64,000 nucleotides of DNA. Source: Hymenobacter volaticus. GTDB lineage: Bacteria > Bacteroidota > Bacteroidia > Cytophagales > Hymenobacteraceae. Location: positions 5,123,501 to 5,187,500 of the forward strand of contig NZ_CP095061.1 in the NCBI RefSeq assembly GCF_022921055.1. The letters run 5' to 3'. The notes below the pieces were generated by a model. The model did not search any database, was not told the DNA's origin, and saw nothing but the letters and a program-made list of their open reading frames with translations. The position numbers and the translations under genes are program-made. Positions 1-64,000 of the stretch are shown here, piece by piece; position 1 is the stretch's first letter; every line of letters begins with the position of its first letter.

Positions 1-318
1 GTGCAGCAATTTTGGGATGAAGCAGGCCAGCAATTGGTTAAGGACGGCAACGGCACGTGGTATCGGCAGGAGGATGGAATGCAGTTGTCTGGCACCGTTG
101 TGGGTGGCATACCTGACGGGCGCTGGCAACTTCGCCGGATAGACGATGAACACTTGGTGGCGCGGGAAAACTTTGTGAAAGGAAACTTCCGAAATGGCGT
201 GCTCGTCGACCAAATGTATGCTTACCGGGACCAGTCGCGCTTCAGTGTAGCTGATTGGGAGCAGTACCGGGCAGCTGAAAAGTATAGCATAGGAACCCCT
301 TGCCCCTCAGGCAAATAG
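1..318 (+). CDS. MORN-like repeat protein, C-terminal part
   Basis: The frame is open from the first base of the window to a stop at 318, so only the last 105 residues or so are visible and the true start lies upstream. The segment has the pattern of Bacteroidota MORN-variant proteins: a WDE-G-QLVKDGNGTWY stretch, then repeated units with DGRW and NGVLVD turns. Such repeats often occur in cell-surface proteins or next to TonB-like domains in this phylum. No catalytic motif is visible. The function is unknown; the repeat assignment is from pattern only. Confidence 0.6.
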   Translation: MQQFWDEAGQQLVKDGNGTWYRQEDGMQLSGTVVGGIPDGRWQLRRIDDEHLVARENFVKGNFRNGVLVDQMYAYRDQSRFSVADWEQYRAAEKYSIGTPCPSGK

Positions 319-374
319 GCTTGTTTCCGCGCACAAGCCTAACCTTAAAGCAAATTTTACAGTTTCGGGAGAAT

Positions 375-1642
375 ATGAATGTTCCTGTTTCCGCACAGTT
401 GCCCATCGTTATTGTGGGGGCCGGCATGGCTGGCCTTACCTGCGCCAACTACCTGCATCGCGCGGGCTGCCCGGTAGTGGTGCTCGAAGCCGCCGAAGCC
501 GTAGGGGCCGCGTGCGCACCGACGTCACATCCGAAGGCTTCCGCCTCGACTATGGCTTTCAGGTGCTCCTGACCAAGTACCCCGAAGTGCAGCGCATGAT
601 TGATTACGGAGCCCTCAACCTCAAGGCTTTTCGCTCTGGCGCCGTCATTCGGATGCCTGATGGCCGCGAAACCACCCTGCGCAATCCGCTACAGCAACCT
701 CTCGCCGCTTTCCCGGCTCTTACGTCGCCCATTGGCACGCTGACCGACAAGCTGCGTATTCTTAGCTTGGTGCAGCACGTGCGTAGCCACAGCGCCGAAG
801 AACTACTGGCGCATCCGTCCACAGACACGCTCACTTTTCTGCGGCGCTACGGGTGGAGCGAACAAATCATTGACACATTTTTCCGGCCTTTCTTCGGCGG
901 GGTGTTTCTAGATCGTACGCTGACCACGGCTAGCAACTTTTTTGAGTTCGTGTTTCAGCAGTTTGTGATAGGTGAAGCCGCGGTGCCCGCTCTCGGCATG
1001 CAGCAGATTCCCGAGCAATTGGCCAACCGTCTCCCGGCTGGAACGGTCCGCCTCAACACCCCTGTCGAGTCAGTAGAAGGCAATAAAGTGCACTTACGCG
1101 GTGGCGAAACGCTAACCGCTGCTACCGTTGTGGTGGCTACCAACGGCGATACCACGGCCCGCCTGTTACCGCACTTGCCTCAGCTGCACGCTACCGCTTG
1201 GCGTCGTACTACTTGCACTTACTTTTCGGCTCCGGCATCGCCTGGTAGGCAGGATAAGTTGTTGCGCCTGAATGCAGCACATGGCCAAATGGCGCACAAT
1301 GTGTCCTTCCCCTCCGATGTCTCGCCAGACTACGCTCCGCCCGGACGCACCCTCGTATCGGTTAGCACTCACGGTGAGCATCACTTACCCGAAACCACCC
1401 TGGTGGCTTTATTACACGCTGAGTTGATGGTCTGGTTTGGCGACGAAGTGGCACAGTGGAAGCACTTGCGCACTTACCATTTACCTCATGCTTTGCCTGT
1501 CTATGCAAACGGCCAAGCGCAACACCAGGATCTGAAGCTAACTAATACCCTTTACCGCTGCGGCGACTACACTTCTTACCCTTCCCTAAATGCCGCCATG
1601 GCCTCGGGTCGGGAAGTAGCAGAGATGATCCTACAGTCTTAA
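375..1642 (+). CDS. FAD-dependent amine-oxidase-type oxidoreductase (frameshifted here)
   Basis: The first part, from ATG 375, carries the FAD-binding Rossmann motif GAGMAGL at residues 15-21 and ends its beta-2 strand with VVLEAAEAVG. The reading then moves to another frame: adding one G to the run at 504-507 restores VGGRVRTDVTSEGFRLDYGFQ, the normal continuation of this family. The corrected product is about 422 residues. The C-terminus has the expected FAD-contacting motif (YRCGDYTSYPSLNAAMASGR). The family is protoporphyrinogen oxidase/phytoene desaturase-like; the substrate cannot be told. The gene is convergent with the exonuclease gene 15 bases downstream and I see no terminator between them. 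The break is probably a sequencing error. Confidence 0.82.
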
Positions 1643-1657
1643 CAGCTTCGCATTCAG

Positions 1658-2419
1658 CTAGATGGTAAGATAAGCCGGGCAATGGTCGGAGTGAACTACG
1701 TCGGGTAGCAAACCGGCTTCCTGAATGCGTGACTCTAGCTCTTTATCAACTAATAGGTGGTCGAGGCGCCAGCCCACGTTGCGTTTCCGTGAGCCCGCTC
1801 GGTAGCTCCACCACGAGTAGTGGCCAGGCGCATCGCCGTGGTGGTGGCGGAAAGAATCAGTATAGCCATCAGCCAGGAAATCTTTGAACCACTGCCGTTC
1901 TTCTGGCGTGTACCCCGGGCTATTTTGGTTGGCTTTGGGATTGTGCAAGTCAATGGGCGTTTGGCAGCAATTATAGTCCCCACCAATAATGAGCCGTCGC
2001 CCCTCGGCCCGTAGTTGACTTACATACTTGCGGAAGAAGTGCAGCCACTCCACCTTGAAGGCCTGCCGCTCTGCGCCACTAGTACCGGAGGGCATGTACA
2101 CATTCAGCACCGAAAAATCGTCGTAATCCAACCGCAGCACGCGGCCTTCTGTATCGTAAAGGTCGGTGCCGCAACCTGTTTCTACGTGCTTAGGCAATTG
2201 CTTAGTGAAAGTAGCCACACCGCTATAACCGGGCTTAGTGGCCGGGTGCAGATAGGCATGGTAACCTAGCGCCGTAAAACCCGAAATGTCGAGCTCTTCC
2301 CGACCGGCTTTTATTTCCTGTAGGCATAATACGTCGGGCTGCGCCTCGCGTACCCACTCCAGCAGCCCCTTGCTCAGTGCTGAGCGAAAGCCATTGACGT
2401 TGTAACTAACGATATTCAT
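1658..2419 (-). CDS. xth: Exodeoxyribonuclease III / AP endonuclease
   Basis: The 253-residue protein is full length for the family. It opens with MNIVSYNVNGFRSAL, has the metal-binding Glu in LCLQEIK (about residue 36), GGDYN with the catalytic Asp/Asn near residue 146, and ends with DHCPAYL, whose Asp-His pair completes the active site. It cuts the DNA backbone at abasic sites and degrades duplex ends 3' to 5' during base-excision repair in the cytoplasm. The ATG at 2419 fits the usual N-terminus exactly. It is a single gene, convergent with the FAD oxidoreductase. Confidence 0.95.
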   Translation of the reverse strand: MNIVSYNVNGFRSALSKGLLEWVREAQPDVLCLQEIKAGREELDISGFTALGYHAYLHPATKPGYSGVATFTKQLPKHVETGCGTDLYDTEGRVLRLDYDDFSVLNVYMPSGTSGAERQAFKVEWLHFFRKYVSQLRAEGRRLIIGGDYNCCQTPIDLHNPKANQNSPGYTPEERQWFKDFLADGYTDSFRHHHGDAPGHYSWWSYRAGSRKRNVGWRLDHLLVDKELESRIQEAGLLPDVVHSDHCPAYLTI

Positions 2420-2510
2420 TTGATCTTCTGACGATTATTAGGAAGATAATTGCTGGCCCGTCACCATTAGTGCAATAGACCAACCATCACCTTCCTAACC
2501 TTACACCGCT

Positions 2511-2870
2511 TTAATTATCTGCATCAAAATACTCTAGCATGTGCCATTTCAGCATCCGCTCCTGCTCTTTCAAGCTTGCAAATGGCACAGGTTGTACTAG
2601 GCGGTAATGAGGCCAGCCCTCCTCGTCAATCCGCTCTAACTCGTAATGCCCCGACAGGCTAAAGAGCTTACAGGTAGCAATATGCATCAGGTCTTGCTTC
2701 TGCTCTTTCGTGAAAGGACCAGCACCCTGGCCAAGCTCTTGCACACCGATGAGCAGCAGCAGAGCATTCAGGTCGGGCTTTTTACCGAAACGCTCCCGCA
2801 TCTCGTTCATTAGTTGCCACCAACGGGCCTCAAATTCGGCCTCCGTTTCCTGTGGATCTAGGTAGCTCAT
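2511..2870 (-). CDS. Small conserved hypothetical protein coupled to AhpD-like gene
   Basis: I do not recognise a named family. The 119-residue product starts MSYLDPQETEAEFEARWW, is acidic and predicted soluble and mostly helical. An in-frame start further upstream exists but would lie entirely within the preceding gene, so I chose ATG 2870, whose ATGA overlaps the TGA stop of the carboxymuconolactone-decarboxylase gene by four bases. That overlap implies translational coupling and a shared role. No signal peptide or membrane segment is seen. Confidence 0.8.
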   Translation of the reverse strand: MSYLDPQETEAEFEARWWQLMNEMRERFGKKPDLNALLLLIGVQELGQGAGPFTKEQKQDLMHIATCKLFSLSGHYELERIDEEGWPHYRLVQPVPFASLKEQERMLKWHMLEYFDADN

Positions 2871-3244
2871 GCGTCGTGGCTGTGCAGCGGAGCAGGCGTC
2901 GTGGCTTCTTCTTTCAAGATTTCCCAATACTCCACGGCGCGCCGAAAATGCGGAATCACGATGCTGCCCCCAATGAGGTTGGCTATGGCAAACACCTCGT
3001 AGATTTCCTCGTCGGTTAGCTTTTCCTCGTAGCACTTACCAAGATGGTACTTGATGCAGTCGTCGCAGCGCAGTACCATGCTACACGCTAGGCCCAGCAT
3101 TTCCTTGGTTTTCACGTCTAGCGCACCCGCTTGGTACGTGTTGGTATCGAGGTTGAAAAACCGCTTAATAACCTTGTTATCAGCTGCCATGATCTTCTCG
3201 TTCATGCGCTGGCGGTACTCGTTGAATTCAGTTACTTGAGACAT
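2867..3244 (-). CDS. Carboxymuconolactone decarboxylase (AhpD-like) family protein
   Basis: The protein has 125 residues. The family signature is clear: CDDCIKYHLGKCYEEKLTDEEI, with the CxxC redox pair and the downstream His three residues after it, as in AhpD peroxidase partners. The following helix (YEVFAIANLIGGSIVIPHFRRA) is also typical. Family members are small all-helical proteins with thiol-based peroxide-related or decarboxylase activity; the CxxC-H layout favours the redox type. It is first in a two-gene operon. Upstream on the same strand near 3285 a TACTTTCG sequence resembles a Bacteroidota -7 box. Confidence 0.9.
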   Translation of the reverse strand: MSQVTEFNEYRQRMNEKIMAADNKVIKRFFNLDTNTYQAGALDVKTKEMLGLACSMVLRCDDCIKYHLGKCYEEKLTDEEIYEVFAIANLIGGSIVIPHFRRAVEYWEILKEEATTPAPLHSHDA

Positions 3245-3374
3245 ATAGAAAACACACTAGAAAGTCTGGAATGAAAGAAACACGAAAGTAGGCACAAATG
3301 ATCCGGCTACTTGTATTACCCATATTCTGAAGCTACTTTACCAACACTCTATCCCTTTTATTTTATTGTTTACT

Positions 3375-3977
3375 ATGCGCTTTGTTCGGTTTTGGCGCAC
3401 AGCGCTGGCTTTATTTCTAGGCCTTACTTTCTTCACCTCTGGCATGGCCAAGCTCTATTACCAGCACCAATTTTGGGGCTGGATTGGCCCTGTATGGCTA
3501 GCCGAGAAATTGCAACCCTTTCAGCTTGGGCTCTATGTTGCCTTTGTTGCAGCTAGCCAAATAGTAACCGGCTTCTTACTGATTACGCGTCGGTTCTGGT
3601 TGCTAGGTGCGGTATTCCTAGTGCCTATGTTAGCTAACATTCTGTTCGTCACAATTTCGCTGCAATGGGCAGGCACGCCTTATGTGGTGTCGGTACTACT
3701 TTCAATGAACGTAGCTCTCTTGCTTTCTGAATACCGACGGCTGCGGGTACTGTGGTCGGAAGCGGCGTACGTGCCGCCGCCAACGCAGCCCGTGCGGACC
3801 ATTAAAGGTCATATAGTTTGGGGGACTGGTCTTTTGCTAACGCTTTCGGCGGTTCCCGTTTCGTATGTAGCGCTGCCTTTGAGCTATTGGTTGGCTTTGG
3901 GCGGCATAGTGCTAGCGTGGTGCAGCCCTTTCGCTGACAGTTATAGCCTGTCTCGTCTTAAAACCACCACGTCATGA
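3375..3977 (+). CDS. DoxX/MauE-like integral membrane protein
   Basis: The 200-residue product is very hydrophobic, with about five or six predicted membrane helices (for example residues 5-25, 40-62, 68-90, 95-110, 140-160 and 165-182). The N-terminal LGLTFFTSGMAKL segment resembles DoxX/MauE-type proteins, which are membrane partners of electron-transfer reactions. A TTG nine bases upstream could also be a start, but ATG 3375 is preferred. The stop overlaps the comF start as ATGA at 3974-3977, so the two genes are coupled. The assignment to DoxX is by pattern only. Confidence 0.7.
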   Translation: MRFVRFWRTALALFLGLTFFTSGMAKLYYQHQFWGWIGPVWLAEKLQPFQLGLYVAFVAASQIVTGFLLITRRFWLLGAVFLVPMLANILFVTISLQWAGTPYVVSVLLSMNVALLLSEYRRLRVLWSEAAYVPPPTQPVRTIKGHIVWGTGLLLTLSAVPVSYVALPLSYWLALGGIVLAWCSPFADSYSLSRLKTTTS

Positions 3978-4668
3978 TACCTAGCTTTCTGTCTGACTTT
4001 GTTGGCCTGATATTTCCGCAAGTATGCTTAGCATGCGAGCAAGCATTGAGACGAGGCGAAGAGCACCTATGTACCAGTTGCCGCATGCAATTGCCTTACA
4101 CAGATTATCATTTGCTGTCAGTGGAAGCGAATCCGCTGAGCCGTCGTTTCTGGGGCGCACACCCATATGCCACACGCTCAGCTACCTGCGCTTCCTCCGT
4201 CGGGGCCGGGTACAGCACTTGTTGCACCAGCTCAAATACCGAGGGCAGCGCGACGTAGGTCAAGTGCTGGGCCGTTGGTACGGGCACGAGCTAGCGCAGC
4301 AAAATTTTCAGTTTGACTTGATAGTACCCGTACCGCTGCATCCTAGCAAACTAGCCAAACGTGGCTACAACCAGTCCGACCCATTTGCCGAAGGCATGGC
4401 TGAAAGCTTACGCACCCCCTGGCACGCCGCAGGCCTACGCCGCATCGAACATACCGATTCGCAAACGCGCAAAAATCGACTTGAGCGGTGGGAGAATGTG
4501 GCTAACGTCTTTGAAGTTACTGATCCAGCCATGATCCAAGGCAAACACGTCTTAGTGGTCGATGATGTGCTAACCACCGGCGCTACACTCGAAGCATGTG
4601 CGTCTGTTCTGCTGGCTGCTGGAGCTACCGAAGTCAGTATCGCCACCATTGCGTGCGCCGACCGATAA
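3974..4668 (+). CDS. comF: ComF family phosphoribosyltransferase-like protein (frameshifted here)
   Basis: The N-terminal part has the zinc-ribbon cysteines of ComF (CLACEQALRRGEEHLCTSC, residues about 18-36). The C-terminal part has the phosphoribosyltransferase loop VLVVDDVLTTGATLEAC. The two halves lie in different frames; adding one G to the run at 4152-4155 joins them as RRFWGRTPICHTLSYLRF and gives a 231-residue protein of normal family length. ComF proteins are linked to DNA uptake; their biochemical role is still unclear. It is translationally coupled to the upstream membrane gene. The lesion is most likely a sequencing error. Confidence 0.88.
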
Positions 4669-4702
4669 ACAGGCGCTAAGTCTATTAACTTGTACCGCTC
4701 TA

Positions 4703-4742
4703 AAACAAGAAAGGCTTGCCGTATGGCAAGCCTTTCTTGTTT
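4703..4742. terminator. Bidirectional intrinsic terminator between comF and gldJ
   Basis: A perfect 18-base stem (4703-4720 with 4725-4742) has a four-base loop, with A-rich and T-rich ends on the two sides. It sits between the convergent comF and gldJ genes and can serve both strands. Confidence 0.9.
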
Positions 4743-4760
4743 CGCTGAAGGGTTCTGTAA

Positions 4761-6005
4761 TTACTTGTTGGAACCAGCGTTGATCATGGCGCAGCGGAAA
4801 CCGATAGTTGCCGTAGCAGAGTCTTCGCCCATGAAGCGGCGAGTACCAGGCGAGAGCCAATAGGCTACGTCGCGCCAAGAGCCACCTTTGTACACGCGCA
4901 CGTGGTCGTCGATGAGTGACTGGTAGCCTTTCTTGTCGTACTTCTCAGCTGGGTCGAGGAAACCGTTCCGACGGAAGGGGTTCAAGTCTTCCACATCTTC
5001 AAACGACAGCGGACGGTAGATGTCCTGCACCCATTCGTTTACGTTGCCGGCCATGTTGTACAGACCGTAATCGTTCGGCGGATAAGCGTAAACGTATTCG
5101 GTAATCATAGCACCGTCATTCAAAGCGCCAGCAATACCAGCATAGTCACCGCGGCCACGCTTGAAGTTAGCTAAGAACTGACCCATCTTGCCACCATATG
5201 GGTTCCGTACCTGGCGGCCATCCCACGGGTAGATGCGCTTGTTCTCTTGGTTTTCGTTGCCAGTTTCCTGCGTACCAACGAGAGCTTGCGCAGCATACTC
5301 CCATTCAGCCTCGGTGGGCAGACGGTAGTTTGGCAAGGTATTGCCGTTCTCGATGGCAATAGCAGCACCGCCTGCATCTTCTGTAGCCCCTTCAGCAGCG
5401 GCAGCTCCTTTTTTCTTCTTTTTGAACAAGCCGCCACCGCCGCCACCGCCATCAGCGTTGCCAGCAAGCGTCTCGTTCACCTTCGACGTACGCCATGTGC
5501 AGTAGTCGTTGGCTTGTAGCCAGCTTACCCCTACCACTGGGAAATAGCGGAAGCCAGGGTAACGCAAGTAATAATCTACGTAAGGGTCGTTGAACGACAG
5601 CTCGCGAGCCCATACCGTGGTGTCGGGCAAAGCCGACTGATAAAACTCTTCGGACGAGTCTTTGCGCACGAAGTGCAAATACTCCAGCCAGTGAATGTTG
5701 GCTACCTCGGCTTCGTCCATGTAGAAAGAAGCAATAGTAACGGTACGCTCGATGTTGTCGTGCGTCATCGTTACGTCTTCTTCCTGCGAACCCAGCACAG
5801 TGCGGCCACCTTCGATGAAGACGAGGCCTGGGCCTTCGGGAATGCCCTGATAATCGGCAACCTTCATGCCTTCTTCGGTATTGTACTCGATGCCCGTAGT
5901 AGAGCTGTACTTACCGGGTTTAGTAGCGGTGGGCGGGCCACCCTTACAGGCAGCCAGGGCGCAGGCTCCTACAACCGCAAAACGCAGGTACTTGGAAAAA
6001 TTCAT
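4761..6005 (-). CDS. gldJ: Gliding motility / type IX secretion lipoprotein GldJ
   Basis: The product has 414 residues. It starts with a lipoprotein signal peptide ending in ACALAAC (Cys 20). The body is a formylglycine-generating-enzyme (sulfatase-modifying factor) fold: LVFIEGG, SFYMDEAEVANIHWLEYLHF, PVVGVSWLQANDYCTWR, RLPTEAEWEYAA, NMAGNVNEWVQD, YKGGSWRD and the final GFRCA. The helix after SFYMDE and the ALPDTTVW segment match GldJ better than its paralogue GldK. GldJ is an outer-membrane-associated lipoprotein needed for the type IX secretion machine. A low-complexity insert of Gly, Lys and Ala runs lies near residues 185-215. The neighbour is a PorP/SprF gene on the same strand. Confidence 0.88.
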   Translation of the reverse strand: MNFSKYLRFAVVGACALAACKGGPPTATKPGKYSSTTGIEYNTEEGMKVADYQGIPEGPGLVFIEGGRTVLGSQEEDVTMTHDNIERTVTIASFYMDEAEVANIHWLEYLHFVRKDSSEEFYQSALPDTTVWARELSFNDPYVDYYLRYPGFRYFPVVGVSWLQANDYCTWRTSKVNETLAGNADGGGGGGGLFKKKKKGAAAAEGATEDAGGAAIAIENGNTLPNYRLPTEAEWEYAAQALVGTQETGNENQENKRIYPWDGRQVRNPYGGKMGQFLANFKRGRGDYAGIAGALNDGAMITEYVYAYPPNDYGLYNMAGNVNEWVQDIYRPLSFEDVEDLNPFRRNGFLDPAEKYDKKGYQSLIDDHVRVYKGGSWRDVAYWLSPGTRRFMGEDSATATIGFRCAMINAGSNK

Positions 6006-6073
6006 GATTAAGTTTAAAACTACCCGTTAGAAAAGACGTTGGACAAGGTAAGCTGCTGCAATAATACAAAAAA

Positions 6074-7120
6074 TCAAAATGCGGGACAAGGCGCGACCGG
6101 GTAATTCCGACGTTTTAACCGGCGCCATGCTGCATCGAGCGAATCAAACGCACGAAGGGCCAAAGAAATTTCGTGTGCGCCACCTAATTCTGCACTTAAT
6201 GCGCTCAGGCCGATATCATAAGCATATCCGACCCGAAAACTACCGAGGCTAAGGCCGGCAATAGCAGTTAGGATTTGCTGCGGGCGAGGCGCGCCAGGCA
6301 ACGGTACGCCACGATATACGGCTCCAAATGTGAGAGGCGTAATAGTACCATAAAGTCCAGCTTCAGCCCGCTCAGAACCGCCTTGCCGCACATAGTGTAC
6401 CGTGGGCGTCAAGCTGATTTCGCGGTATTGCTGCTTTTCGGTGCTTCGCACAAAATAGTGCTTGTAACCTGTGCTTAACTCGAGGCGCAACGGTAGCTTG
6501 GCTTGTGCACGAAAGCCTAAGTCGGGCTGGTTTAAGTGCTGGCCTGCTGCCGACACCCAAAACCGCTCACTATACAGCAGCAAGCCAACTCCCACACTAG
6601 CATAATTGACAGGCGTGAAGTCAACAACTTCGCGGGTGGGCATGCTGGTCGAGCCATCTTCGGCAAGCTGATCACCGAAAACGAGGTTGTCGTAGCTGAT
6701 GCGCTGGTTGCCGTAACTCGCACGCACGCCGCCGCTGAAGGCTAGGTCTTTGGTAAGGCGAGTGTGGTAGGCATAAATACCCCCTACTTCCACGCGGGTA
6801 TAGCCAAGGCCACCGGTGCGGTCATGGTTGATGAGCAAGCCCACGGCGTTGCGCTGATCTTTAAATCGATAATCAGCGGCGAGCTGGCTGGTTTGAAAGG
6901 TGCCAGCCAGTGTAGGAAACTGGTTGCGGTAGCTGAGCGTTACGCTGGCGTCGTCGAGCAAGCCAGCGTAGGCAGGATTCTGGTTTAGACGCGTGGCATA
7001 GGGTTGGGCAAAATACAAATCTTGCGCGGCGGCTGGCAATGCCAGGGCCATAGCTCCGGCCAGCAATGGCTGTCGCAGCTTGCGCTTCTTTGTAAGTCTC
7101 CGTCCGATTTGCCCCTTCAT
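6074..7120 (-). CDS. PorP/SprF family type IX secretion outer membrane protein
   Basis: After a signal peptide ending near PAAAQ, the mature part begins DLYFAQPYATRLNQNPAYAGLL, the hallmark of the PorP/SprF family. The rest is a beta-barrel pattern of alternating residues and Gly-rich turns (SYRNQFP, ADYRFK, GGVRASYGNQ). These proteins anchor type IX secretion or adhesin translocation at the outer membrane. An in-frame start exists at 7204, but it would add 28 residues ahead of the signal peptide, so ATG 7120 is preferred. It lies upstream of gldJ on the same strand with 68 bases between, and the two may be co-transcribed. Confidence 0.87.
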   Translation of the reverse strand: MKGQIGRRLTKKRKLRQPLLAGAMALALPAAAQDLYFAQPYATRLNQNPAYAGLLDDASVTLSYRNQFPTLAGTFQTSQLAADYRFKDQRNAVGLLINHDRTGGLGYTRVEVGGIYAYHTRLTKDLAFSGGVRASYGNQRISYDNLVFGDQLAEDGSTSMPTREVVDFTPVNYASVGVGLLLYSERFWVSAAGQHLNQPDLGFRAQAKLPLRLELSTGYKHYFVRSTEKQQYREISLTPTVHYVRQGGSERAEAGLYGTITPLTFGAVYRGVPLPGAPRPQQILTAIAGLSLGSFRVGYAYDIGLSALSAELGGAHEISLALRAFDSLDAAWRRLKRRNYPVAPCPAF

Positions 7121-7486
7121 CAGTGTAATAAACGCACGACCGGCGGCGCATAGTGCGTCGCCGGACTTGTTTGCAGAAACTAAATTGCTGAATTCCTTAC
7201 GCATTAGGTGAAAATCTCAACCACAAATCGATGAGTGAGCCCGTTTTCTGGCCCAGCGCCCCGGGCAGACAAGATAGGGGCTGCTACTTTTGTACGTTTA
7301 CCAAGGCCTGGTACCTCGTACTTGGCACTTAGGTTGTTTAGGCAAATGATCTTCTTGATTTTAAGCCTTGACCATTGCCTTGAGCTGCACCATAAGGGAG
7401 TAGTGTACTTCGTTGTACGATAGGATTGTACAGCTTTTCCGAAACGGCACCAAGTCTTCACAACAAAGCCTTCAAGCACATTATAT
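7121..7486. other. Intergenic region between divergent porP/sprF and AsmA genes
   Basis: About 366 bases between divergent genes. It must hold both promoters. A GC-rich antisense open frame crosses it and runs far into the AsmA gene, but it has no family features. I see no RNA gene or clear hairpin. Confidence 0.5.
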
Positions 7487-10400
7487 ATGCGTAAATTCTG
7501 GATTGGATTGCTGATTTTTCTGGTCGTGCTAGTGGCGGGTATCGCCCTTACGCCCATCCTCTTCAAAGACAAAATCAAGCAAGCCCTCGACAAGCAACTA
7601 GCTGAGCGAGTAGATGCAAAGGTACAGTACGACCCTAACAATGTTAGCTTAAGCTTATTTAGCAGCTTCCCTGACTTGGCATTGGGCATTGACGAGCTGC
7701 GCGTGATTGGGCAAGATTCGTTTGCGCGTGACACGCTGGCGTATTTGCCTTCGTTCCGGGTAGGATTGGATCTGATGAGCGTGGTGAGCGGCGACCAAAT
7801 CAAAATCAAGAGCATCGTGCTTGATCGGCCCGACATCAGCGCGAAGGTGCTAAAGAGTGGCAAAGCCAACTGGGACGTGATGTTGTCGGACTCGGCGGCC
7901 GCGGCCAAGGGGCAGGATACTACGGCCCTGAACCTAGCCATCAGCAAGTGGGAAGTAACCGATGGCCACGTCCGCTACGAAGACCGCACCTTGCCTTTTA
8001 GCATGGAGTTGCGGGGCCTCAACCATACCGGCTCCGGCGACTTCGCCAGCAACATCTTCGATTTGGTGAGTGAAACCACCGCCGACCAATTCTCGATGAC
8101 TTACGATGGCACGGAATACGTGAGCAAAAAGAAGCTGGCGGCCGATGTAACCATGGCCATGGACCTGGGTAAGATGCTGTTCACCTTCAAAGACAACAAG
8201 GTGCAGCTCAACGATTTCCCGGCCACCTTCCAAGGCTCGATCGGACTACCCAATGCTACGGACATCACCTATGACCTAACTTTTAAGGCACTAGAAACTG
8301 ACTTCAAGAACATTCTGAGCTTGGTGCCAGGCGTGTATACAGCGCAGTTCAAGGATGTGGAAGCCGGTGGTAAAGTAGCTTTTGATGGCTACTTCAAAGG
8401 CGTACAGAACGACGTGAAGATGCCTGGCTACGGTGTGAACCTGCAAATTAATAATGGTACGTTCCACTATCCGCAGTTGCCGCAAGCGGCCAAGAACATC
8501 AACGTAAACATGGTGGTGGACAACCCGTCGGGCTTCACCAACAACGTAAAGGTGAACGTTAAGCAGTTTCACCTAGACCTTGGCGCCAACCCAATTGATG
8601 GCAACGTGGCTATTGATGGGCTGGAACCGATGAAGGTGGATGGCCGCGTGAAAGCCAATGTGGACTTGGCGGAAATGATGAAGGTGTATCCGGTGCAGGA
8701 CCTGGCCTTGCGCGGCAAGCTATTCGTGGACGGGACGGCCAAAGGCACCTATTCCAGCACGCAGATGCCGGTGGTACAGGCCAAAATGAACCTGACAAAT
8801 GGCTACGTGAAATCCAAGCAGTTCCCGGCGCCTATCGAGAATCTTGTGGTGACAGGCACCGTGCTTAACCCCACCGGGCAGTTGAACGACACGCGGGTTG
8901 ATATTTCCAATTTCCGAATGCTGCTGGAAGGCGAGCCGCTGGAAGGCCGCGTGGCCACCCAAGGCGTTGACAAGCTGCGCTTCGATGCCGATGTGAAAGG
9001 CGTAGTTGATTTGACCAAGCTCACCAAGATTTTCCCGCTCGAAGGCATGACCGTAACTGGCCGCCTCAACGGCAACGTGGCCGCCAAAGGCAACATGGCC
9101 GACATCGAGGCGGGCCGTTACCAGACGGTAGTAGCCTCGGGCACGGTGAACGCACAGAACATCACCTATAAAAGCGCCGACCTGCCGCAAGGCATGAAAG
9201 TGACCAAGGCCACGGCTACTTTCAACAACAACCAGATTACACTTCAGAACATGAGTGGTTTCGTAGGCTCGTCGGACATTGCGGCTTCGGGTACCATTTC
9301 CAACTACATGGGTATCTGTTTGTGCCAGGCCAGCCCCTGCGTGGCAACCTCACGGTAAACTCGCAGCGTTTCAACATGAACGAGTGGATGGTGGACGAAG
9401 TAAGCGCGAAGCCCACTACCGGCGCCACGGCGGCTACCAAAGCTTCTGCCACTGCTACGAAGGCGGACGGTGTGCTACAAATCCCGAAGGAGTTTGACCT
9501 GACACTGAACACCAATGTGGGACAGGTTATCTACGACAACCTGAAGCTGGACAATGTAAAAGGTACAGTGGGCGTGCGCGACGAAACGGCCACCTTGCAG
9601 GGCCTCACCTTCAACACACTCGGGGTACGTTTGGCACCAACGGCTCGTACAGCAGCAAAAACCTAGCGCATCCCAAGTTCAACTTCGGGCTCAACATCAA
9701 GAACCTAGACTTCCAGAACGCCTTCAACACCTTTAATTCGGTGCGCGCCATGGTGCCTCTGGCCGATAATCTGGAAGGCATCTTCTCCACCAACTTCAAC
9801 GTGAGTGGCGAACTAGGCCCCGACATGATGCCCAACTACAGCACGCTCACCGGCAAAGGCATATTCGAGGTAGTTCGGGCGGCTGTTAGTGGCTCGCCGG
9901 TCATCAACAAAATCAGTAGCCTCACGCAGTTTCAGGAGTTGAAAAGCTTCGCCGTAAACAACAAGGACGTAGCCGCCGAAATCATCAACGGTAACTTCAT
10001 TGTGAAACCGTTCGATTTGACGGTGGGGCAAATCAAGTTGACGGTGGGCGGATCCAACAACATTGGGAGCGGCGGCTTGGAGTACGTAACGGCACTAAAC
10101 GTACCGACTGGCAAGCTTGGCAACCAACTCAACAGCCAGCTCACGCGCCTAACCGGTGTGCAAAACCTGCAAGGCACCGAACGAGTAACCCTCGGCCTCA
10201 ATATCGGTGGTACGGTCGCCAACCCACAAGTCAAACTCGCTACTGGCAGCGTGAAGGCGCAAGCCAAAGACCTAGTAGGCAATATTGTACAAGCTAAGGT
10301 TGACGGGGCAAAGCTTCAATTACAGGCTAAAGCCAAGGTTGCCCAAGACAGCCTCCAACGCGAAGTGCAGCGCAAGCAGCAAGAATTGCAAGCTAAGGCG

Positions 10401-10553
10401 CAACAGGAAGTTGAAAAGAAACGGCTGGAGCTCGAGTCGAAAGCAAAGCAGGGCCTGAATAACCTAATTTTTGGTAGACCCAAGTCGAAGCCCGCTCCTC
10501 AAGATGCGCCAAAACCAACTGAAACACCCGATAGTACAAAATCAAGTCAATAG
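7487..10553 (+). CDS. AsmA-like large membrane-anchored protein (two frameshifts here)
   Basis: The N-terminus has one membrane helix (residues 5-24) followed by the AsmA start pattern (FKDKIKQALDKQLAERVDAKVQYD, then SLSLFSSFPDLALGIDELRV). The remainder is long, beta-rich and repetitive, typical of AsmA-like proteins that are thought to span the periplasm and take part in lipid transport or outer membrane assembly. The C-terminal 80 residues are a charged helix rich in Gln, Lys and Glu. Three frames must be joined: one G is missing at 9310-9312 (restores NYMGYLFVPGQPLRGNL) and one at 9622-9625 (restores NTLGGTFGTNGSYSSKN). The corrected length is about 1022 residues. Both breaks look like sequencing errors. 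Confidence 0.85.
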
Positions 10554-10600
10554 AACTTTTTTTTGAGGATTTGAGCGTGTTCGGCACGCTTGTTGCGAGT

Positions 10601-10648
10601 AACGGAGTAGTTCGACTGCAAAGCGCATCGAACTGCTCCGTTCTCTTT
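10601..10648 (+). terminator. Intrinsic terminator after the AsmA gene
   Basis: Stem 10602-10615 pairs with 10628-10641 with one mismatch over 14 bases, followed by TCTCTTTT. It lies 48 bases after the AsmA stop and before the DUF4382 gene. Confidence 0.8.
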
Positions 10649-10676
10649 TGTTACTTACTCTATCTGGTATCAGTGT

Positions 10677-11519
10677 ATGAGGTTTGGTACTCTCCTTCCA
10701 TTAGCATTATTGACAACAGCGGTAGCCTTCACTAGCTGCAGCAAAGACGAAGAATCCAGTTCTTCAAAGCTGCAAGTAAAGCTGATGGACGCTCCTGGCG
10801 ACTTCCAAAGCGTATTTCTAGCTGTGCAAAAGATAGAAGTACATCTTAAAGAAGAAACTAACCCTGATGGCTGGAAACTCCTTCCTTTTCAGGCCCAAAC
10901 TATCAATGTGCTTGAGTATGTGAACGGCCGCTCGGCACTGCTGGTAGATACCGATTTCGAGCCCGGCGACCTAAAGGAGATTCGCCTGATACTTGGTCCC
11001 GACAGCTATGTTATAGGCAAGGACGGTCAGCGTTACGATCTGAAAACGCCAAGCGGACAAAGCTCAGGCGTGAAGCTGAAACTCGAAAAAGCAGCCGTAC
11101 AGGAACGCGCAACATTCCAGTTGTTGCTTGACTTCGACGTAGCCAAGTCAATTGTGGAGCGCGGCTCTTGGCGCCCAGGCAACGACAAAAAAGAGCGGTA
11201 TTTACTGAAACCAGTTATTCGGGTAGTAGCGCAGGACTTGCGTGCTGGCCTACGTGGCACCGTCACTCCCGCGGCGGCCCGGCCCCAAGTATTGGCTATT
11301 CGTTCCTCGGTAACGGTTGCCGATACTTTCAGCACCGCAGCTGATGCAGCCGGCGCTTATCAATTAAGCGGCTTGCCTTCTGGCACGTACCGCGTCGAGT
11401 TTTTCCCAACGGTTACCGCTCCAACTGGTCAGCCTGCTTACAAGAACGTGGTGAAGTCCAACATCAGTGTTGTGAATGATCAAGTTACTGATCTAGGCTC
11501 AACCTCACTGACCCAATAA
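10677..11519 (+). CDS. DUF4382 domain lipoprotein
   Basis: The 280-residue protein starts with a lipoprotein signal peptide ending AFTSC (Cys 21). The DUF4382 core follows: LQVKLMDAPGDFQSVFLAVQKIEVH, then VLEYVNGRSALLVDTDFEPGDLKEIRLILGPDSYVI and the LLDFDVAKSIVERG segment. A small carboxypeptidase-like (beta-sandwich) domain fills the C-terminus (LRGTVTPAA to the GTYRVEFFP motif, about residues 195-275). DUF4382 proteins are extracytoplasmic and of unknown function. It is a single gene between two terminators. Confidence 0.9.
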   Translation: MRFGTLLPLALLTTAVAFTSCSKDEESSSSKLQVKLMDAPGDFQSVFLAVQKIEVHLKEETNPDGWKLLPFQAQTINVLEYVNGRSALLVDTDFEPGDLKEIRLILGPDSYVIGKDGQRYDLKTPSGQSSGVKLKLEKAAVQERATFQLLLDFDVAKSIVERGSWRPGNDKKERYLLKPVIRVVAQDLRAGLRGTVTPAAARPQVLAIRSSVTVADTFSTAADAAGAYQLSGLPSGTYRVEFFPTVTAPTGQPAYKNVVKSNISVVNDQVTDLGSTSLTQ

Positions 11520-11685
11520 GCTCCTCTTACTCACCACACTTAACTAAACAGTACCTATAATTATTGAGTTATTATTACTCCTATAAATACTTGACTACCA
11601 AATATATTATCTCATACAATCCATTACTTATATCTGCCTCTTGGTTACAGGCTTCAAGAACGGCTAATAACTTAGAGCTTGAAAG

Positions 11686-11725
11686 CGAAAAAACCTCTCC
11701 CTTACTTAAGGGAAGAGGTTTTTCG
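11686..11725. terminator. Bidirectional terminator
   Basis: A near-perfect hairpin of about 19 bases per arm begins CGAAAAA and ends TTTTTCG, so both strands get a U tract. It lies between the convergent DUF4382 and thioredoxin-family genes. Confidence 0.85.
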
Positions 11726-11744
11726 ATTTTCAGTGGTAGTACAA

Positions 11745-12365
11745 TTACTCTAAGCCCTGTATCAGTGCCAGTAGTTCTTGCTGCGTAGCCTGAGTTTTAT
11801 TCTGGGCATACCAACCGTGTATTTTCTCGGCGTATTCTTCATGAGTGGCACCTTGAGCTTTCAGATCTAGTAGCAGCGTTTGGGCTGGAGCCGGACGCGG
11901 GCCCCAATTTGCTACTTCTGTAAGCGTATCAGCGCGCAGTACAACCAGCTTTGGAATAGAGCGCGTACCATTGGTGAGATACTGGTCCATCAGGTCAAGA
12001 TTGTCGTCGCGGAGAAGGTAGCGAGTACTGAGCTTGCCAGCACTGGCTTGCGCTACAGCCTCTATCACCGGCACAATCTGCGCTGCATCGCCGCACCATC
12101 CTTCCGTGATAACTAAACCAATATACTTCTGGCGTAGGTTGGCTACTGCTTCTTGCAATTCAGATTGCACCCGCACCATTTTGTCGATGCGCTGCATGCG
12201 CTGCACATTCAGGCGCGTATACTCCGTGAGCTTGTCGGACTGTTGAGGACCAGTGGTTAGATTTTGAGCCAGTAGCGTATCGATTAGCTGGCGATAACTA
12301 CTGTAGGTATGACCCGCCTGTAAGCGCTCTGCGGTGAGAACAGGGGCAACTAGTGGATTCGGCAT
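11745..12365 (-). CDS. Thioredoxin-family protein with single active-site Cys
   Basis: The product has 206 residues and no signal peptide. The thioredoxin-like motif is EGWCGDAAQIVPVI near residue 110; it keeps the first Cys but has Ala-Ala where CxxC would place the second, so it cannot form the usual intramolecular disulfide. The cis-Pro region appears as SIPKLVVL. Proteins with WCGDAAQ are common in Bacteroidota; their substrate is not known to me. The N-terminal 90 residues are helical. Confidence 0.85.
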   Translation of the reverse strand: MPNPLVAPVLTAERLQAGHTYSSYRQLIDTLLAQNLTTGPQQSDKLTEYTRLNVQRMQRIDKMVRVQSELQEAVANLRQKYIGLVITEGWCGDAAQIVPVIEAVAQASAGKLSTRYLLRDDNLDLMDQYLTNGTRSIPKLVVLRADTLTEVANWGPRPAPAQTLLLDLKAQGATHEEYAEKIHGWYAQNKTQATQQELLALIQGLE

Positions 12366-12411
12366 GAGTAGGTTGAAGTTAGTCGAGTATAGATGCCCCT
12401 ATAACAAAGAA

Positions 12412-12452
12412 AAGCTCATTTCGGTGACCAAAATTGCCGCCAAAATGAGCTT
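12412..12452 (-). terminator. Probable terminator after dinB-like gene
   Basis: An inverted repeat of AAGCTCATTT/AAAATGAGCTT with imperfect inner pairing lies 18 bases downstream of the DinB-family stop on the minus strand and is followed by TTTTC on that strand. Confidence 0.7.
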
Positions 12453-12469
12453 CTATTTCTTCAGGCGTT

Positions 12470-12973
12470 TTACAAACTTGGTGCGTCGGCCATAGCCGCC
12501 TTGGCCGATAGTTCGCGGCAGTACGTAATAAAGTCGGTGTTGATAGGCTCTAGACCAGCGGCCCGTAGTTCCTTGGCTACTTGGGCCCGGTGGTAATTGG
12601 CGTGCACGGGTACGTGCGTGAAGATGTCGGACACTTGGCTGGTGTAGGTTTCGCCAATAGAGTTGGTGTACGAAATCAAGCGCTGCAATTCCGCTTCATC
12701 AGCGTTGGTAACGTACTGATGAAACCGTTCGGAAGTTTGCTCGTGCCAGTGGTGCAGGGTGGCTAAGTCATGCTCTTGCCACACTTTTACAGGGCTAGGA
12801 GTAGCCGTGAGGCGGCCCAACCAGATAGCTTGGGCATTGAGTACGTGGCTGAAAATACGGAGCCCTCCGGCTGGAAGCGTAGCACCACCGGCTACAAGCT
12901 TATCGAGGTGGTTAAGCAGAGTAGTATTGGCCCATACATTATAGGCACCCAGCTTTTCGTTGGTATTGATCAT
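12470..12973 (-). CDS. DinB family protein
   Basis: The 167-residue helical protein starts MINTNEKLGAYNVWANTTLLNHL. Three His residues in the expected places (SHVLNAQ near residue 43 and HVPVHANYHRAQ near residues 119-127) form the metal site of the DinB four-helix bundle. The family includes thiol S-transferases and damage-inducible proteins; the substrate of this one cannot be read. A TACTTTTC sequence just upstream of the start resembles the Bacteroidota -7 element. Confidence 0.9.
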   Translation of the reverse strand: MINTNEKLGAYNVWANTTLLNHLDKLVAGGATLPAGGLRIFSHVLNAQAIWLGRLTATPSPVKVWQEHDLATLHHWHEQTSERFHQYVTNADEAELQRLISYTNSIGETYTSQVSDIFTHVPVHANYHRAQVAKELRAAGLEPINTDFITYCRELSAKAAMADAPSL

Positions 12974-13123
12974 GAGGTTGATTTTGAATTTTGCCTGAAA
13001 AGTAAGGAGAGAAAAGCGCTTCGATAATGAAGTTGTGCGCCTATCAGTCGGAACCTTCGCGAAACTACTTCTCAGTTCGGTTGCCTAAGAAGCGCAACGA
13101 ATTGCTTTTTTCGTCTTGCTTGG

Positions 13124-13596
13124 TTAGCGCGAATCCTGCCAAACCAATCTTTCTTCGGTCCGGCGCTTGGTAAAATAGCGGCAGTTTCCGTCGCCTTTGC
13201 CGGTGATTCCGCCCTCCGGATGGCAGATTATTTTTCCTTTTTGGTCGTAGAGGTTGGAATACTGGTCGCCGCCACCTAGGGTTTCATAATATACCACCTG
13301 CCCCTCGAAACGGTAGCGCATAATGCGAGCCGGCGGGTTTTGCCGCGGCTCCGTCGATAGGTTTTGAATGCGGGTTTCTAACCAGCCGGGCCGGGCAGTA
13401 GTATCAAACTGCACCATGGTGCCATCGGGCACGGGGTGGTGGTATTTTGGGAGGTTGGGGCAGGTGTAGAGACACTGCCCGTGTTGCCCGTGGCAGGAGT
13501 GTCCGTTGGGGTAGTGACAACCACATTGCGCTGGCAGGCCACGCCAAGGAAAAACAATGCTGCCACCGGAACCGACCGAAAAAGAGAGGAACGCAT
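13124..13596 (-). CDS. DUF6970-like small lipoprotein (frameshifted here)
   Basis: The first part encodes a lipoprotein signal peptide (MRSSLFRSVPVAALFFLGVAC, Cys 21) and a Thr/Pro-rich linker. The second part, in another frame, has the conserved core PPARIMRYRFEGQVVYYETL, then SNLYDQKGKIICHPEGGITGKGDGNC, which I recall as the DUF6970 pattern. Adding one G (plus strand) to the run at 13433-13436 joins them as TTTPVPDGTMVQFD and gives 157 residues. The role is unknown; it should sit in the periplasm or on the outer membrane. The family name is from memory. Confidence 0.75.
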
Positions 13597-13814
13597 AAGG
13601 CGAAGAAAAGAGGACGCGAGGAGTAGCGGGCCCATTTAAGGTGCGAGCCCAACGGTCAGCTTACGCCCACCAAAGCGCAGGGTTCTATGACAGCGGCACA
13701 AGGTTCAGCTTAGGTTGAGAAGCGCAAGAAGAAGCACAGACATACATGCTTAATAATCTGCAATATACCTTAGCCAGTTGGGGCTACTAAGGGCTTGCTC
13801 AGACAAGCAGAAGA

Positions 13815-14177
13815 TCAGGCGACGAACAATGCCCACATCCGCGGCCCAAATATTAGTAGCCCTACAACTAGAGCGGCCACAGCTCCCACCAACACGGCGC
13901 CAGCGGCCACGTCTTTGGCTCGTCCGGCCAGTGGGTGATACTCCGGTGACACTAAATTCACGACGGCTTCCACGGCCGTGTTCATTAACTCTAGCCCCAA
14001 AACCACTCCTACTGCTAGTGCCACAAGCGCCCATTCCAGCCAACTCAATCGAAAATAAAAGCCAAGTCCAATGACTACCACCGTAGCCACGGCGTGAAAC
14101 TGCAAGTGAATTTCCGAGCGCAAGGCGGCGGCTACGCCCCGAAACGCGTAGCCAAAACTAGCTGCGCGGCGGCGCAT
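13815..14177 (-). CDS. dgkA: Diacylglycerol kinase family protein
   Basis: The 120-residue membrane protein matches the small prokaryotic diacylglycerol kinase: an amphipathic N-terminus (SFGYAFRGVAAALRSEIHLQFH), then three membrane helices, with the catalytic ELMNTAVEAVVNLVSPEYHPLAGRAKDVAAGAVL segment near residues 63-96. It phosphorylates diacylglycerol or undecaprenol at the inner membrane. A longer frame to 14258 would overlap the GNAT gene, so ATG 14177 was chosen; it gives the standard family length. The GNAT gene ends 28 bases upstream on the same strand. Confidence 0.9.
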   Translation of the reverse strand: MRRRAASFGYAFRGVAAALRSEIHLQFHAVATVVVIGLGFYFRLSWLEWALVALAVGVVLGLELMNTAVEAVVNLVSPEYHPLAGRAKDVAAGAVLVGAVAALVVGLLIFGPRMWALFVA

Positions 14178-14205
14178 GATGGCCGGAAACCGGCGGGGCG
14201 GCAAC

Positions 14206-14805
14206 TCAGGCTGATTCACGAGCGTCGAATTCGCGGAATGCACCTTGGCGCAACACATTCCACTCGGGCTTGATTACGCTGAAAATCACGGTGTCGCGGC
14301 GGCGGCCGCCTTGGGTGTAGCGGTGGCTACGCAGGATGCCTTCCTCGGTAGCCCCCATGCGCTGCATGGCGTCCCTCGATTTTTGGTTGTGCGCATCGGT
14401 TTCCAGTTCTACCCGTTCGCAACCAAGCACCTCGAACGCGTGCCGAAACAGTAGATACTTTGCGGCTCGGTTCAAGCCAGTGCGTTGAAAATCACTGCCT
14501 ATCCAGGTGTAGCCAATGGATAGACGCGCCTCTTCTTGGTCAATATTGTAGTAGCTAGTGCTGCCGGCCACCCGGTCGGTATCCTTGTCAATGATGAGAA
14601 AAGGATAGCGCCGTTGCTGTTCCCGGCCCTGCATGGCCGCGGCGATATACGCGGCTAAGCTAATCCGGTCGTCGGCGCGGGTGAGGGTGTACTGCCACAG
14701 TTCGGGCTCGAAGGCAACGGCTTGCAGATCTTCAAAATCCGTGGCTGCCAAGGGTCGCAACAGAACACGGTTGTTTTCGAGAATGATGTCCTGGGTGAAA
14801 TCCAT
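14206..14805 (-). CDS. GNAT family N-acetyltransferase
   Basis: The 199-residue protein has the RimJ/RimL-like layout: VLLRPLAATDFEDLQAVAFEPELWQYT at the N-terminus, then the acetyl-CoA region LSIGYTWIGSDFQRTGLNRAAKYLLFRHAFEVLG, and VELETDAHNQKSRDAMQRMGATEEGILRSH, typical of acetyltransferase_3. It moves an acetyl group from acetyl-CoA to an amine; the acceptor is unknown. It is followed closely by the diacylglycerol kinase gene and probably shares its transcript. Confidence 0.9.
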   Translation of the reverse strand: MDFTQDIILENNRVLLRPLAATDFEDLQAVAFEPELWQYTLTRADDRISLAAYIAAAMQGREQQRRYPFLIIDKDTDRVAGSTSYYNIDQEEARLSIGYTWIGSDFQRTGLNRAAKYLLFRHAFEVLGCERVELETDAHNQKSRDAMQRMGATEEGILRSHRYTQGGRRRDTVIFSVIKPEWNVLRQGAFREFDARESA

Positions 14806-14880
14806 AGCGTCAGCAACTGAAGTAAGGCAATACCAAATATGCCTAAAAAAGATTCAGTAGTAAGTATTTGACAAGACCCA

Positions 14881-15942
14881 CTAAAATCCGAGGCCCTGCA
14901 AGAGCAATTCGTACTGCGCCAAAGGCAGATGCCCACCACTTGCCTGCGGATGGCCATGCGCAAAATTGGCGGGTGGTTCGGCACCCGTGCGAGCAAAAGC
15001 CTCGCGCAACATATTGGGAATGTGTAAGTCGCGGCTGGCGGCCCGCCCGGATACGGCTACCACTCCATCAGGGAGATAACCGAGGTTGGCACACAGCACT
15101 ACCCGGTCGGGCAGGCGCTGAATCCATTGCTGTGCAACGAGCGGATGAATCTGGCATGGCGAGTCGATAGTGATTACTGCTACCGGTGATGCAGCAGGAC
15201 CAGCGGGCGGAAACTTAGGTGGCATCTTGCGCGCCACGGCAAGATCCGCGGCTACTTCGGCCCGGTAGCCAGCCAGTGTGGCATCCTGCGCTAGGCCGCG
15301 GGGGTTGTCGTCGTGGAGTAGGTAGCGCAGGGGCAACTCAAGGTCGAATGAGCCGGCACGACGGGCGGCATTACACATAGCTACGGCTTCCTTCAACCAC
15401 TTGGCCGTATGTTGCTTTTTGGTTTCGGCCAAAGGCAGCCACGGAGCTTGGTCGCCGAGGTCGGAGAGGATACCGATGGCGGCTACCCACCGTAGGTCGG
15501 CTATGTCGGCTTCGGCGGCCAACAACTCGTAAGCCAACCACGCTGAACACGGCACCGGGTCGAGTCCGTAGCCGGTAAGTACGGTGCTGCCAGTGGGCGG
15601 CATGCCTTCCGGGATGTGGTGGTCGACGTAAAGCACTGGCACTCCGGTTGTTTCTAGCGTGCCGTGCTCATGCACCCCTAAGTCGGTGACAATGAGCGCA
15701 TCGAGTTTGCGTGCCAGCAGCATTTCGTGGACGCTCGGGGTCAGGAAGGCATTTTCTCCCTTGCCTGACGGCAATACGTCTACTTGCCACTCGGGATTGA
15801 TGCGGTTCAACCCGCGTCCAAATAAAGCGCCGGCCGCCAGTCCGTCTGCATCGAAATGGCAATACACCACCACATGACCCGCCGCCGGAATCTGGTCTAG
15901 AAAGGCACGAAAAGGAGCTACGAACTGAGGATAGGCCGACAT
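14881..15942 (-). CDS. DHH/DHHA1 family phosphoesterase
   Basis: The 353-residue protein has the DHH motifs: HFDADGLAAGAL (about residue 30), VTDLGVHEH, VLYVDHHIPEG (the DHH triad near residue 127) and GILSDLGDQ. The C-terminal DHHA1 part ends with ANFAHGHPQASGGHL, equivalent to the RNA/nucleotide-binding GGGH. Family members include RecJ and oligoribonuclease/pAp phosphatases. At 353 residues it is much shorter than RecJ and lacks its OB domain, so the exact substrate is open. A strong hairpin ends only a few bases upstream of its start codon. Confidence 0.85.
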   Translation of the reverse strand: MSAYPQFVAPFRAFLDQIPAAGHVVVYCHFDADGLAAGALFGRGLNRINPEWQVDVLPSGKGENAFLTPSVHEMLLARKLDALIVTDLGVHEHGTLETTGVPVLYVDHHIPEGMPPTGSTVLTGYGLDPVPCSAWLAYELLAAEADIADLRWVAAIGILSDLGDQAPWLPLAETKKQHTAKWLKEAVAMCNAARRAGSFDLELPLRYLLHDDNPRGLAQDATLAGYRAEVAADLAVARKMPPKFPPAGPAASPVAVITIDSPCQIHPLVAQQWIQRLPDRVVLCANLGYLPDGVVAVSGRAASRDLHIPNMLREAFARTGAEPPANFAHGHPQASGGHLPLAQYELLLQGLGF

Positions 15943-15945
15943 GAA

Positions 15946-15979
15946 AACGAGCAGCCGGCCTAGTAGCCAGCTGCTCGTT
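15946..15979 (-). terminator. Terminator-like hairpin abutting the DHH start codon
   Basis: Arms 15946-15955 and 15970-15979 are perfectly complementary (AACGAGCAGC/GCTGCTCGTT) and pairing continues inward with one mismatch. On the minus strand the hairpin is followed by TTTTC and then the DHH ATG. It is in the right place to end fumC transcripts. Confidence 0.75.
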
Positions 15980-16046
15980 GTTCGTGAAGTATGCCGTTAA
16001 GGTTGTAGACCGGGGGTTAGAATGCCCAACAACCAGAGGAAACCAG

Positions 16047-17450
16047 CTACTTCTTAATCTCGCCTACCATGTCCTCGGGCTTGAGCCACTCGTTGAACTG
16101 CTCTTCGGTGAGGTAGCCGAGTTGCAGAGCGGTTTCTTTGAGGGTCGAGCCGTTTTTGTGAGCGGTTTGGGCAATTTCGGCGGCTTTGTAGTAGCCGATA
16201 TGCGGGTTCAGAGCCGTTACCAGCATCAGGCTGCTGTCGACGTGCTTCTTGATGTTGGCTTCGATGGGCTCGATGCCGGTGGCACACTTATCGTTGAAGC
16301 TCACGCACACGTCGCCGATCAGGCGAGCAGAGTGCAGGAAGTTGTAGATCATGACCGGCTTGAACACGTTCAGCTCGAAGTGGCCGTTCATGCCGCCGAT
16401 GTTGATGGCGACGTCGTTGCCCATCACCTGCGCGGCCACCATGGTCATGGCTTCGGCTTGGGTGGGGTTTACTTTGCCGGGCATGATGCTGGAGCCGGGC
16501 TCGTTGTCAGGGATGTGCAGCTCACCGATGCCCGCACGCGGGCCCGAAGCCAACAGGCGGGTGTCGTTGGCAATCTTCATCAGGCTGGCAGCCACCGTTT
16601 TGAGGGCACCGTGGGCTTCCACAATGGCGTCGTGGGCGGCTAATGCCTCGAACTTGTTTTCAGCCGTAATGAAGGGCAAGCCCGTTAGGTCGGCAATGTG
16701 CTTGGCTACGTTTTCGGAGTAGCCGGGAGGTGTATTGATGCCGGTACCGACGGCAGTTCCACCCAAAGCCAGTTCCGAGAGGTGCGCCAGCGTGTTTTTG
16801 ATAGCGCGTAAGCCATGGTCGAGCTGCGACACGTAACCGGAAAACTCCTGCCCTACCGTCAGCGGAGTGGCATCCATGAGGTGGGTGCGCCCGATTTTCA
16901 CGATGTGCATGAACTGCTCGCTCTTCGCTTTCAGCGTGTCGCGCAGCTTCTCGATGCCCGGAATCGTGGTTTCCACCAGAATTTTGTAGGCCGCAATGTG
17001 CATGGCCGTGGGGAAGGTGTCGTTGCTGCTCTGGCTCTTGTTTACGTCGTCGTTGGGGGCCAGCACCTTCTTCTCATCCGAAAGCTGGCCGCCTTGCAGC
17101 ACGTGGCCGCGGTAGGCCACCACCTCGTTCACATTCATGTTCGACTGCGTACCCGAACCCGTCTGCCACACCACCAACGGAAACTCCTTGTCGAGCTTGC
17201 CTTCCAGAATTTCGTCGCACACCCGGCCAATCAGCTCGGCTTTGTCGGCTGGTAAGATACCCGCGTCGCGGTTGGTGAAAGCGGCGGCTTTTTTGAGGTA
17301 GGCGAAGGCGCGAATAATTTCTTTGGGCATCCGGTTGATGTCCTGCGCAATCTGGAAGTTGTCGATGGAGCGCTGCGTTTGGGCGCCGTAGTAGGCGTCG
17401 GCGGGCACCTGTACGGTACCCATGGTGTCTTTCTCGGTGCGGAACTGCAT
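16047..17450 (-). CDS. fumC: Class II fumarate hydratase
   Basis: The 467-residue protein is full length for FumC, the iron-independent fumarase that interconverts fumarate and malate in the TCA cycle. It begins [28 protein letters not shown], has [14 protein letters not shown] near residue 100, [12 protein letters not shown] with the catalytic His, and the superfamily signature [17 protein letters not shown]. The frame is open 24 codons further upstream, but ATG 17450 matches the conserved start. A TACTTTTG -7 box lies 62 bases upstream. Confidence 0.96.
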
Positions 17451-17511
17451 GAAGTGGGTGATTAGGTGAGGAAGTGACTGTATTGAAATGACAGGCTCTA
17501 GCTGACGGGCG

Positions 17512-17519
17512 CAAAAGTA
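17512..17519 (-). promoter_or_regulatory. Candidate -7 box (TAnnTTTG) for fumC
   Basis: The minus strand reads TACTTTTG, a full match to the Bacteroidota -7 consensus. I could not find a good TTTG -33 box at the usual distance. Confidence 0.45.
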
Positions 17520-17645
17520 CACACCGCGCCGGGCTCCGGGGCAGCTAGTTCAAAATTCTGTTATCGAGTAGCTCTTACTTTCCGGATATAGTCAAGCAGC
17601 ATGGCTCTTGCGTACAACCACCTAACCACTCTTCATTTTTGCGTT

Positions 17646-17894
17646 ATGAAAAAAACTTTTGAATCAGAATCCGACGCGCTAGCCACGCCTGCTACTACCC
17701 CAACTACTGCCCAAGCGCCAGCCACTACGCCCGAATCAGACGACAATTCCGCCGAGAAGAAGCCCGTGCCAGCCGGCAACGGCGCTCCTGACTATAGCGA
17801 CGTGGAAATCAAAACCGAATCTGACCTACCTCAGCCCGAGAAGCCCGGTGGCAGCGCCACTGAGCCCGAAAGCGGCGGCGGCTACAGCGGCTAG
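17646..17894 (+). CDS. Small disordered Thr/Pro/Glu-rich hypothetical protein
   Basis: The 82-residue product starts MKKTFESESDALATPATTP. It is rich in Thr, Pro, Ala and Glu, has no hydrophobic segment and is probably disordered. No family is recognised. ATG 17646 was chosen over an upstream in-frame ATG because it starts the low-complexity part and follows a TTTTTG promoter-like tract. It is a lone gene followed by a strong terminator. Confidence 0.6.
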   Translation: MKKTFESESDALATPATTPTTAQAPATTPESDDNSAEKKPVPAGNGAPDYSDVEIKTESDLPQPEKPGGSATEPESGGGYSG

Positions 17895-17914
17895 AATTAG
17901 CTTGTAAAGCAACG

Positions 17915-17977
17915 AAACAGGGAGGTTGAGGTTCAGTTGGCGCCAGTAATGCCACTTGAACCTCAACCTCCCTGTTT
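17915..17977. terminator. Bidirectional terminator
   Basis: Long inverted repeat (AAACAGGGAGGTTGAGGTTC with its complement at 17957-17977) around a 20-base loop, with A and T tracts at the ends. It separates the small hypothetical gene from the convergent TonB-domain gene. Confidence 0.85.
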
Positions 17978-17984
17978 TACGAAT

Positions 17985-19499
17985 TTATCTATGGTCTTCT
18001 GGCCGGAACGGAACGTTTACTTCCACGGTGCGGGCGGTCCGCCGACCCTTCTGGACTGCAGGGTACCACTTCGGACCTTCTTTGAGTAAACGAATAGCTT
18101 CGGCATCGCATTCTTCGGAAATGCCGCGTACTACTTTGATATTCTGAAGGCTACCATCCTCGGCTACTGTGAAACTGAGTTTCACGTTTCCTTCCTTGCC
18201 TTCCTTGAGCGCCTGCTCCGGGTATTCGAGTTCGTCTTTCAAGTACGCTTGAAACGCTTTGTAGCCGCCCGCAGGCAGAGCACCGATGGACATAGGCGCA
18301 GGCGGCCGCTCCCGTCGCACCACTACCGTTTCATTGAGCGATTTTGTGTCGGGGGTAAGGGCCAAAGCCACCATGCTGTCTGCTGGAGCAAGGCGTTGCT
18401 CGGATGACGTGAAGCCAACATAGCTGAAAGTCAAGGCCCCTACCGATTCGGGTACTAGTAACGAAAACGACCCGTCAGCAGCTGTGCTAGTTCCGAGGTT
18501 AGTGCCCTTGGCTATCACTGTCACGCCGGGGAGCGCTGCGCCGCTAGTACGGTCCGTAACTTGGCCACGCACCACTCGCATACCCGCCGGAGCCACCACC
18601 GTCGATTCAATCCGACCTGCTAGACTATTACTAGCCATCGGCTTAGAATCCGATGCAGCTTGGGTGCTAGCCAGTTTGGATCTGCCCGCGAGTTTAGCTT
18701 TCGGAGCTGGTGCCATTCGGGCGTAGGCTGCACTCTGCTCCTCATTGGCTGATGCTTGTTTGCTTGAAGCCAACTGCGTAGTATCCGCAGCCACAGGATT
18801 AATGGCTTTGCTTTCTTCGGCAACCCTAGCTACATCTGCCGTTCCTTCCACCGCCGCATCTGCTAGCGTGACAGCAGGTATTTCTGTTGAAGTTTGTTGT
18901 TGCTGCTGGCGTTTTGGTTTTGCATTGGTGCGTTCCTGTTTTGAAAATGCTACCGCCTCATTTTTTTCTACCAGAACCGGCGCCGAGGCAATAGCCTTAC
19001 CGGCGACCTCCGTTTCTGTTTGCGCCTCTGGCGCCGCCGGAGCAGCCTCCAATGAAGGCTTTGCTACCTCTGCTTTTTCAAGCTGCCTTTTGGGTTGGCG
19101 CATAGCTACTTGCGGCGCGGCAGCCGGACCTTCGGTGGTACGGCGCACGCCAAGCCATATGGCCGTACTTACAAGCAGCAAAACTATAGCCGCTACCATT
19201 TGCCGCCAGGGCCACATCGGCACAACGGGGGCCACATCGGGGTTCTCTTGGGCTAATCGGGCGCGCAGACGAATTTGCAGCTCACTTAGCGCTTGGTCGG
19301 TGGTGGCGAGGTCAGTTTGAGAAAGGCCTTCTAGTACGTCGGCGCAACGGGAGCAAGCCAGCGTGTGCGCTTCTACGCGGTGCTGCTCAGCCGCCGACAA
19401 CGTACCGGCCACGTACTGCCGCAGCACTGCCATAGGCAAGTGCTGCCCACCCGATGCATCGGGCGACAGGAGAGCAGGAAGGTGATCAGCGGGCCGCAT
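17985..19499 (-). CDS. Membrane anti-sigma-like protein with carboxypeptidase-like and TonB C-terminal domains
   Basis: The 504-residue protein combines several modules. Residues 20-60 form a zinc-finger anti-sigma motif with His45, Cys49 and Cys52 (HTLACSRC). One membrane helix spans about 101-118. A long linker (120-305) is rich in Ala, Glu, Lys and Gln. Residues about 310-390 are a carboxypeptidase-like regulatory domain (VVRGQVTDRTSGAALPGVTV, GTSTAADGSFSLLVP). The end (about 420-504) is a TonB C-terminal domain (FQAYLKDELEYPEQAL, VEVNVPFRPEDH). Its start overlaps the end of the sigma factor gene by 14 bases, so it is probably that factor's membrane regulator. The TonB domain suggests it contacts an outer membrane partner. 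Confidence 0.85.
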   Translation of the reverse strand: MRPADHLPALLSPDASGGQHLPMAVLRQYVAGTLSAAEQHRVEAHTLACSRCADVLEGLSQTDLATTDQALSELQIRLRARLAQENPDVAPVVPMWPWRQMVAAIVLLLVSTAIWLGVRRTTEGPAAAPQVAMRQPKRQLEKAEVAKPSLEAAPAAPEAQTETEVAGKAIASAPVLVEKNEAVAFSKQERTNAKPKRQQQQQTSTEIPAVTLADAAVEGTADVARVAEESKAINPVAADTTQLASSKQASANEEQSAAYARMAPAPKAKLAGRSKLASTQAASDSKPMASNSLAGRIESTVVAPAGMRVVRGQVTDRTSGAALPGVTVIAKGTNLGTSTAADGSFSLLVPESVGALTFSYVGFTSSEQRLAPADSMVALALTPDTKSLNETVVVRRERPPAPMSIGALPAGGYKAFQAYLKDELEYPEQALKEGKEGNVKLSFTVAEDGSLQNIKVVRGISEECDAEAIRLLKEGPKWYPAVQKGRRTARTVEVNVPFRPEDHR

Positions 19500-20133
19500 C
19501 AGAAGAGAAGGAGGTGGTAGGCGGTGAAGATTCGAGGTGGCGCTTGAGGTTGCGCTTTCCGTTTTGCAGATGGCTTTTTACCGTGTTTAGGTCGTAGCCG
19601 GTTTCTTGGCTGATGTCACGGTAACATTTCTTTTCCAGAAAGAACAGCTCCAGACATCGTCGTTGGCCTTCGGGAAGAATGCCCAAAGCGTGTTCGAGAG
19701 CTTGCAGGCGGGCTTCCATGAAAGTGGCTTCGTCGGGGTCGTCAGGTTCTAGATGCTCGGCCACTGCCGATTCCATACCGGCGGCATCCGGAAAATGCAG
19801 CACCAGCGCCCCGCCTCGGTCGGGACCGGGGCGCTGCCGGGCCCGCAGTGTCATCAAGCAGTGGTTGCGGGCAGTAGCGTGCAGCCAAGCGGGGAAGTTA
19901 TCGACCTCGTGGCGCCGCAGCTTCTCCACTAGCACTTCAAAGAGTTGCATCACGGCGTCTTGCGCATCGGCCTCGCCGGGCCCTAAGTACCGCCTACAAA
20001 TAGCAAATACCTCGGGCATGTGGCGCTCATACAATACACCCAAGTCGGTTACTACGCCCTGCTGGCGGTAACGGGCCAGCAACTCCTGGTCGGATAGCTC
20101 GGTCGGCGACTTAGGACGGCGTTTGAAAAACAT
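19486..20133 (-). CDS. ECF-type RNA polymerase sigma factor
   Basis: The 215-residue protein has sigma region 2 (LGVLYERHMPEVFAICRRYLGPGEADAQDAVMQLFEVLVEKL, then FPAWLHATARNHCLM) and region 4 (LEHALGILPEGQRRCLELFFLEKKCYRDISQETGYDLNTVKSHLQNGKRNLKRHL). The frame opens at 20223, but ATG 20133 (MFFKRRPKSPTELSD) begins the conserved part. It overlaps the following anti-sigma-like gene, which fits a co-translated sigma/anti-sigma pair. The regulon is unknown. Confidence 0.92.
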   Translation of the reverse strand: MFFKRRPKSPTELSDQELLARYRQQGVVTDLGVLYERHMPEVFAICRRYLGPGEADAQDAVMQLFEVLVEKLRRHEVDNFPAWLHATARNHCLMTLRARQRPGPDRGGALVLHFPDAAGMESAVAEHLEPDDPDEATFMEARLQALEHALGILPEGQRRCLELFFLEKKCYRDISQETGYDLNTVKSHLQNGKRNLKRHLESSPPTTSFSSDAAR

Positions 20134-20522
20134 AGCACAGCGCAAACCTAGCGTCGTCGGCTTTTCCTTAGCTCGCCAGCCGCCGGCTGCTCCGCCAAGA
20201 TACGGCAGTTGTCGTTGCGACACTAGCAGCTAATTGCCGCCAGGGGAACCTATGAGGGTAGCACCCGAATTTTAAGCTCTAATTGTAGCAATCTGGTTGT
20301 TTAAGGTTGATTAAAAAGAGCTGCTTCCGATAAATAAGCTTCTCGTAATTGCACAGAGATTTTATTGAATTGTCTGCATCGGCGAATCTTGCAGTTTGAT
20401 GCCGTAAGCGCCCCAAAAAGGCCATTCATTACTGCCTGCCTACCGTATTTGAGCACTATCTTGTTCAACTTTTGCCCGCGGCTGATTGGTGTGGGCGTTG
20501 ATTTTGTCTTATTCCTGGTGCC
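20134..20522. other. Intergenic region between two divergent sigma modules
   Basis: About 389 bases, richer in A and T than the genes. It must carry promoters for both sigma genes. AACTTTTG at about 20466 resembles a -7 box for the plus-strand gene. No RNA gene seen. An antisense open frame (20301-20663) has no family features. Confidence 0.45.
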
Positions 20523-21017
20523 GTGCCACAGCCTCTTGCCGATACGCTGACCCACCTGCGCGTGGGCAACCAGACTTTCCTGATCAACTTCTATCAGGAC
20601 CACCGCGACGACTTCGCAGAGTGGGCGCGCCAGCACCACCAACTCGACCGTGCTGCGGCTCACGAGTTGCTGCGCTCCATCCTGGTCGAGTTCTACAACC
20701 AGGTGGCCGACGGCCGCCTGACCAAGCTACCGCCCGACCTGCGTGCTCACCTTTACGGCATGGCCGAGCAACTTCCTCAAGCGGCCACGACCACTGCGCT
20801 ACCAGCCGCCGAAGCCCGTCGCCGGCGCCACTTACTCGGTTTGTTTGGGCAGCTTGGCCCCGATTGCCAGCAGGTATTGATGTTCTTTTATTTCCGGGGC
20901 TACAACTTCAAAAAGCTAGCCGGTAAGATGGGCTTTGCTAACGCCACAGTGGGTCGACTACAAAAGTCGAGCTGTCTGCGCCGTTTATATGAGCTGCATT
21001 TGCGAGCAGAGGAATAA
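20523..21017 (+). CDS. Sigma-70-like DNA-binding protein
   Basis: The 164-residue protein starts at a GTG (MPQPLADTLTHLRVGNQTFLINFY). The first half resembles sigma region 2 (FYQDHRDDFAEWARQHH). The second half has a helix-turn-helix of the region 4 type (LGPDCQQVLMFFYFRGYNFKKLAGKMGFANATVGRLQKSSCLRRL). The sequence is diverged, but the layout and the membrane-anchored partner gene 114 bases downstream support an ECF-like sigma factor. It could also be a sigma-derived regulator. Confidence 0.75.
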   Translation: MPQPLADTLTHLRVGNQTFLINFYQDHRDDFAEWARQHHQLDRAAAHELLRSILVEFYNQVADGRLTKLPPDLRAHLYGMAEQLPQAATTTALPAAEARRRRHLLGLFGQLGPDCQQVLMFFYFRGYNFKKLAGKMGFANATVGRLQKSSCLRRLYELHLRAEE

Positions 21018-21131
21018 GTACTTGAAGCCTGAATACTAGCACTGTACAAATTACTATTATACTCTACCTGACCGACCACAGCTACCACTTATCGATCCAC
21101 TATAATCACTTACCTATCAATCAATAACCTC

Positions 21132-21917
21132 ATGGATTTGCGCCCTTATTTAGATGAACTGGAACGCTTCGCTGACGGGCAACTGTCGGAGGCGGAGCAG
21201 GAAGCATTTGAGCTGCGGCTGGCGCAGGACGAAAAGCTAAACGCGGCGTACGAAGAGTACGAGCAGTTCACTGCTGACCTGCGTTGGGTGGCCGGCCACG
21301 AAACCCTGCAGCATCGCCTCCGCAACCTCGACAAGCGTCTCGACGAACGGCAAGTTGCTCTGACCAACATGCAGACCCGGACCACCGCTCCGCGCATCCG
21401 GTGGGGCCTAGTCGCTGCTGTTGTGGCCTTGGTTTTGAGCTTTGGACTGTGGCTGCTTTCGCGCCCTCGTCCCCTCAATTCCGAAGAAACCTGGACTCGC
21501 TATTATGTACCCGATCCTGGCCTGACCGAAGTGGCGGCCCAAGCCACCAAAAGCCCGCTTCTGATTGATGCGATGCGTCAGTACCGGGCGGGGCATTATC
21601 CGGCGGCGCTGCACTCAATGCGGCGCGTTTCCGCCGCCACCGTCGCCGATGATACGCTCCTCTATTACACTGGCGTAGTACTGCTGCGCCACGAGGAAGC
21701 GGGTGCGGCCCGCAACTACCTCACGCGCGCCAGTCAGCAACCCGCTTCGGCGCTGGCAGGCAAGGCTCGCTACCACTTAGCTATGGCTCAGTGGCGCACT
21801 GGCCAGTTGCCGCAAGCTAGAACCAACCTGGAAGCCGTCGCCACCGATCCACAAAATCCGTATCAATTGCACGCCCAGCAAGTGCTGCGTGCCAAGGTGC
21901 TGCTCCCCCGCGACTAG
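21132..21917 (+). CDS. Membrane protein with anti-sigma-like N-terminus and TPR-like C-terminus
   Basis: The 261-residue protein starts MDLRPYLDELERFADGQLSEAEQEAFELRLAQDEKL, the pattern of a cytoplasmic anti-sigma helix bundle without the zinc residues. One membrane helix lies at about residues 97-114. The outer part has TPR-like repeats (AMRQYRAGHYPAALHSMRRV, YYTGVVLLRHEEAGAARNYLTRA, AKARYHLAMAQWRTGQLPQARTNLEAV). It is placed directly after the sigma-like gene, so it is likely its regulator; the periplasmic repeats could sense a protein partner. Confidence 0.8.
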   Translation: MDLRPYLDELERFADGQLSEAEQEAFELRLAQDEKLNAAYEEYEQFTADLRWVAGHETLQHRLRNLDKRLDERQVALTNMQTRTTAPRIRWGLVAAVVALVLSFGLWLLSRPRPLNSEETWTRYYVPDPGLTEVAAQATKSPLLIDAMRQYRAGHYPAALHSMRRVSAATVADDTLLYYTGVVLLRHEEAGAARNYLTRASQQPASALAGKARYHLAMAQWRTGQLPQARTNLEAVATDPQNPYQLHAQQVLRAKVLLPRD

Positions 21918-21991
21918 TGACGAGCCAGTTGCGGTGCTGCTGCGCTTGCGCAGCAGCCCAAACCGGCGGTTTCCTCTAGTCTCGAATACGT

Positions 21992-22732
21992 ATGTGCCCT
22001 GCTCCTGCTCAAGCAGCTTCTGGTGCTCTGGCTTCCGTCAGTGTGATCATTCCTACCTACAAGGAAGCGGACGGCATTGGCTCATTGGTGCGCTACCTCT
22101 ACGAAGGCAACGGCACGGATAACGCACTGGAAATCATAGTAGTCGATGCTGGCAGCCCTGATGATACAGCTGTGGTAGCGCAGCAGGCAGGCGCCCGGGT
22201 AGTGCAGTGCCCGCGCAAGGGACGGGCCGCTCAACTCAATTTCGGAGCCCGCCACGCCACCGGCAGCATTCTTTACTTTCTGCACGCCGATACGTATCCG
22301 CCCGTTGGTTTCAGCCAGGAAATAAGAGCGGCTGTGGAACAGGGCAGCGGGGCCGGCTGCTACCGCTTAGCGTTTGATCATCCAAGCTGGTTTTTGAAAG
22401 CTAATGCTTGGTTTACCCGCTTTCACTTTGAATTATTTCGCTTTGGCGACCAAAGTTTATTTGTGCGACGCGACGTATTCAGCCAGATTGGTGGGTACCG
22501 GGAAGACATGATGGTGCTGGAAGACCAGGAAATTACGCGCCGGCTTCGGCGTGCCGCCCCGTTTCAGATTCTGCCGGGGCCCATTGTCACATCGGCTCGT
22601 AAGTACCGCGAAAACGGTGTGTGGCGACTTCAGAGCATCTATTACCTGATTACCATAATGCACCACCTCGGCGCTTCTCAACAAAGACTGATAAACCTAT
22701 ACCGCAGCATGATCCGGCAGGACAAGGTGTGA
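21992..22732 (+). CDS. Family 2 glycosyltransferase, TIGR04283-like
   Basis: The 246-residue protein has the GT-A nucleotide-sugar fold: VSVIIPTYKEADGIGSLV, LEIIVVDAGSPDDT, GARVVQCPRKGRAAQLNFGA, then YFLHADTYPP as the DxD region, and GDQSLFVRRDVFSQIGGYRE. The RGRAAQLN/GDQ pattern is that of the TIGR04283 group, sometimes linked to arsenosugar synthesis. No partner genes of that pathway are present, so the product is uncertain. There is no membrane anchor. Confidence 0.85.
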   Translation: MCPAPAQAASGALASVSVIIPTYKEADGIGSLVRYLYEGNGTDNALEIIVVDAGSPDDTAVVAQQAGARVVQCPRKGRAAQLNFGARHATGSILYFLHADTYPPVGFSQEIRAAVEQGSGAGCYRLAFDHPSWFLKANAWFTRFHFELFRFGDQSLFVRRDVFSQIGGYREDMMVLEDQEITRRLRRAAPFQILPGPIVTSARKYRENGVWRLQSIYYLITIMHHLGASQQRLINLYRSMIRQDKV

Positions 22733-22811
22733 GGTTAGCTATTGGCACAGGAGGCAAGCCCTCCTACCACTGTGTATTGTATTGATAGTGAATCAGTAAT
22801 GGCAACTTATC

Positions 22812-23510
22812 TTAGCGCCGAGCAATTTCATAGGGCGGCTCCAAGTTGCGTTGCAGAGTTAGCTCGAAGGTATCGAGGTTGAGGGCTGCTAGGTGGGACA
22901 GTTCGGGATTGTGCCGGTACACACAGCCCGTATCGAGGCTGATGACTTGAGCTTGGGTGCGGGCTTGGCGCTGTACCTCCGCCGTGGGCGTGGGCACGTG
23001 ACCATGTAGTAGGCGGCGGCCCTGCAGGCGAGCAGCATCGAAGGTGAACTGCTTGATATTGAGCATCGTGTGCCAGTCAGCGCGCATTCGGTCGGGGGGC
23101 AGTCGGAAGTTATAGCCCGCGTGCACTAGCGTGAAGCCTTCGATATCGAGTTGGTAGGGCAAGTTCTCAAGCCAAGTGAGATAGGGCGCCGGAATATCTT
23201 CGGCTCGCGTTACGCCGAAACTTTCTAGAGTAAGTTGCCGGTCGGCAGCCGAAGCCCATGTCAGGTCATTGAAGCCGCGGGCCGCATCGAGCAGTTCTTG
23301 GTCGTGGTTGCCGCGCAGGCAGTATACCCGCAACCCACGGCTTGGCATTGCCATCAGATAGTCGAGCACACCGCGGCTGTCGGGGCCCTTGTTTACGTAG
23401 TCGCCGAGCACAAACAGTTCATCCTCGGGTTGCAGCTGTAATTCTTGCTCCAGCAAGTGTCGGAAGGTTTGCAAACAGCCATGCAGATCGGTAGTAACGT
23501 ATCGGGCCAT
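22812..23510 (-). CDS. Serine/threonine phosphatase-type metallophosphoesterase
   Basis: The 232-residue protein has all PPP-type metal motifs: DLHGCLQTF, LGDYVNKGPDS, RGNHDQEL, VHAGYNF and LLHGHVPT. It is close in size to bacterial PrpA/ApaH-like enzymes that act on phosphoproteins or dinucleoside tetraphosphates; the substrate cannot be told. Cytoplasmic, with no signal peptide. It is a single gene; the next genes upstream on the strand have their own terminator. Confidence 0.9.
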   Translation of the reverse strand: MARYVTTDLHGCLQTFRHLLEQELQLQPEDELFVLGDYVNKGPDSRGVLDYLMAMPSRGLRVYCLRGNHDQELLDAARGFNDLTWASAADRQLTLESFGVTRAEDIPAPYLTWLENLPYQLDIEGFTLVHAGYNFRLPPDRMRADWHTMLNIKQFTFDAARLQGRRLLHGHVPTPTAEVQRQARTQAQVISLDTGCVYRHNPELSHLAALNLDTFELTLQRNLEPPYEIARR

Positions 23511-23619
23511 AAGGAGCAGAACGGTGCAGAAGGTGAGAGTGAAAATACAGGCACAGAGACGGAGGCACTAGCGTAACTCCAAAGGTTCTACCTAGCAATG
23601 CTAAACTGTTTACAAAGAA

Positions 23620-23650
23620 AAAAGCACCTTCCGAAGTGAAAGGTGCTTTT
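23620..23650 (-). terminator. Intrinsic terminator
   Basis: Perfect 11-base stem AAAAGCACCTT/AAGGTGCTTTT with a 9-base loop, U-rich on the minus strand; 17 bases after the stop of the small hydrophilic protein gene. Confidence 0.88.
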
Positions 23651-23667
23651 CTGCTTATCAATTATTC

Positions 23668-23883
23668 TCAGCTATAAGATGGCTTATCGAGCTCTGGCTT
23701 GTCGAGGTTGCGGTTGGGGTGACGAACACCCGCATCATCGGCTTCCTGCTGAAGCCGCTCCTCTGTTTGCTCGTCTAAGTCGTTTACGGGCAAATTACCA
23801 GCGCCCTTGGGCTGCTCGGTTTGCGAGGGGCTACCGTGGTTTTCCTTGGACTGGTGGTTGGTATTATTGCTTTTGTAAGGCAT
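23668..23883 (-). CDS. Small hydrophilic hypothetical protein
   Basis: The 71-residue product (MPYKSNNTNHQSKENHG at the start, then a helical EEQTEERLQQEADDAG-like stretch) has almost no hydrophobic residues and is likely disordered. No family is recognised. It has a start, a terminator and a sensible position next to another hydrophilic gene, so it is likely real. Proteins of this composition are often stress-related, but that is only a guess. Confidence 0.65.
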   Translation of the reverse strand: MPYKSNNTNHQSKENHGSPSQTEQPKGAGNLPVNDLDEQTEERLQQEADDAGVRHPNRNLDKPELDKPSYS

Positions 23884-23969
23884 GGCCGTGAGAATTTAAG
23901 GTGAAGGGTTGTTTTCGGTTGGTGGGGTAAGAGAACAAAGCACTTCTGAAACCAAGAGTAGCTTGGTGA

Positions 23970-24481
23970 CTACTGATCGATGGCCGTATCGGTAGCGGTG
24001 GGGTCGGTGAGGTCGGCGTTGGTGCCTTGGCGGGCCAACACGTCGTTGTTGGGTTGCGGCTGTTCCATTTGGCCCATGCCTACCCGCGAATCGGGGTCTT
24101 CCATTTCATCGGGACCCGAGCGGGCGTCGTCGGCATCTAGCTCGTCAACGGGCCGGCGGGCTTCTATGGGCGTGTCGTCGTCGAGGAGGTCCGGATCAGG
24201 CATGTCCTCATTGGCTTGCCGGTCGCGGCCCTGGTCGTCGGAAAGAATATTATCGGGGGGAGAGTCGTGGAATCGGCGTTGCGGTTTTCACCAAGGGCCG
24301 TGATGCCATTGGCCGTATCGGTGCCGTAGCCTTCCCGGCCTTCCCGGTTGCCGAAACCACCGCGCGCATCTTCGTTCTTGGGTGGGTCGCCGCCGGGGAT
24401 GATGTGCCCAGCCGCTAACTCCTGGTCGGTAGTATCGTCGTTGATAACACGAACGGGACGGTTCTTAGGGTCGATAGCCAT
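23970..24481 (-). CDS. Acidic hydrophilic hypothetical protein (frameshifted here)
   Basis: The first part starts MAIDPKNRPVRVINDDTTDQ and the second, in another frame, holds MPDPDLLDDDTPIEARRPVDE. One extra G (plus strand) in the run at 24255-24260 joins them as DSTTLPPDNILSDDQGRDRQ and gives about 170 residues. The product is very acidic (many Asp and Glu), lacks hydrophobic segments and should be disordered. No family is known to me. It sits beside a second small hydrophilic gene on the same strand. Confidence 0.65.
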
Positions 24482-24660
24482 AGGACTTGTGGAATCGTGA
24501 TGGGAAGTAGGAAAGTGATGTTTACTGTGGTTTGCAGATTTGGGTTTAGGTTCAACAACTGATTTGCACCGGCCTAGGCCGTTCTGGTCCGTTTGCTGCC
24601 CCTAGCAAGTAGCTGTCCTTGAGTGCTTACCTTCGTTTTCAATCCTGATTCGCTGCTTTC

Positions 24661-25227
24661 ATGTCCGCTACGCTACCTCCTATCCGTTCCGTCGAATCGT
24701 TGCGCCAGCACTTAGAAGCGGGCCACAACTTGAAATATGTGTTTTTCTGGGGCCATACCGGCCAGCCGGGCGGGGTCGTCGGCAAAGAGTGCTTCAGCCA
24801 ATGGTATCCGGCTGCCTTCACCCTCGATGGCGACACCTACGCTACCACCGAGCACTACATGATGGCGGAAAAAGCCCGTTTGTTTGGTGATGAAGTCACC
24901 CGCACCGCCATTCTTACGGCCACTCATCCCAACGAAGCCAAAAAGCTAGGGCGCACCGTGCAAAATTTTGATGCGTCTCGTTGGGAAGCCGCTCGGTTTA
25001 ACATCGTGGTACAGGGCAACGTCGCCAAGTTCAGTCAGCACCCGACGCTACGAGAGTTTCTTCGGCAAACTGGTTCCCGCGTCCTCGTCGAAGCTAGCCC
25101 GGTTGACGCTATTTGGGGCATTGGCTTGGCGCAAGACAGTCCGCATGCCAGCAACCCCGCCGAGTGGCAAGGACTCAATTTGCTAGGCTTTGCTTTGATG
25201 GAAGTACGAGAGCAACTAGCCGACTAA
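24661..25227 (+). CDS. NADAR family protein (YbiA-like)
   Basis: The 188-residue protein has the NADAR features: YVFFWGHTGQPGG, CFSQWYPAAFTLDGDTYATTEHYMMAEKARLFGD, and the C-terminal DAIWGIGLAQDSPHASNPAEWQGLNLLGFALMEVR. The family hydrolyses N-glycosidic bonds: YbiA-type proteins act on early riboflavin intermediates, and some NADAR enzymes remove ADP-ribose from guanine. It is a single gene in the cytoplasm. Which of the two activities applies cannot be decided. Confidence 0.92.
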   Translation: MSATLPPIRSVESLRQHLEAGHNLKYVFFWGHTGQPGGVVGKECFSQWYPAAFTLDGDTYATTEHYMMAEKARLFGDEVTRTAILTATHPNEAKKLGRTVQNFDASRWEAARFNIVVQGNVAKFSQHPTLREFLRQTGSRVLVEASPVDAIWGIGLAQDSPHASNPAEWQGLNLLGFALMEVREQLAD

Positions 25228-25298
25228 AGCGCTGTGGCAATACCGTGAGGTTTTACGTATCGGAGTAGTACTTTCTCACAATCCTTTCTACGTCTCTT

Positions 25299-25553
25299 AT
25301 GTGGATTGAACAAGACAACGCCCTGACCCGCACCTTTCGCTTCCTCGACTTCAAGACGGCTTTTGCGTTCATGACGGACGTGGCTGCTGCCGCCGAACGG
25401 CTAGATCATCATCCGTGGTGGGCCAACGAGTACAGCACCGTCGAGTTTCGGCTGCGCACCCACGACGCCGGCAACACCGTAACCAAGCGCGACCATCGGC
25501 TAGCCGAAGCCATCGACCAATTAGCTGAACAACACGGTGCAAAGGTTGCCTAA
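25299..25553 (+). CDS. Pterin-4a-carbinolamine dehydratase
   Basis: The 84-residue protein has the conserved active-site run ERLDHHPWWANEYSTVEFRLRTHDAGNTVTKRDHRLAEAID, with the His-His-Pro motif at about residues 37-39 and the second His near residue 54. It dehydrates 4a-hydroxytetrahydropterin to recycle the cofactor of aromatic amino acid hydroxylases, and in some bacteria serves molybdopterin-related roles. The length is a little short at the N-terminus compared with PhhB, but Bacteroidota members are often of this size. Confidence 0.9.
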   Translation: MWIEQDNALTRTFRFLDFKTAFAFMTDVAAAAERLDHHPWWANEYSTVEFRLRTHDAGNTVTKRDHRLAEAIDQLAEQHGAKVA

Positions 25554-25647
25554 CTGGTGGCCACCTAGTCAATCCAGCGAACTGAACGGCAAGCTGAAAC
25601 TTGCGTGCCTTTGCCAGGACGCTAGCCACTGCTGATGCTTCACGTCC

Positions 25648-25655
25648 TACCTTTG
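25648..25655 (+). promoter_or_regulatory. -7 box TACCTTTG close to rsmI start
   Basis: Full match to TAnnTTTG, ending only four bases before the rsmI ATG. Transcription starting about seven bases after it would begin at or next to the start codon, implying a nearly leaderless mRNA. Confidence 0.55.
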
Positions 25656-25659
25656 TCTT

Positions 25660-26376
25660 ATGTCGGAACCTGCTACCACCCTTCTTTATCTAGTCCCTAC
25701 TCCCATCGGCAACCTCGAGGACATCACGCTGCGGGCTATCCGAGTGCTAGGCGAGGTAGATACGGTACTGGCCGAAGACACCCGTACCAGCGGCCGCCTC
25801 ATGCAACACTTGGGGTTGAAAAAGCCCATGCTCAGCTACCACCTTCACAACGAGCATCAGCAAGTGCAGCGCCTGCTAGAACGGCTAGAGAAAGGCGAAA
25901 CTATGGCGCTGGTATCAGATGCCGGCACCCCCGGAATTTCCGACCCTGGCTTTTTGTTGGTGCGGGAGTGTTTGGCGCGAGGCCTGAAAGTGGAATGCTT
26001 GCCGGGTGCTACGGCGTTTGTGCCGGCATTGCTTAAGTCGGGATTCGGGGCGGAGCGGTTTTCGTTTGAAGGATTCTTGCCGGTGAAAAAAGGCCGCCAA
26101 ACCCGCTTGCGCGAGCTAGCGCCTGAAACCCGGACCATGATTTTCTACGAGTCGCCGCACCGGATAGTGAAGACGCTGGAGCAACTGGCCGAAGTATTGG
26201 GGCCGGACCGGCAGGCGTCGGTGAGCCGGGAGTTAACCAAGCTGTTCGAGGAAACGGTGAACGGAACGCTAACGGAACTAGCCGCCAACTTCGCGGCCCG
26301 AGCTAGCATCAAAGGAGAAATTGTAGTAGTTGTTCAGGGCCAAAAAGACCTTAAAGAAGAGCGTCGTGCTGACTAA
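25660..26376 (+). CDS. rsmI: 16S rRNA (cytidine1402-2'-O)-methyltransferase
   Basis: The 238-residue protein has the tetrapyrrole-methylase fold of RsmI: LYLVPTPIGNLEDITLRAIRVLGEVDTVLAEDTRTSGRLM at the N-terminus, LVSDAGTPGISDPGFLLVREC, PGATAFVPALLKSGF and TMIFYESPHRI. It methylates the ribose of C1402 in the decoding centre using S-adenosylmethionine. The length is short of the E. coli enzyme because the C-terminal extension is reduced. The end overlaps the lnt start. Confidence 0.95.
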   Translation: MSEPATTLLYLVPTPIGNLEDITLRAIRVLGEVDTVLAEDTRTSGRLMQHLGLKKPMLSYHLHNEHQQVQRLLERLEKGETMALVSDAGTPGISDPGFLLVRECLARGLKVECLPGATAFVPALLKSGFGAERFSFEGFLPVKKGRQTRLRELAPETRTMIFYESPHRIVKTLEQLAEVLGPDRQASVSRELTKLFEETVNGTLTELAANFAARASIKGEIVVVVQGQKDLKEERRAD

Positions 26377-28111
26377 ACCTTCTGTATCAGAAATACCCGT
26401 AGCAGCCCCCGTGGCAACTGACGCTTCGGCGCGCGCTGCGTATTGGCAGCCGAGCTTATTAGCCTTCCTTGGCGCCGGACTCTTGTGGCTAGGTTGGCCG
26501 GTTCACCCTAGTCCTTTCTCAGCATTGACAGCCGTGCTGCTGGTAGCTTGGGTGCCGTATCTGCGCATGGAGCAGGTGTTGGTAGCACGCGGGGCTAGCG
26601 GCTGGAAAGTGTTCCGCTACACGTATTTGCTGCTGGTGCTGTGGAACGCCTTTACTACGTGGTGGGTGAGTTTCAGCACCTTAGGTGGTGGCATTGCTGC
26701 CGTGGTGCTCAACGCGCTGCTGATGTGCATCCCCACCATGGCGTTCTACCACACCAAGCGGTTGGCGGGTCCAAAGCTCGGCTATATTTCCCTCCCTATC
26801 TACTGGATTGCTTTCGAGCAGTTGCACCTGCATTGGGACCTGACTTGGCCCTGGCTCACCCTTGGCAACGGTTTCGCACAAGCCAACCAGTGGGTGCAGT
26901 GGTACGAATACACCGGCTTTCTAGGCGGTTCGTTATGGATATGGGTGGTAAGTATCCTGGTGTTCCGTGCTTTGTTTGGTATTCAAACCCCTGCGCCTTC
27001 CTCTCGCAGCAATCAGGCTTCCATCGCACATCAACCCGATAATGCTCCGCTTGGGCGGCCAGTGGCTGCCCGGTGGTTGGCGCCCATCTTGGCTGTATTG
27101 TTGCCCATGCTTGCTTCCTATGGCATCGGGGCTACTTATCAGGAGAAGGGCGAAACGGCCGAGGTAGTGGTAGTGCAGCCCAACGTCGATCCGTTCCTGG
27201 AGAAGTTCAGCAGCAACCCCAACTTCATTCCCTACGACCAGCAACTGACCCGCTTGCTCGGCCTTACCGAGCAGCAGCTTACGCCGCAAACCCGGCTGGT
27301 GCTCTGGCCGGAAACAGCGCTCGAAGAATCTTACTTCGAGCAAAATTTCGAGACAAATTCCAAGGTGATGCGGTTACGCAGCTGGCTAGCGCAGCACCCT
27401 GGCGTCGAGCTGATTACGGGCATGACCACCATCAAGATGTATGGTAGCACCAAGGAAATGGCCACGCCCACGGCTCGCTTCCGCGACGACGTTGGGTATT
27501 ATGATGTCTTCAACACGGCGGTTCACTTCCCGAGTGCTACCGCTCCGGCCACGTTCTACCACAAGTCGCGCCTAGTGCCGGGCGTAGAGAAAGTGCCGGT
27601 AGTGCTAACCAAGCTCATTGCCAATATTGATTTAGGTGGTGTTGTTGGTTCGTATGGTAGCCAAGATGAGCGAACCGTGTTCAACACCAATACGCCTGCT
27701 TTGCGCCTCGCGCCCTCCATTTGCTACGAGTCGGTGTACGGCGACTTCATGGCTCAATACATCAAGAACGGGGCTACGCTTATCGGCATTATCACCAATG
27801 ACGGTTGGTGGAGCGACTCACCCGGTCACAAGCAGCACTTCCAGTACGCCACTCTCCGCGCCATCGAAACCCGCCGCGACATTGCCCGCTCCGCCAACAC
27901 GGGCATTTCGGGCTTCATCAACCAAAAAGGCGAAGTCCTGACGCGCACGGCTTGGTGGGAACAAGCTGTCAGCCGCCACGCCGTTCATCTCAACAAAGAG
28001 CTAACGTTCTATGTGCAGCACGGCGACCTAATAGGTCCCGCTACGCAGGTGCTGGCAGTGCTACTATTGGTGTTGGTGCTAGCTCGACGATTCAGCAAGA
28101 GTGTGGCCTAG
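26366..28111 (+). CDS. lnt: Apolipoprotein N-acyltransferase
   Basis: The product has about 581 residues: an N-terminal block of membrane helices (residues 30-230) followed by a periplasmic nitrilase domain. Catalytic residues are visible: Glu in VLWPETALEES, Lys in YHKSRLVPGVEKVP and Cys in LAPSICYESVYG. A final membrane helix ends near LVLVLARRF. It transfers a fatty acyl chain to the N-terminal Cys of lipoproteins in the inner membrane. I chose GTG 26366, which overlaps rsmI by 11 bases; a TTG at 26330 is another option. Confidence 0.92.
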   Translation: MLTKPSVSEIPVAAPVATDASARAAYWQPSLLAFLGAGLLWLGWPVHPSPFSALTAVLLVAWVPYLRMEQVLVARGASGWKVFRYTYLLLVLWNAFTTWWVSFSTLGGGIAAVVLNALLMCIPTMAFYHTKRLAGPKLGYISLPIYWIAFEQLHLHWDLTWPWLTLGNGFAQANQWVQWYEYTGFLGGSLWIWVVSILVFRALFGIQTPAPSSRSNQASIAHQPDNAPLGRPVAARWLAPILAVLLPMLASYGIGATYQEKGETAEVVVVQPNVDPFLEKFSSNPNFIPYDQQLTRLLGLTEQQLTPQTRLVLWPETALEESYFEQNFETNSKVMRLRSWLAQHPGVELITGMTTIKMYGSTKEMATPTARFRDDVGYYDVFNTAVHFPSATAPATFYHKSRLVPGVEKVPVVLTKLIANIDLGGVVGSYGSQDERTVFNTNTPALRLAPSICYESVYGDFMAQYIKNGATLIGIITNDGWWSDSPGHKQHFQYATLRAIETRRDIARSANTGISGFINQKGEVLTRTAWWEQAVSRHAVHLNKELTFYVQHGDLIGPATQVLAVLLLVLVLARRFSKSVA

Positions 28112-28260
28112 GCTCGGCTTGTGCCTTACTTGTCGGGTTGCTGCTTATTTTCGAGCTACGGGTAGAACACCCATACGGGTTATGGTATACCTGCTCATCA
28201 TTTACTTAGTCTTGTGGTTCTTGTACGGCACAAGCGCATGCTTTTGCCACATTTCTCCTT

Positions 28261-29064
28261 ATGGATTACAACCAACTTAGCTTTCAGCTAGCCGCCGTTA
28301 CCCGCCATGCGGGCCAGTTTATTCGCCAAGAAGCTGCCACCTTCGACCGGGGCCGCGTCGAAACCAAAGGCTTGCACGACCTAGTATCCTACGTAGATAA
28401 GGAAACGGAAAAGCTGCTCGTCGCTGGATTGCGTGAACTATTACCCGAGGCTGGTTTCATCACCGAGGAAGGCACCGAAGGCGCCGTGCAAGCCGACGAA
28501 TACAACTGGATTATTGACCCACTCGACGGCACCACCAACTTTGTGCACGGCCTACCCTGCTACTCCGTGAGCGTCGCTCTAATGCATCACCAAGAGCTAG
28601 TTGCCGGGGTAGTGTACGAAGTGAACCGTGATGAATGCTTCCGCGCCGCCATCGGCTCCGGGGCCTTCTGCAACGAAATTCCGATTCACGTCAGCGACAT
28701 TCCTGAGCTTGGCGGCTCTCTAGTAGCTACTGGCTTTCCCTACTATCAATTCGGCCAGCTGCCAAGCTACTTGCAGTTGTTGGGCGCTTTCATGGAACGC
28801 TCACATGGCGTCCGCCGCATGGGGTCCGCCGCCGTCGATTTGGCTTATGTAGCGGCCGGCCGTTTCGAGAGCTTCTTCGAATTCAACCTCAATTCCTACG
28901 ACGTAGCTGCCGGTATTCTGCTCGTGCGCGAAGCCGGGGGTCGCGTCACGCAATTTCTGGAAGATGGGGACCCAATCTTTGGCCGCGAGCTGGTAGCCAG
29001 CAATGGCCACATTCACCAGGAAATGCAGGATACCATTCGGGAGTTCTGGCAAGTAAAAGCTTAA
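28261..29064 (+). CDS. suhB: Inositol monophosphatase family protein
   Basis: The 267-residue protein has the metal-binding motifs of the family: EEGTEG (Glu near residue 71), WIIDPLDGTTNFVHGLP (about residues 83-99) and NSYDVAAGILLVREAGG (about 217-233). It removes phosphate from inositol-1-phosphate or related sugars; SuhB homologues also act in rRNA antitermination. Full length and cytoplasmic. A repeat element lies just after the stop. Confidence 0.92.
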   Translation: MDYNQLSFQLAAVTRHAGQFIRQEAATFDRGRVETKGLHDLVSYVDKETEKLLVAGLRELLPEAGFITEEGTEGAVQADEYNWIIDPLDGTTNFVHGLPCYSVSVALMHHQELVAGVVYEVNRDECFRAAIGSGAFCNEIPIHVSDIPELGGSLVATGFPYYQFGQLPSYLQLLGAFMERSHGVRRMGSAAVDLAYVAAGRFESFFEFNLNSYDVAAGILLVREAGGRVTQFLEDGDPIFGRELVASNGHIHQEMQDTIREFWQVKA

Positions 29065-29118
29065 GCGCGAAAACACACTTCCCATGTTTAAACCGATGAC
29101 TGGCAACTAGCTCCCTCT

Positions 29119-29221
29119 GAACGTCATGCTGAGCGCAGTCGAAGCATCTCGCTCGACTCGTTGAACTAGTTTGGGTTTACCATGCTAGCAAGATGCTTCG
29201 GCTGCGCTCAGCATGACGTTC
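29119..29221. repeat. Palindromic interspersed repeat (GTCATGCTGAGCGCAG family)
   Basis: Two arms of about 34 bases (29119-29152 and 29187-29221) are inverted copies of each other with few mismatches; each begins GAACGTCATGCTGAGCGCAG. The same unit occurs at 47101-47256. It lies in intergenic DNA and encodes nothing; it resembles REP-type palindromes. Confidence 0.85.
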
Positions 29222-29362
29222 TTCTAGCATTGTGCCGGGGATGCTTCAGTTCTGCAAGCAGACTTTGTAAACACATTGCAGCCAACCGCTTTTCAATTTG
29301 TTGCTTGCTCTACACTATTTCGGAGAGCAAATAAAATGCGGTAAACTTTTCCCATCATCTTG

Positions 29363-29370
29363 TAGTTTTG
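29363..29370 (+). promoter_or_regulatory. -7 box TAGTTTTG upstream of FeoB-associated gene
   Basis: Full TAnnTTTG match, eight bases before the ATG at 29379. Confidence 0.5.
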
Positions 29371-29378
29371 CAGGCATC

Positions 29379-29573
29379 ATGTGGATTCAGACACTCATCA
29401 TTGTGCTGCTTTTCGCCGGAGCCTCCTTTTATGTAGGACGCATTTTCTGGCGGGCATTTTTCGATAAATCCTCGGCGGGGTGCGCCAAGGGCTGTGGTGG
29501 CGCTTGCGGCACTATCGACGTCGATAGGCTGCAACGCACGATTGAGGCCGCGGCTGACCGCGGCGCGAAGTAG
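29379..29573 (+). CDS. FeoB-associated Cys-rich membrane protein
   Basis: The 64-residue protein has one N-terminal membrane helix (MWIQTLIIVLLFAGASFYVGRIF) and then the Cys-rich segment GCAKGCGGACGTID at about residues 34-47, the signature of this family. It is usually found beside the ferrous iron transporter FeoB, but no feo gene is in this window. The likely role is in iron uptake at the inner membrane. The frame extends upstream, but ATG 29379 gives the family start. Confidence 0.85.
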   Translation: MWIQTLIIVLLFAGASFYVGRIFWRAFFDKSSAGCAKGCGGACGTIDVDRLQRTIEAAADRGAK

Positions 29574-29608
29574 CCGGGTATTTCACTTTCTATATTTTTG
29601 GCAACCTG

Positions 29609-29646
29609 CCCCCGTACTGGCTCCGTATAGCCGGTACGGGGGTTTG
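29609..29646 (+). terminator. Intrinsic terminator
   Basis: 14-base stem CCCCCGTACTGGCT (29609-29622) pairs with 29629-29642 (one G-T pair) with a 6-base loop, then TTTGTTTT. Confidence 0.9.
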
Positions 29647-29694
29647 TTTTAACGCCCTTTTAACGCTTCAGCTTTCCAACCGAACTCTACCATC

Positions 29695-30036
29695 ATGCAA
29701 GACAAAGAAGAAGAACGCTCACTCATGAAAGTGGAAGAGAAGCTCAGCAAGGATGGTTTCACTGCTGACTTTCGTGTGTCTGAAGGTCGCCTGCACACCC
29801 TCAGCGAAGAGCGGAGCAAGAGCTATGCCCCCAACGAAGTAGTTATCGTTGACTTCTACCGCTTCGAAGGCGAGAGTGACCCGGATGACATGTCTATTCT
29901 CTATGCGCTCGAAACCGCTGACGGCGTCCGAGGCACCATTTCCTCCGCCTACGGCGTGTACGCCGACACCGATACCGACGATTTCCTTAAGCAAGTAGAA
30001 GACCTAGGCAAGAACCTGAAGAAAGAGCACAAATAA
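29695..30036 (+). CDS. Small conserved Bacteroidota protein
   Basis: The 113-residue acidic protein contains VDFYRFEGESDPDDMSILYALETADGVRGTISSAYGVYAD, which matches a small family that databases often label phosphoribosylpyrophosphate synthetase, although no synthetase motif is present. The function is unknown. It is cytoplasmic and lies between two terminators, so it is transcribed alone. Confidence 0.8.
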   Translation: MQDKEEERSLMKVEEKLSKDGFTADFRVSEGRLHTLSEERSKSYAPNEVVIVDFYRFEGESDPDDMSILYALETADGVRGTISSAYGVYADTDTDDFLKQVEDLGKNLKKEHK

Positions 30037-30064
30037 GCGCCTCTATTCATCTGCCACAACTACT

Positions 30065-30098
30065 AGAGTGCGTCCCGAAGCAATTCGGGGCGCACTCT
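30065..30098 (+). terminator. Intrinsic terminator-like hairpin
   Basis: 15-base stem (30065-30079 with 30084-30098) and a 4-base loop 28 bases after the stop. The U tract is weak. Confidence 0.75.
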
Positions 30099-30132
30099 GC
30101 TATTTCCGCCCTGCCTAATCTCGACTACAACC

Positions 30133-31427
30133 ATGAAAACTGCTCTCCCTACCCACCCTTTGCGCACCGCCTCCGACCTCGATCCTCTTATGCAAGCCAT
30201 TGGCGATGCGCGCATTGTGCTCCTAGGCGAGGCCTCGCACGGCACCGCCGAATACTACACCTGGCGCACGACCATTTCGAAGCGGCTGATTCAAGAAAAA
30301 GGCTTTCAATTTATTGCCGTGGAAGGCGACTGGCCCGACTGTTTCGAGGTGAATGCAGCCATCAAGAAAGACGAAGTAACCTACGGATCGGTGCCGCAGT
30401 TGCTACGCACCTTCAACCGCTGGCCAACTTGGATGTGGGGCAATTGGGAGATAGTGGGCCTCGTAGATTGGCTGCACACGCACAACCGCCAACGGCCTAT
30501 GGAGCAGCGGGTAGGCTTTTACGGGCTAGACGTGTACAGTTTGTGGGAGTCGTTGCAGGAGATAATGCAGTATGTGGAAAAGCAGGGCGACGGGGCCGTG
30601 CAGGCAGCGCAACGGGCTTTCCAGTGCTTCGAGCCCTATGGCAACGATCCGCAAGAGTACGCCCAAGCTATTGCGTATGTCTCCGAAGACTGCCAGGATG
30701 AGGTAAACGATATGCTGCGCGCCCTGCGCAAGCAAACGGCTAGCCAGCAGCCGGACGGATTAGCCGACCAGGAAATGAAGTTTGGAGCCGACCAAAACGC
30801 GCTGGTGGCCGTGAATGCCGAGCGCTACTACCGGGCCATGTTGCGCGGCGGCTCTGCCTCCTGGAATGTACGCGACAATCACATGATGGAAACCCTCACT
30901 CGCCTGCTCGATCTGCACGGCCCCGACAGCAAAGCCATTATTTGGGAACACAACACCCACATTGGCGACGCCCGTTACACCGACATGCGCCGCGAAGATA
31001 TGGTGAACGTAGGGCAGCTAACCCGGGAAGCCTACGGCCGTGAAAACGTGTTCATTGCGGGCTTCGGCTCTTACGAGGGTTCTGTTATTGCGGGTAAGAA
31101 ATGGGGCGCTACTCCCGAAAAAATAACCGTTCCCGCCGCCACGCGCAACTCGTGGGAGCACCAGCTGCATCAACAGCTGGCCGGCGACAATGCCCTCCTT
31201 CTTTCCTCGGAACTGCATGGGCACCAAGAGTTACAGCAACCCATTGGCCACCGAGCCATTGGGGTGGTCTATCGGCCGGAATTCGAGCGGTTCGGTAACT
31301 ACGTGCCCTCTATCATCCCCGACCGGTACGACGCCTTTCTCTTCATCGACCAAACGCAGGCGCTCCATCCCTTGCCCACGCACGCCGACGAGCATACTCC
31401 CCCGACCTGTACCCGTCGGGTCAGTAA
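30133..31427 (+). CDS. Erythromycin esterase family protein (frameshift near 3' end)
   Basis: The family motifs are clear: IVLLGEASHGTAEYYTWRTTISKRLIQEKGFQFIAVEGDWPD (residues 31-72), NRWPTWMWGNWE, VGFYGLDVYSLWESL, and IWEHNTHIGDARYTDM near residue 275. As read, the frame runs on to 31752 over the antisense radical SAM gene. Adding one C to the run at 31399-31403 instead gives HTPPDLYPSGQ and a stop at 31425-31427, the normal end of the family, for 431 residues. Some members hydrolyse macrolides; most environmental ones have no tested substrate, so resistance should not be assumed. Confidence 0.88.
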
Positions 31428-31472
31428 GAGTTGGTTTTCCGCTAATTTGCGCAGGCACGCTTCAGCTAGCCT

Positions 31473-32495
31473 TCATCCCCACACCTTGGTGCCTTGGGTG
31501 CAGTTGCGGCACATTTCTATCTGGTCGCGGCCTTTTAGTAGAGAGGCCCGGAAGTCGCGGTACTTGGTGCCGTGCCAGAGTTGGCGAAATGTCTGCTGCT
31601 GTAGGTCGCCGAGGCGGTACTCGGCATCCTTATCGAAGCAGCAAGGCACCACCAAGCCGTCCCACGTAACGACGCAGCTATGCCACATTTTCCAGCAGTG
31701 GTTGAGCAGCCGGTTTTTAATTTGCCAGGTGCCGTTGCCAGTGTTTTCGTAGCGCGAGTAGTAGTCGATGGTGGGAATGAGCGGGGAGCCGTTTTGGTAA
31801 TCGTAGATCTGCGCGGTCTTGAACCACACATCATCCACGCCCATTTCGCGGGCTAGCTGCCGAGCGTCCTCCATTTGATGCTCATTGGGCCGCACCACCA
31901 GAAACTGAAACACCACCCGCGGCGTGCTCGACTTCAACTCCTTGCGCCACCGAATTAGATTGCGGGTGCCTTCCAGCACCTTATCTATTTTGCCGCCTAC
32001 CCGGTACTGCTGGTACACCTCTTGGGTGGTGCCATCCAGAGAGATAATCAGCCGGTCGAGCCCGCTTTCCACCGTCCGGCGGGCGTTGGTGTCGTTGAGG
32101 TAGTGGGCGTTGGTGCTGGTGGCGGTGTAAATGCCTTTGCGCGAAGCGTAGTTTACCAGCTCCAGAAAGTTGGGATGCAGATACGGCTCCCCCTGAAAGT
32201 AGAATATCAGGTACCATAACCGGGCCGCTACCTCGTCGATGGTTTTGCGGAACAAGTCATCGGGCAACATGCCAGTAGGGCGCGTGAAAGAACGTAAGCC
32301 ACTCGGGCACTCCGGGCAACGCAGGTTACAGCTCGTGGTGGGCTCAAACGACAAAGCCACCGGCAAACCCCAATGCCGTGCCTTCCCCGTCAGCTTGCTC
32401 AATGCATAGCCTCCCACCACCTGCGCCGAATTCCATACCCGGCGTGGGGTAGCTTTCGACAAAAAATTCAGCGAATCGGTGAGCAAAGAAGCCAT
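31473..32495 (-). CDS. Radical SAM/SPASM domain protein
   Basis: The 340-residue protein has the iron-sulfur motif CNLRCPEC (CxxxCxxC) near residue 57, then FYFQGEPYLHPNF and the LIISLDGTTQEVYQQYR segment. The C-terminal SPASM region has Cys residues in NHCWKMWHSCVVTWDG, VPCCFDKD and MCRNCTQG for extra clusters. Such enzymes often modify peptides, but no precursor peptide gene is seen nearby, so the target is unknown. A start at 32537 is possible; ATG 32495 (MASLLTDSLNFLSKATPRR) is more usual. Confidence 0.88.
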   Translation of the reverse strand: MASLLTDSLNFLSKATPRRVWNSAQVVGGYALSKLTGKARHWGLPVALSFEPTTSCNLRCPECPSGLRSFTRPTGMLPDDLFRKTIDEVAARLWYLIFYFQGEPYLHPNFLELVNYASRKGIYTATSTNAHYLNDTNARRTVESGLDRLIISLDGTTQEVYQQYRVGGKIDKVLEGTRNLIRWRKELKSSTPRVVFQFLVVRPNEHQMEDARQLAREMGVDDVWFKTAQIYDYQNGSPLIPTIDYYSRYENTGNGTWQIKNRLLNHCWKMWHSCVVTWDGLVVPCCFDKDAEYRLGDLQQQTFRQLWHGTKYRDFRASLLKGRDQIEMCRNCTQGTKVWG

Positions 32496-32668
32496 AGCAA
32501 CGCAAAGGTAGACGGTAGACACCAACACTTCGTACAAGCAATAGTTGGTAAGCTCGCCATCAGCCCGAGTTCAAGCATATTAGGCAGCCACGGCTACAAC
32601 TAACATATTTAGTAAAAACCTAAACTTGTTGGCTACCGTAAAAGGATTACATCTATAGTTGACGAGCC

Positions 32669-33031
32669 ATGAAAATTCAAGTTGAAGAAGGTCAGGACAA
32701 AGGCTTCCTGCCCGACGGCCGCCATACGGTCGAAATAACAGACATTCAAGAAGGTACTAGCGAACATCAGAATGTGCCATTCTTCGCAGCCCGCATGGAA
32801 AACGAAGACGGCTTTATTACGCAGCGCTTCTATACTTCACCTACGGCTATGCCCATCCTACTGTCATTATACTCCGCAGTAGGCATTCACCCCGAGGCTG
32901 GCAAGGACCTCGACACCAAGCAACTGCTAGGTAAGAAGGTATCCATTGAGGTTGGTGAACATAGCTATGCTGATCCGGCTTCCGGCAACGAGCGTAGCAT
33001 CAAGCAAGCTAGCGGCTTCCGCACCGCATAA
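32669..33031 (+). CDS. Conserved hypothetical protein
   Basis: I do not recognise a family with confidence. The 120-residue soluble protein (MKIQVEEGQDKGFLPDGRH at the start) looks beta-rich, with a GKKVSIEVGEHSYAD segment near the end. The pattern of a short domain ending in an S-G-F motif is faintly like phage single-strand-binding accessory (DUF669-like) proteins, which I regard as weak. A strong terminator follows. Confidence 0.7.
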   Translation: MKIQVEEGQDKGFLPDGRHTVEITDIQEGTSEHQNVPFFAARMENEDGFITQRFYTSPTAMPILLSLYSAVGIHPEAGKDLDTKQLLGKKVSIEVGEHSYADPASGNERSIKQASGFRTA

Positions 33032-33054
33032 CACTACCTTACTGACCATTATGC

Positions 33055-33086
33055 AAAGCGCCTCCCAAGATCTTGGGAGGCGCTTT
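33055..33086. terminator. Perfect palindromic bidirectional terminator
   Basis: 16-base perfect palindrome (33055-33070 with 33071-33086) ending in T residues, between convergent genes. Confidence 0.85.
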
Positions 33087-33106
33087 GTGTTTCGAGCTTG
33101 TTGAAG

Positions 33107-34579
33107 CTATTTGGCCGTGGCTTCAGAAGGCATCAAGCTCGTATAGGTACCGGCTTTGCCAAATGATTCTTTGATTTCGTCGATGGCGGCGTGGCTGCTT
33201 AAACGCTTGGGCTTGGTGTTGAGGAAGGTGCCATCTTCGGCGAGCAAGAAGTACGCTGGCACATCTTCCAAAGCGTAAGCACGGGCTATTTGCGAGCGGG
33301 TACCACCATTTTGGTGCACCTGAATGCCAGCTAGTTTCTTACCTACTACCAACTGCTTCCAGGCACCCTCATTATCGTCGAGAGCAATGTTGACGAACAC
33401 AATGTTCTTGCCTTGAAACTTACGCGCCAAGTCGGCAGCGTAAGGTAAGTCGCGCAAACACAGACCGCTGGTTGTGCGCCAGAAGTTTAGGTATACGAGC
33501 TTACCCCGGAAATCCTGAAGCCGCACGGTATCACCGTTGGCAGCCAGCAACTTAAAGTCAGGCGCTGGTGAACCGATAGCAAAGGCTTTGTGGGTTTCGA
33601 AATCGTGCTGAAGTACCGGGAAGTACCGGTTGTTGGTATCTATCGTTTTGAAATCGGCGAGCATAGCCGCCGACTGCTTTACGTGCCCAAAACGAAACGA
33701 CTCTTGCAATATCCGACCCATAATAATGGGCCGTACGACACCACCAAGTTGAGTTTTGGCAATGTCGTAACACACCTGATAAAAGTCGGGGAAAGTACGC
33801 TGCTTGCCATTGGCAATAGCGGTGTAGTGCACGTAGTTCAGTAAGAATTCCTGATACGCCTCACTGCGCATAGCCGCCTCATTGTTGATGAGGGTTTTGT
33901 CATTCAGGAAGTCGTAGTACGTGGGCGTCATTTTTAACCGTCCCTCAGTTGCCACAATTTGCTCCCGCAAATCCTGGAAAGTAAGGCGGTCATTGGCGTA
34001 GCTATAATCGATTTCAGCTTGCGCGTATTTCTTGAAAGCTTCGCTAAAGTGGTTGTCCTCGATGGCGTGCGTTAGAAACTTTTGTTCTTGCTTGCGCCGA
34101 TAATCAAGAAACGAAAGAAAGGCGGGCTCATAGAGCATAATGTTTTCGGGTAGCACCTGAAAACCCTCGTTCTCCACGAACTGCTCGTCCATCTCGGTGA
34201 GGTAGGTGTTGGCCTCCGAGCCGCGACCTTTGTACTTGACGCTGCTGGCCATGTCGCTGCCTTTGAAGCGAATATCCATGGCATCGCCGGGCTCCAGAAA
34301 CAGGTCGGTTACATCGTCGCCGTGCACGAGGTCGGCGCGGGCCGGGCCGTCGAGCTTGAGCGCCATCTGGAACTCCCCTTTATCGTTGAGACGGGCGTAA
34401 GTGATTTGCTCTTTTGGATCTAAAGGATTTTCGCGTACTGATACTGCCACCGTATCAGAAGTGCGGCTTGTTACTCTGCCTGTGAGCGTAACAGTACCCT
34501 GCGCCTGAGTGCCAAAAGATAAGGCCAGAAGGCCCGCAGCCAGCAGGCTCCTCTTTAAAAAGCGAATAGCGTATGGCAT
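33107..34579 (-). CDS. TlpA-like thioredoxin-fold protein with degenerate CxxC
   Basis: The 490-residue protein has a signal peptide ending GTQAQ, an N-terminal DUF4369-like beta domain (residues 28-115), a helical middle part and a C-terminal TlpA/AhpC-type thioredoxin fold (about 335-475: SPAPDFKLLAANGDTVRLQDFRGKLVYLNFW, then DVPAYFLLAEDGTF with the cis-Pro). The active site reads TTSGLC: Ser371 replaces the first Cys of CxxC and only Cys374 remains. It is therefore unlikely to be a normal disulfide reductase. It is periplasmic or outer-membrane associated. A TAGTTTTG box lies upstream. Confidence 0.85.
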   Translation of the reverse strand: MPYAIRFLKRSLLAAGLLALSFGTQAQGTVTLTGRVTSRTSDTVAVSVRENPLDPKEQITYARLNDKGEFQMALKLDGPARADLVHGDDVTDLFLEPGDAMDIRFKGSDMASSVKYKGRGSEANTYLTEMDEQFVENEGFQVLPENIMLYEPAFLSFLDYRRKQEQKFLTHAIEDNHFSEAFKKYAQAEIDYSYANDRLTFQDLREQIVATEGRLKMTPTYYDFLNDKTLINNEAAMRSEAYQEFLLNYVHYTAIANGKQRTFPDFYQVCYDIAKTQLGGVVRPIIMGRILQESFRFGHVKQSAAMLADFKTIDTNNRYFPVLQHDFETHKAFAIGSPAPDFKLLAANGDTVRLQDFRGKLVYLNFWRTTSGLCLRDLPYAADLARKFQGKNIVFVNIALDDNEGAWKQLVVGKKLAGIQVHQNGGTRSQIARAYALEDVPAYFLLAEDGTFLNTKPKRLSSHAAIDEIKESFGKAGTYTSLMPSEATAK

Positions 34580-34636
34580 CGAAGCTGAAGTTTCAGACTG
34601 GTTACGTGGGAATGATTACACGACAGTAGGACCGAA

Positions 34637-34644
34637 CAAAACTA
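34637..34644 (-). promoter_or_regulatory. Candidate -7 box TAGTTTTG for the TlpA-like gene
   Basis: Full TAnnTTTG match on the minus strand, 57 bases before the start codon. No clear -33 partner. Confidence 0.4.
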
Positions 34645-34771
34645 GCATTTGTTTACCGTTCGCGGTATAAGTCAATTCCGAAACCGAAGATAAGGCATTT
34701 AGATTGTGAAAGTCCAATCCAAATATTGTCTTTTTTTCGTTGTCTCAGTTTACCACCTTGTTTTTGCAATA

Positions 34772-36157
34772 TTATCCAAACAAACCCTCTAATACTGCAT
34801 CAAGGCGGCTAGCGGGTTGCACTCGAATCCCATAACGAGATAGATCTAGGCCCCGAGCATTAAATTGGGAAATGTACATTTCGGCGAAGCCAAGTTTTTC
34901 GGCTTCGCTCAATCGTTGGTCGAGCCGGCTTACCGCCCGGATTTCGCCACTTAGTCCCACTTCGGCAGCCAAACATATTTCGCCGCGAATTGGCAAATCG
35001 TTGAGGCTACTTACAACGGCCGCGCATACTGCCAAGTCGAGGGCAGGGTCGTCGAGGCGCAAACCGCCAGCAATGTTCAGGAACACGTCGTGCTGACCAA
35101 GGCGCAAACCGCTACGCTTTTCGAGCACGGCGAGCAACATGTTCAAGCGCTTAGCATCGAAGCCGGTGGAGCTCCGCTGCGGGGTGCCGTAGGTGGCGGG
35201 CGTCACGAGTGCCTGCACTTCCACCAACAGCGGGCGGTTGCCTTCCAGCGTGGCCCCAATGGCCATGCCACTCAAGCTCTCGGTGCGCTGGCTGAGTAGA
35301 ATTTCGCTCGGGTTGCTGACCTGCCGCAGACCAGTGCCTTGCATCTCGTAGATACCCAGCTCCGAGGTGGAGCCGAAGCGGTTTTTGATAGTGCGCAGAA
35401 TACGGTAGCTCAGGTGCCGGTCGCCCTCGAACTGCAACACGGTGTCCACCATGTGCTCCAGAATTTTGGGGCCCGCAATAGAACCGTCTTTGGTGATATG
35501 GCCGATGAGCAGCACTGGCACACCAGTTTCCTTGGCGTACTTCAGCAACTCCTGCGTGCATTCGCGCACTTGGCTCACCGAGCCCGCGCCACTTTCTACT
35601 AGCCCAGAGTGCAGCGTCTGAATGGAATCGACGATGACCACGTTGGGCTGAAGTTGGTCGATTTGCTTGAAGATGTTCTGGGTGTTGGTTTCGGTGAGGA
35701 TATAGCAGCCGGGGTGTTGCTCACCGAGCCGCTCGGCCCGCATCTTGATTTGCTGCTCACTTTCCTCGCCCGACACGTAGAGCACCTTGAGTTGACGCAA
35801 GGTCATGGCAATCTGCAACATGAGCGTGCTTTTGCCAATGCCCGGTTCGCCACCAATCAGAACCAGCGAACCAGGTACTAGTCCGCCGCCGAGCACCCGA
35901 TCTAGCTCACCGTCTTGGGTAAGCATGCGGGGCTCTTCTTCAAATAGAATGTCGGAAATGACGCGGGGCTTGGCGGCTTTGCTGGTGCCGCCCACGCTGG
36001 TGCTGGCTTTCCAGGCATTGGCCGCCGTGGTTTCTTCTTTCTGGATAACTTCTTCGACGTAGGTGTTCCATTCGCCGCAGCTAGGGCAGCGGCCAATCCA
36101 TTTCGCTGATTGAGCACCGCAGTTTTGGCAGAAGTATAAGGTCTTAAGCTTGGCCAT
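34772..36157 (-). CDS. radA: DNA repair protein RadA
   Basis: The 461-residue protein is complete. It has the N-terminal zinc finger (Cys10, Cys13, Cys24, Cys27), the Walker A motif GGEPGIGKSTL near residue 101, Walker B VVIVDSIQTL, the RadA-specific KNRFGSTSE motif near residue 263 and a C-terminal Lon-protease-like domain (LGQHDVFLNIAGGLRLDDPALDLA). RadA is a hexameric RecA-like helicase that extends branch migration in recombination. It is a single gene with 192 bases to the next gene on its 3' side. Confidence 0.96.
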   Translation of the reverse strand: MAKLKTLYFCQNCGAQSAKWIGRCPSCGEWNTYVEEVIQKEETTAANAWKASTSVGGTSKAAKPRVISDILFEEEPRMLTQDGELDRVLGGGLVPGSLVLIGGEPGIGKSTLMLQIAMTLRQLKVLYVSGEESEQQIKMRAERLGEQHPGCYILTETNTQNIFKQIDQLQPNVVIVDSIQTLHSGLVESGAGSVSQVRECTQELLKYAKETGVPVLLIGHITKDGSIAGPKILEHMVDTVLQFEGDRHLSYRILRTIKNRFGSTSELGIYEMQGTGLRQVSNPSEILLSQRTESLSGMAIGATLEGNRPLLVEVQALVTPATYGTPQRSSTGFDAKRLNMLLAVLEKRSGLRLGQHDVFLNIAGGLRLDDPALDLAVCAAVVSSLNDLPIRGEICLAAEVGLSGEIRAVSRLDQRLSEAEKLGFAEMYISQFNARGLDLSRYGIRVQPASRLDAVLEGLFG

Positions 36158-36718
36158 TCGTAGGGGTTGGGAGGAATAACTATAATGCTGAGGTGAGCAG
36201 AAAAGTTTGGTAAGAAACAGGTTTTAGAGAAAGTGGCGTGTCGGTTTTCCGAAGGCGTTAACCTTGTTCCCACTCAGAGCCACTATCCACCTGACAACCT
36301 GATTTTTACCTTCCACAAATCATCTAGCTAGGCTGGAAGCTTCCGACTAGGCTAGCTAAACAGTTTCGCTTCAGAACTTGTCTTGGCGCCAAGGGTCCCT
36401 CAACGCCGTGGCCCGATGCACTTGGTGACGGGCCGGAACTGTGGTATTTCTCAGCTATAAGGAGCCGTTGGGCGAGGGGGTAAAGCAATCCTAGCCTCCT
36501 TGCATCTCTTTTTATACAGAGTACCTTCGCCACTGCTGCTCTGCTCCAGGTTGAAAAACGTGTAACTTAACTATAAGTATGAGCTGCAGGAGTGGCTTCA
36601 AAGCACCACTGGCCTCTCATTCTGTGCTCAGAGTAGAACGCAACTTTCGCGCTGTTACTTAATGCCTTTAGCATAACAGTCAGCACCATCTTATCCTAAC
36701 GCTTCGGCATCACTTGTC
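36158..36718. other. Intergenic region between divergent radA and histidine kinase genes
   Basis: About 560 bases without a supported gene. A short open frame on the minus strand (36324-36533) has no family features. A small palindrome CTTGGCGCCAAG lies near 36385. No tRNA cloverleaf or repeat copy seen. Confidence 0.5.
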
Positions 36719-38155
36719 ATGGCAAACTCTTCCGTCAATTCCAGCACCTCCTCCGTCATGTCTTCCTCACTGACTATTGCCGACTTTTCCGTTATACCAG
36801 TACTGGCCGATTTGCCGACCGAAACGCTGGAGTGGCTGATTGCGCACGGCGAGCGGCGGGACTATGCGGCGGGGCAAAGTATCCAGCAACCCGGCGACCC
36901 CGCCGAATACATGGTGGCGCTGCTGACTGGCGGAGTTCAGTTCTATGCCTTGCGCAACGGCAACCGGGAGCCGATTTTTCGGGTGGAGGCCGGCCAAATC
37001 AGTGGGGTGCTGCCCTACTCACGGCTGCAAACCATTAAGGGATGGAGCGTAGCAGTAGGACCAACCACCGTATTTGCATTACACCGAAACTTGTTCCCGG
37101 AACTAGAGCGGGTGAGCCCAGAGCTAGTACAACGGCTGGTAGGCATAATGAGCGACCGGGCCCGCAACGAAGCACGCGGGCAAGAGCGCGACGAAAAACT
37201 GCGTGCGCTCGGCAAGCTGTCGGCGGGTTTGGCGCACGAACTCAACAATCCGGCGGCAGCTATTGTGCGGGCGGCGGAGGCCTTGGCAAGTCGGTTGCAC
37301 GAAGCACCTATGCAATTCGGCGACTTGGTGTGCCATTGCCCGGAGCCAGCAGCCTTAGCAACGCTTACTGCGCTAGCCGCCACCCCGCCACCCGTTGGGC
37401 CGCCACTATCGGGGCTAGCCCGCGCCGACCGCGAAGACGAACTGATCGACTGGCTGGATACGCAGGAGGTAAACGATTCGTACTCACTAGCTACTGGTCT
37501 GCTGGATGCGGGTTTAGCACCAGCGCAACTCGAAGCCGCCACCGCCGCGCTGCCTGCCCTTGCCCGGGCCCCCGCCCTTACCTGGCTCTCCACCCAACTT
37601 ACTATGCTGCGGCTCATCCAGGATGTGCAAGAAGCTGGCGGGCGTATCAGTACGCTGGTCGGCAATGTGAAAACGTACTCCCATATGGACCGCGCTGGTG
37701 GTTTCGCTCCTCTCGACGTGCATGCGAGCCTGGAAAGCACCATCAACATGTTGGCCTACCAGATTCGCGAGAAAAACCTGAGCCTTGTGCGCGATTACGC
37801 TCCGCAGTTGCCGCTAGTGAGTGGCCAAGTCAGCAGCCTCAACCAAGTATGGACCAACCTACTCGATAACGCCATAGACGCCTTGCCCACAGGCGGCGAA
37901 ATCACGCTGCGTACCCGGTTTGAGGGTGAGAACATTCAGGTGTTTGTCATCGACAATGGGCCTGGCATCCCCGCCGACATTCTGCCCCGCATCCTGGACC
38001 CGTTCTTTACCACTAAACCCGCCGGCGAGGGCACTGGCCTTGGCCTCGACATTGCCTTGCGCATTGTGGAAAACCATGGTGGCAAGCTAGAAGTCCATTC
38101 CGAGCCTCACCACACCGAGTTTTGTGTTTGGCTGCCAGTAGGAGTCTCGGAGTAA
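36719..38155 (+). CDS. Cyclic-nucleotide-domain sensor histidine kinase
   Basis: The 478-residue protein has no membrane helix. Residues about 20-140 form a cyclic-nucleotide-binding (Crp-like) domain (LIAHGERRDYAAGQSIQQPGDPAEYMVALLTGGVQFY). The kinase H box is KLSAGLAHELNNPAAAIVRAAEAL with His173. The ATPase boxes are QVWTNLLDNAIDALP (N), VIDNGPGIP (G1), FFTTKPAGEGTGLGLDIALRIVENHGG (F and G2). It should sense a soluble ligand and pass phosphate to the response-regulator fusion encoded 252 bases downstream on the same strand. Confidence 0.92.
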   Translation: MANSSVNSSTSSVMSSSLTIADFSVIPVLADLPTETLEWLIAHGERRDYAAGQSIQQPGDPAEYMVALLTGGVQFYALRNGNREPIFRVEAGQISGVLPYSRLQTIKGWSVAVGPTTVFALHRNLFPELERVSPELVQRLVGIMSDRARNEARGQERDEKLRALGKLSAGLAHELNNPAAAIVRAAEALASRLHEAPMQFGDLVCHCPEPAALATLTALAATPPPVGPPLSGLARADREDELIDWLDTQEVNDSYSLATGLLDAGLAPAQLEAATAALPALARAPALTWLSTQLTMLRLIQDVQEAGGRISTLVGNVKTYSHMDRAGGFAPLDVHASLESTINMLAYQIREKNLSLVRDYAPQLPLVSGQVSSLNQVWTNLLDNAIDALPTGGEITLRTRFEGENIQVFVIDNGPGIPADILPRILDPFFTTKPAGEGTGLGLDIALRIVENHGGKLEVHSEPHHTEFCVWLPVGVSE

Positions 38156-38407
38156 TACCGCCACCACGGCTACTTAGATGACACAGGTTGACTCGAATGC
38201 GGCTATAGATTATCTTATTGTTAGATAGTTCTTGACTATATATAGTTACTAGCCATTCACGAGCTATTTTGCCATCTATTTCCAGCGCTTGACTACCGCT
38301 AGAGAGACAGATCAACTTGATCTGTCTTGGCAAATTGGCGGGCACTCAGCCAACCCGGTAAGGAGTTTCATGCCTTACTCAGTTATTCATCGCAGATACT
38401 CATACAC

Positions 38408-40063
38408 ATGAATAAGAAACCTGTTATTCTCGCCGTCGACGACGATGCGCAAGTGCTAAATGCCGTTGATCGAGATTTACGCAGCGAATTTCGGCGCGAT
38501 TACCGCGTGCTGCGGGCCGGCTCGGGCCGGGAAGCCCTGGAAACTATGCGGGAACTACGGGCCCGGGAAGAGCCGCTCGCGCTCATCCTAGCCGACCAGC
38601 GCATGCCTGGCATGGAAGGGGTGGAATTGCTATCCGAAGCGCGCACTATTTATCCGGATGCCAAGCGGGTGCTGCTCACGGCCTACGCTGATACCGAGGC
38701 CGCTATCCGGGCCATCAACAACGCCCGCCTCGACCATTACCTGATGAAGCCCTGGGACCCGCCCCAGCAATTGCTCTACCCTACGCTGCACGATTTGTTG
38801 GCGGCTTGGCAGAGCCAATACTTGCCCAAGTACACTGGCTTGCGGCTCATTGGCTTTCAATGGTCGCCGTTGTCTCATGAAATCAAGGACTTCCTGAGTG
38901 GCTACTTGGTAGGATTTCAATGGCTGGATTTCGAGACCAATGCGGAAGCCCAAGAGCTACTAACGGCCAAAGGCTTATCGTCTACGGATCTGCCGGTAGT
39001 GATTTTCGAGGATGGCACCACCATTTCGCAGCCTGCCAAAACCGACTTGGCGCAGCGCATGGGCCTTACCGTTACGGCCAAGCAGGAGTTGTATGACGTG
39101 GTAGTGATTGGGGCCGGCCCGTCGGGCTTGGCCGCCGCCGTATATGGAGCTTCGGAAGGCCTCAGAACGTTGATAATCGAGCGGCAAACCTTTGGTGGTC
39201 AAGCCGGTACTAGCTCCCGCATCGAAAATTACCTGGGTTTCCCAACGGGCCTAAGCGGTGCCGAGTTGGCTCACCGCGCCTGGGCCCAAGCCGTACGCCT
39301 CGGCGCCGAAATCCTGGCTCCTCAGGAAGTGGTGGACCTCTGCGTGCAAGATGGCTATAAAGTGCTGACCCTCACCGACGGCAGTAAGGTCCGCACCCGC
39401 GCCGTGGTACTAACCACGGGCGTCAGCTACCGCACCCTCGACGTGCCGGGCATGGACCGCCTCAGTGGCGCCGGGGTCTACTATGGTGCGGCCCGCACCG
39501 AGGCTCGCTCCTGCGACCAACAGGATGTATACATCGTGGGAGGTGGCAATTCGGCGGGGCAGGCGGCCATGTACTTGGCTACCTATGCGCGCCAAGTCTA
39601 CATTGTTATTCGAGGTAAGTCATTGGCAGCCTCGATGTCGGCGTATCTGATTGAGCAGATTGGCAATACGCCTAACATCGAGATTTTGCCATTCACCGAA
39701 ATAGCGGAAGTGTGCGGGGCAGACCATTTAGAGGAAGTGGTGCTGAAAACCAACGGCCAATTCGAGAAGCGGCCGGCGCGGGCCTTATTCGTTTTCATTG
39801 GCGCCAAGCCGAGCACCGAGTGGGTGTGCAGCACCGTTATCTGCGACAACAAAGGCTTCGTGCTCACGGGCCGCGACCTAGTGACGGACCCCCGCTATCC
39901 GGCTATCTGGAAGCACACCCGGGAACCTTACCTGCTTGAAACCTGCGTGCCGGGCGTATTCTCGGCTGGCGACAGTCGAGCCGGGGCTATGGCCCGCGTG
40001 GCGTCAGCCGTTGGCGAAGGCTCCATGGCCATCAAGTTTGTGCACCAGTACCTAGACGAATAA
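38408..40063 (+). CDS. Response regulator fused to thioredoxin-reductase-like flavoprotein
   Basis: The 551-residue protein has a receiver domain (residues 1-125; DDD at 11-13, phosphoacceptor Asp63 in ADQRMPG, Lys in YLMKPW), a glutaredoxin-like linker domain (about 137-220) and a thioredoxin-reductase-like part (about 230-551) with FAD motif VVIGAGPSGLAAAVYGAS, NADPH motif VYIVGGGNSAGQAAMYLA and closing FSAGDSR. The reductase CxxC that normally precedes the NADPH motif is absent (GAARTEARSC there), and the linker has SPLS where glutaredoxins have CPxC. It is thus not a classical thioredoxin reductase. It pairs with the upstream cNMP-domain kinase. Databases name such proteins fused response regulator/thioredoxin-disulfide reductase. 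Confidence 0.92.
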   Translation: MNKKPVILAVDDDAQVLNAVDRDLRSEFRRDYRVLRAGSGREALETMRELRAREEPLALILADQRMPGMEGVELLSEARTIYPDAKRVLLTAYADTEAAIRAINNARLDHYLMKPWDPPQQLLYPTLHDLLAAWQSQYLPKYTGLRLIGFQWSPLSHEIKDFLSGYLVGFQWLDFETNAEAQELLTAKGLSSTDLPVVIFEDGTTISQPAKTDLAQRMGLTVTAKQELYDVVVIGAGPSGLAAAVYGASEGLRTLIIERQTFGGQAGTSSRIENYLGFPTGLSGAELAHRAWAQAVRLGAEILAPQEVVDLCVQDGYKVLTLTDGSKVRTRAVVLTTGVSYRTLDVPGMDRLSGAGVYYGAARTEARSCDQQDVYIVGGGNSAGQAAMYLATYARQVYIVIRGKSLAASMSAYLIEQIGNTPNIEILPFTEIAEVCGADHLEEVVLKTNGQFEKRPARALFVFIGAKPSTEWVCSTVICDNKGFVLTGRDLVTDPRYPAIWKHTREPYLLETCVPGVFSAGDSRAGAMARVASAVGEGSMAIKFVHQYLDE

Positions 40064-40120
40064 CTCAAGACACCCCGGACTAAACAACGAAGCCACACGA
40101 AAGACAAAAAGAGGAGCTGA

Positions 40121-40163
40121 AAAAATCAGGGAGTAACGCAAGCTGAATTATTCCCTGATTTTA
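40121..40163 (+). terminator. Intrinsic terminator after the response-regulator fusion
   Basis: 15-base stem AAAATCAGGGAGTAA (40122-40136) pairs with 40148-40162 with one G-T pair, then TTATTT. Confidence 0.85.
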
Positions 40164-40166
40164 TTT

Positions 40167-40245
40167 ACTGGAAACGCGAAAAAAATTAAGCTTCGCTAAT
40201 ACTTCGGTTTTCGACTGTCTAGTAGCCTACTGCCGCGTTTCCAGT
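40167..40245. repeat. 12-base inverted repeat with 55-base spacer
   Basis: ACTGGAAACGCG at 40167-40178 is exactly inverted at 40234-40245. It follows directly after the terminator in the 320-base gap before the phosphoesterase gene. The gap (40064-40384) holds nothing else I can support. Confidence 0.6.
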
Positions 40246-40384
40246 GGAAACTTGAGCGTGAAAACCTACTCGCGGGCTGATGGAGGCAGTTCCATAGCAA
40301 AAACACTAGAGCACCTCAGTAGGTATGTAAGCAGTGCCCTAATAGCTAGAGGGTGCTATTTGCTGATTTAGTGCCTCTTCTGTT

Positions 40385-41224
40385 ATGTCTCTTTCTACTT
40401 CGTTCCGACTGCGCGCTTCAAGTTGCGCGGCGGCGTTGACACTGCTTGGTGGCTGCGAGATTTTAGAATTCAGTCCCAATGCCTACAACGGGTCAAAAGA
40501 CCAAACCAATTTAACGGCCAAGCACTTAGCGCGCCTCGCGGCTAATCCGCTGCCGCCCGGCGACACGCTGCGCTTTGTGTTCTCGGGCGACTCGCAACGC
40601 TTCTACGACCACGCCGAAAACTTGGTTAAGAGTGTGAACCAGCAGCGGGGACTGTCGATGATGGTGATTGCGGGCGACATATCGGACTTCGGGCTAGCCC
40701 GGGAAATGCGCTGGATAGACGAGCGGCTAAGCAAGCTCAACATCCCGTACCTCACCGTCATTGGGAACCACGACCAAGTAGGCAACGGCCGGGAGGCGTA
40801 CCAGCACATTTTCGGTCCCCTGAACTACTCGTTCATATACGGGGATACCAAGTTCACCTTCATCGACACCAATAGCCGCGAGTACAACTTCAACGGCAAA
40901 ATCCCGGACGTGCCGTGGCTGCAGCAGCAAGTAAGCAACCTGCAAGGTGCCAAACGGCAGGTGGTGATGTCGCACGTGCCCCCGGATGATGGCGACTTCG
41001 ATTCGCGACTAACGCCGGCCTATACCAACACCTTAGCTACGGCACCCAAGCTGGTGTTTGAGTTGAATGGCCACCGCCACTCGTTCCGGATTGGCGAGAC
41101 GTTCAACGACGGCGTGACCTACATCAACTCCTCTTCCTTCGAGCGAGACCAGTACATCATTCTGACGGTCTGGAACGATGCCAACGATCAGCCGAAGTAC
41201 CGCCTGAAAACCGTCCACTTCTAA
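40385..41224 (+). CDS. Calcineurin-like metallophosphoesterase lipoprotein
   Basis: The 279-residue protein starts with a lipoprotein-type signal peptide (ALTLLGGC, Cys 24). The metal motifs follow: FSGDSQRFYD, IAGDISDFG, VIGNHDQVG, VMSHVPPDD and ELNGHRHS. It should hydrolyse a phosphoester in the periplasm or on the surface; the substrate is unknown. The stop overlaps the next ATG by one base (TAATG), so it forms an operon with the two outer membrane genes downstream. Confidence 0.88.
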   Translation: MSLSTSFRLRASSCAAALTLLGGCEILEFSPNAYNGSKDQTNLTAKHLARLAANPLPPGDTLRFVFSGDSQRFYDHAENLVKSVNQQRGLSMMVIAGDISDFGLAREMRWIDERLSKLNIPYLTVIGNHDQVGNGREAYQHIFGPLNYSFIYGDTKFTFIDTNSREYNFNGKIPDVPWLQQQVSNLQGAKRQVVMSHVPPDDGDFDSRLTPAYTNTLATAPKLVFELNGHRHSFRIGETFNDGVTYINSSSFERDQYIILTVWNDANDQPKYRLKTVHF

Positions 41225-41856
41225 TGCGCCAGTTCCTTCCTCTGCTGCTGCTGAGTGCAGCAACGCCGGTGCTTGGTCAGGTAGCGGCTACTACTCCCGC
41301 CGCGTCGGCTGCTTCAACTTTCGAGGCGCGACCTTGGTACCGCCCCAACCACGTGCAGGTGCAAACAGCCGGCGGCATGGGTTTGCTAGCGGCGGGCGTG
41401 GGGTATACCACGTTGCGTGACCGGCTGGAAGCGGATGTTCTGGTGGGGTACGTGCCCGAAAAGCACGCGGGCTCTACCCTTTCCATTTTCACTGCCAAGC
41501 TGTTATACTCGCCCTACACCCTACCGCTGAGCGACAAGTTTGTGCTCCGGCCTCTCACCATCGGGATTTACGGGAGCTATACCCATGGCACCATCAACGA
41601 CGAAGTACGGGGTCAGTACACCAAAGGCTACTACTGGTTTTCGACGGACACCCGCATAGGCCCCTTGCTCGGTGGCCGCCTCTCGTATCTGCGCCCCACG
41701 ACAACGCCCACCGCCCGGCAACGCCGTATTTCCGCTTACTACGAGCTAGGTTCCAACGACTTGTATCTGGTCAGCTTGTTTACAAACGCTAACAGAAAAT
41801 CGTTGAGTCCAGCGGATGTCCTTACGCTCGGACTAGGACTGAAGATGGATTTCTAG
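41224..41856 (+). CDS. Outer membrane beta-barrel-like protein, copy 1
   Basis: The 210-residue protein has a signal peptide (ending ATPVLGQ) and an aromatic, Gly-rich beta pattern. Key segments are VQTAGGMGLLAAGVGY, LEADVLVGYVPEKHAGSTLSIFTAK, KGYYWFSTDTRIGPLLGGRLSYL and YELGSNDLYLVSLFTN. No named family is known to me. It overlaps the phosphoesterase gene by one base and is followed 33 bases later by a paralogue. Confidence 0.75.
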   Translation: MRQFLPLLLLSAATPVLGQVAATTPAASAASTFEARPWYRPNHVQVQTAGGMGLLAAGVGYTTLRDRLEADVLVGYVPEKHAGSTLSIFTAKLLYSPYTLPLSDKFVLRPLTIGIYGSYTHGTINDEVRGQYTKGYYWFSTDTRIGPLLGGRLSYLRPTTTPTARQRRISAYYELGSNDLYLVSLFTNANRKSLSPADVLTLGLGLKMDF

Positions 41857-41889
41857 CTTTTGTTTCTTTGTCCTCAGTTTCTAGAAGGT

Positions 41890-42510
41890 ATGCCTTTTCC
41901 CGTACGGAAGCCACTTTGCAGGTGCTTGGCTTTAGTGGTCGGCTCAGTTGTAGCTCATGCCGCGCACGCCCAGCGGGACGTGCCGTCAGCAGGCAAGGCA
42001 CCCTTTTTTCTGACGCTGCAAATAGGAGGTGGGGCTGGCTTGGTGGCCGTTGGAGGCGGAGTGCAGCTAGCACACCAGAAGCTGGAGCCAGAGTTGCTGC
42101 TAGGCCGGGTACCTGGCCGGCTTAGCGGACAGCCGCTCACCATCTTCACGTTCAAGACCACCTACCTCCCGGTCCGGCCAACCTTTGGCCAGCATTGGCG
42201 CGCCAGTGCCGGAGTGGGCGGCTACATTAACTACACGACTGGCGCCACCATGCGCGACAGCCGCGATACAAAAGTCTATCAGCGAGGCTACTACTGGTTT
42301 TCCACAAAAGTTCGCACTGGTATTTTTGTGGCACCGCGCCTCACCTACGCTGGCAACCCGACCCTTGCTCACCCAAGCCCACCGCGGGTGTCAGGCTACG
42401 CTGAGTTCGGTACCAACGACCTGTATTTGCTGAGCCGCCTGCCAAATAAGGGAGCCCCATCGTTCACCGAACTGCTTACATTAGGCTTCGGCTCGAAGGC
42501 CAGTTGGTAA
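41890..42510 (+). CDS. Outer membrane beta-barrel-like protein, copy 2
   Basis: The 206-residue product begins MPFPVRKPLCRCLALVVGSV, with a signal peptide ending AHAAHAQ. It repeats the copy 1 landmarks: LEPELLLGRVPGRLSGQPLTIFTFK, RGYYWFSTKVRTGIFVAPRLTY and AEFGTNDLYLLSRLPN. Identity is moderate, so the duplication is old. The frame opens 10 codons further upstream, but ATG 41890 gives a proper signal peptide. The role is unknown; co-transcription with a phosphoesterase suggests a surface function. Confidence 0.75.
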   Translation: MPFPVRKPLCRCLALVVGSVVAHAAHAQRDVPSAGKAPFFLTLQIGGGAGLVAVGGGVQLAHQKLEPELLLGRVPGRLSGQPLTIFTFKTTYLPVRPTFGQHWRASAGVGGYINYTTGATMRDSRDTKVYQRGYYWFSTKVRTGIFVAPRLTYAGNPTLAHPSPPRVSGYAEFGTNDLYLLSRLPNKGAPSFTELLTLGFGSKASW

Positions 42511-42565
42511 GTGGTAGGCGAACGAAGCAGTGGTTATCGTACCACAAGCTTCGGCTTCGCAAGGA

Positions 42566-42593
42566 CACGACTCACGACTCACGACTCACGACT
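42566..42593. repeat. Four tandem copies of CACGACT
   Basis: Exact 7-base unit repeated four times without spacers, just downstream of the acyltransferase stop on the minus strand. Confidence 0.85.
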
Positions 42594-43982
42594 CTACTCC
42601 TGCACAGTTCTGGCTAGATATTTCTCTCTGGCCTCAGACAGCAGACGCAAAATGGTGGCGCGCTGCCGCAGCAGGTTTTCCATAAGGGGGCGCTGCTGAC
42701 GGAAGAGGCGCAACGCCCGCACCCGGCGCACCCGGCTAGCCAGTTGGTTCCAGTACGAGAGGGCGTAGAAGCCTGTCAGAGGCAAGCTTATGCCGTAGAG
42801 TGTAGTCCAGCGCCAATCCTGCGTGAAGTGGTGGACCAGCGCAATCTGAATAATGTAGCCGACACTGAATGTGAGCATGCCTACTACCAGCATAATGGGC
42901 GCCACGAACTCTACTTCCTTGGTGGCGCGCTTGGCCACCACCGATGGCAGCTTGTACGGAAGATAATTGTTCAGAACACCATACAGATACACCGGCAACC
43001 CTAGTGTCAGCTTTACCACCGCCCGCAGCGCCCGCTCGCCCCGCGTCCGCCCTTTCCGCTCCGACTCCAGCGCGTCGTCGGTAAGGCCGAGGCGCTTTAG
43101 CTCGCTTAGGTACGCAGTCAGGTGGGCGCGCGCTTCGGTGAGGCGGCCGGGGTCGTGCTGGTCGAAATAGGTTACGGCTTGGAGCAGCGTGCGGCTAAGT
43201 TGAAAGTTGTCGTAGAGCGTGCGGGGGTCGTCTTCGATGAGGTGGCCCGTGAAGGTTCGCTCCAGCCGCTGCACTAACTCGTCCTCGGCCGCGTCGCGCG
43301 TGATAACGAGGCGTTGCTCTAAGTGGCGGCGGAAGTCTTCGGTGAGTTGGTCGGCCGCGGCCAGCGGGTCTTGGCGGTATGCGTCGGCGTAGTCGGCCAC
43401 GCGAATGGGCGGGGCAACGTTGATGAGAACGTCGGAGCGGAAGTGCTGCGGATCGAAGTAGTTGATACCCACCGGCAACAGGCGCAGCCCGAGCTTAAAA
43501 TCGTGCCGCGCCTCGGCGCCGAGCGCAATGCGGGCCGCCCCAGTTTTGAGGGGCCGCAGGCGCCGCTCACTCACGCTGGTGCCCTCGGGGAAAATCATGA
43601 CCGTGCCGCCCTTGCCTAGGTAGTCGTAGCACTTGCCAAAAGTGGCCTCGTTCTGGGCCGCCATCTGCTCGTTCGTAACGGGCGCGCCGTCGGTTTCCAC
43701 ATCTTGCCGGCGGTAAATCGGAATGGAATTGCCTGACGTGAGAATGGCCCTTGTAATTGGGTTCTTGAAGAAGGTGCTCTTGGCTAGAAAAGAAATGGGC
43801 TCACGCCGGTTGGCTGCAACCACCAGCGGGTCCATGAGCGTGTTGGGGTGGTTGCTGACCATGAGTAGCGGCCCCGGCGTCTGCAGCCGGTCCCGGTGCC
43901 TAATCTCGAGCCGACGGAAAAACACGCGCAAGGCCACCTGCACCAGGGGCTTCATGACAGTATAGAAGAGCATAGGCAACAA
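42594..43982 (-). CDS. PlsC-type lysophospholipid acyltransferase family protein
   Basis: The 462-residue protein has an N-terminal acyltransferase domain with MVSNHPNTLMDPLVV (about residues 41-55) and FPEGTSVSERRLRPLKTGAARIAL near residue 130. The HxxxxxD spacing is one residue longer than classical HX4D but is usual in Bacteroidota relatives. The C-terminal half has several membrane helices (YLYGVLNNYLPYKLP, IMLVVGMLTFSVGYIIQIALV, LYGISLPLTGFYALSYW). It should acylate a lysophospholipid or glycerol-phosphate at the inner membrane. Confidence 0.88.
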   Translation of the reverse strand: MLPMLFYTVMKPLVQVALRVFFRRLEIRHRDRLQTPGPLLMVSNHPNTLMDPLVVAANRREPISFLAKSTFFKNPITRAILTSGNSIPIYRRQDVETDGAPVTNEQMAAQNEATFGKCYDYLGKGGTVMIFPEGTSVSERRLRPLKTGAARIALGAEARHDFKLGLRLLPVGINYFDPQHFRSDVLINVAPPIRVADYADAYRQDPLAAADQLTEDFRRHLEQRLVITRDAAEDELVQRLERTFTGHLIEDDPRTLYDNFQLSRTLLQAVTYFDQHDPGRLTEARAHLTAYLSELKRLGLTDDALESERKGRTRGERALRAVVKLTLGLPVYLYGVLNNYLPYKLPSVVAKRATKEVEFVAPIMLVVGMLTFSVGYIIQIALVHHFTQDWRWTTLYGISLPLTGFYALSYWNQLASRVRRVRALRLFRQQRPLMENLLRQRATILRLLSEAREKYLARTVQE

Positions 43983-44142
43983 GTACGGCGGAACTTAGCA
44001 AACGGCCAAGCTGAGGCGTAAGGTTAAGCTTTAGCTAAGACAAGCTAGCCACCCAATGCAGAGTAGTTGACTTTCTTAGCAGAGCGCTAAGGCAGTTTCA
44101 TGGGATTCGCGCTACTGCCTCTATAAGCCAAGCTCCTGAACG

Positions 44143-44244
44143 TTGTAGAGACGCGACACTTTGCGTTTCGGCGTTGAACAACTGGAACTGCGCAGTATCA
44201 ACAACCTCAGCAACGCCGAGACGCGAAGTGTCGCGTTTCTACAA
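44143..44244. repeat. Inverted repeat with GTAGAGACGCGACACTT arms
   Basis: Arms of about 33 bases (44143-44176 and 44211-44243) match with about three differences, around a 34-base centre. Lies just after the FAD oxidoreductase stop on the minus strand; could act as its terminator or be a mobile palindrome. Different in sequence from the GTCATGCTGAGC family. Confidence 0.8.
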
Positions 44245-44262
44245 GTGTAGATCCTAGCTAGC

Positions 44263-45799
44263 TCACTTGCTATTAAGTGGAGGCGCATGCTGCTTGAATA
44301 CATCCTGCAAGGCCTGGCGAGCGGCGTGGTAGCCGCACATGCCGTGTACGCCCCGCCGGGGGGTGTGGAAGAAGAGCACAAGTAGATGCCTTTGGCCGAA
44401 GTCCGGTAAGGAGAAGCACGCAGTGCGGGACGAGTAAACAATTGGGTTACATCCAGAATGCCACCGTTGATGTCGCCGCCGATATAGTTGCTGTTGTAGT
44501 CCTCCATCTGGGCGGTGTCGAAGGTGTGCCGGGCCAGAATACGCTCGCAGAAACCGGGGGCAAACCGCTCCACCTGCTTCTCGATAACCTCGGTCCTATC
44601 TATACGGGAGCCGTTAGGAACATGGCAGTAGGCCCAGGCGGTGTGCTTGCCAGCCGGAGCGCGGGTTGGGTCGAACAAACTTTGCTGGGCCAGCAGCACG
44701 AAGGGCTGCTCGGGGTGTCGGCCGTTGCTAGTTTGCTGCTCGGAGGCAGCAATTTCTTCGAAAGAGCCCCCAAATGTACCGTGCCAGCCTCGCGGCATTC
44801 CGGCGCCGTAAAGGGTATCGGTCCGTCAAGCGCCCAATCGATTTTGAATACACCCATCCCGTAGCGGTACCGCTCTAACTGCCAGCGGTACAGCGACGAA
44901 AACTTATGCCCCGCTATCTGAAGTAGCTGCCGGGGCGTCACGTCGAGCAGCACCGTGCGGGCAGAAGGCAGTTGGTCCAGCGATTTCACATAGAAACCGG
45001 TTTCAATTGTGCCGCCCAACGACTTGAAGTACGAGGTCATGGCATCGGCAATAGTCTGCGAACCTCCCTGCGGAAGCGGCCACCCACGCAAGTGCCCCAC
45101 TGCCAGCAGCACCAGCCCAAAGGCCGCCGTGGTGGCATTGCTCAGCGGCTGGATAGCGTGGGCCGCCATACCCGCCCACAGTCCCCGAGCCTCCGGTGTG
45201 CGGAACCGCTTAACCAGCGCCGAGGCCGAGTTTATAGCATCGAGGCCAAAGCGCGCCATCACAAACGGATGCTGTGGAATGCGGAGCGGCCCCAGAATAG
45301 CTGGGGCCAGCTGGGGCCAGTCGCGCACCAGAGGCTCCAGCAACTTGCGGTAGGCAGATTCGTCGATGCCTAGTTGCTGGGCGGTTTCGGAGAGGGAAGT
45401 CACCAGCTTGGCCGCTCGCCCAGTGTCGAAAGGGTGAGCCGCGGCCACAGGCGGGTCGATTAACTTCAACCCGTGGTCAGCTAGCGGCAAGGTTTTGAAG
45501 AAGGGCGACTCAGCGGCTAGCGGGTGAATCGCCGAGCAAATATCATGTTTGAAACCTGGCAATGTCAGCTCCGCTGTGCGCATTCCGCCCCCAATGGTGT
45601 CTTTGCCTTCCACGAGCAATACCGACAGTCCGGCCCGCTGCATAGTAATAGCCGCCGCCAACCCGTTTGGCCCAGAACCCACCACTACCGCATCAAAATC
45701 TCGCTTATCCAATAGCTCGTTCGTAAAAGAATTTGTACCCAAATAGAAGTTCGTTTGAAGGTATAGAACGGATTCCGGTTGCCAACGACTACTTGTCAC
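44263..45799 (-). CDS. Phytoene-dehydrogenase-like FAD oxidoreductase (two frameshifts here)
   Basis: The N-terminal part has the FAD motif DFDAVVVGSGPNGLAAAITMQRAG and the VEGKDTIGGGMRT segment. The frame breaks twice. One C (plus strand) is missing in the run at 44767-44771, restoring GTVHLGGSFEEIAASEQQ; another is missing at 44351-44354, restoring TPPGGGVHGMCGYHAARQAL and a stop at 44263-44265. The corrected length is about 512 residues. This group oxidises or isomerises polyene or other hydrophobic substrates. The start is uncertain: GTG 45799 adds about 33 residues ahead of the Rossmann fold, and a TTG near LDKRDFDA is possible. The breaks look like sequencing errors. Confidence 0.82.
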
Positions 45800-45890
45800 C
45801 TAGCCAACTATCGAAACCACTGACAACCACCTACTACTCTCTTCTCTTGTCTTACAACCAAGCTTACACGCTCAGCTAACTATCTACAAA

Positions 45891-45943
45891 CAAAGAGTTC
45901 GAAGAAATGTAATGCCTTGATTACACATCCCCCGAACTCTTTG
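45891..45943 (-). terminator. Hairpin terminator of the aromatic amino acid operon
   Basis: CAAAGAGTTCG (45891-45901) is inverted at 45933-45943, with an inner GTAAT/ATTAC pairing. It lies 26 bases after the aroA-CM stop. Confidence 0.75.
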
Positions 45944-45969
45944 TTGATAACAACCTTGCTCGCAGCGTT

Positions 45970-47049
45970 TTACGAGTTCATCACCTTATTCTGGCGGTTG
46001 ATGGACTCCAAGTGAACTGCCTCAAGGTAGCTATGGATGAACTCGGGGGTGAGCCCCAAGGCCGTGCCCTGGCGCAGGCTGCGCTCCAGAATTTCGCTGT
46101 AGCGAGTGGTTTGCAGGATGGTGATGTCGTTGTCTTTCTTGTACTGACCGATCTGCTGCGCCACGCCCATGCGGCGGCCGAGTAGCTGCATGATTTCGGT
46201 GTCGAGCTGGTTGATTTGCGCGCGCAGGCCCGCCAAAGCCGTCTGGAACTCGCGCTGGTTGTCGGGCTCGTGGCGCCATACCAAGTGCTCGAGCATGTCT
46301 TTGAGGGCGGCGGCCGTTACTTGCTGCTTGGCGTCGCTCCAGGCGTTGTCCGGGTCGGGGTGCGACTCCAGCATGAGGCCGTCGAAATCAAGGTCGATGG
46401 ACTGCTGCGCCACGGCGGCTAGCGTGTCGCGGCGGCCGCAGATGTGGCTCGGGTCGCAGATGATGGGCAGATCGGGCATGCGGCGCTTCATCTCGATGGG
46501 CAAGTGCCACATCGGGGCGTTGCGGAAGTCGGTGTTGCCGTAGCTGGCGAAACCGCGGTGGATTAGGCCGAGGTCTTTCAAGCCAGCTTTCGCCAAACGC
46601 TCCACGGCGCCCACCCACAGTTCCAGCTCCGGGTGAATCGGGTTTTTCACGAGCACCGGAATATCCACACCCCGCAGCGCGTTGGCTATTTCCTGTACCG
46701 AGAAGGGGTTGCCGGTGGTGCGGGCACCCACCCACAGCACATCCACTTCGAAGGCCAAACAATCCTCTACGTGCTTAGCCGTAGCCACTTCCACGGCTAC
46801 CGGCAAACCCGTCTGTTCCTTAGCCTTACGCAACCAAGGCAAGCCTTTCGTACCGATGCCCTCGAACATGCCTGGCTTGGTGCGTGGCTTCCAGATGCCC
46901 GCCCGCAGCATATCTACGCGGCCCGTAGCCGCCAACTCGGTGGCAGATTGCAGCACTTGCTCTTCGGTTTCGGCGCTGCATGGTCCAGAAATTAGAAGCG
47001 CCTTCTTGTTGATGTTCACGGTCTTGGGCGCGAGGGCAGTTTGATTCAT
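45970..47049 (-). CDS. Bifunctional DAHP synthase / chorismate mutase
   Basis: The 359-residue protein has an N-terminal type I-beta DAHP synthase (LISGPCSAETEEQV, RAGIWKPRTKPGMFEGIG, VLWVGARTTGNPFSVQEIA, VKNPIHPELELW, ICDPSHICGRRD, LMLESHPDPDNAWSDAKQ) and a C-terminal AroQ-type chorismate mutase (about residues 275-355, LRAQINQLDTEIMQLLGRRMGVAQQIGQYKKDN). It makes DAHP, the entry of the shikimate route, and converts chorismate to prephenate; the fusion may allow prephenate or tyrosine/phenylalanine control. It is the last gene of the pheA operon, separated from tyrA by a repeat. Confidence 0.95.
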   Translation of the reverse strand: MNQTALAPKTVNINKKALLISGPCSAETEEQVLQSATELAATGRVDMLRAGIWKPRTKPGMFEGIGTKGLPWLRKAKEQTGLPVAVEVATAKHVEDCLAFEVDVLWVGARTTGNPFSVQEIANALRGVDIPVLVKNPIHPELELWVGAVERLAKAGLKDLGLIHRGFASYGNTDFRNAPMWHLPIEMKRRMPDLPIICDPSHICGRRDTLAAVAQQSIDLDFDGLMLESHPDPDNAWSDAKQQVTAAALKDMLEHLVWRHEPDNQREFQTALAGLRAQINQLDTEIMQLLGRRMGVAQQIGQYKKDNDITILQTTRYSEILERSLRQGTALGLTPEFIHSYLEAVHLESINRQNKVMNS

Positions 47050-47100
47050 GGTATTGAGGTGAATGTGCGAAGTGTTGAAATTGAATCTGTGTCAGAAATG

Positions 47101-47256
47101 GTTATCGTGCTGAGCAGAGCCGGAGCATCTCGCGTGCTGAGGTTGCAAAAGGTATTGTCATGCTGAGCGGAGCCGAAGCATCTCGCGTGGTGTCGTTGCT
47201 AGTAGATGACTTTACTACCCTAGCGAGATGCTTCGGCTGCGCTCAGCATGACGTTC
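47101..47256. repeat. Three-arm cluster of the GTCATGCTGAGCGCAG repeat
   Basis: Two direct copies (47101-47134, diverged, and 47156-47188) and one inverted copy (47222-47255) of the unit also found at 29119-29221. The last two can form a long hairpin. It fills most of the 237-base gap between tyrA and aroA-CM. Confidence 0.85.
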
Positions 47257-47286
47257 TTTTCTTATTTTCTTAGTTAGATGGAAATG

Positions 47287-48135
47287 CTACGAAATGATTT
47301 TGCGAATGTGGTTGGCTTGTTCGATGGATTGCCGCAGCCCTTCGTAGTCTTCGTCGGCTAGCAGGCGGCGCAGTTCTTGGAGTTGCCGGAGGTGCTCGTC
47401 GAGCACATCGAGCACGTTGGTGCGGTTCTGGCGAAAGATGGGCACCCACATAGCCGGGGAGCTTTTCGCCAGGCGCACCGTCGACTCGAAACCGCCGCTG
47501 GCCAAATCAAAGATACGCTGCTCCTCTTTCTCTTTCTCCAACACTGTGAGTGCCAGCGCAAAAGAGGTGATGTGCGAAATGTGCGACACGTACGCCGCGT
47601 GCAGGTCGTGGTCGGCGGCATCGAGGTAGAGCAGGCGCATGGGCAAGGCCCGAAACAGCGCTTCTACCAGTTGCACCGCATCCGGGTCGCTGCGGTGCGC
47701 GTCGCACACTACCAGGGTTTTGCCGGCAAACAAGTGCTGCACGGCCGCCTCGGGTCCAGAGTATTCGGTGCCCGCCATGGGGTGGATGGCCACGAACCGC
47801 CCACGGTTTGGGTGCTCGGCCACGGCAGCCAGCAGCTTCTCTTTGGTAGAGCCCACATCCACCACCACTTGGCGGCCGGTGGCCGCGTCTAGCACCTGCG
47901 GCAACACGCTTAGCATAGCATCCATGGGCACGGCCACTACCACTAGATCGGCGGCGGCTACGGCGGTGGCGAGGTCGGTTTCAATTTCGTCGATCAGGCC
48001 GAGTTCCAACGCCCGTCGGGCATGCTCGGGACTGGCCTCTACCCCAATAAAGCGGTGTGCTAAGCCCTGCTGCCGCAAGCTCAGCGCCAGGGAGCCCCCA
48101 ATCAACCCGATTCCAATTACAGTTACAATGGTCAT
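47287..48135 (-). CDS. tyrA: Prephenate dehydrogenase
   Basis: The 282-residue protein starts MTIVTVIGIGLIGGSLALSLRQQG, an NAD(P)-binding Rossmann motif, followed by VDVGSTKEKLL, VAIHPMAGTEYSGPEAA (the catalytic His region) and a helical C-terminal dimer domain (HDLHAAYVSHISHITSFALAL). It turns prephenate into 4-hydroxyphenylpyruvate for tyrosine. No ACT domain follows. An in-frame start at 48225 overlaps the aminotransferase gene; ATG 48135 is chosen. The aminotransferase stop lies 28 bases upstream. Confidence 0.94.
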   Translation of the reverse strand: MTIVTVIGIGLIGGSLALSLRQQGLAHRFIGVEASPEHARRALELGLIDEIETDLATAVAAADLVVVAVPMDAMLSVLPQVLDAATGRQVVVDVGSTKEKLLAAVAEHPNRGRFVAIHPMAGTEYSGPEAAVQHLFAGKTLVVCDAHRSDPDAVQLVEALFRALPMRLLYLDAADHDLHAAYVSHISHITSFALALTVLEKEKEEQRIFDLASGGFESTVRLAKSSPAMWVPIFRQNRTNVLDVLDEHLRQLQELRRLLADEDYEGLRQSIEQANHIRKIIS

Positions 48136-48163
48136 GTTCGGTGGAAGTTTACCTGTGTTTTTG

Positions 48164-49336
48164 CTAGGCCAACGCCTTGCGAGACTGCACAATGCGGTCC
48201 ACCGCCTTCCGAAGCATCGCTTCACTTTGGCAGAGACTCACCCGGACGAAGCCGTTGCCGTTGCTACCGAAAATGCCGCCGGGCGTCAGGAACACGCGTG
48301 CTTCATTCAGTAGCTCGTCGCTGAGGGCATAGCCATCGGCGTAGGCGGGTGGCACGGCAGCCCATACAAACAGGCCGGTTTGCTCGGGGTCGGGTTGGCA
48401 GCCGAGAGTGTGCAGCAGTTCGAATACCACCTCACGCCGGGCCTTGTACACGGCGTTTAGTTCCGTAAACCATTCATCCCCAAGCGCCAGCGCTGCTACG
48501 GCCGCTTGCTGCACCGGCAGAAACATCCCCGAATCCATGTTGCTCTTGAAGCGCAACACCTCCCGCAGCCAATCGGCGCGGCCCGCCAGCAGGCCCACGC
48601 GCCAGCCGGCCATGTTGTGCGACTTGCTCAAGGAATTCAGCTCCAAGGCTACTTCCCGCGCGCCTGGCACCGCCAGCAAACTCATGGGCGCGTCGTTGAG
48701 GATGAAGCTGTAGGGGTTGTCATGGATCAGCATAATCTGATGCTGCTGCGCGAAGGCCACCAGCCGCGCCAAGAACGCCGCGTCGGCGCGGGTGCCGGTT
48801 GGCATGTGCGGGTAGTTGACCAGCATCATCTTCACCTTGCTCAAGTCCGACTCAGCCAGTGCCTCTAGGTCGGGCAGCCAGCCAGCGGCTTCGGTCAGGT
48901 CATACTCACGGATGGTGGCGCCGCAGATTTCGGCTACTGCACGGTAAGTGGGGTAGCCGGGGTTCGGAATCAGCACGACGTCGCCGGCCTCCAAGAACGT
49001 CATCCCGATGTGCATCAAACCTTCTTTCGAGCCGAGCAGCGGCAGCACTTCGGTGGCCGGATCCAGGGTCACGTCGTAGGCGCGGTTGTACCACTCGGCT
49101 ACGGCCGCACGCAAAGCCGGAATGCCTTGGTAGCTCTGGTAGCCGTGGGTGGTAGGCAGCGCCGCCGAGGCTGTGAGTGCCGCCGTTACGGTTGGGTGTG
49201 GCGGCAAGTCGGGGCTACCGATGCCGAGGTTGATGATGTCGGCGCCGGCTTGGTTGAGGGCCGCAATTTCGCGCAGCTTCTGCGAGAAGTAGTATTCACC
49301 GGTATTCGCTAAGCGCTGAGCAGTTGAAACTTGCAT
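48164..49336 (-). CDS. Class I/II aminotransferase (aromatic amino acid operon)
   Basis: The 390-residue PLP enzyme has the usual landmarks: INLGIGSPDLPPHPTV, the PNPGYPTYRAVAEICG segment, LVNYPHMPTGTRAD, IHDNPYSFI and the PLP-lysine in ELNSLSKSHNMAGWRVG near residue 233. Its place between pheA and tyrA suggests it aminates phenylpyruvate and 4-hydroxyphenylpyruvate to Phe and Tyr, although the sequence alone would also allow aspartate or diaminopimelate-type activity. ATG 49336 begins MQVSTAQRLANTGEYYFSQKL. Confidence 0.92.
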   Translation of the reverse strand: MQVSTAQRLANTGEYYFSQKLREIAALNQAGADIINLGIGSPDLPPHPTVTAALTASAALPTTHGYQSYQGIPALRAAVAEWYNRAYDVTLDPATEVLPLLGSKEGLMHIGMTFLEAGDVVLIPNPGYPTYRAVAEICGATIREYDLTEAAGWLPDLEALAESDLSKVKMMLVNYPHMPTGTRADAAFLARLVAFAQQHQIMLIHDNPYSFILNDAPMSLLAVPGAREVALELNSLSKSHNMAGWRVGLLAGRADWLREVLRFKSNMDSGMFLPVQQAAVAALALGDEWFTELNAVYKARREVVFELLHTLGCQPDPEQTGLFVWAAVPPAYADGYALSDELLNEARVFLTPGGIFGSNGNGFVRVSLCQSEAMLRKAVDRIVQSRKALA

Positions 49337-49374
49337 GGCGGTTGGTTGATGATTGCCAGTTACTCGGGAGGAAA

Positions 49375-49392
49375 ACCAAGCTTCTGCTTGGT
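49375..49392 (-). other. Small hairpin between pheA and aminotransferase genes
   Basis: Perfect 7-base stem ACCAAGC/GCTTGGT with a 4-base loop, followed by TTTT on the minus strand. It is weak and no aromatic-rich leader ORF precedes it, so it may only pause or partly terminate transcription. Confidence 0.45.
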
Positions 49393-49479
49393 GCATTACC
49401 GACTTATTTCTTGTTGAGAAGGAGCCGCCGTTGGCAGCATCTTACCTACTAGTTGCTTGGTGACGAGAGGCGGACTCGA

Positions 49480-50313
49480 TCAATAATATTCGCCGCGCTG
49501 ATAGGCGCCAAGCACTTGCAAATCGTCGGTGAGCAGGGTGAGTTCTTGCAGTAAGTCCGGCAACTGTGTGGCTTCATCGAACTCGACATCGGCGTGGAAG
49601 TAGTACTGCCACGTGCGCCCCGGCCGCGGGCACGACTGGAGCTTGGAGAGGTTGAAGCCGTGGCCGGCAATGCACGTCAGCACGCGGGCCAAGCTGCCGC
49701 GTTGGTGGTCGGTGTGGAAATAGAGCGAGGCTTTGTTGGCCGTGCTGATGGACCGCTCGGGGTCTTGGCGCTCCAATACCAAGAAGCGAGTATAGTTTTC
49801 GGGGTCAGCGTGAATGTCGTGGGCCAGCACTTCCAGGCCGTAGAGGCGGGCAGCCGCTTCGCCAGCTACGGCCGCAATTCCTATTTGGCTGTGCTCGCGC
49901 AAGTGCCGAGCGCTCAGGGCCGTATCTACCGTTTCAACCAACTGCCAGGGGTGTAGCGCCAAGAAATCGGCGCATTGCAGCAGCGCCACCGGATGCGAAT
50001 GCACTTCCCGGATATCGGCTAGTTCCTGCCCCGGCAAGGCCAATAGGTGCTGCCGGATGCGCAAGTACACTTCACCTGTTACCTGCACTGCCGACCGTTG
50101 CAACAAGCTGTAGTTGGGCAGGATGCTGCCGGCAATGGAATTCTCAATGGCCATCAATCCAACCTCGGCCGTGCCACTCGTTACTTGCCGCACTACTTCG
50201 CTGAAAGTGGCGCAGGGCGCAATAGCAGGGGTTGAGCCGAAGTAGTGGCGAGCGGCTAGTTCGTGGAAACTGCCCGCGTACCCCTGAATAGCAATGGCGG
50301 AAGAGGAAGACAT
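49480..50313 (-). CDS. pheA: Prephenate dehydratase
   Basis: The 277-residue protein has the dehydratase domain (IAIQGYAGSFHELAARHYFG, TSGTAEVGLMAIENSIAGSILPNYSLL, and the catalytic TRF in ENYTRFLVL near residue 185) and a C-terminal ACT domain (ASLYFHTDHQRGSLARVLTCIAGHGFNLSKLQSCP, about 200-275) for phenylalanine feedback. It converts prephenate to phenylpyruvate. ATG 50313 begins MSSSSAIAIQGY; an upstream TTG extension is unlikely. It is the first enzyme gene of the operon and lies behind two leader-peptide/terminator units. Confidence 0.95.
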   Translation of the reverse strand: MSSSSAIAIQGYAGSFHELAARHYFGSTPAIAPCATFSEVVRQVTSGTAEVGLMAIENSIAGSILPNYSLLQRSAVQVTGEVYLRIRQHLLALPGQELADIREVHSHPVALLQCADFLALHPWQLVETVDTALSARHLREHSQIGIAAVAGEAAARLYGLEVLAHDIHADPENYTRFLVLERQDPERSISTANKASLYFHTDHQRGSLARVLTCIAGHGFNLSKLQSCPRPGRTWQYYFHADVEFDEATQLPDLLQELTLLTDDLQVLGAYQRGEYY

Positions 50314-50369
50314 TAGAGGTGACCGATAAGAAGGAGAAGGAAACACTGGCACTTTAGAAAACAAGCATG

Positions 50370-50397
50370 AAAAAGGGCTCCTCTGTGCGGGGGCCCT
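50370..50397 (-). terminator. Attenuator hairpin 2 of the pheA operon
   Basis: On the minus strand, AGGGCCCC (50397-50390) pairs with GGAGCCCT (50381-50374) with one mismatch, around an 8-base loop, followed by five T. It lies 48 bases after leader peptide 2 and 57 bases before pheA. A 5-base GGCCC beside the leader 2 stop could pair with its left arm. Confidence 0.75.
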
Positions 50398-50445
50398 GGG
50401 TTTGCGGTGGTGCGGAGCGGTGAGTCTGCAGTGGCAAAAGCGGGC

Positions 50446-50508
50446 CTAGTTCTTCGAGTAAAAGAACGGGTAATAGAAGAAGGTAAAAATGGGGGCGAAG
50501 TGGCGCAT
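50446..50508 (-). CDS. Phe/Tyr-rich leader peptide 2 of the pheA operon
   Basis: A 20-codon ORF from ATG 50508 to TAG 50446 encodes MRHFAPIFTFFYYPFFYSKN: six Phe and three Tyr, nine of the 14 residues from 4 to 17. The composition recalls enterobacterial PheL leader peptides. It begins 15 bases after the U tract of hairpin 1 and is followed by hairpin 2, so ribosome stalling on Phe or Tyr codons could control readthrough into pheA. The reading is direct from the sequence; the regulatory role is inference. Confidence 0.8.
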   Translation of the reverse strand: MRHFAPIFTFFYYPFFYSKN

Positions 50509-50523
50509 GGAAGGAAAAGACGT

Positions 50524-50555
50524 AAAAAAAGCGCCTCTCGAAGTCGAGAGGCGCT
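50524..50555 (-). terminator. Attenuator hairpin 1 of the pheA operon
   Basis: On the minus strand a perfect 12-base stem AGCGCCTCTCGA/TCGAGAGGCGCT with a 2-base apex is followed by seven T. It is a textbook intrinsic terminator in the sense direction of pheA but upstream of it, and 40 bases after leader peptide 1. Confidence 0.9.
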
Positions 50556-50595
50556 GGAGTTTTCAGGTTGGAAAAGCTACACGGCGGCTGCTCGA

Positions 50596-50649
50596 CTACG
50601 CAGAAGCGCAGAAGTAATAAAAGCCAAAAAAGTAGCGTTGCTGTGCCAT
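50596..50649 (-). CDS. Phe/Tyr-rich leader peptide 1 of the pheA operon
   Basis: A 17-codon ORF from ATG 50649 to TAG 50596 encodes MAQQRYFFGFYYFCASA. Residues 6-13 hold four Phe and three Tyr in eight positions. AGTCGAG, starting within the stop codon, is complementary to CTCGACT in hairpin 1, so a ribosome finishing the leader would cover the competing sequence and let the terminator form. That is the classical attenuation logic. The ORF and pairing are seen; the mechanism is inferred. Confidence 0.82.
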   Translation of the reverse strand: MAQQRYFFGFYYFCASA

Positions 50650-50761
50650 GGGTGAGTAGCTTAACGGCGGCAATGTGGAGAAAGATTTTCAGAAAATCAA
50701 CGTTTTACCTTCTTCATTTTGTTAACTGGTACCGCCCCGAGTTTCGTATACACTGCCACCT

Positions 50762-51694
50762 ATGCAACACCGTCTCCTCTTTCTCTTGCTTTTGCCCCTG
50801 AGTTTGGCGTGGCCCTGTACCGCCCAAAATCAACCCGACGCCAAGCCCACCAAGCCGGCGGCCGCAGCTAAATCCGCTGCTCCCAAAACGAAATCTGCTC
50901 CCGCGCAAACCAAGCCTGCGACAACGCAACCCAAGGCCACGGCCGAAGCCGACGTGCTGGAAAGGGCGTCGCAGTTGATGCTGGACCGCAAGTACGAATC
51001 GGCCTATAAGGTGCTCAACCGCTTCGACCCCAAGCACCGCCGACCAGCGGTGGTGCTCAAGAAAATGGAGTTGGCAATCAACTATAACCTGCGCAGCCGC
51101 GAGTACGAGGCGTTCGGCTTCCGCGACTTAGAGCCCTTGGAACGGCTTGATTCTTTGCGGGTCCGCTACAGCCGTGCCGCCATACCCTACAGCTTCCCAA
51201 TAGAGCGCACGCTGCTGAGCTTGAAAAAGCAGTACCCCACCAACTATAAGATAAGCCGGGCCCTAGGCGACTACTACTACCAAGTGTTGCAGTGCGATTG
51301 TGCCGAAGCCGAGAAGTCGCCTAAAACGCTGATGGCGCTGGTATCGCGCAACTACACCACGGCCAATGCCCACGGCCTCGGCGACTTCACGTCCTACTAT
51401 GCGCTCGGCTACGTGCACATGTTACGGAATCGGTTTGCGGAGAGCGTCACGCCTTTCAAACGGGCTATTAAACTGCGCCCGAGCTATGCGTGGACTCATT
51501 TCCACTTGGCTTATTGCTACAACGAACTCAAGCAGCTAGCCAAGGCCGGCGAGGAAGCCCGCGCAGCCGCTCGCTATTTCACCGACGACCCACAAATGAA
51601 GAGCGACGCGCTGTATATGGTAGAAGATATAGAACGGCGCTTGGCCACCACGACTCCATCTGGCTCAAAAACCAGCTCCAAGAAAAAAATGTAA
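50762..51694 (+). CDS. Exported TPR-like protein with Ala/Lys/Pro linker
   Basis: The 310-residue protein has a signal peptide (LLFLLLLPLSLAWPCTAQ), then a low-complexity Lys/Ala/Pro/Thr tract (residues 24-65). The rest is helical with TPR-like units (ADVLERASQLMLDRKYESAYKVLNRF, YALGYVHMLRNRFAESVTPFKRAIKLRPSYAWTHFHLAYCYNELKQLAKAGEEARAA). It is periplasmic or membrane-attached and probably binds another protein. It is divergent from the pheA leader with 112 bases between, so the two promoters lie close together. Confidence 0.82.
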   Translation: MQHRLLFLLLLPLSLAWPCTAQNQPDAKPTKPAAAAKSAAPKTKSAPAQTKPATTQPKATAEADVLERASQLMLDRKYESAYKVLNRFDPKHRRPAVVLKKMELAINYNLRSREYEAFGFRDLEPLERLDSLRVRYSRAAIPYSFPIERTLLSLKKQYPTNYKISRALGDYYYQVLQCDCAEAEKSPKTLMALVSRNYTTANAHGLGDFTSYYALGYVHMLRNRFAESVTPFKRAIKLRPSYAWTHFHLAYCYNELKQLAKAGEEARAAARYFTDDPQMKSDALYMVEDIERRLATTTPSGSKTSSKKKM

Positions 51695-51719
51695 GCTAGG
51701 TTATAAAAGCAAAGGACTA

Positions 51720-51764
51720 GAAACGACAAACGGACCGCAAAAATTGCGGTCCGTTTGTCGTTTC
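51720..51764. terminator. Perfect 21-base-stem bidirectional terminator
   Basis: Arms 51720-51740 and 51744-51764 are exact complements around a 3-base loop. It sits between convergent TPR and phosphodiesterase genes. Confidence 0.92.
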
Positions 51765-51837
51765 AGCCTCTTGCACTACACAAACAATATGATTCAGTAA
51801 GGATAGGTAGCACGTAAATTCACCTAAGGCTGGCCGT

Positions 51838-53175
51838 CTACCGCTTTACCACTTGCGCGGGCACGGGGCTTTGAGAGCCTCCAGTAAACGGCAGACCGAG
51901 CAACCGGGCCGTGATGGGGGCTACATCTTGCAGCGCCATTTGGGGCACAACCTGGCCGGCCGTAAAGCCAGGACCGAAGCCAATGAAGCCCGTTTGAATT
52001 TGAGCGAAATCGGGGAAGAAACCGTGGGTGCCGCCTTTGCCTGGCCGCACTACTTCGCCTTCCCGGCTACTGTTCATCGAAACACCCGGTACCGGAGCCA
52101 GCGCCAGCGCCACGTTCGGGTCGGCACCAATCTGGTCTAGTTCGGCGCGCTCTACCACCCGGAACAGCTTGCGCTGCTCGGCGGGCGCGGCGGCCAGCAG
52201 GCGGCGCACTTGCTCCAGCGTCTTCTTGTCGTTCTTGGTTTTCAACATCAGGAAAGCGGCGGCACCGGAGGTGTGAAATTGGGCTTTCCAGTCGCCTTTG
52301 TTGGCACCGTACAGGCCGTTCTGTGCCAGCCACACGTTCGGGGCCAGCGTGGTGGTGATGTCCACGAAACCATGGTCACCGGTTACAATCACGGCCGTTT
52401 CCTTTTCGATACCGGCTTTGGTGAGGGACTCCACGATGTTGCCCACCACCCAATCGGCGGTGGCTAGCGCCCGGCGCACGTGCTCCCCGTCGCGGCCGTC
52501 TTGGTGCTCGGCGTGGTCTACCCCGAATACGTGCAGCGTGAGTAGCGCGGGCTTGTAGGTCGACATCAGGTAGGCGGCAATGCGGCTGCCGTTTTCGTCG
52601 CCGCTGACGTAGTCGCTGCTCATGTCGCGGGCCGTGAGCTTGCCGGTGGCGTTGGTTTCAATTTCTTCCATCAAACCCTTGGGCATGGTTTGCTGACGCA
52701 CCGGCGTGAAACGGTCCACATTCTTGTCGAGCGACCAATATTCGGGCACGTTGTAGTCGATGGGGGCGCCCACCGATACGGGCCACATCACGGAAGCCGA
52801 CTTGAGGCCAGCTTTGTGCACAGCGTCCCACAGCGTCTCAGTCTTAATCAGGTTTTCCTCCCAATACCAGCGCCCGGTGGCACCATCAGGCTCGAAGGGC
52901 GAGTTGTAATAAATGCCGTGTTGCAGGGGGGTCACACCCGTAATGAGTGTGGTGTGCGACGGATACGTCACGCTCGGGAATACGCCCCGCACGCCGTCGG
53001 CCGAGGTGCCCTGCGCGGCCATGCGCTGCAAATTGGGCGCCGGCCACTTCGCTTCCCGGTAGAAATCGGGTCGGAACCCGTCGATGCTAATGAGAACTAC
53101 ATGCTTGGCCGCTTGACCGAGCGAGGTGATTGCCAGGCCGAAACTCAGGCCTACAGTCGCGAGAAATGACTTCAT
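51838..53175 (-). CDS. Ectonucleotide pyrophosphatase/phosphodiesterase family protein
   Basis: The 445-residue protein has a signal peptide ending LGQA and the alkaline-phosphatase-superfamily core: VVLISIDGFRPDFY (metal Asp), VFPSVTYPSHTTLITGVTPLQHGIYYN with the nucleophile Thr, FGVDHAEHQDG and VIVTGDHGFVDI (metal Asp/His), and a C-terminal GTHGFFPDFAQIQTGF. It should cleave nucleotide or phospholipid-type phosphodiesters in the periplasm. It lies 124 bases after the TonB receptor gene on the same strand, so the two might be transcribed together. Confidence 0.92.
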   Translation of the reverse strand: MKSFLATVGLSFGLAITSLGQAAKHVVLISIDGFRPDFYREAKWPAPNLQRMAAQGTSADGVRGVFPSVTYPSHTTLITGVTPLQHGIYYNSPFEPDGATGRWYWEENLIKTETLWDAVHKAGLKSASVMWPVSVGAPIDYNVPEYWSLDKNVDRFTPVRQQTMPKGLMEEIETNATGKLTARDMSSDYVSGDENGSRIAAYLMSTYKPALLTLHVFGVDHAEHQDGRDGEHVRRALATADWVVGNIVESLTKAGIEKETAVIVTGDHGFVDITTTLAPNVWLAQNGLYGANKGDWKAQFHTSGAAAFLMLKTKNDKKTLEQVRRLLAAAPAEQRKLFRVVERAELDQIGADPNVALALAPVPGVSMNSSREGEVVRPGKGGTHGFFPDFAQIQTGFIGFGPGFTAGQVVPQMALQDVAPITARLLGLPFTGGSQSPVPAQVVKR

Positions 53176-53299
53176 CTAAACAGAAAGAGAAAGGTGACAA
53201 GAGGTACTTTGGAAGGCGCGCAGTTGCAAGCCGTTGGGCTGCCGCCGCGCAAGAAGCTGGCCGAGCTTTCACCCATTCAACTTGCTACATCAGGCCGCG

Positions 53300-56200
53300 C
53301 TAGAAAGAATAGCGGGCGCCTAGCTGGAGCTGGTAGGGCGTACCGTTTTGGTTGGTGGTGCCCACGTTTTCGTTCACGCGGTACGTGTAACGCCGCGTAG
53401 TTTGGTTGAAGCCACTGACCGTTAGCAGGTTCTGGTTGCCGAGGTTGTAGTTCACACCCCAATCCTTGTTGAGCAGGTTGGTGAAGTTGAAGGCATCGAC
53501 GCTAAAGGTGAGGCCCTGGTTTTTGAAAGTCTTGAAGGTCTTTTGCAGGCGCACATCAAACGTGCCCGAGAATGGGTTGACGCCCCCGTTGCGGTCGGCA
53601 ATACCGCCGAGGCTGCGCCGAATGTAGTCTTTGGCGCGGTTGTCGGGGTTGTCGAGCACCTTCTGCATGGAGGCGGCCACAGCCGGATTGGTTTCCGGGC
53701 TGTTGGGGTCGAAAACGAAGGCGAGGTCGTTGTCGGTGCCAGGGCCGCCCACAAAGTCGCCGTTGATATCAGCATCCACGAGCAGTGAGTAACGGCTGCC
53801 CCCAAGGCCGGTGAAGCGGGCGCTCAGCGCAAACCCTTTCACGGTGGGCGAGCTGCCGAAGAACACTACTTTGTGCCGGAACTGGTTGTCGGAATAGTTG
53901 ATTTCGCTTAGGCTGCGCGGGTCCGACTTCACCGGCCGGAAGGTGGACGTGTTGGCCACGTTGCCGTTGTAGGACGTATTGTCGCGGGTGTCGTTGAGGG
54001 TGTAGCTGGTGTTGAAATATCCGTCGCGGAAGTAACGCAGCTCGGCATCCACTATCAGAGCCGCCTGCCGGACTTTGGCGCCGTTGGTGAACTCCAGCGT
54101 ACGGCCCACGGCCTGCGTTTTGCGCCCAAGCACGTTGTTGGTGATGCCCGCCGCCGTGATGGAATTGGCCGGCACGAACACGCCCCGGTTGGCTTCGTTG
54201 TCGAGCGTGAAGTAGGGCTGGTCCACGAGGTTGCGGTCCAGGTACACGTAGTTGTCGCGGGTATAGGAATACAGGAAGTTGACGCCCACACGCAGCCAGC
54301 TGCTCACGATGCGGTTCACGCTCAGGTTGGCTTTGTACACATTCGGCACCTGCAAGTCCTTGCTGTTCAAGTTGATGGTCGACACGTACGGCACGCCGGG
54401 CAGCAAGCCTGGAGCTGTAGATGGGTCGGCGCGGTAGGCGGGGAAGTCGGGGCGGGGCACGGGGTTCTCACCCGACGATGGCCGCGTCACGTCGATGGAG
54501 GCTACCTTGGTGCCGCTGTTCTGAATGTTGTTGACTTGGGCGTAATTGACGGGATTGGCCGAGAAAATGCCGCCGCCCAAACGCACAATGCTTTTCCGTT
54601 CACCTTTCACGTCCCACGTCAGCTGCACCCGGGGCTGGATGTTGTTCCAGTCGGTGGGGTTGTTGTCGGTGCGCAAGCCTAGCGCCTCTTGTACCACGGG
54701 GTTGTAGGCGCCGGCCGTCAGGTAGCTGGTCATGTCCCAACGCAAGCCCACAATGGCTTCCACATGGGGCAGCGGGTTGTACTGCGCCTGCCCAAACAAC
54801 GACGTATTCAACACATACTGCTGCACCGACGGTATGCCTTGCAGGGGCACTTCCCGAGCGTAGCGAGTCGGATTTAAGTCGTTGAATTCCTGTACGCTAT
54901 TGAACACAAAACGCCCGTTTTGCTCGCTGGAAATGTAGGTATCTAGGTAGGTCAGCGTGTTGTCGGTGCCGAAGGTGAAGTTGTAGCGGCCCTTGGTCAG
55001 GTAGGTAGTATTGACGAGCTGAATCTGGTTTTCCAGGTTGTTTTCGGGCGTGAAACGCTGGCCCCCGAGTTGCACCGACGTGCTCCCCTGCCGCCCGTTG
55101 GGCAGGCGCGAGCGGACCGTTACAATGGCCCGCGGAATGTTGGCGGCCGGCAACTGGTCGTTGGGCGTGTAGTCGCGCTTCACCGTTTGGTACTGCACCT
55201 TCAGCTCGTTGAGCAGATCGGGGCTGAACTGCGTGCGCAACGATGCCAACGTGCTGTTTTCGCGCGACTTGAAGTTGCCGTACACCTCATACAGGTTGAT
55301 AGACGAGTTGTCGTCGGTGCTATTGGGGTTGTTCCAGTCGCTGTAGTTGTTGCGCAGCGTCAGGCGGTTCTTCTCGTTGATCTGCCAGTCGAGGCGCGCA
55401 AAGAACGTGTTAGCCAACGTCTTGCGCCCAAACTCGCCGGTTTGCCGGGCGTTGCTCAGGCCATACTTGTTGCGGGCAATGGTCAGGACTGTATCCAGCG
55501 CTCCGGCACTGATACCTAGCGCATTGGCATCGGCATCCGACTTGATATCGGCAATGAAAAACGGCGCCGACTGATCTTGCCGGTCCAAGGCCGTGAAGAA
55601 GTGCAGCTTGTCTTTGATGATGGGGCCGCCGAGGCTGAAGCCGTACTGGTTGGTAGTGAAGTTTTGGGTGCGGCGGTTGCCCCGGATGTCGTAGGGACTG
55701 GCCAAGAAATCGGCGCGGTAATAGTCGAAGATCGAGCCGGTGAAGGTGTTGGTGCCCGACTTGGTAACGGCGCTGATAGTCCCGCCGCCTTGCCGGCCCT
55801 GCGTCACGTCGTACACGTTAGTCGCCACCTCGAATTCGCGGATAGCTTCCAACGAAAGAGAGTACGGCCCGTTGCCTACTGCCCCCGACGTGAGGTTGTT
55901 ACGGGCACTGACCCCATCAATCAGGTAGTTGGTCGATGACGGGAGCTGGCCACCCACGCTGCCCCCATTGGAGGTAGGCGCCAGCGAAGCCAAGTTGGTG
56001 AAGCTGCGGTTGAGCGTCGGAATCTGCCGAATAGTTTGGTCGGTGATGGCCGTGCTGCTACCGAGGCGGTCGATGCGGCTGTTGAGGGCGTTGCCGCGCA
56101 CCACCACTTCCTGCAAGCCTACGGTGGAGGGCTGCATCGTAAAATCCACAGCTAGCTGGTCGCCGAGGTTCAGCGCCAACTCGTTTTTGACTTGGTTGGT

Positions 56201-56467
56201 TGAGCCGATATAGCTGGCCCGCACGGTGTACGGCTTGCCCAGCGGCAACTGCCGCAGAAAGTAGCGCCCTTCCGCGTTGGTAACCGTGGCGGTCTGAAAG
56301 CCAGTGGCTTCGTTGCGCACCACAATCGTTACGCCCGGCAGGGTAACGCCTTTTTCATCGACTACCCGCCCCGCAATGGAAGCATCGGTAGACTGGCTGA
56401 AGCCAGAGCTGGCGCTCAGCAAAGCAACTGAACAAACAGTGGAAAAGAGAGGAAAATCTTTGCGCAT
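53300..56467 (-). CDS. TonB-dependent receptor with carboxypeptidase-like N-terminal domain
   Basis: The 1055-residue protein has a signal peptide (ending SSGFSQ), a carboxypeptidase-like regulatory domain (residues about 27-112: IAGRVVDEKGVTLPGVTIVVRNEATG), a plug domain (about 125-230, with NYLIDGVSARNN and the TISAVTKSGTNTFTGSIFDYYR segment) and a large C-terminal beta-barrel ending in YSF. The architecture is that of the Cna-B/Oar-like receptors rather than SusC, and no SusD gene is adjacent. It takes up an unknown ligand through the outer membrane with TonB energy. Confidence 0.93.
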   Translation of the reverse strand: MRKDFPLFSTVCSVALLSASSGFSQSTDASIAGRVVDEKGVTLPGVTIVVRNEATGFQTATVTNAEGRYFLRQLPLGKPYTVRASYIGSTNQVKNELALNLGDQLAVDFTMQPSTVGLQEVVVRGNALNSRIDRLGSSTAITDQTIRQIPTLNRSFTNLASLAPTSNGGSVGGQLPSSTNYLIDGVSARNNLTSGAVGNGPYSLSLEAIREFEVATNVYDVTQGRQGGGTISAVTKSGTNTFTGSIFDYYRADFLASPYDIRGNRRTQNFTTNQYGFSLGGPIIKDKLHFFTALDRQDQSAPFFIADIKSDADANALGISAGALDTVLTIARNKYGLSNARQTGEFGRKTLANTFFARLDWQINEKNRLTLRNNYSDWNNPNSTDDNSSINLYEVYGNFKSRENSTLASLRTQFSPDLLNELKVQYQTVKRDYTPNDQLPAANIPRAIVTVRSRLPNGRQGSTSVQLGGQRFTPENNLENQIQLVNTTYLTKGRYNFTFGTDNTLTYLDTYISSEQNGRFVFNSVQEFNDLNPTRYAREVPLQGIPSVQQYVLNTSLFGQAQYNPLPHVEAIVGLRWDMTSYLTAGAYNPVVQEALGLRTDNNPTDWNNIQPRVQLTWDVKGERKSIVRLGGGIFSANPVNYAQVNNIQNSGTKVASIDVTRPSSGENPVPRPDFPAYRADPSTAPGLLPGVPYVSTINLNSKDLQVPNVYKANLSVNRIVSSWLRVGVNFLYSYTRDNYVYLDRNLVDQPYFTLDNEANRGVFVPANSITAAGITNNVLGRKTQAVGRTLEFTNGAKVRQAALIVDAELRYFRDGYFNTSYTLNDTRDNTSYNGNVANTSTFRPVKSDPRSLSEINYSDNQFRHKVVFFGSSPTVKGFALSARFTGLGGSRYSLLVDADINGDFVGGPGTDNDLAFVFDPNSPETNPAVAASMQKVLDNPDNRAKDYIRRSLGGIADRNGGVNPFSGTFDVRLQKTFKTFKNQGLTFSVDAFNFTNLLNKDWGVNYNLGNQNLLTVSGFNQTTRRYTYRVNENVGTTNQNGTPYQLQLGARYSF

Positions 56468-56858
56468 AGCAGCAGGCTAGAATGAAGCCGCAAAGGTTCC
56501 TGCTTGGTGTAAAGCCAATATTATGGCTGTAAGACGATGGTGTTATCGTTTTGTCAGGACCAGCCTGCACTTTTCACAGAGACTTCACATGCGGCATAGC
56601 GTCTGCGCGCCAACTGCTTACTTTCTTATAGCCGTTGCGCTTACGTACTGAAGTTAGTTTCTGCACGTAGCGTGAATGCCGCAAGCTTTGTGCCTTGCCT
56701 TATCTATATAGTAGCTCTCTTCCGCTTTTGGAGGCTTGTAGCCTGGCTCTTGGCAAGGCTTCGCGGGAATTGGCACGGTTTTGTAATTACAGTTTGCAAC
56801 ACCGGCTTTTCTGCGACGCGCAACGCACCTCCGGTTCACAATCCTCAATCTTCCTGCT
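56468..56858. other. Intergenic region between divergent TonB receptor and porin genes
   Basis: About 391 bases. On the minus strand near 56490 the sequence AACCTTTG, with TTGG upstream, resembles a Bacteroidota promoter for the receptor. No gene or repeat seen. Confidence 0.45.
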
Positions 56859-57641
56859 ATGAATACGAAGCGACTTTTCGGCCGCCTGGCCGCGGCTACC
56901 CTTTTGTTTTCCGCTTTCACCATCTCCGCCCAGGCGCAGATTCAGCCCCACCGTGTGCCTGCCTATACCGGCAAATACACGGGCAAAGCGCAGGCCCGCT
57001 CGGTATACTCTCCTAAATCAACGAGTTCTGCCCTAGGTCCGCAGTTCGGTATTCGGGCCGGCGTAAACGTATCCGACTGGTCGGGCGACGCAGTGCAAAA
57101 CGTAATGGACGTAGCCGACTTTTCCAGCGGCGCCGTGACCAAGGAAATGAAGCCCGGCTTCCATGTGGGCTTCTACGCCACGTTGCCGCTAGGCCCAAGC
57201 TTCGCCATCGAACCCGGCATCAGCTACTCCGAAAAAGGCACGAAACTGGTGGGCACCGTCCCCTTCGAGAAACTTGATTTCCTGAACGCCCGCGTGACGG
57301 CCACCTCCCGCATGGCATATATTGATGTGCCCGTGCTGGCCAAAGCCTACATCACACCTGGCTTCTACATCTTCGCTGGCCCGCAAGCTTCCTTCCTGGT
57401 AAGTAACAACGCCCGCGTAGAAGCCAGCGCCCTCGGCATCTCGGCCTACAAGCAAGACTTCGACATCAAAGACCAGTTTCGCCCCGTCGATTTCGGCATA
57501 GTTGGCGGCATCGGCTATCAGTCCACCAGCGGCATCGGCTTCAGCGCCGGCTACGACTACGGCCTCTCATCCCTCGACAAAAACAACCGCTTCGACGCGC
57601 AGAACCGCGTAATCAAAGCGTCGCTGAACTACTCGTTTTAA
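56859..57641 (+). CDS. PorT-like outer membrane beta-barrel protein
   Basis: The 260-residue protein has a signal peptide ending ISAQAQ. After a linker (30-60) it shows the outer-membrane-protein beta-barrel pattern: PQFGIRAGVNVSDWSGD, KPGFHVGFYATLPLGPSFAIEPGISYSEKGTKL, YIDVPVLAKAYITPGFYIFAGPQASFLVS, FGIVGGIGYQSTSGIGFSAGYDYGL, and a terminal Phe (LNYSF). The family is found throughout Bacteroidota; the role of this copy is unknown. A terminator follows at 57718. Confidence 0.88.
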   Translation: MNTKRLFGRLAAATLLFSAFTISAQAQIQPHRVPAYTGKYTGKAQARSVYSPKSTSSALGPQFGIRAGVNVSDWSGDAVQNVMDVADFSSGAVTKEMKPGFHVGFYATLPLGPSFAIEPGISYSEKGTKLVGTVPFEKLDFLNARVTATSRMAYIDVPVLAKAYITPGFYIFAGPQASFLVSNNARVEASALGISAYKQDFDIKDQFRPVDFGIVGGIGYQSTSGIGFSAGYDYGLSSLDKNNRFDAQNRVIKASLNYSF

Positions 57642-57717
57642 GGAAGGCATAGCGCTGCATTGCACAGCGGATTGATTCAAACTTAGTATGCAGTACGCTG
57701 TTGCGAGCTGCTGAAAA

Positions 57718-57753
57718 GAGAAAAGGCCCCACCAAAACTGGTAGGGCCTTTTT
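57718..57753. terminator. Intrinsic terminator
   Basis: AAAAGGCCC with an inner ACCA arm pairs with TGGT...GGGCCTTTT, one mismatch, ending in T residues. Between the convergent porin and VWA genes. Confidence 0.85.
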
Positions 57754-57880
57754 CTATAATACCAAAGGCCAGGCCGGGTAGCACGGGCAATATGCAACCG
57801 GTAGTCTGCAACCAACCGGAACTCCCGCCGCAATAGGTGAGTGAAAGTCCCAGCCTGACCCAATACTTTATTTCTGATTT

Positions 57881-59875
57881 TTACCGGGAGCCGTAGCCGT
57901 TCAGTGCTGGTTGCAACCCGTCCGCAATTTTAATTAAACGCACCAACTCTGCGCGATACCCCTCCACATCTTTTCCCCTTGCTCCATTCGCCAGCTGAGC
58001 TGTACTCTCGAAAGTAGCAGTGCCTCTGTACGTTGACTCCCGTAGTAGCATTCCAAATTGAGCAACAGCAGTAGCGAAACGTATGTTTTCGGAAGCCCGT
58101 TCCAATGGTGTGACTGGTCCGCGCAACGTGCGCTCAAATAACCGGCTCGTGCTGCCCAACGGCTCTTTATAACGCAACTTCACGGTCATGACGTCTGCGG
58201 AAGTTGGCGCAAGCTTATCGGAGCTGGTACTGGCTTGGTACTTGAGTTTATCAACGGTAGCGGGGGCACCGACGGGCACCACTTCGTAGAGCGCCGTGAC
58301 GGTGTGGCCCGCGCCCATTTCGCCGGCGTCTTTGCGGTCGTTGTTGAAGTCTTCAGCGGCTAGGGTGCGGTTTTCGTAGCCGATGAGGCGGTATTCGCGC
58401 ACCCGGGCGGGGTTGAATTCCACTTGCAGCTTCACGTCTTTGGCCAGCGTGAAGAGCGTACCGCCGAACTGCCGCACCAGTACCCGCCGGGCCTCGTCGA
58501 GGTTGTCGAGGTAGGCGTAGTTGCCGTTGCCTTTGTCGGCGAGCAGTTCCATTTTCTTGTCTTGGTAATTGCCTTGCCCCACGCCAAGCACCGTCAGGAA
58601 CACGCCTGATTCCCGCTCCTGCACGATCAGGTGTTCCATGGCATCGTCGCTTTGCTCGCCCACGTTGAAGTCGCCGTCGGTGGCGAGTACCACGCGGTTG
58701 TTGCCGTTTTTATTGAAGTTTTCGCGGGCCACTTGGTAAGCCAAGCGCAATCCGGCCCCGCCAGCCGTAGAGCCACCCGCCCGAAGGTTATCAATAGCCC
58801 GTAGGATGTCGGCGCGTTTGTTGCCGGGCGTGGGCGGCAGCACGAGGCCAGCCGCTCCAGCATACACCACCAAGGCTACCTTGTCTTGGGGCCGCAACTC
58901 CTTCACGAGCAGCCGTAACCCGGCTTGCACCAGCGGCAGCCGATCTTCTCCTTCCATGGACCCCGACACGTCTACGAGGAATACCAGATTGGCGGGCGGC
59001 AGCTTATCTATGGCGACCTGTTTGCCTTGCAACCCCACGTGCACCAACTGATGCGCTGGGTTCCAGGGGCAAGCGGCTAGCTCGGTTGTTACCGAAAACG
59101 GCTCCGGGCCAGTGGGTTGCGGGTAGTCGTAGTGGAAGTAGTTCAGCATTTCTTCGATGCGCACGGCATCAGCGGGTGGGAGTTGGCCCTGATTCAGAAA
59201 CCGGCGCACATTGGTATAACTCGCCGCATCGACATCAATGCTAAAGGTGCTAAGTGGGTCTTTCTGCGCGTTATGAAATCCATCTTCCTTCACGTGCGCA
59301 TAGGACTCGCCTGTACCGGGCACCGGGCGCGGTGGCGCGGGGAAGTAAGGCTGACCCGGTATCGAGTTTGCGCCGCGGATTCGTACTCCCGCTATCTTCG
59401 ATTTAACAGCTTCCGCTTTTTGGTTGGGCGTGCCTTGTATGCTGGAAACGCTGCCAGATACCACCTTGTCTTCGAGTGTTGGCGCGGTGCCCGATATCAC
59501 TACCTCATTCAACTGGTGTACGCTAGGGGTAAGCGCCACATTTATTGTGCGGCGGCTTCCTACTTTCACTTCCCGCGTATCATACCCTACAAAGCTCACG
59601 ACCACCACGCGGCAGCCCTTCGGCAACAGCAACGAGTAAGTGCCGTCTTGGTTGGTGGAAGTGCCCGTGTTTGTGTTTTTGGCAACAACTGCCACGCCAG
59701 GTAGGCCCTGCCCTGTGCTAACATCGGTTATGCGGCCGCGGATAGTTAAAGTGTCGGCTACGGCGGCTGACCGGGCTGACTTGGTGGTGTTGCGTTGGGC
59801 CTCGGCAACCGGAGCACAACCGAAAACGATACTACCAGTGGCAACCAGCAGCGGCAGGAGCAAATACTTTTTCAT
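57881..59875 (-). CDS. VWA-domain protein with carboxypeptidase-like domain (YfbK-like)
   Basis: The 664-residue exported protein has a signal peptide with a possible lipoprotein Cys (VFGC, residue 20). A carboxypeptidase-like domain follows (about 44-125: IRGRITDVSTGQGLPGVAVV). Next come the YfbK-type N-terminal segment (NPLSTFSIDVDAASYTNVRRFLNQGQLPP), a von Willebrand A domain with MIDAS motif VDVSGSMEG near residue 300, and a C-terminal DUF3520-like part (FNPARVREYRLIGYENR, then ALYEVVP). It is likely a surface or periplasmic metal-dependent adhesion or assembly protein. Confidence 0.9.
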   Translation of the reverse strand: MKKYLLLPLLVATGSIVFGCAPVAEAQRNTTKSARSAAVADTLTIRGRITDVSTGQGLPGVAVVAKNTNTGTSTNQDGTYSLLLPKGCRVVVVSFVGYDTREVKVGSRRTINVALTPSVHQLNEVVISGTAPTLEDKVVSGSVSSIQGTPNQKAEAVKSKIAGVRIRGANSIPGQPYFPAPPRPVPGTGESYAHVKEDGFHNAQKDPLSTFSIDVDAASYTNVRRFLNQGQLPPADAVRIEEMLNYFHYDYPQPTGPEPFSVTTELAACPWNPAHQLVHVGLQGKQVAIDKLPPANLVFLVDVSGSMEGEDRLPLVQAGLRLLVKELRPQDKVALVVYAGAAGLVLPPTPGNKRADILRAIDNLRAGGSTAGGAGLRLAYQVARENFNKNGNNRVVLATDGDFNVGEQSDDAMEHLIVQERESGVFLTVLGVGQGNYQDKKMELLADKGNGNYAYLDNLDEARRVLVRQFGGTLFTLAKDVKLQVEFNPARVREYRLIGYENRTLAAEDFNNDRKDAGEMGAGHTVTALYEVVPVGAPATVDKLKYQASTSSDKLAPTSADVMTVKLRYKEPLGSTSRLFERTLRGPVTPLERASENIRFATAVAQFGMLLRESTYRGTATFESTAQLANGARGKDVEGYRAELVRLIKIADGLQPALNGYGSR

Positions 59876-59984
59876 AACAGGCAGGGTTTGGTGAAGCAGA
59901 TACCTGTCTGATGCTCCTGCCCTGCCGATTCCATATAGGAACGCAAAAAATTTTGTTGACTACGCCAGAGTAGCTTCTCCACAA

Positions 59985-60021
59985 AAAAGCAGGCTGCCCA
60001 ACCTGTGAGCAGCCTGCTTTT
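59985..60021. terminator. Intrinsic terminator after the glucanase gene
   Basis: 12-base stem AAAAGCAGGCTG (59985-59996) with CAGCCTGCTTTT (60010-60021), 19 bases after the GH64 stop on the minus strand. Confidence 0.9.
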
Positions 60022-60039
60022 CGCGCGAGCTAAGTTTGT

Positions 60040-62262
60040 TTATTTCTGGAAGCGGCGGACAACAGTTTGCTGGTCTTTGGTGCTGACTTCCAGCAAGTAC
60101 AAGCCAGCGGGCAACGCACCAACCGTGGCCGTACCCTGGTCGAAAGCGCCGCTGCTCACCACACGGCCGCGCGTATCGAGGATGCGGTAGCGGCTACCGG
60201 CAAGCTTTAGCTCCGAACTACTCAGGTGCAGCTGGTCGACCACGGGGTTAGGATAGAGCTGAACGTCGGCAGTAGCGACATCGGAGGTTTTGGTAGCCAG
60301 GGCCGTGCGGGCACTGCTGCTTTTGGTGATGCGTACCCAATTGATATTCCACCCGCCAGTTTGGGCATAGATGCCGAAGTTGTAGGTACCGGCATTGACG
60401 GTGACGGTCCGGGATACGGTTGTCCAGTTCTGCCAGCCACCAGTGCCGGGAATCGTGGTATTTCCTAGCTGAATGGTGCCCCCGTTTAGGTCGGCCGACA
60501 CGGTACCGCCCGCAGCGCCACTGGCTACACGGTACTCAATGGTATAGGTGCCCGAGGTGGGGAAGTTGATGCCGTTCCACACCAAGTAGTCGCCTTGGTC
60601 AACGAAACCCATGTTCTGGCCACCTTCGGCGCAAGCTTCCACCGTCATGCCGTTGTTCACGTTGGCGACCTCGGCTTCCAGTTGCCGGCTAAAGGCCGCG
60701 GAAGCCGTTTGCACCCGCACCGAAGTAGCCTTATCGTTCCAGTTGCCGGTCCCGAGCGGGTTGTTGACCAGGCAGCTATTGCCGGCGCTGCCTACGGTAA
60801 GGGAGGCGCCAGTGAAGTTGTCGTTTTCATAAAGCACTACCTGGTAGCCGCTGTTCACCCGGAGCGAAGAAATATCGTTGTCCAGGATGCCGCGGCTCTG
60901 CAACTGCCCTAGTGTGTAGTCGCCTACGGGCAGCGCCACGGCGGTGCCGGTGTAGTTGCAATCTTTGTAGGTGGTCGCCACGCCGCCGCTCGGGGCCGTG
61001 CCCGCGTAGCCGCCAAAGGTGGCCACCACCCGGGTTGGCTGCGGGGTTTGTAGGGTGGCAGATTGGTCGTTTACATCGTCGTACGCAAAGCCGTAGCTCA
61101 ACTGATCGACGCTGATGCCGGGCAGGTGCCAGAAGCGCGCATAGTAGTTCATGGGCGCGGTTTGGTAGTAGCGGCTGGCATCGTACCAGTTCTGCTGGCC
61201 GGGGTTGGGCGTTGTGGTGTTCACTACGTGGCGGTTGATGGCGGCCGTTAGTTGGGCCTGTACCACTAGGTCGCAGTCTCCGTCGCCTACGCGGTTGTCG
61301 AGCACGCCTTTGCCCTCGAAAGCTTCTTGGGTGGTTGGCTTTCGAGCCACCACTCCCGTACGGCCCGTAAAGGCCCCCGACTGCCCCACCACGGTGAGCC
61401 GCCCGTTGCTGATGCGCCCCTTGAACACGCCTGCGTTGCCGGCGAAGAAAATCAAATCCTCGTTCACGTACTTGCTCCAAATAGCGTCGATGTACGAGCC
61501 GAAGTAGTTGCCATAGGGGCCGGGCGTGGTGCCGTTGGTACCATCGTAGAAAGCGGCCGTTTTGGAAGGGAAGGTGATTTCACCGGTGGTGTTGTTCACC
61601 GTACCCTGAAACTCAGTGGGCACGTTGGCTTTGTAAGCCGCCACAATCTCGGCGTGCGACTTCAACTCGCCAGTGCGCTTCTGGTAGCCATTGCCGAACA
61701 GCTCCAGGCCCATCGGGTACTTGTAGGAATCCACGCGGGTGGTGTTGCCGAAGAAACCGAACTGATTGTTGGTCAGCTCAATGAATTCGTACAAAATGCC
61801 GCGGTTGGGGTCACTCGGATTTTGCGCATTGGGCGCCGCATAGCCCGAGGGTGCCCCCGTCGAGCCGTAGAAATAGAAGTACAGTTGCTGCCCCTGCGCA
61901 ATGAATACCCGGCAACCGGCAATGTAGGGCAAGGTGAACGTCTTATTCGGTATGTCGCTCAGCCGGAAAAAGCAGCTTGCGTAGCGCGAATTCTGCCCCG
62001 GCCCGGTATTGCCATTGTAGGTGGGCCCGAGCACCGTGTTGTACGACGAATTCATGGGGAGCACTTGGCTGGTGCGCGGGTCTATCCAGACGTGCTGCCC
62101 CGCAGGGTTTAGGCCCACAATAGCCACGTACAGCGTGTTGTCGGCGTAGGGCGAGTTGTTGGCTATGGTAAACGGAATGCTGCCTTGGGCCAAGCTGCCT
62201 AAGGGCAACAGCCAGGCGCTCAGCAGCAAAACCAGAATAGAAAGCAGAGTAAGCTTTTTCAT
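60040..62262 (-). CDS. Secreted GH64 beta-1,3-glucanase with crystallin, CBM and T9SS sorting domains
   Basis: The 740-residue protein has a signal peptide (ending SLAQ, residue 26), a glycoside hydrolase 64 domain (about 28-400), a beta/gamma-crystallin domain (about 430-520: YKDCNYTGTAVALPVGDYTL, VVLYENDNFTG), a carbohydrate-binding module of the CBM6 type (about 523-655: LEAEVANVNNGM, DYLVWNGINFP, GWNINWVRI) and a type IX sorting domain (about 666-740: VQLYPNPVVDQLHL, LPAGLYLLEVS). Glu162 and Asp178 are 16 residues apart, like the catalytic pair I recall for the Streptomyces laminaripentaose-producing enzyme. It should degrade fungal or algal beta-1,3-glucan outside the cell. ATG 62262 begins the signal peptide. 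Confidence 0.88.
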   Translation of the reverse strand: MKKLTLLSILVLLLSAWLLPLGSLAQGSIPFTIANNSPYADNTLYVAIVGLNPAGQHVWIDPRTSQVLPMNSSYNTVLGPTYNGNTGPGQNSRYASCFFRLSDIPNKTFTLPYIAGCRVFIAQGQQLYFYFYGSTGAPSGYAAPNAQNPSDPNRGILYEFIELTNNQFGFFGNTTRVDSYKYPMGLELFGNGYQKRTGELKSHAEIVAAYKANVPTEFQGTVNNTTGEITFPSKTAAFYDGTNGTTPGPYGNYFGSYIDAIWSKYVNEDLIFFAGNAGVFKGRISNGRLTVVGQSGAFTGRTGVVARKPTTQEAFEGKGVLDNRVGDGDCDLVVQAQLTAAINRHVVNTTTPNPGQQNWYDASRYYQTAPMNYYARFWHLPGISVDQLSYGFAYDDVNDQSATLQTPQPTRVVATFGGYAGTAPSGGVATTYKDCNYTGTAVALPVGDYTLGQLQSRGILDNDISSLRVNSGYQVVLYENDNFTGASLTVGSAGNSCLVNNPLGTGNWNDKATSVRVQTASAAFSRQLEAEVANVNNGMTVEACAEGGQNMGFVDQGDYLVWNGINFPTSGTYTIEYRVASGAAGGTVSADLNGGTIQLGNTTIPGTGGWQNWTTVSRTVTVNAGTYNFGIYAQTGGWNINWVRITKSSSARTALATKTSDVATADVQLYPNPVVDQLHLSSSELKLAGSRYRILDTRGRVVSSGAFDQGTATVGALPAGLYLLEVSTKDQQTVVRRFQK

Positions 62263-62869
62263 ACGGGTACGAGTTGTGGTGGGAAGAAAGATGGAACAGG
62301 GCACGCAGGCTGGTCTCGCCCCGGCGGCAGACGAAACCAGCATATACTCTGTGCTCTACAGCAGCACGACGATGAAAAAGCAGGTCCTACCCGCTCACAT
62401 TCAGCCAATTACCTTACAGTCAAGATGGCTGTATCAACTACTACAGTATTCTGTGCGGCTGCGCATCGATAGGACATTGCCAAGGTAATAGGGTTCAACC
62501 GGAAACAAAAGGCTGAAAAAAGTTAGTGTTATTGCTCGCCGTTCGGCATCTGCTCACTTACATCACACTGCCGCAGAGCTTGCTATGCATTGTATCCATC
62601 GATTTTCAGCGCGCCGTACCATTGCGCATAAGCTGCATCGGTGTGAGCGTAACGCTTAAAGCACACGTGGCCGGTGGGTTACACCATCAACAGACAACAA
62701 AATCTTGTAACATTTCCCAGCGGAGCCCGCCGAGCAAATCGTCTTCGTGCCTCTCGCTTCTTGCTGCGTTAAGTGGTGTGCGCCTCAACGTGGAAGCCAC
62801 CGCACGTACTTCTTTTACCGATTGCCTCGCAGCTTGGCAGTTCCGGGCGGTGGGTGTACCTTTGAACTT
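62263..62869. other. Intergenic region between divergent glucanase and glyA genes
   Basis: About 607 bases. I see no supported gene, tRNA or repeat copy. It holds promoters for both flanking genes; the glyA -7 box is noted separately. Confidence 0.5.
62857..62864 (+). promoter_or_regulatory. Promoter -7 box TACCTTTG of glyA
   Basis: Full TAnnTTTG match with CTTG 20 bases upstream as a partial -33 box. It ends five bases before the ATG, so the transcript may start at or next to the start codon. Confidence 0.6.
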
Positions 62870-64000
62870 ATGGAAACGCAAGCCCCAACCCTGACCCAAG
62901 ACACCGCCATCTTCAACCTGATTCAGCGCGAAAAAGAGCGGCAAACCCATGGTATTGAACTAATTGCTTCTGAGAACTATGTTTCGGAGCAGGTGATGCG
63001 GGCACAGGGCTCCATCCTAACCAATAAGTACGCCGAGGGCCTGCCTGGCAAGCGCTACTACGGCGGCTGCGAAATCGTTGATCAAATCGAGCAATTGGCC
63101 ATCGACCGGGCCAAAGAATTGTTTGGCGTGGAATGGGTGAACGTGCAGCCCCACTCCGGTGCACAAGCCAACGCCGCCGTCATGCTGGCTGTCCTCAACC
63201 CCGGCGACAAAATTCTCGGCTTCGACTTGAGCCACGGCGGCCACCTCACCCACGGCTCTCCCGTCAACTTCTCGGGCAAACTTTACAAGCCAACTTTCTA
63301 TGGTGTGGAGCCCGAAACCGGCCTCATCGATTGGGAAAAGGTGAAAGAAACTGCTCGTCGCGAACAGCCCAAGCTCATTATCTGCGGTGCCTCGGCCTAC
63401 TCCCGCGACTGGAACTACCAGGCGCTGCGCGAAGCCGCCGACGAGGTAGGCGCTCTGCTGCTAGCTGATATTTCGCACCCTAGCGGCTTGATTGCCAAAG
63501 GCTTGCTCAACAACCCGTTCGACTATTGCCACATCGTCACGACGACCACGCACAAGACGTTGCGCGGCCCCCGTGGCGGCCTCATCATGTTAGGCAAAGA
63601 CTTCGAGAATCCGTTTGGCTTAAAGACGCCGAAAGGCGAACTGCGCATGATGTCGGCTTTGCTGGACTCTGGCGTATTCCCTGGCACCCAAGGCGGCCCC
63701 TTAGAGCACGTTATCGGCGCGAAGGCCGTGGCGTTCGGCGAAGCACTGAGCGACTCCTATACCGAATACACTCAGCAAGTGATTCGTAACGCCCAAGCGC
63801 TGGCCAAGGGCTTCACCGACCGGGGCTACCAAATCATTTCGGGCGGCACCGACAACCACCTCATGCTGATTGACTTGCGCAGCAAAGGCCTCAGTGGTAA
63901 GCTGGCCGAAAACACGCTCATCAAGGCCGACATCACCATCAACAAAAACATGGTGCCCTTCGACGACAAGTCGCCCTTCGTGACCAGCGGCATGCGCATC
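62870..64000 (+). CDS. glyA: Serine hydroxymethyltransferase (5' part; runs off the window)
   Basis: From ATG 62870 the frame stays open to the window end (377 residues seen of about 425). It begins [18 protein letters not shown] and has the family landmarks: [70 protein letters not shown], and the PLP-lysine in [14 protein letters not shown] near residue 233. It interconverts serine and glycine with tetrahydrofolate. The divergent neighbour is the GH64 gene. Confidence 0.97.

Follow-up and report, generated by a model that had tools for sequence, protein, structure and literature searches.

Two leader-peptide units lie in series upstream of pheA in Hymenobacter volaticus, and this double unit is not a product of chance. 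The two are very probably ribosome-mediated transcription attenuators that act one after the other on a single transcript. The case is built, by sequence comparison, on the ORFs, the terminators, the alternative pairing, the spacing, a promoter-like site found before ORF1 only, and conservation. The window analysed here, a stretch of 64 000 nucleotides, is part of a 7.1 Mb genome, and the named PheA proteins closest to its own are from Hymenobacter.

On the minus strand, the order of features is promoter-like site, ORF1, strong terminator, ORF2, weaker terminator and pheA operon. The promoter-like site (50670..50700) has a -33 TTG (50700-50698), a 20-nt spacer and a -7 box CACATTGC (50677-50670), which begins 28 nt 5' of the ORF1 ATG. 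Leader ORF1 (MAQQRYFFGFYYFCASA, then a stop codon; 50596..50649) is kept in relatives as unit 1. Its protector hairpin (strands 1:2, CUGCGC-UUCU-GCGUAG, 50596..50611), found by RNAalifold and in the minimum-energy fold, ends in the ORF1 stop codon. Strand 2 of unit 1, GUCGAG (50591..50596), is the predicted antiterminator strand and pairs with CUCGAC (50548-50543) of terminator 1. The latter (50524..50555), identified by a terminator scan and by compensatory changes, is an 11-bp hairpin (50555-50530) with a U tract. Leader ORF2 (MRHFAPIFTFFYYPFFYSKN, then a stop codon; 50446..50508) is kept in relatives as unit 2. It may form a protector hairpin of its own, GUUCUU...AAGAAC (50449..50467), recognized by eye, in which Phe codons face Lys-Asn codons; KK or KN codons recur 3' of the F/Y run in many unit 2 ORFs. 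Strand 2 of this unit, GGCCC (50442..50446), pairs with GGGCC (50396-50392) of terminator 2 (50370..50397), which consists of seven pairs around one mismatch (hairpin 50397-50374) and five U, and which does not appear in the output of a simple terminator scan of 1.4 kb. All these features are on the minus strand, as is the operon. Its first gene is pheA, coding for prephenate dehydratase (49480..50313, ATG at 50313), followed by genes for an aminotransferase, TyrA and a DAHP synthase-chorismate mutase (45970..49396).

Re-reading of the sequence bore out the initial annotation as to the two units in series, their ORFs and hairpins, and their order. The initial annotation also named the operon as pheA, aminotransferase, tyrA and aroA-CM next to a divergent TPR gene, and Pfam agrees: the domains found are PDT, aminotransferase I/II, prephenate dehydrogenase, and DAHP synthase with chorismate mutase, and the divergent neighbour is a TPR gene. 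From this gene set it follows that the products are Phe and Tyr; the last enzyme of the operon, the DAHP synthase-chorismate mutase, acts where the common route to the three aromatic amino acids begins. Some details need correction. The stem of the first hairpin, given as 12 bases, has 11 pairs (50555-50530), and its seven U are reached only when counting a first U that pairs with A. The second hairpin is present with its five U, and is the weaker of the two.

We infer the following sequence of events, including the ribosome stall, the direction of the switch, the series (AND-like) logic and the steeper or two-input response. RNA polymerase would start before ORF1. When charged Phe- and Tyr-tRNA are plentiful, the ribosome would reach the ORF1 stop codon and cover strand 2, so that terminator 1 forms and transcription ends. 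When Phe- or Tyr-tRNA is short, the ribosome would stall in the Phe/Tyr run and cover strand 1; the free strand 2 would then pair with the 5' arm of terminator 1, and the polymerase would pass. About 25 nt further on, ORF2 would repeat the test at terminator 2, before pheA. Expression would scale with the product of the two read-through probabilities, or with the square of read-through if the units are equal, and the doubled test would reduce leak and steepen the response when Phe or Tyr runs short.

Several controls set this arrangement apart from random sequence. The fold of the leader RNA is more stable than all of 100 shuffles (z -3.4). The codon pattern of ORF1 (TWYx3-NNN-TWYx4) occurs at two sites in the whole 7.1 Mb genome, and the second of these is inside a 179-codon open frame, not a short ORF. 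A strict finder was then defined, in which a unit is a short ORF that has six or more F/Y within ten codons, followed by a hairpin of -7 kcal/mol or lower with a T tract. It detects at least one unit in 249 of the 273 real pheA upstream regions. On dinucleotide-shuffled upstream regions, it returned one unit in 2 of 1345 and two units in none; on the reverse strands, it returned a unit in 0 of 273. Hairpins by themselves are close to the chance level (three terminator-like sites over 1.4 kb, against 2.1 in shuffles), and it is therefore the combination of ORF and terminator, together with its conservation, that carries the argument.

The upstream regions comprise 104 from Hymenobacter, 80 from named records and 89 from the same family or class; the sets overlap slightly, seven named Hymenobacter (L031-L037) and L186 repeating members of the genus set. 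Among 120 Hymenobacter genomes, 107 have a PheA match and 13 have none; 104 loci were read, the fragments G100, G108 and G115 being left out. The other loci read are 41 of 61 from the same family and 47 of 62 class matches, taken mostly by score order with some skipped. The class sample holds 247 genomes, 65 with a PheA match; the 182 without one are uninformative.

With the strict finder, whose counts retain identical sequences, there are two units in 75 of the 104 Hymenobacter and one in the other 29. Six of these 29 (L016, L017, L023, L028, L114 and L184) have a second unit just under the thresholds, which brings the genus to 81 tandem and 23 single loci. Raw counts are 13 with two units, 60 with one and 7 with none for the named set (n = 80), and 13, 59 and 17, respectively, for the family/class set (n = 89); they include L099 (an overlapping out-of-frame ORF) and L200 (a 71-nt gap, on a long branch), neither of which we take as tandem. 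Five of the seven named loci without a unit keep an F/Y ORF and miss only an above-threshold terminator. Genus g6, with a PheA match in four genomes, has tandem units in all three loci read. Genus g5, which belongs to the same family as Hymenobacter, has them in 8 of 24 loci, and Chitinophaga in five of eight; the other three Chitinophaga have both ORFs, with one terminator below threshold. Genera g2 and g4 (seven loci each) have one unit. The remaining 65 named loci consist of 57 with one unit, seven with none and the artefact L099. In the wider class, at least one unit is present in 30 of the 47 loci read and none in 17. The initial annotation knew of no double unit of this kind in Bacteroidota; we likewise found none described in the open-access literature. 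Single units prove common in other Bacteroidia.

A tree of 134 PheA proteins requires four changes of the two-unit label, at least three of them forced by well-supported branches, and places Hymenobacter and Chitinophaga as separate tandem clades. Labels were assigned by hand: the six near-threshold Hymenobacter count as two, L099 as one, the doubtful L200 carries the two-unit label, and the Chitinophaga loci L060, L072 and L087 are labelled single; the g5 loci are too short and were left out. Given the separate clades, the tandem form probably arose more than once, in a tree that does not permit gains and losses to be counted. The 23 single-unit Hymenobacter retain a unit-1-like ORF, which suggests that they lost unit 2. 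In six of them (L111-L113, L118-L120), ORF1 overruns its usual stop into strand 2 and ends like ...YYLPGSRAAVL. The PheA of the window matches the best Chitinophagaceae PheA at 55-56%; within its own family, the PheA proteins of g2, g4 and g5 reach 46% or less among the matches listed. A PheA closer to Chitinophagaceae than to g2, g4 and g5 hints at a transfer of the operon.

Each of the two short ORFs clusters codons for the end products of the operon, as is expected of an attenuator. Selection on these codons was studied in sister pairs, identical sequences being dropped, as they were for the helix, arm-swap and pairing-type counts; the Hymenobacter group, here and in the arm-swap, pairing-type, spacing, last-codon and promoter counts, includes L031-L037, L186 and the three g6 loci. 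For unit 1 (31 sister pairs), codon positions 1/2/3 account for 2/14/28 differences in F/Y columns (248 codon pairs), with 25 synonymous changes, seven F<->Y exchanges and eight codons lost or gained; the other columns differ 21/16/25 times (281 codon pairs). For unit 2 (21 sister pairs), the corresponding figures are 6/6/17 in F/Y columns (189 codon pairs; 16 synonymous, two F<->Y, eight lost or gained) and 20/23/33 elsewhere (360 codon pairs). The F/Y content of both ORFs is largely preserved, with codon choice left free, and the expectation that Hymenobacter would retain Phe/Tyr codons in both ORFs held, changes being mainly at third positions and between F and Y. An all-pairs version of the test (unit 1: 512 synonymous changes, 791 not) was blurred by forced ungapped pairing and was dropped. 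In Chitinophaga, the Phe/Tyr run of ORF1 ends with one Trp codon in all eight loci (L060, L072, L081, L082, L087, L091, L093 and L109), a possible third aromatic input.

Pairing of strand 2 with the terminator arm co-varies between relatives. Unit 1 and the unit-1-like singles show the types GUCGAG/CUCGAC, GUCGGG/CCCGAC, AACGAGC/GCUCGUU and AACGAGU/ACUCGUU; unit 2 shows GGCCC/GGGCC (18 of 76 units), GCGGGGCC/GGCCCCGC and others; and outside the Hymenobacter group there are 81 pairing types among 148 units. Sub-clades differ by one base in the register of strand 2, and an arm-swap test was used instead of column-wise pair counts. In this test, whose permutations take the units as independent with kinship uncorrected, the own arm outscored permuted arms in six of six groups, with 0 of 2000 permutations as good in each; for all 303 units, the score was 18.05 against 13.49 (s.d. 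0.17, 1000 permutations). The own arm exceeds the mean foreign arm in 107 of 114 single units outside the group, in 62 of 74 second units of Hymenobacter and in only 42 of 64 first units. The hairpin covariation that the initial annotation had proposed as a check was confirmed, terminator 1 having compensatory changes and strand 2 covarying with the terminator arm. Against shuffled spacers, the helix has p <= 0.05 in 201 of 327 distinct units, leaving 126 without a significant single helix; by class, this holds for 112 of 146 singles, 41 of 91 first units of tandems and 48 of 90 second units. In the window, p is 0.03 for the unit 1 helix (GUCGAG/CUCGAC) and 0.12, not significant, for that of unit 2 (GGCCC/GGGCC). 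An antiterminator (2:3) pairing is accordingly found for the set as a whole and for unit 1 of the window, the unit 2 helix of the window standing at p 0.12.

The position of strand 2 is also constrained. In 314 of 327 units, it starts 6-17 nt past the final Phe or Tyr codon; among the 201 significant units, the median is 11 nt and 97% fall within 6-17 nt, against 25% for uniform placement. In the latter units, the distance from strand 2 to the stop codon is spread from about -31 to 0. It is therefore to the starvation codons, and not to the stop, that strand 2 keeps a constant distance. This distance is roughly the length of downstream RNA that a stalled ribosome occupies, and the control codons are accordingly so placed that a ribosome stalled on them would cover strand 1 and leave strand 2 free. 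In many units strand 2 lies inside the ORF, and peptide tails such as GPICRS, PGMLLL and SRD seem to be determined by the RNA.

Folding predictions agree with this arrangement for unit 1. From 75 unit-1 sequences RNAalifold recovered, unaided, the classical 1:2 hairpin (linking the last part of the F/Y run with the stop codon) and the terminator, with both-side changes in 6 of 13 pairs. In both units, judged from the sequence, an intrinsic terminator lies between the leader ORF and the first structural gene. A state model was computed for distinct sequences with the ribosome parked either at the last F/Y codon (starved) or at the stop (fed). In 326 of 327 units, the starved state sequesters strand 3 more than the fed state does, an effect due in part to the larger amount of free RNA; starved sequestration exceeds that obtained with shuffled upstream RNA in 309 of 327. 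For unit 1 of the window, the kinetic measure of strand-3 sequestration is 0.86 starved, 0.24 fed and 0.49 shuffled, and at equilibrium the terminator dominates both states (0.98 and 0.97). Since the equilibrium terminator wins either way, the switch of this unit must be kinetic and take place during RNA synthesis. For unit 2 of the window, starved sequestration (0.42) is no better than with shuffled RNA (0.47), although at equilibrium its terminator drops from a probability of 0.81 in the fed state to 0.23 in the starved one. When the naked leader is folded as a whole, the minimum-energy structure contains the protector hairpin of unit 1 along with terminator 1, whereas for unit 2 it has the antiterminator; unit 2 would therefore need ribosome cover in order to terminate. 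On these models, unit 2 is the weakest link in H. volaticus and could be failing.

A scan for sigma-70 promoters found none, and the motif of the phylum, TTG/TAnnTTTG, was used instead, its -7 box TAnnTTTG being taken from PMC9723704. The promoter and spacing counts that follow retain identical sequences. The motif in its Hymenobacter form, whose -7 box was defined after inspection of the sequences, precedes the first unit in 82 of the 115 Hymenobacter-group loci, against 1.6 in shuffles, and occurs in none of 114 far upstream, none of 86 between the units and none of 114 before pheA; the zero between the units also matches shuffles (0.2 of 86). Outside the group, TTG-N-TAnnTTTG precedes the first unit in 61 of 132 loci and is found in none of 132 far-upstream regions and none of 133 regions before pheA. 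From the end of terminator 1 to the ORF2 ATG, the median distance is 25 nt (10-90% range 21-27; 101 loci, with outliers L099 and L200). Because this spacing is short and the promoter motif lies only before the first unit, both units are most likely in series on one RNA and both would have to be passed. In half of the 61 loci with the full motif outside the Hymenobacter group, the TAnnTTTG box starts 18 nt or less 5' of the leader ATG. The leader mRNAs of these loci (within L038-L110 and L187-L273) may be almost leaderless, which would allow the ribosome to load at once.

Other explanations of the double unit were weighed. The idea that T-rich ORFs fell by chance next to unrelated terminators could appeal to the near-random number of terminator-like hairpins (3 against 2.1 shuffled); conservation refutes it, ORF and terminator being joined in 249 of 273 real upstream regions against 2 of 1345 shuffled and 0 of 273 reversed, and its probability is negligible. 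We also consider it very improbable that the ORFs work at the level of translation, by coupling to or reinitiation on the following ORF or pheA, and not by transcription termination. Short leader ORFs near a gene start have been proposed to raise translation (PMC4833913); here, however, an intrinsic-type terminator follows each ORF, strands 2 and 3 covary, and ORF2 ends 132 nt ahead of the pheA ATG.

The remaining alternatives concern the second unit. It is quite unlikely that only one unit is active and the other, unit 2 in the window, is a decaying remnant of slow loss. That reading is favoured by the 23 of 104 Hymenobacter with a single unit, which is of the unit-1 kind by its ORF ends, and by the weakness of unit 2 in the window as to hairpin, helix (p 0.12), sequestration and shortened tail. 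Against it, unit 2 is present in 81 of 104 Hymenobacter, its own arm is better than the mean foreign arm in 62 of 74, and its F/Y columns change mainly at third positions (6/6/17). A two-input AND gate, with unit 1 responding mostly to Tyr and unit 2 mostly to Phe, is a special form of the preferred explanation and, in our view, unlikely; in Chitinophaga, unit 1 may perhaps respond to Trp as well. In the Hymenobacter group, 71 of 76 distinct first units have Tyr as their final F/Y codon, and 68 of 76 distinct second units have Phe in the penultimate one; in Chitinophaga, a Trp codon ends the run in all eight ORF1. Yet both units mix Phe and Tyr, and the Phe share (0.48 in unit 1 against 0.54 in unit 2) is greater in unit 2 in only 55 of 86 loci. 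A Tyr-specific unit 1 and a Phe-specific unit 2 are thus only partly supported. Two attenuators in series remain the preferred reading. We suggest more tentatively, at slightly under even confidence, that in-series doubling for the same signal is a recurrent design in Bacteroidota (Hymenobacter with g6, part of g5, and Chitinophaga), probably of more than one origin, which would give a multiplicative, steeper or Tyr-then-Phe two-input aromatic gate, and that the ribosome-length spacing would reflect ribosomes trailing RNA polymerase closely enough to control it.

Similar leaders occur elsewhere in the same genome. Upstream of trpE (L277, G000:C1 about 1902300-1902500), a Trp leader ORF (AWWWP; end MTQQAWWWPLGNSGRDLLCVR) precedes a strong terminator, and a TACCTTTG box lies 5' of this leader. 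Upstream of hisG (L276), there is a short His-rich ORF (HHHQHGHH) ending in RAAHHHQHGHHSSF, and no U-rich terminator there passed the finder. No leader was found in the 1500 bases upstream of two ilvD copies. Given these Trp and His leaders, predicted leader-peptide control in H. volaticus is not confined to pheA; doubling is seen at pheA only, among the operons checked. Bacteroidota ribosomes do not use Shine-Dalgarno pairing (PMC9976891, PMC6847099). The 327 distinct units form a large set of predicted leader-peptide attenuators in a phylum where, in the literature consulted, these had only been hinted at before. Ribosome-controlled terminators need coupled transcription and translation, and the set makes this coupling testable in Bacteroidota. 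The tandem leader offers a naturally occurring pair of like sensors in series, and what the second one adds can be measured by comparing sister species that have one or two units.

Leader-peptide attenuators are known from pheA/pheST (PheL) and trp of Escherichia coli. The units described here resemble these in having a short ORF with codons for the product, 1:2, 2:3 and 3:4 hairpins, and a terminator before a biosynthetic operon. The E. coli leaders have one unit, with Phe alone in PheL, and Shine-Dalgarno starts, whereas Hymenobacter has two units with mixed Phe and Tyr. The Rfam model Phe_leader (RF01859) matches unit 1 over its full length at 30.3 bits (E 0.008), under its gathering cut-off of 55 bits, and has no match at that threshold in 20 loci. 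The sub-threshold matches in the window (suhB, GlmZ and Phe_leader) are a matter of resemblance, not membership, and at gathering threshold the 20 loci give a single Rfam match, to part of a group II intron, in L060. T-box models gave no match in the window (E up to 1) or, at gathering threshold, in the 20 loci.

T-boxes also exist in tandem, as sensor-terminator units in series. Tandem riboswitches, such as those of metE in Bacillus clausii, are described in PMC3641672. Both share with the present case the two sensor-terminator units in series; they differ in that the RNA of a riboswitch or T-box senses its ligand or tRNA directly, whereas here the translating ribosome would be the sensor. 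A survey by Lopatovskaya et al. from 2010 is said to compare attenuation systems and could contain related cases. The mgtCBR leader of Salmonella has two tandem leader ORFs, each an attenuator, that answer different signals, ATP and proline, additively, and it is called a singular example (PMC3641672). It resembles the pheA leader in its two tandem ORFs on one transcript, which for pheA is probable from spacing and promoter motifs. As described in that source, the mgtCBR signals are different and the operon is not one of amino-acid biosynthesis. Both Hymenobacter units mix Phe and Tyr, with a bias at the last codons only.

Within the phylum, short ORFs reminiscent of leader peptides are reported for Bacteroides thetaiotaomicron (PMC7366714), and strong clues for leader-peptide attenuation at amino-acid operons for Flavobacterium psychrophilum, whose pheA has a conserved 5' element without an Rfam match (PMC9723704). 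The latter concerns the same gene in the same phylum; the available part of that account gives no pheA mechanism, tandem unit or phylum-wide comparison. The accessible text of PMC2965389 mentions neither Bacteroidetes nor pheA. We found no description of tandem same-signal leader-peptide attenuators, or of attenuators in Hymenobacter, in the open-access literature. The leader-peptide attenuator is a known type, single copies of it are widespread in the relatives, and it is the conserved double form that appears to be new.
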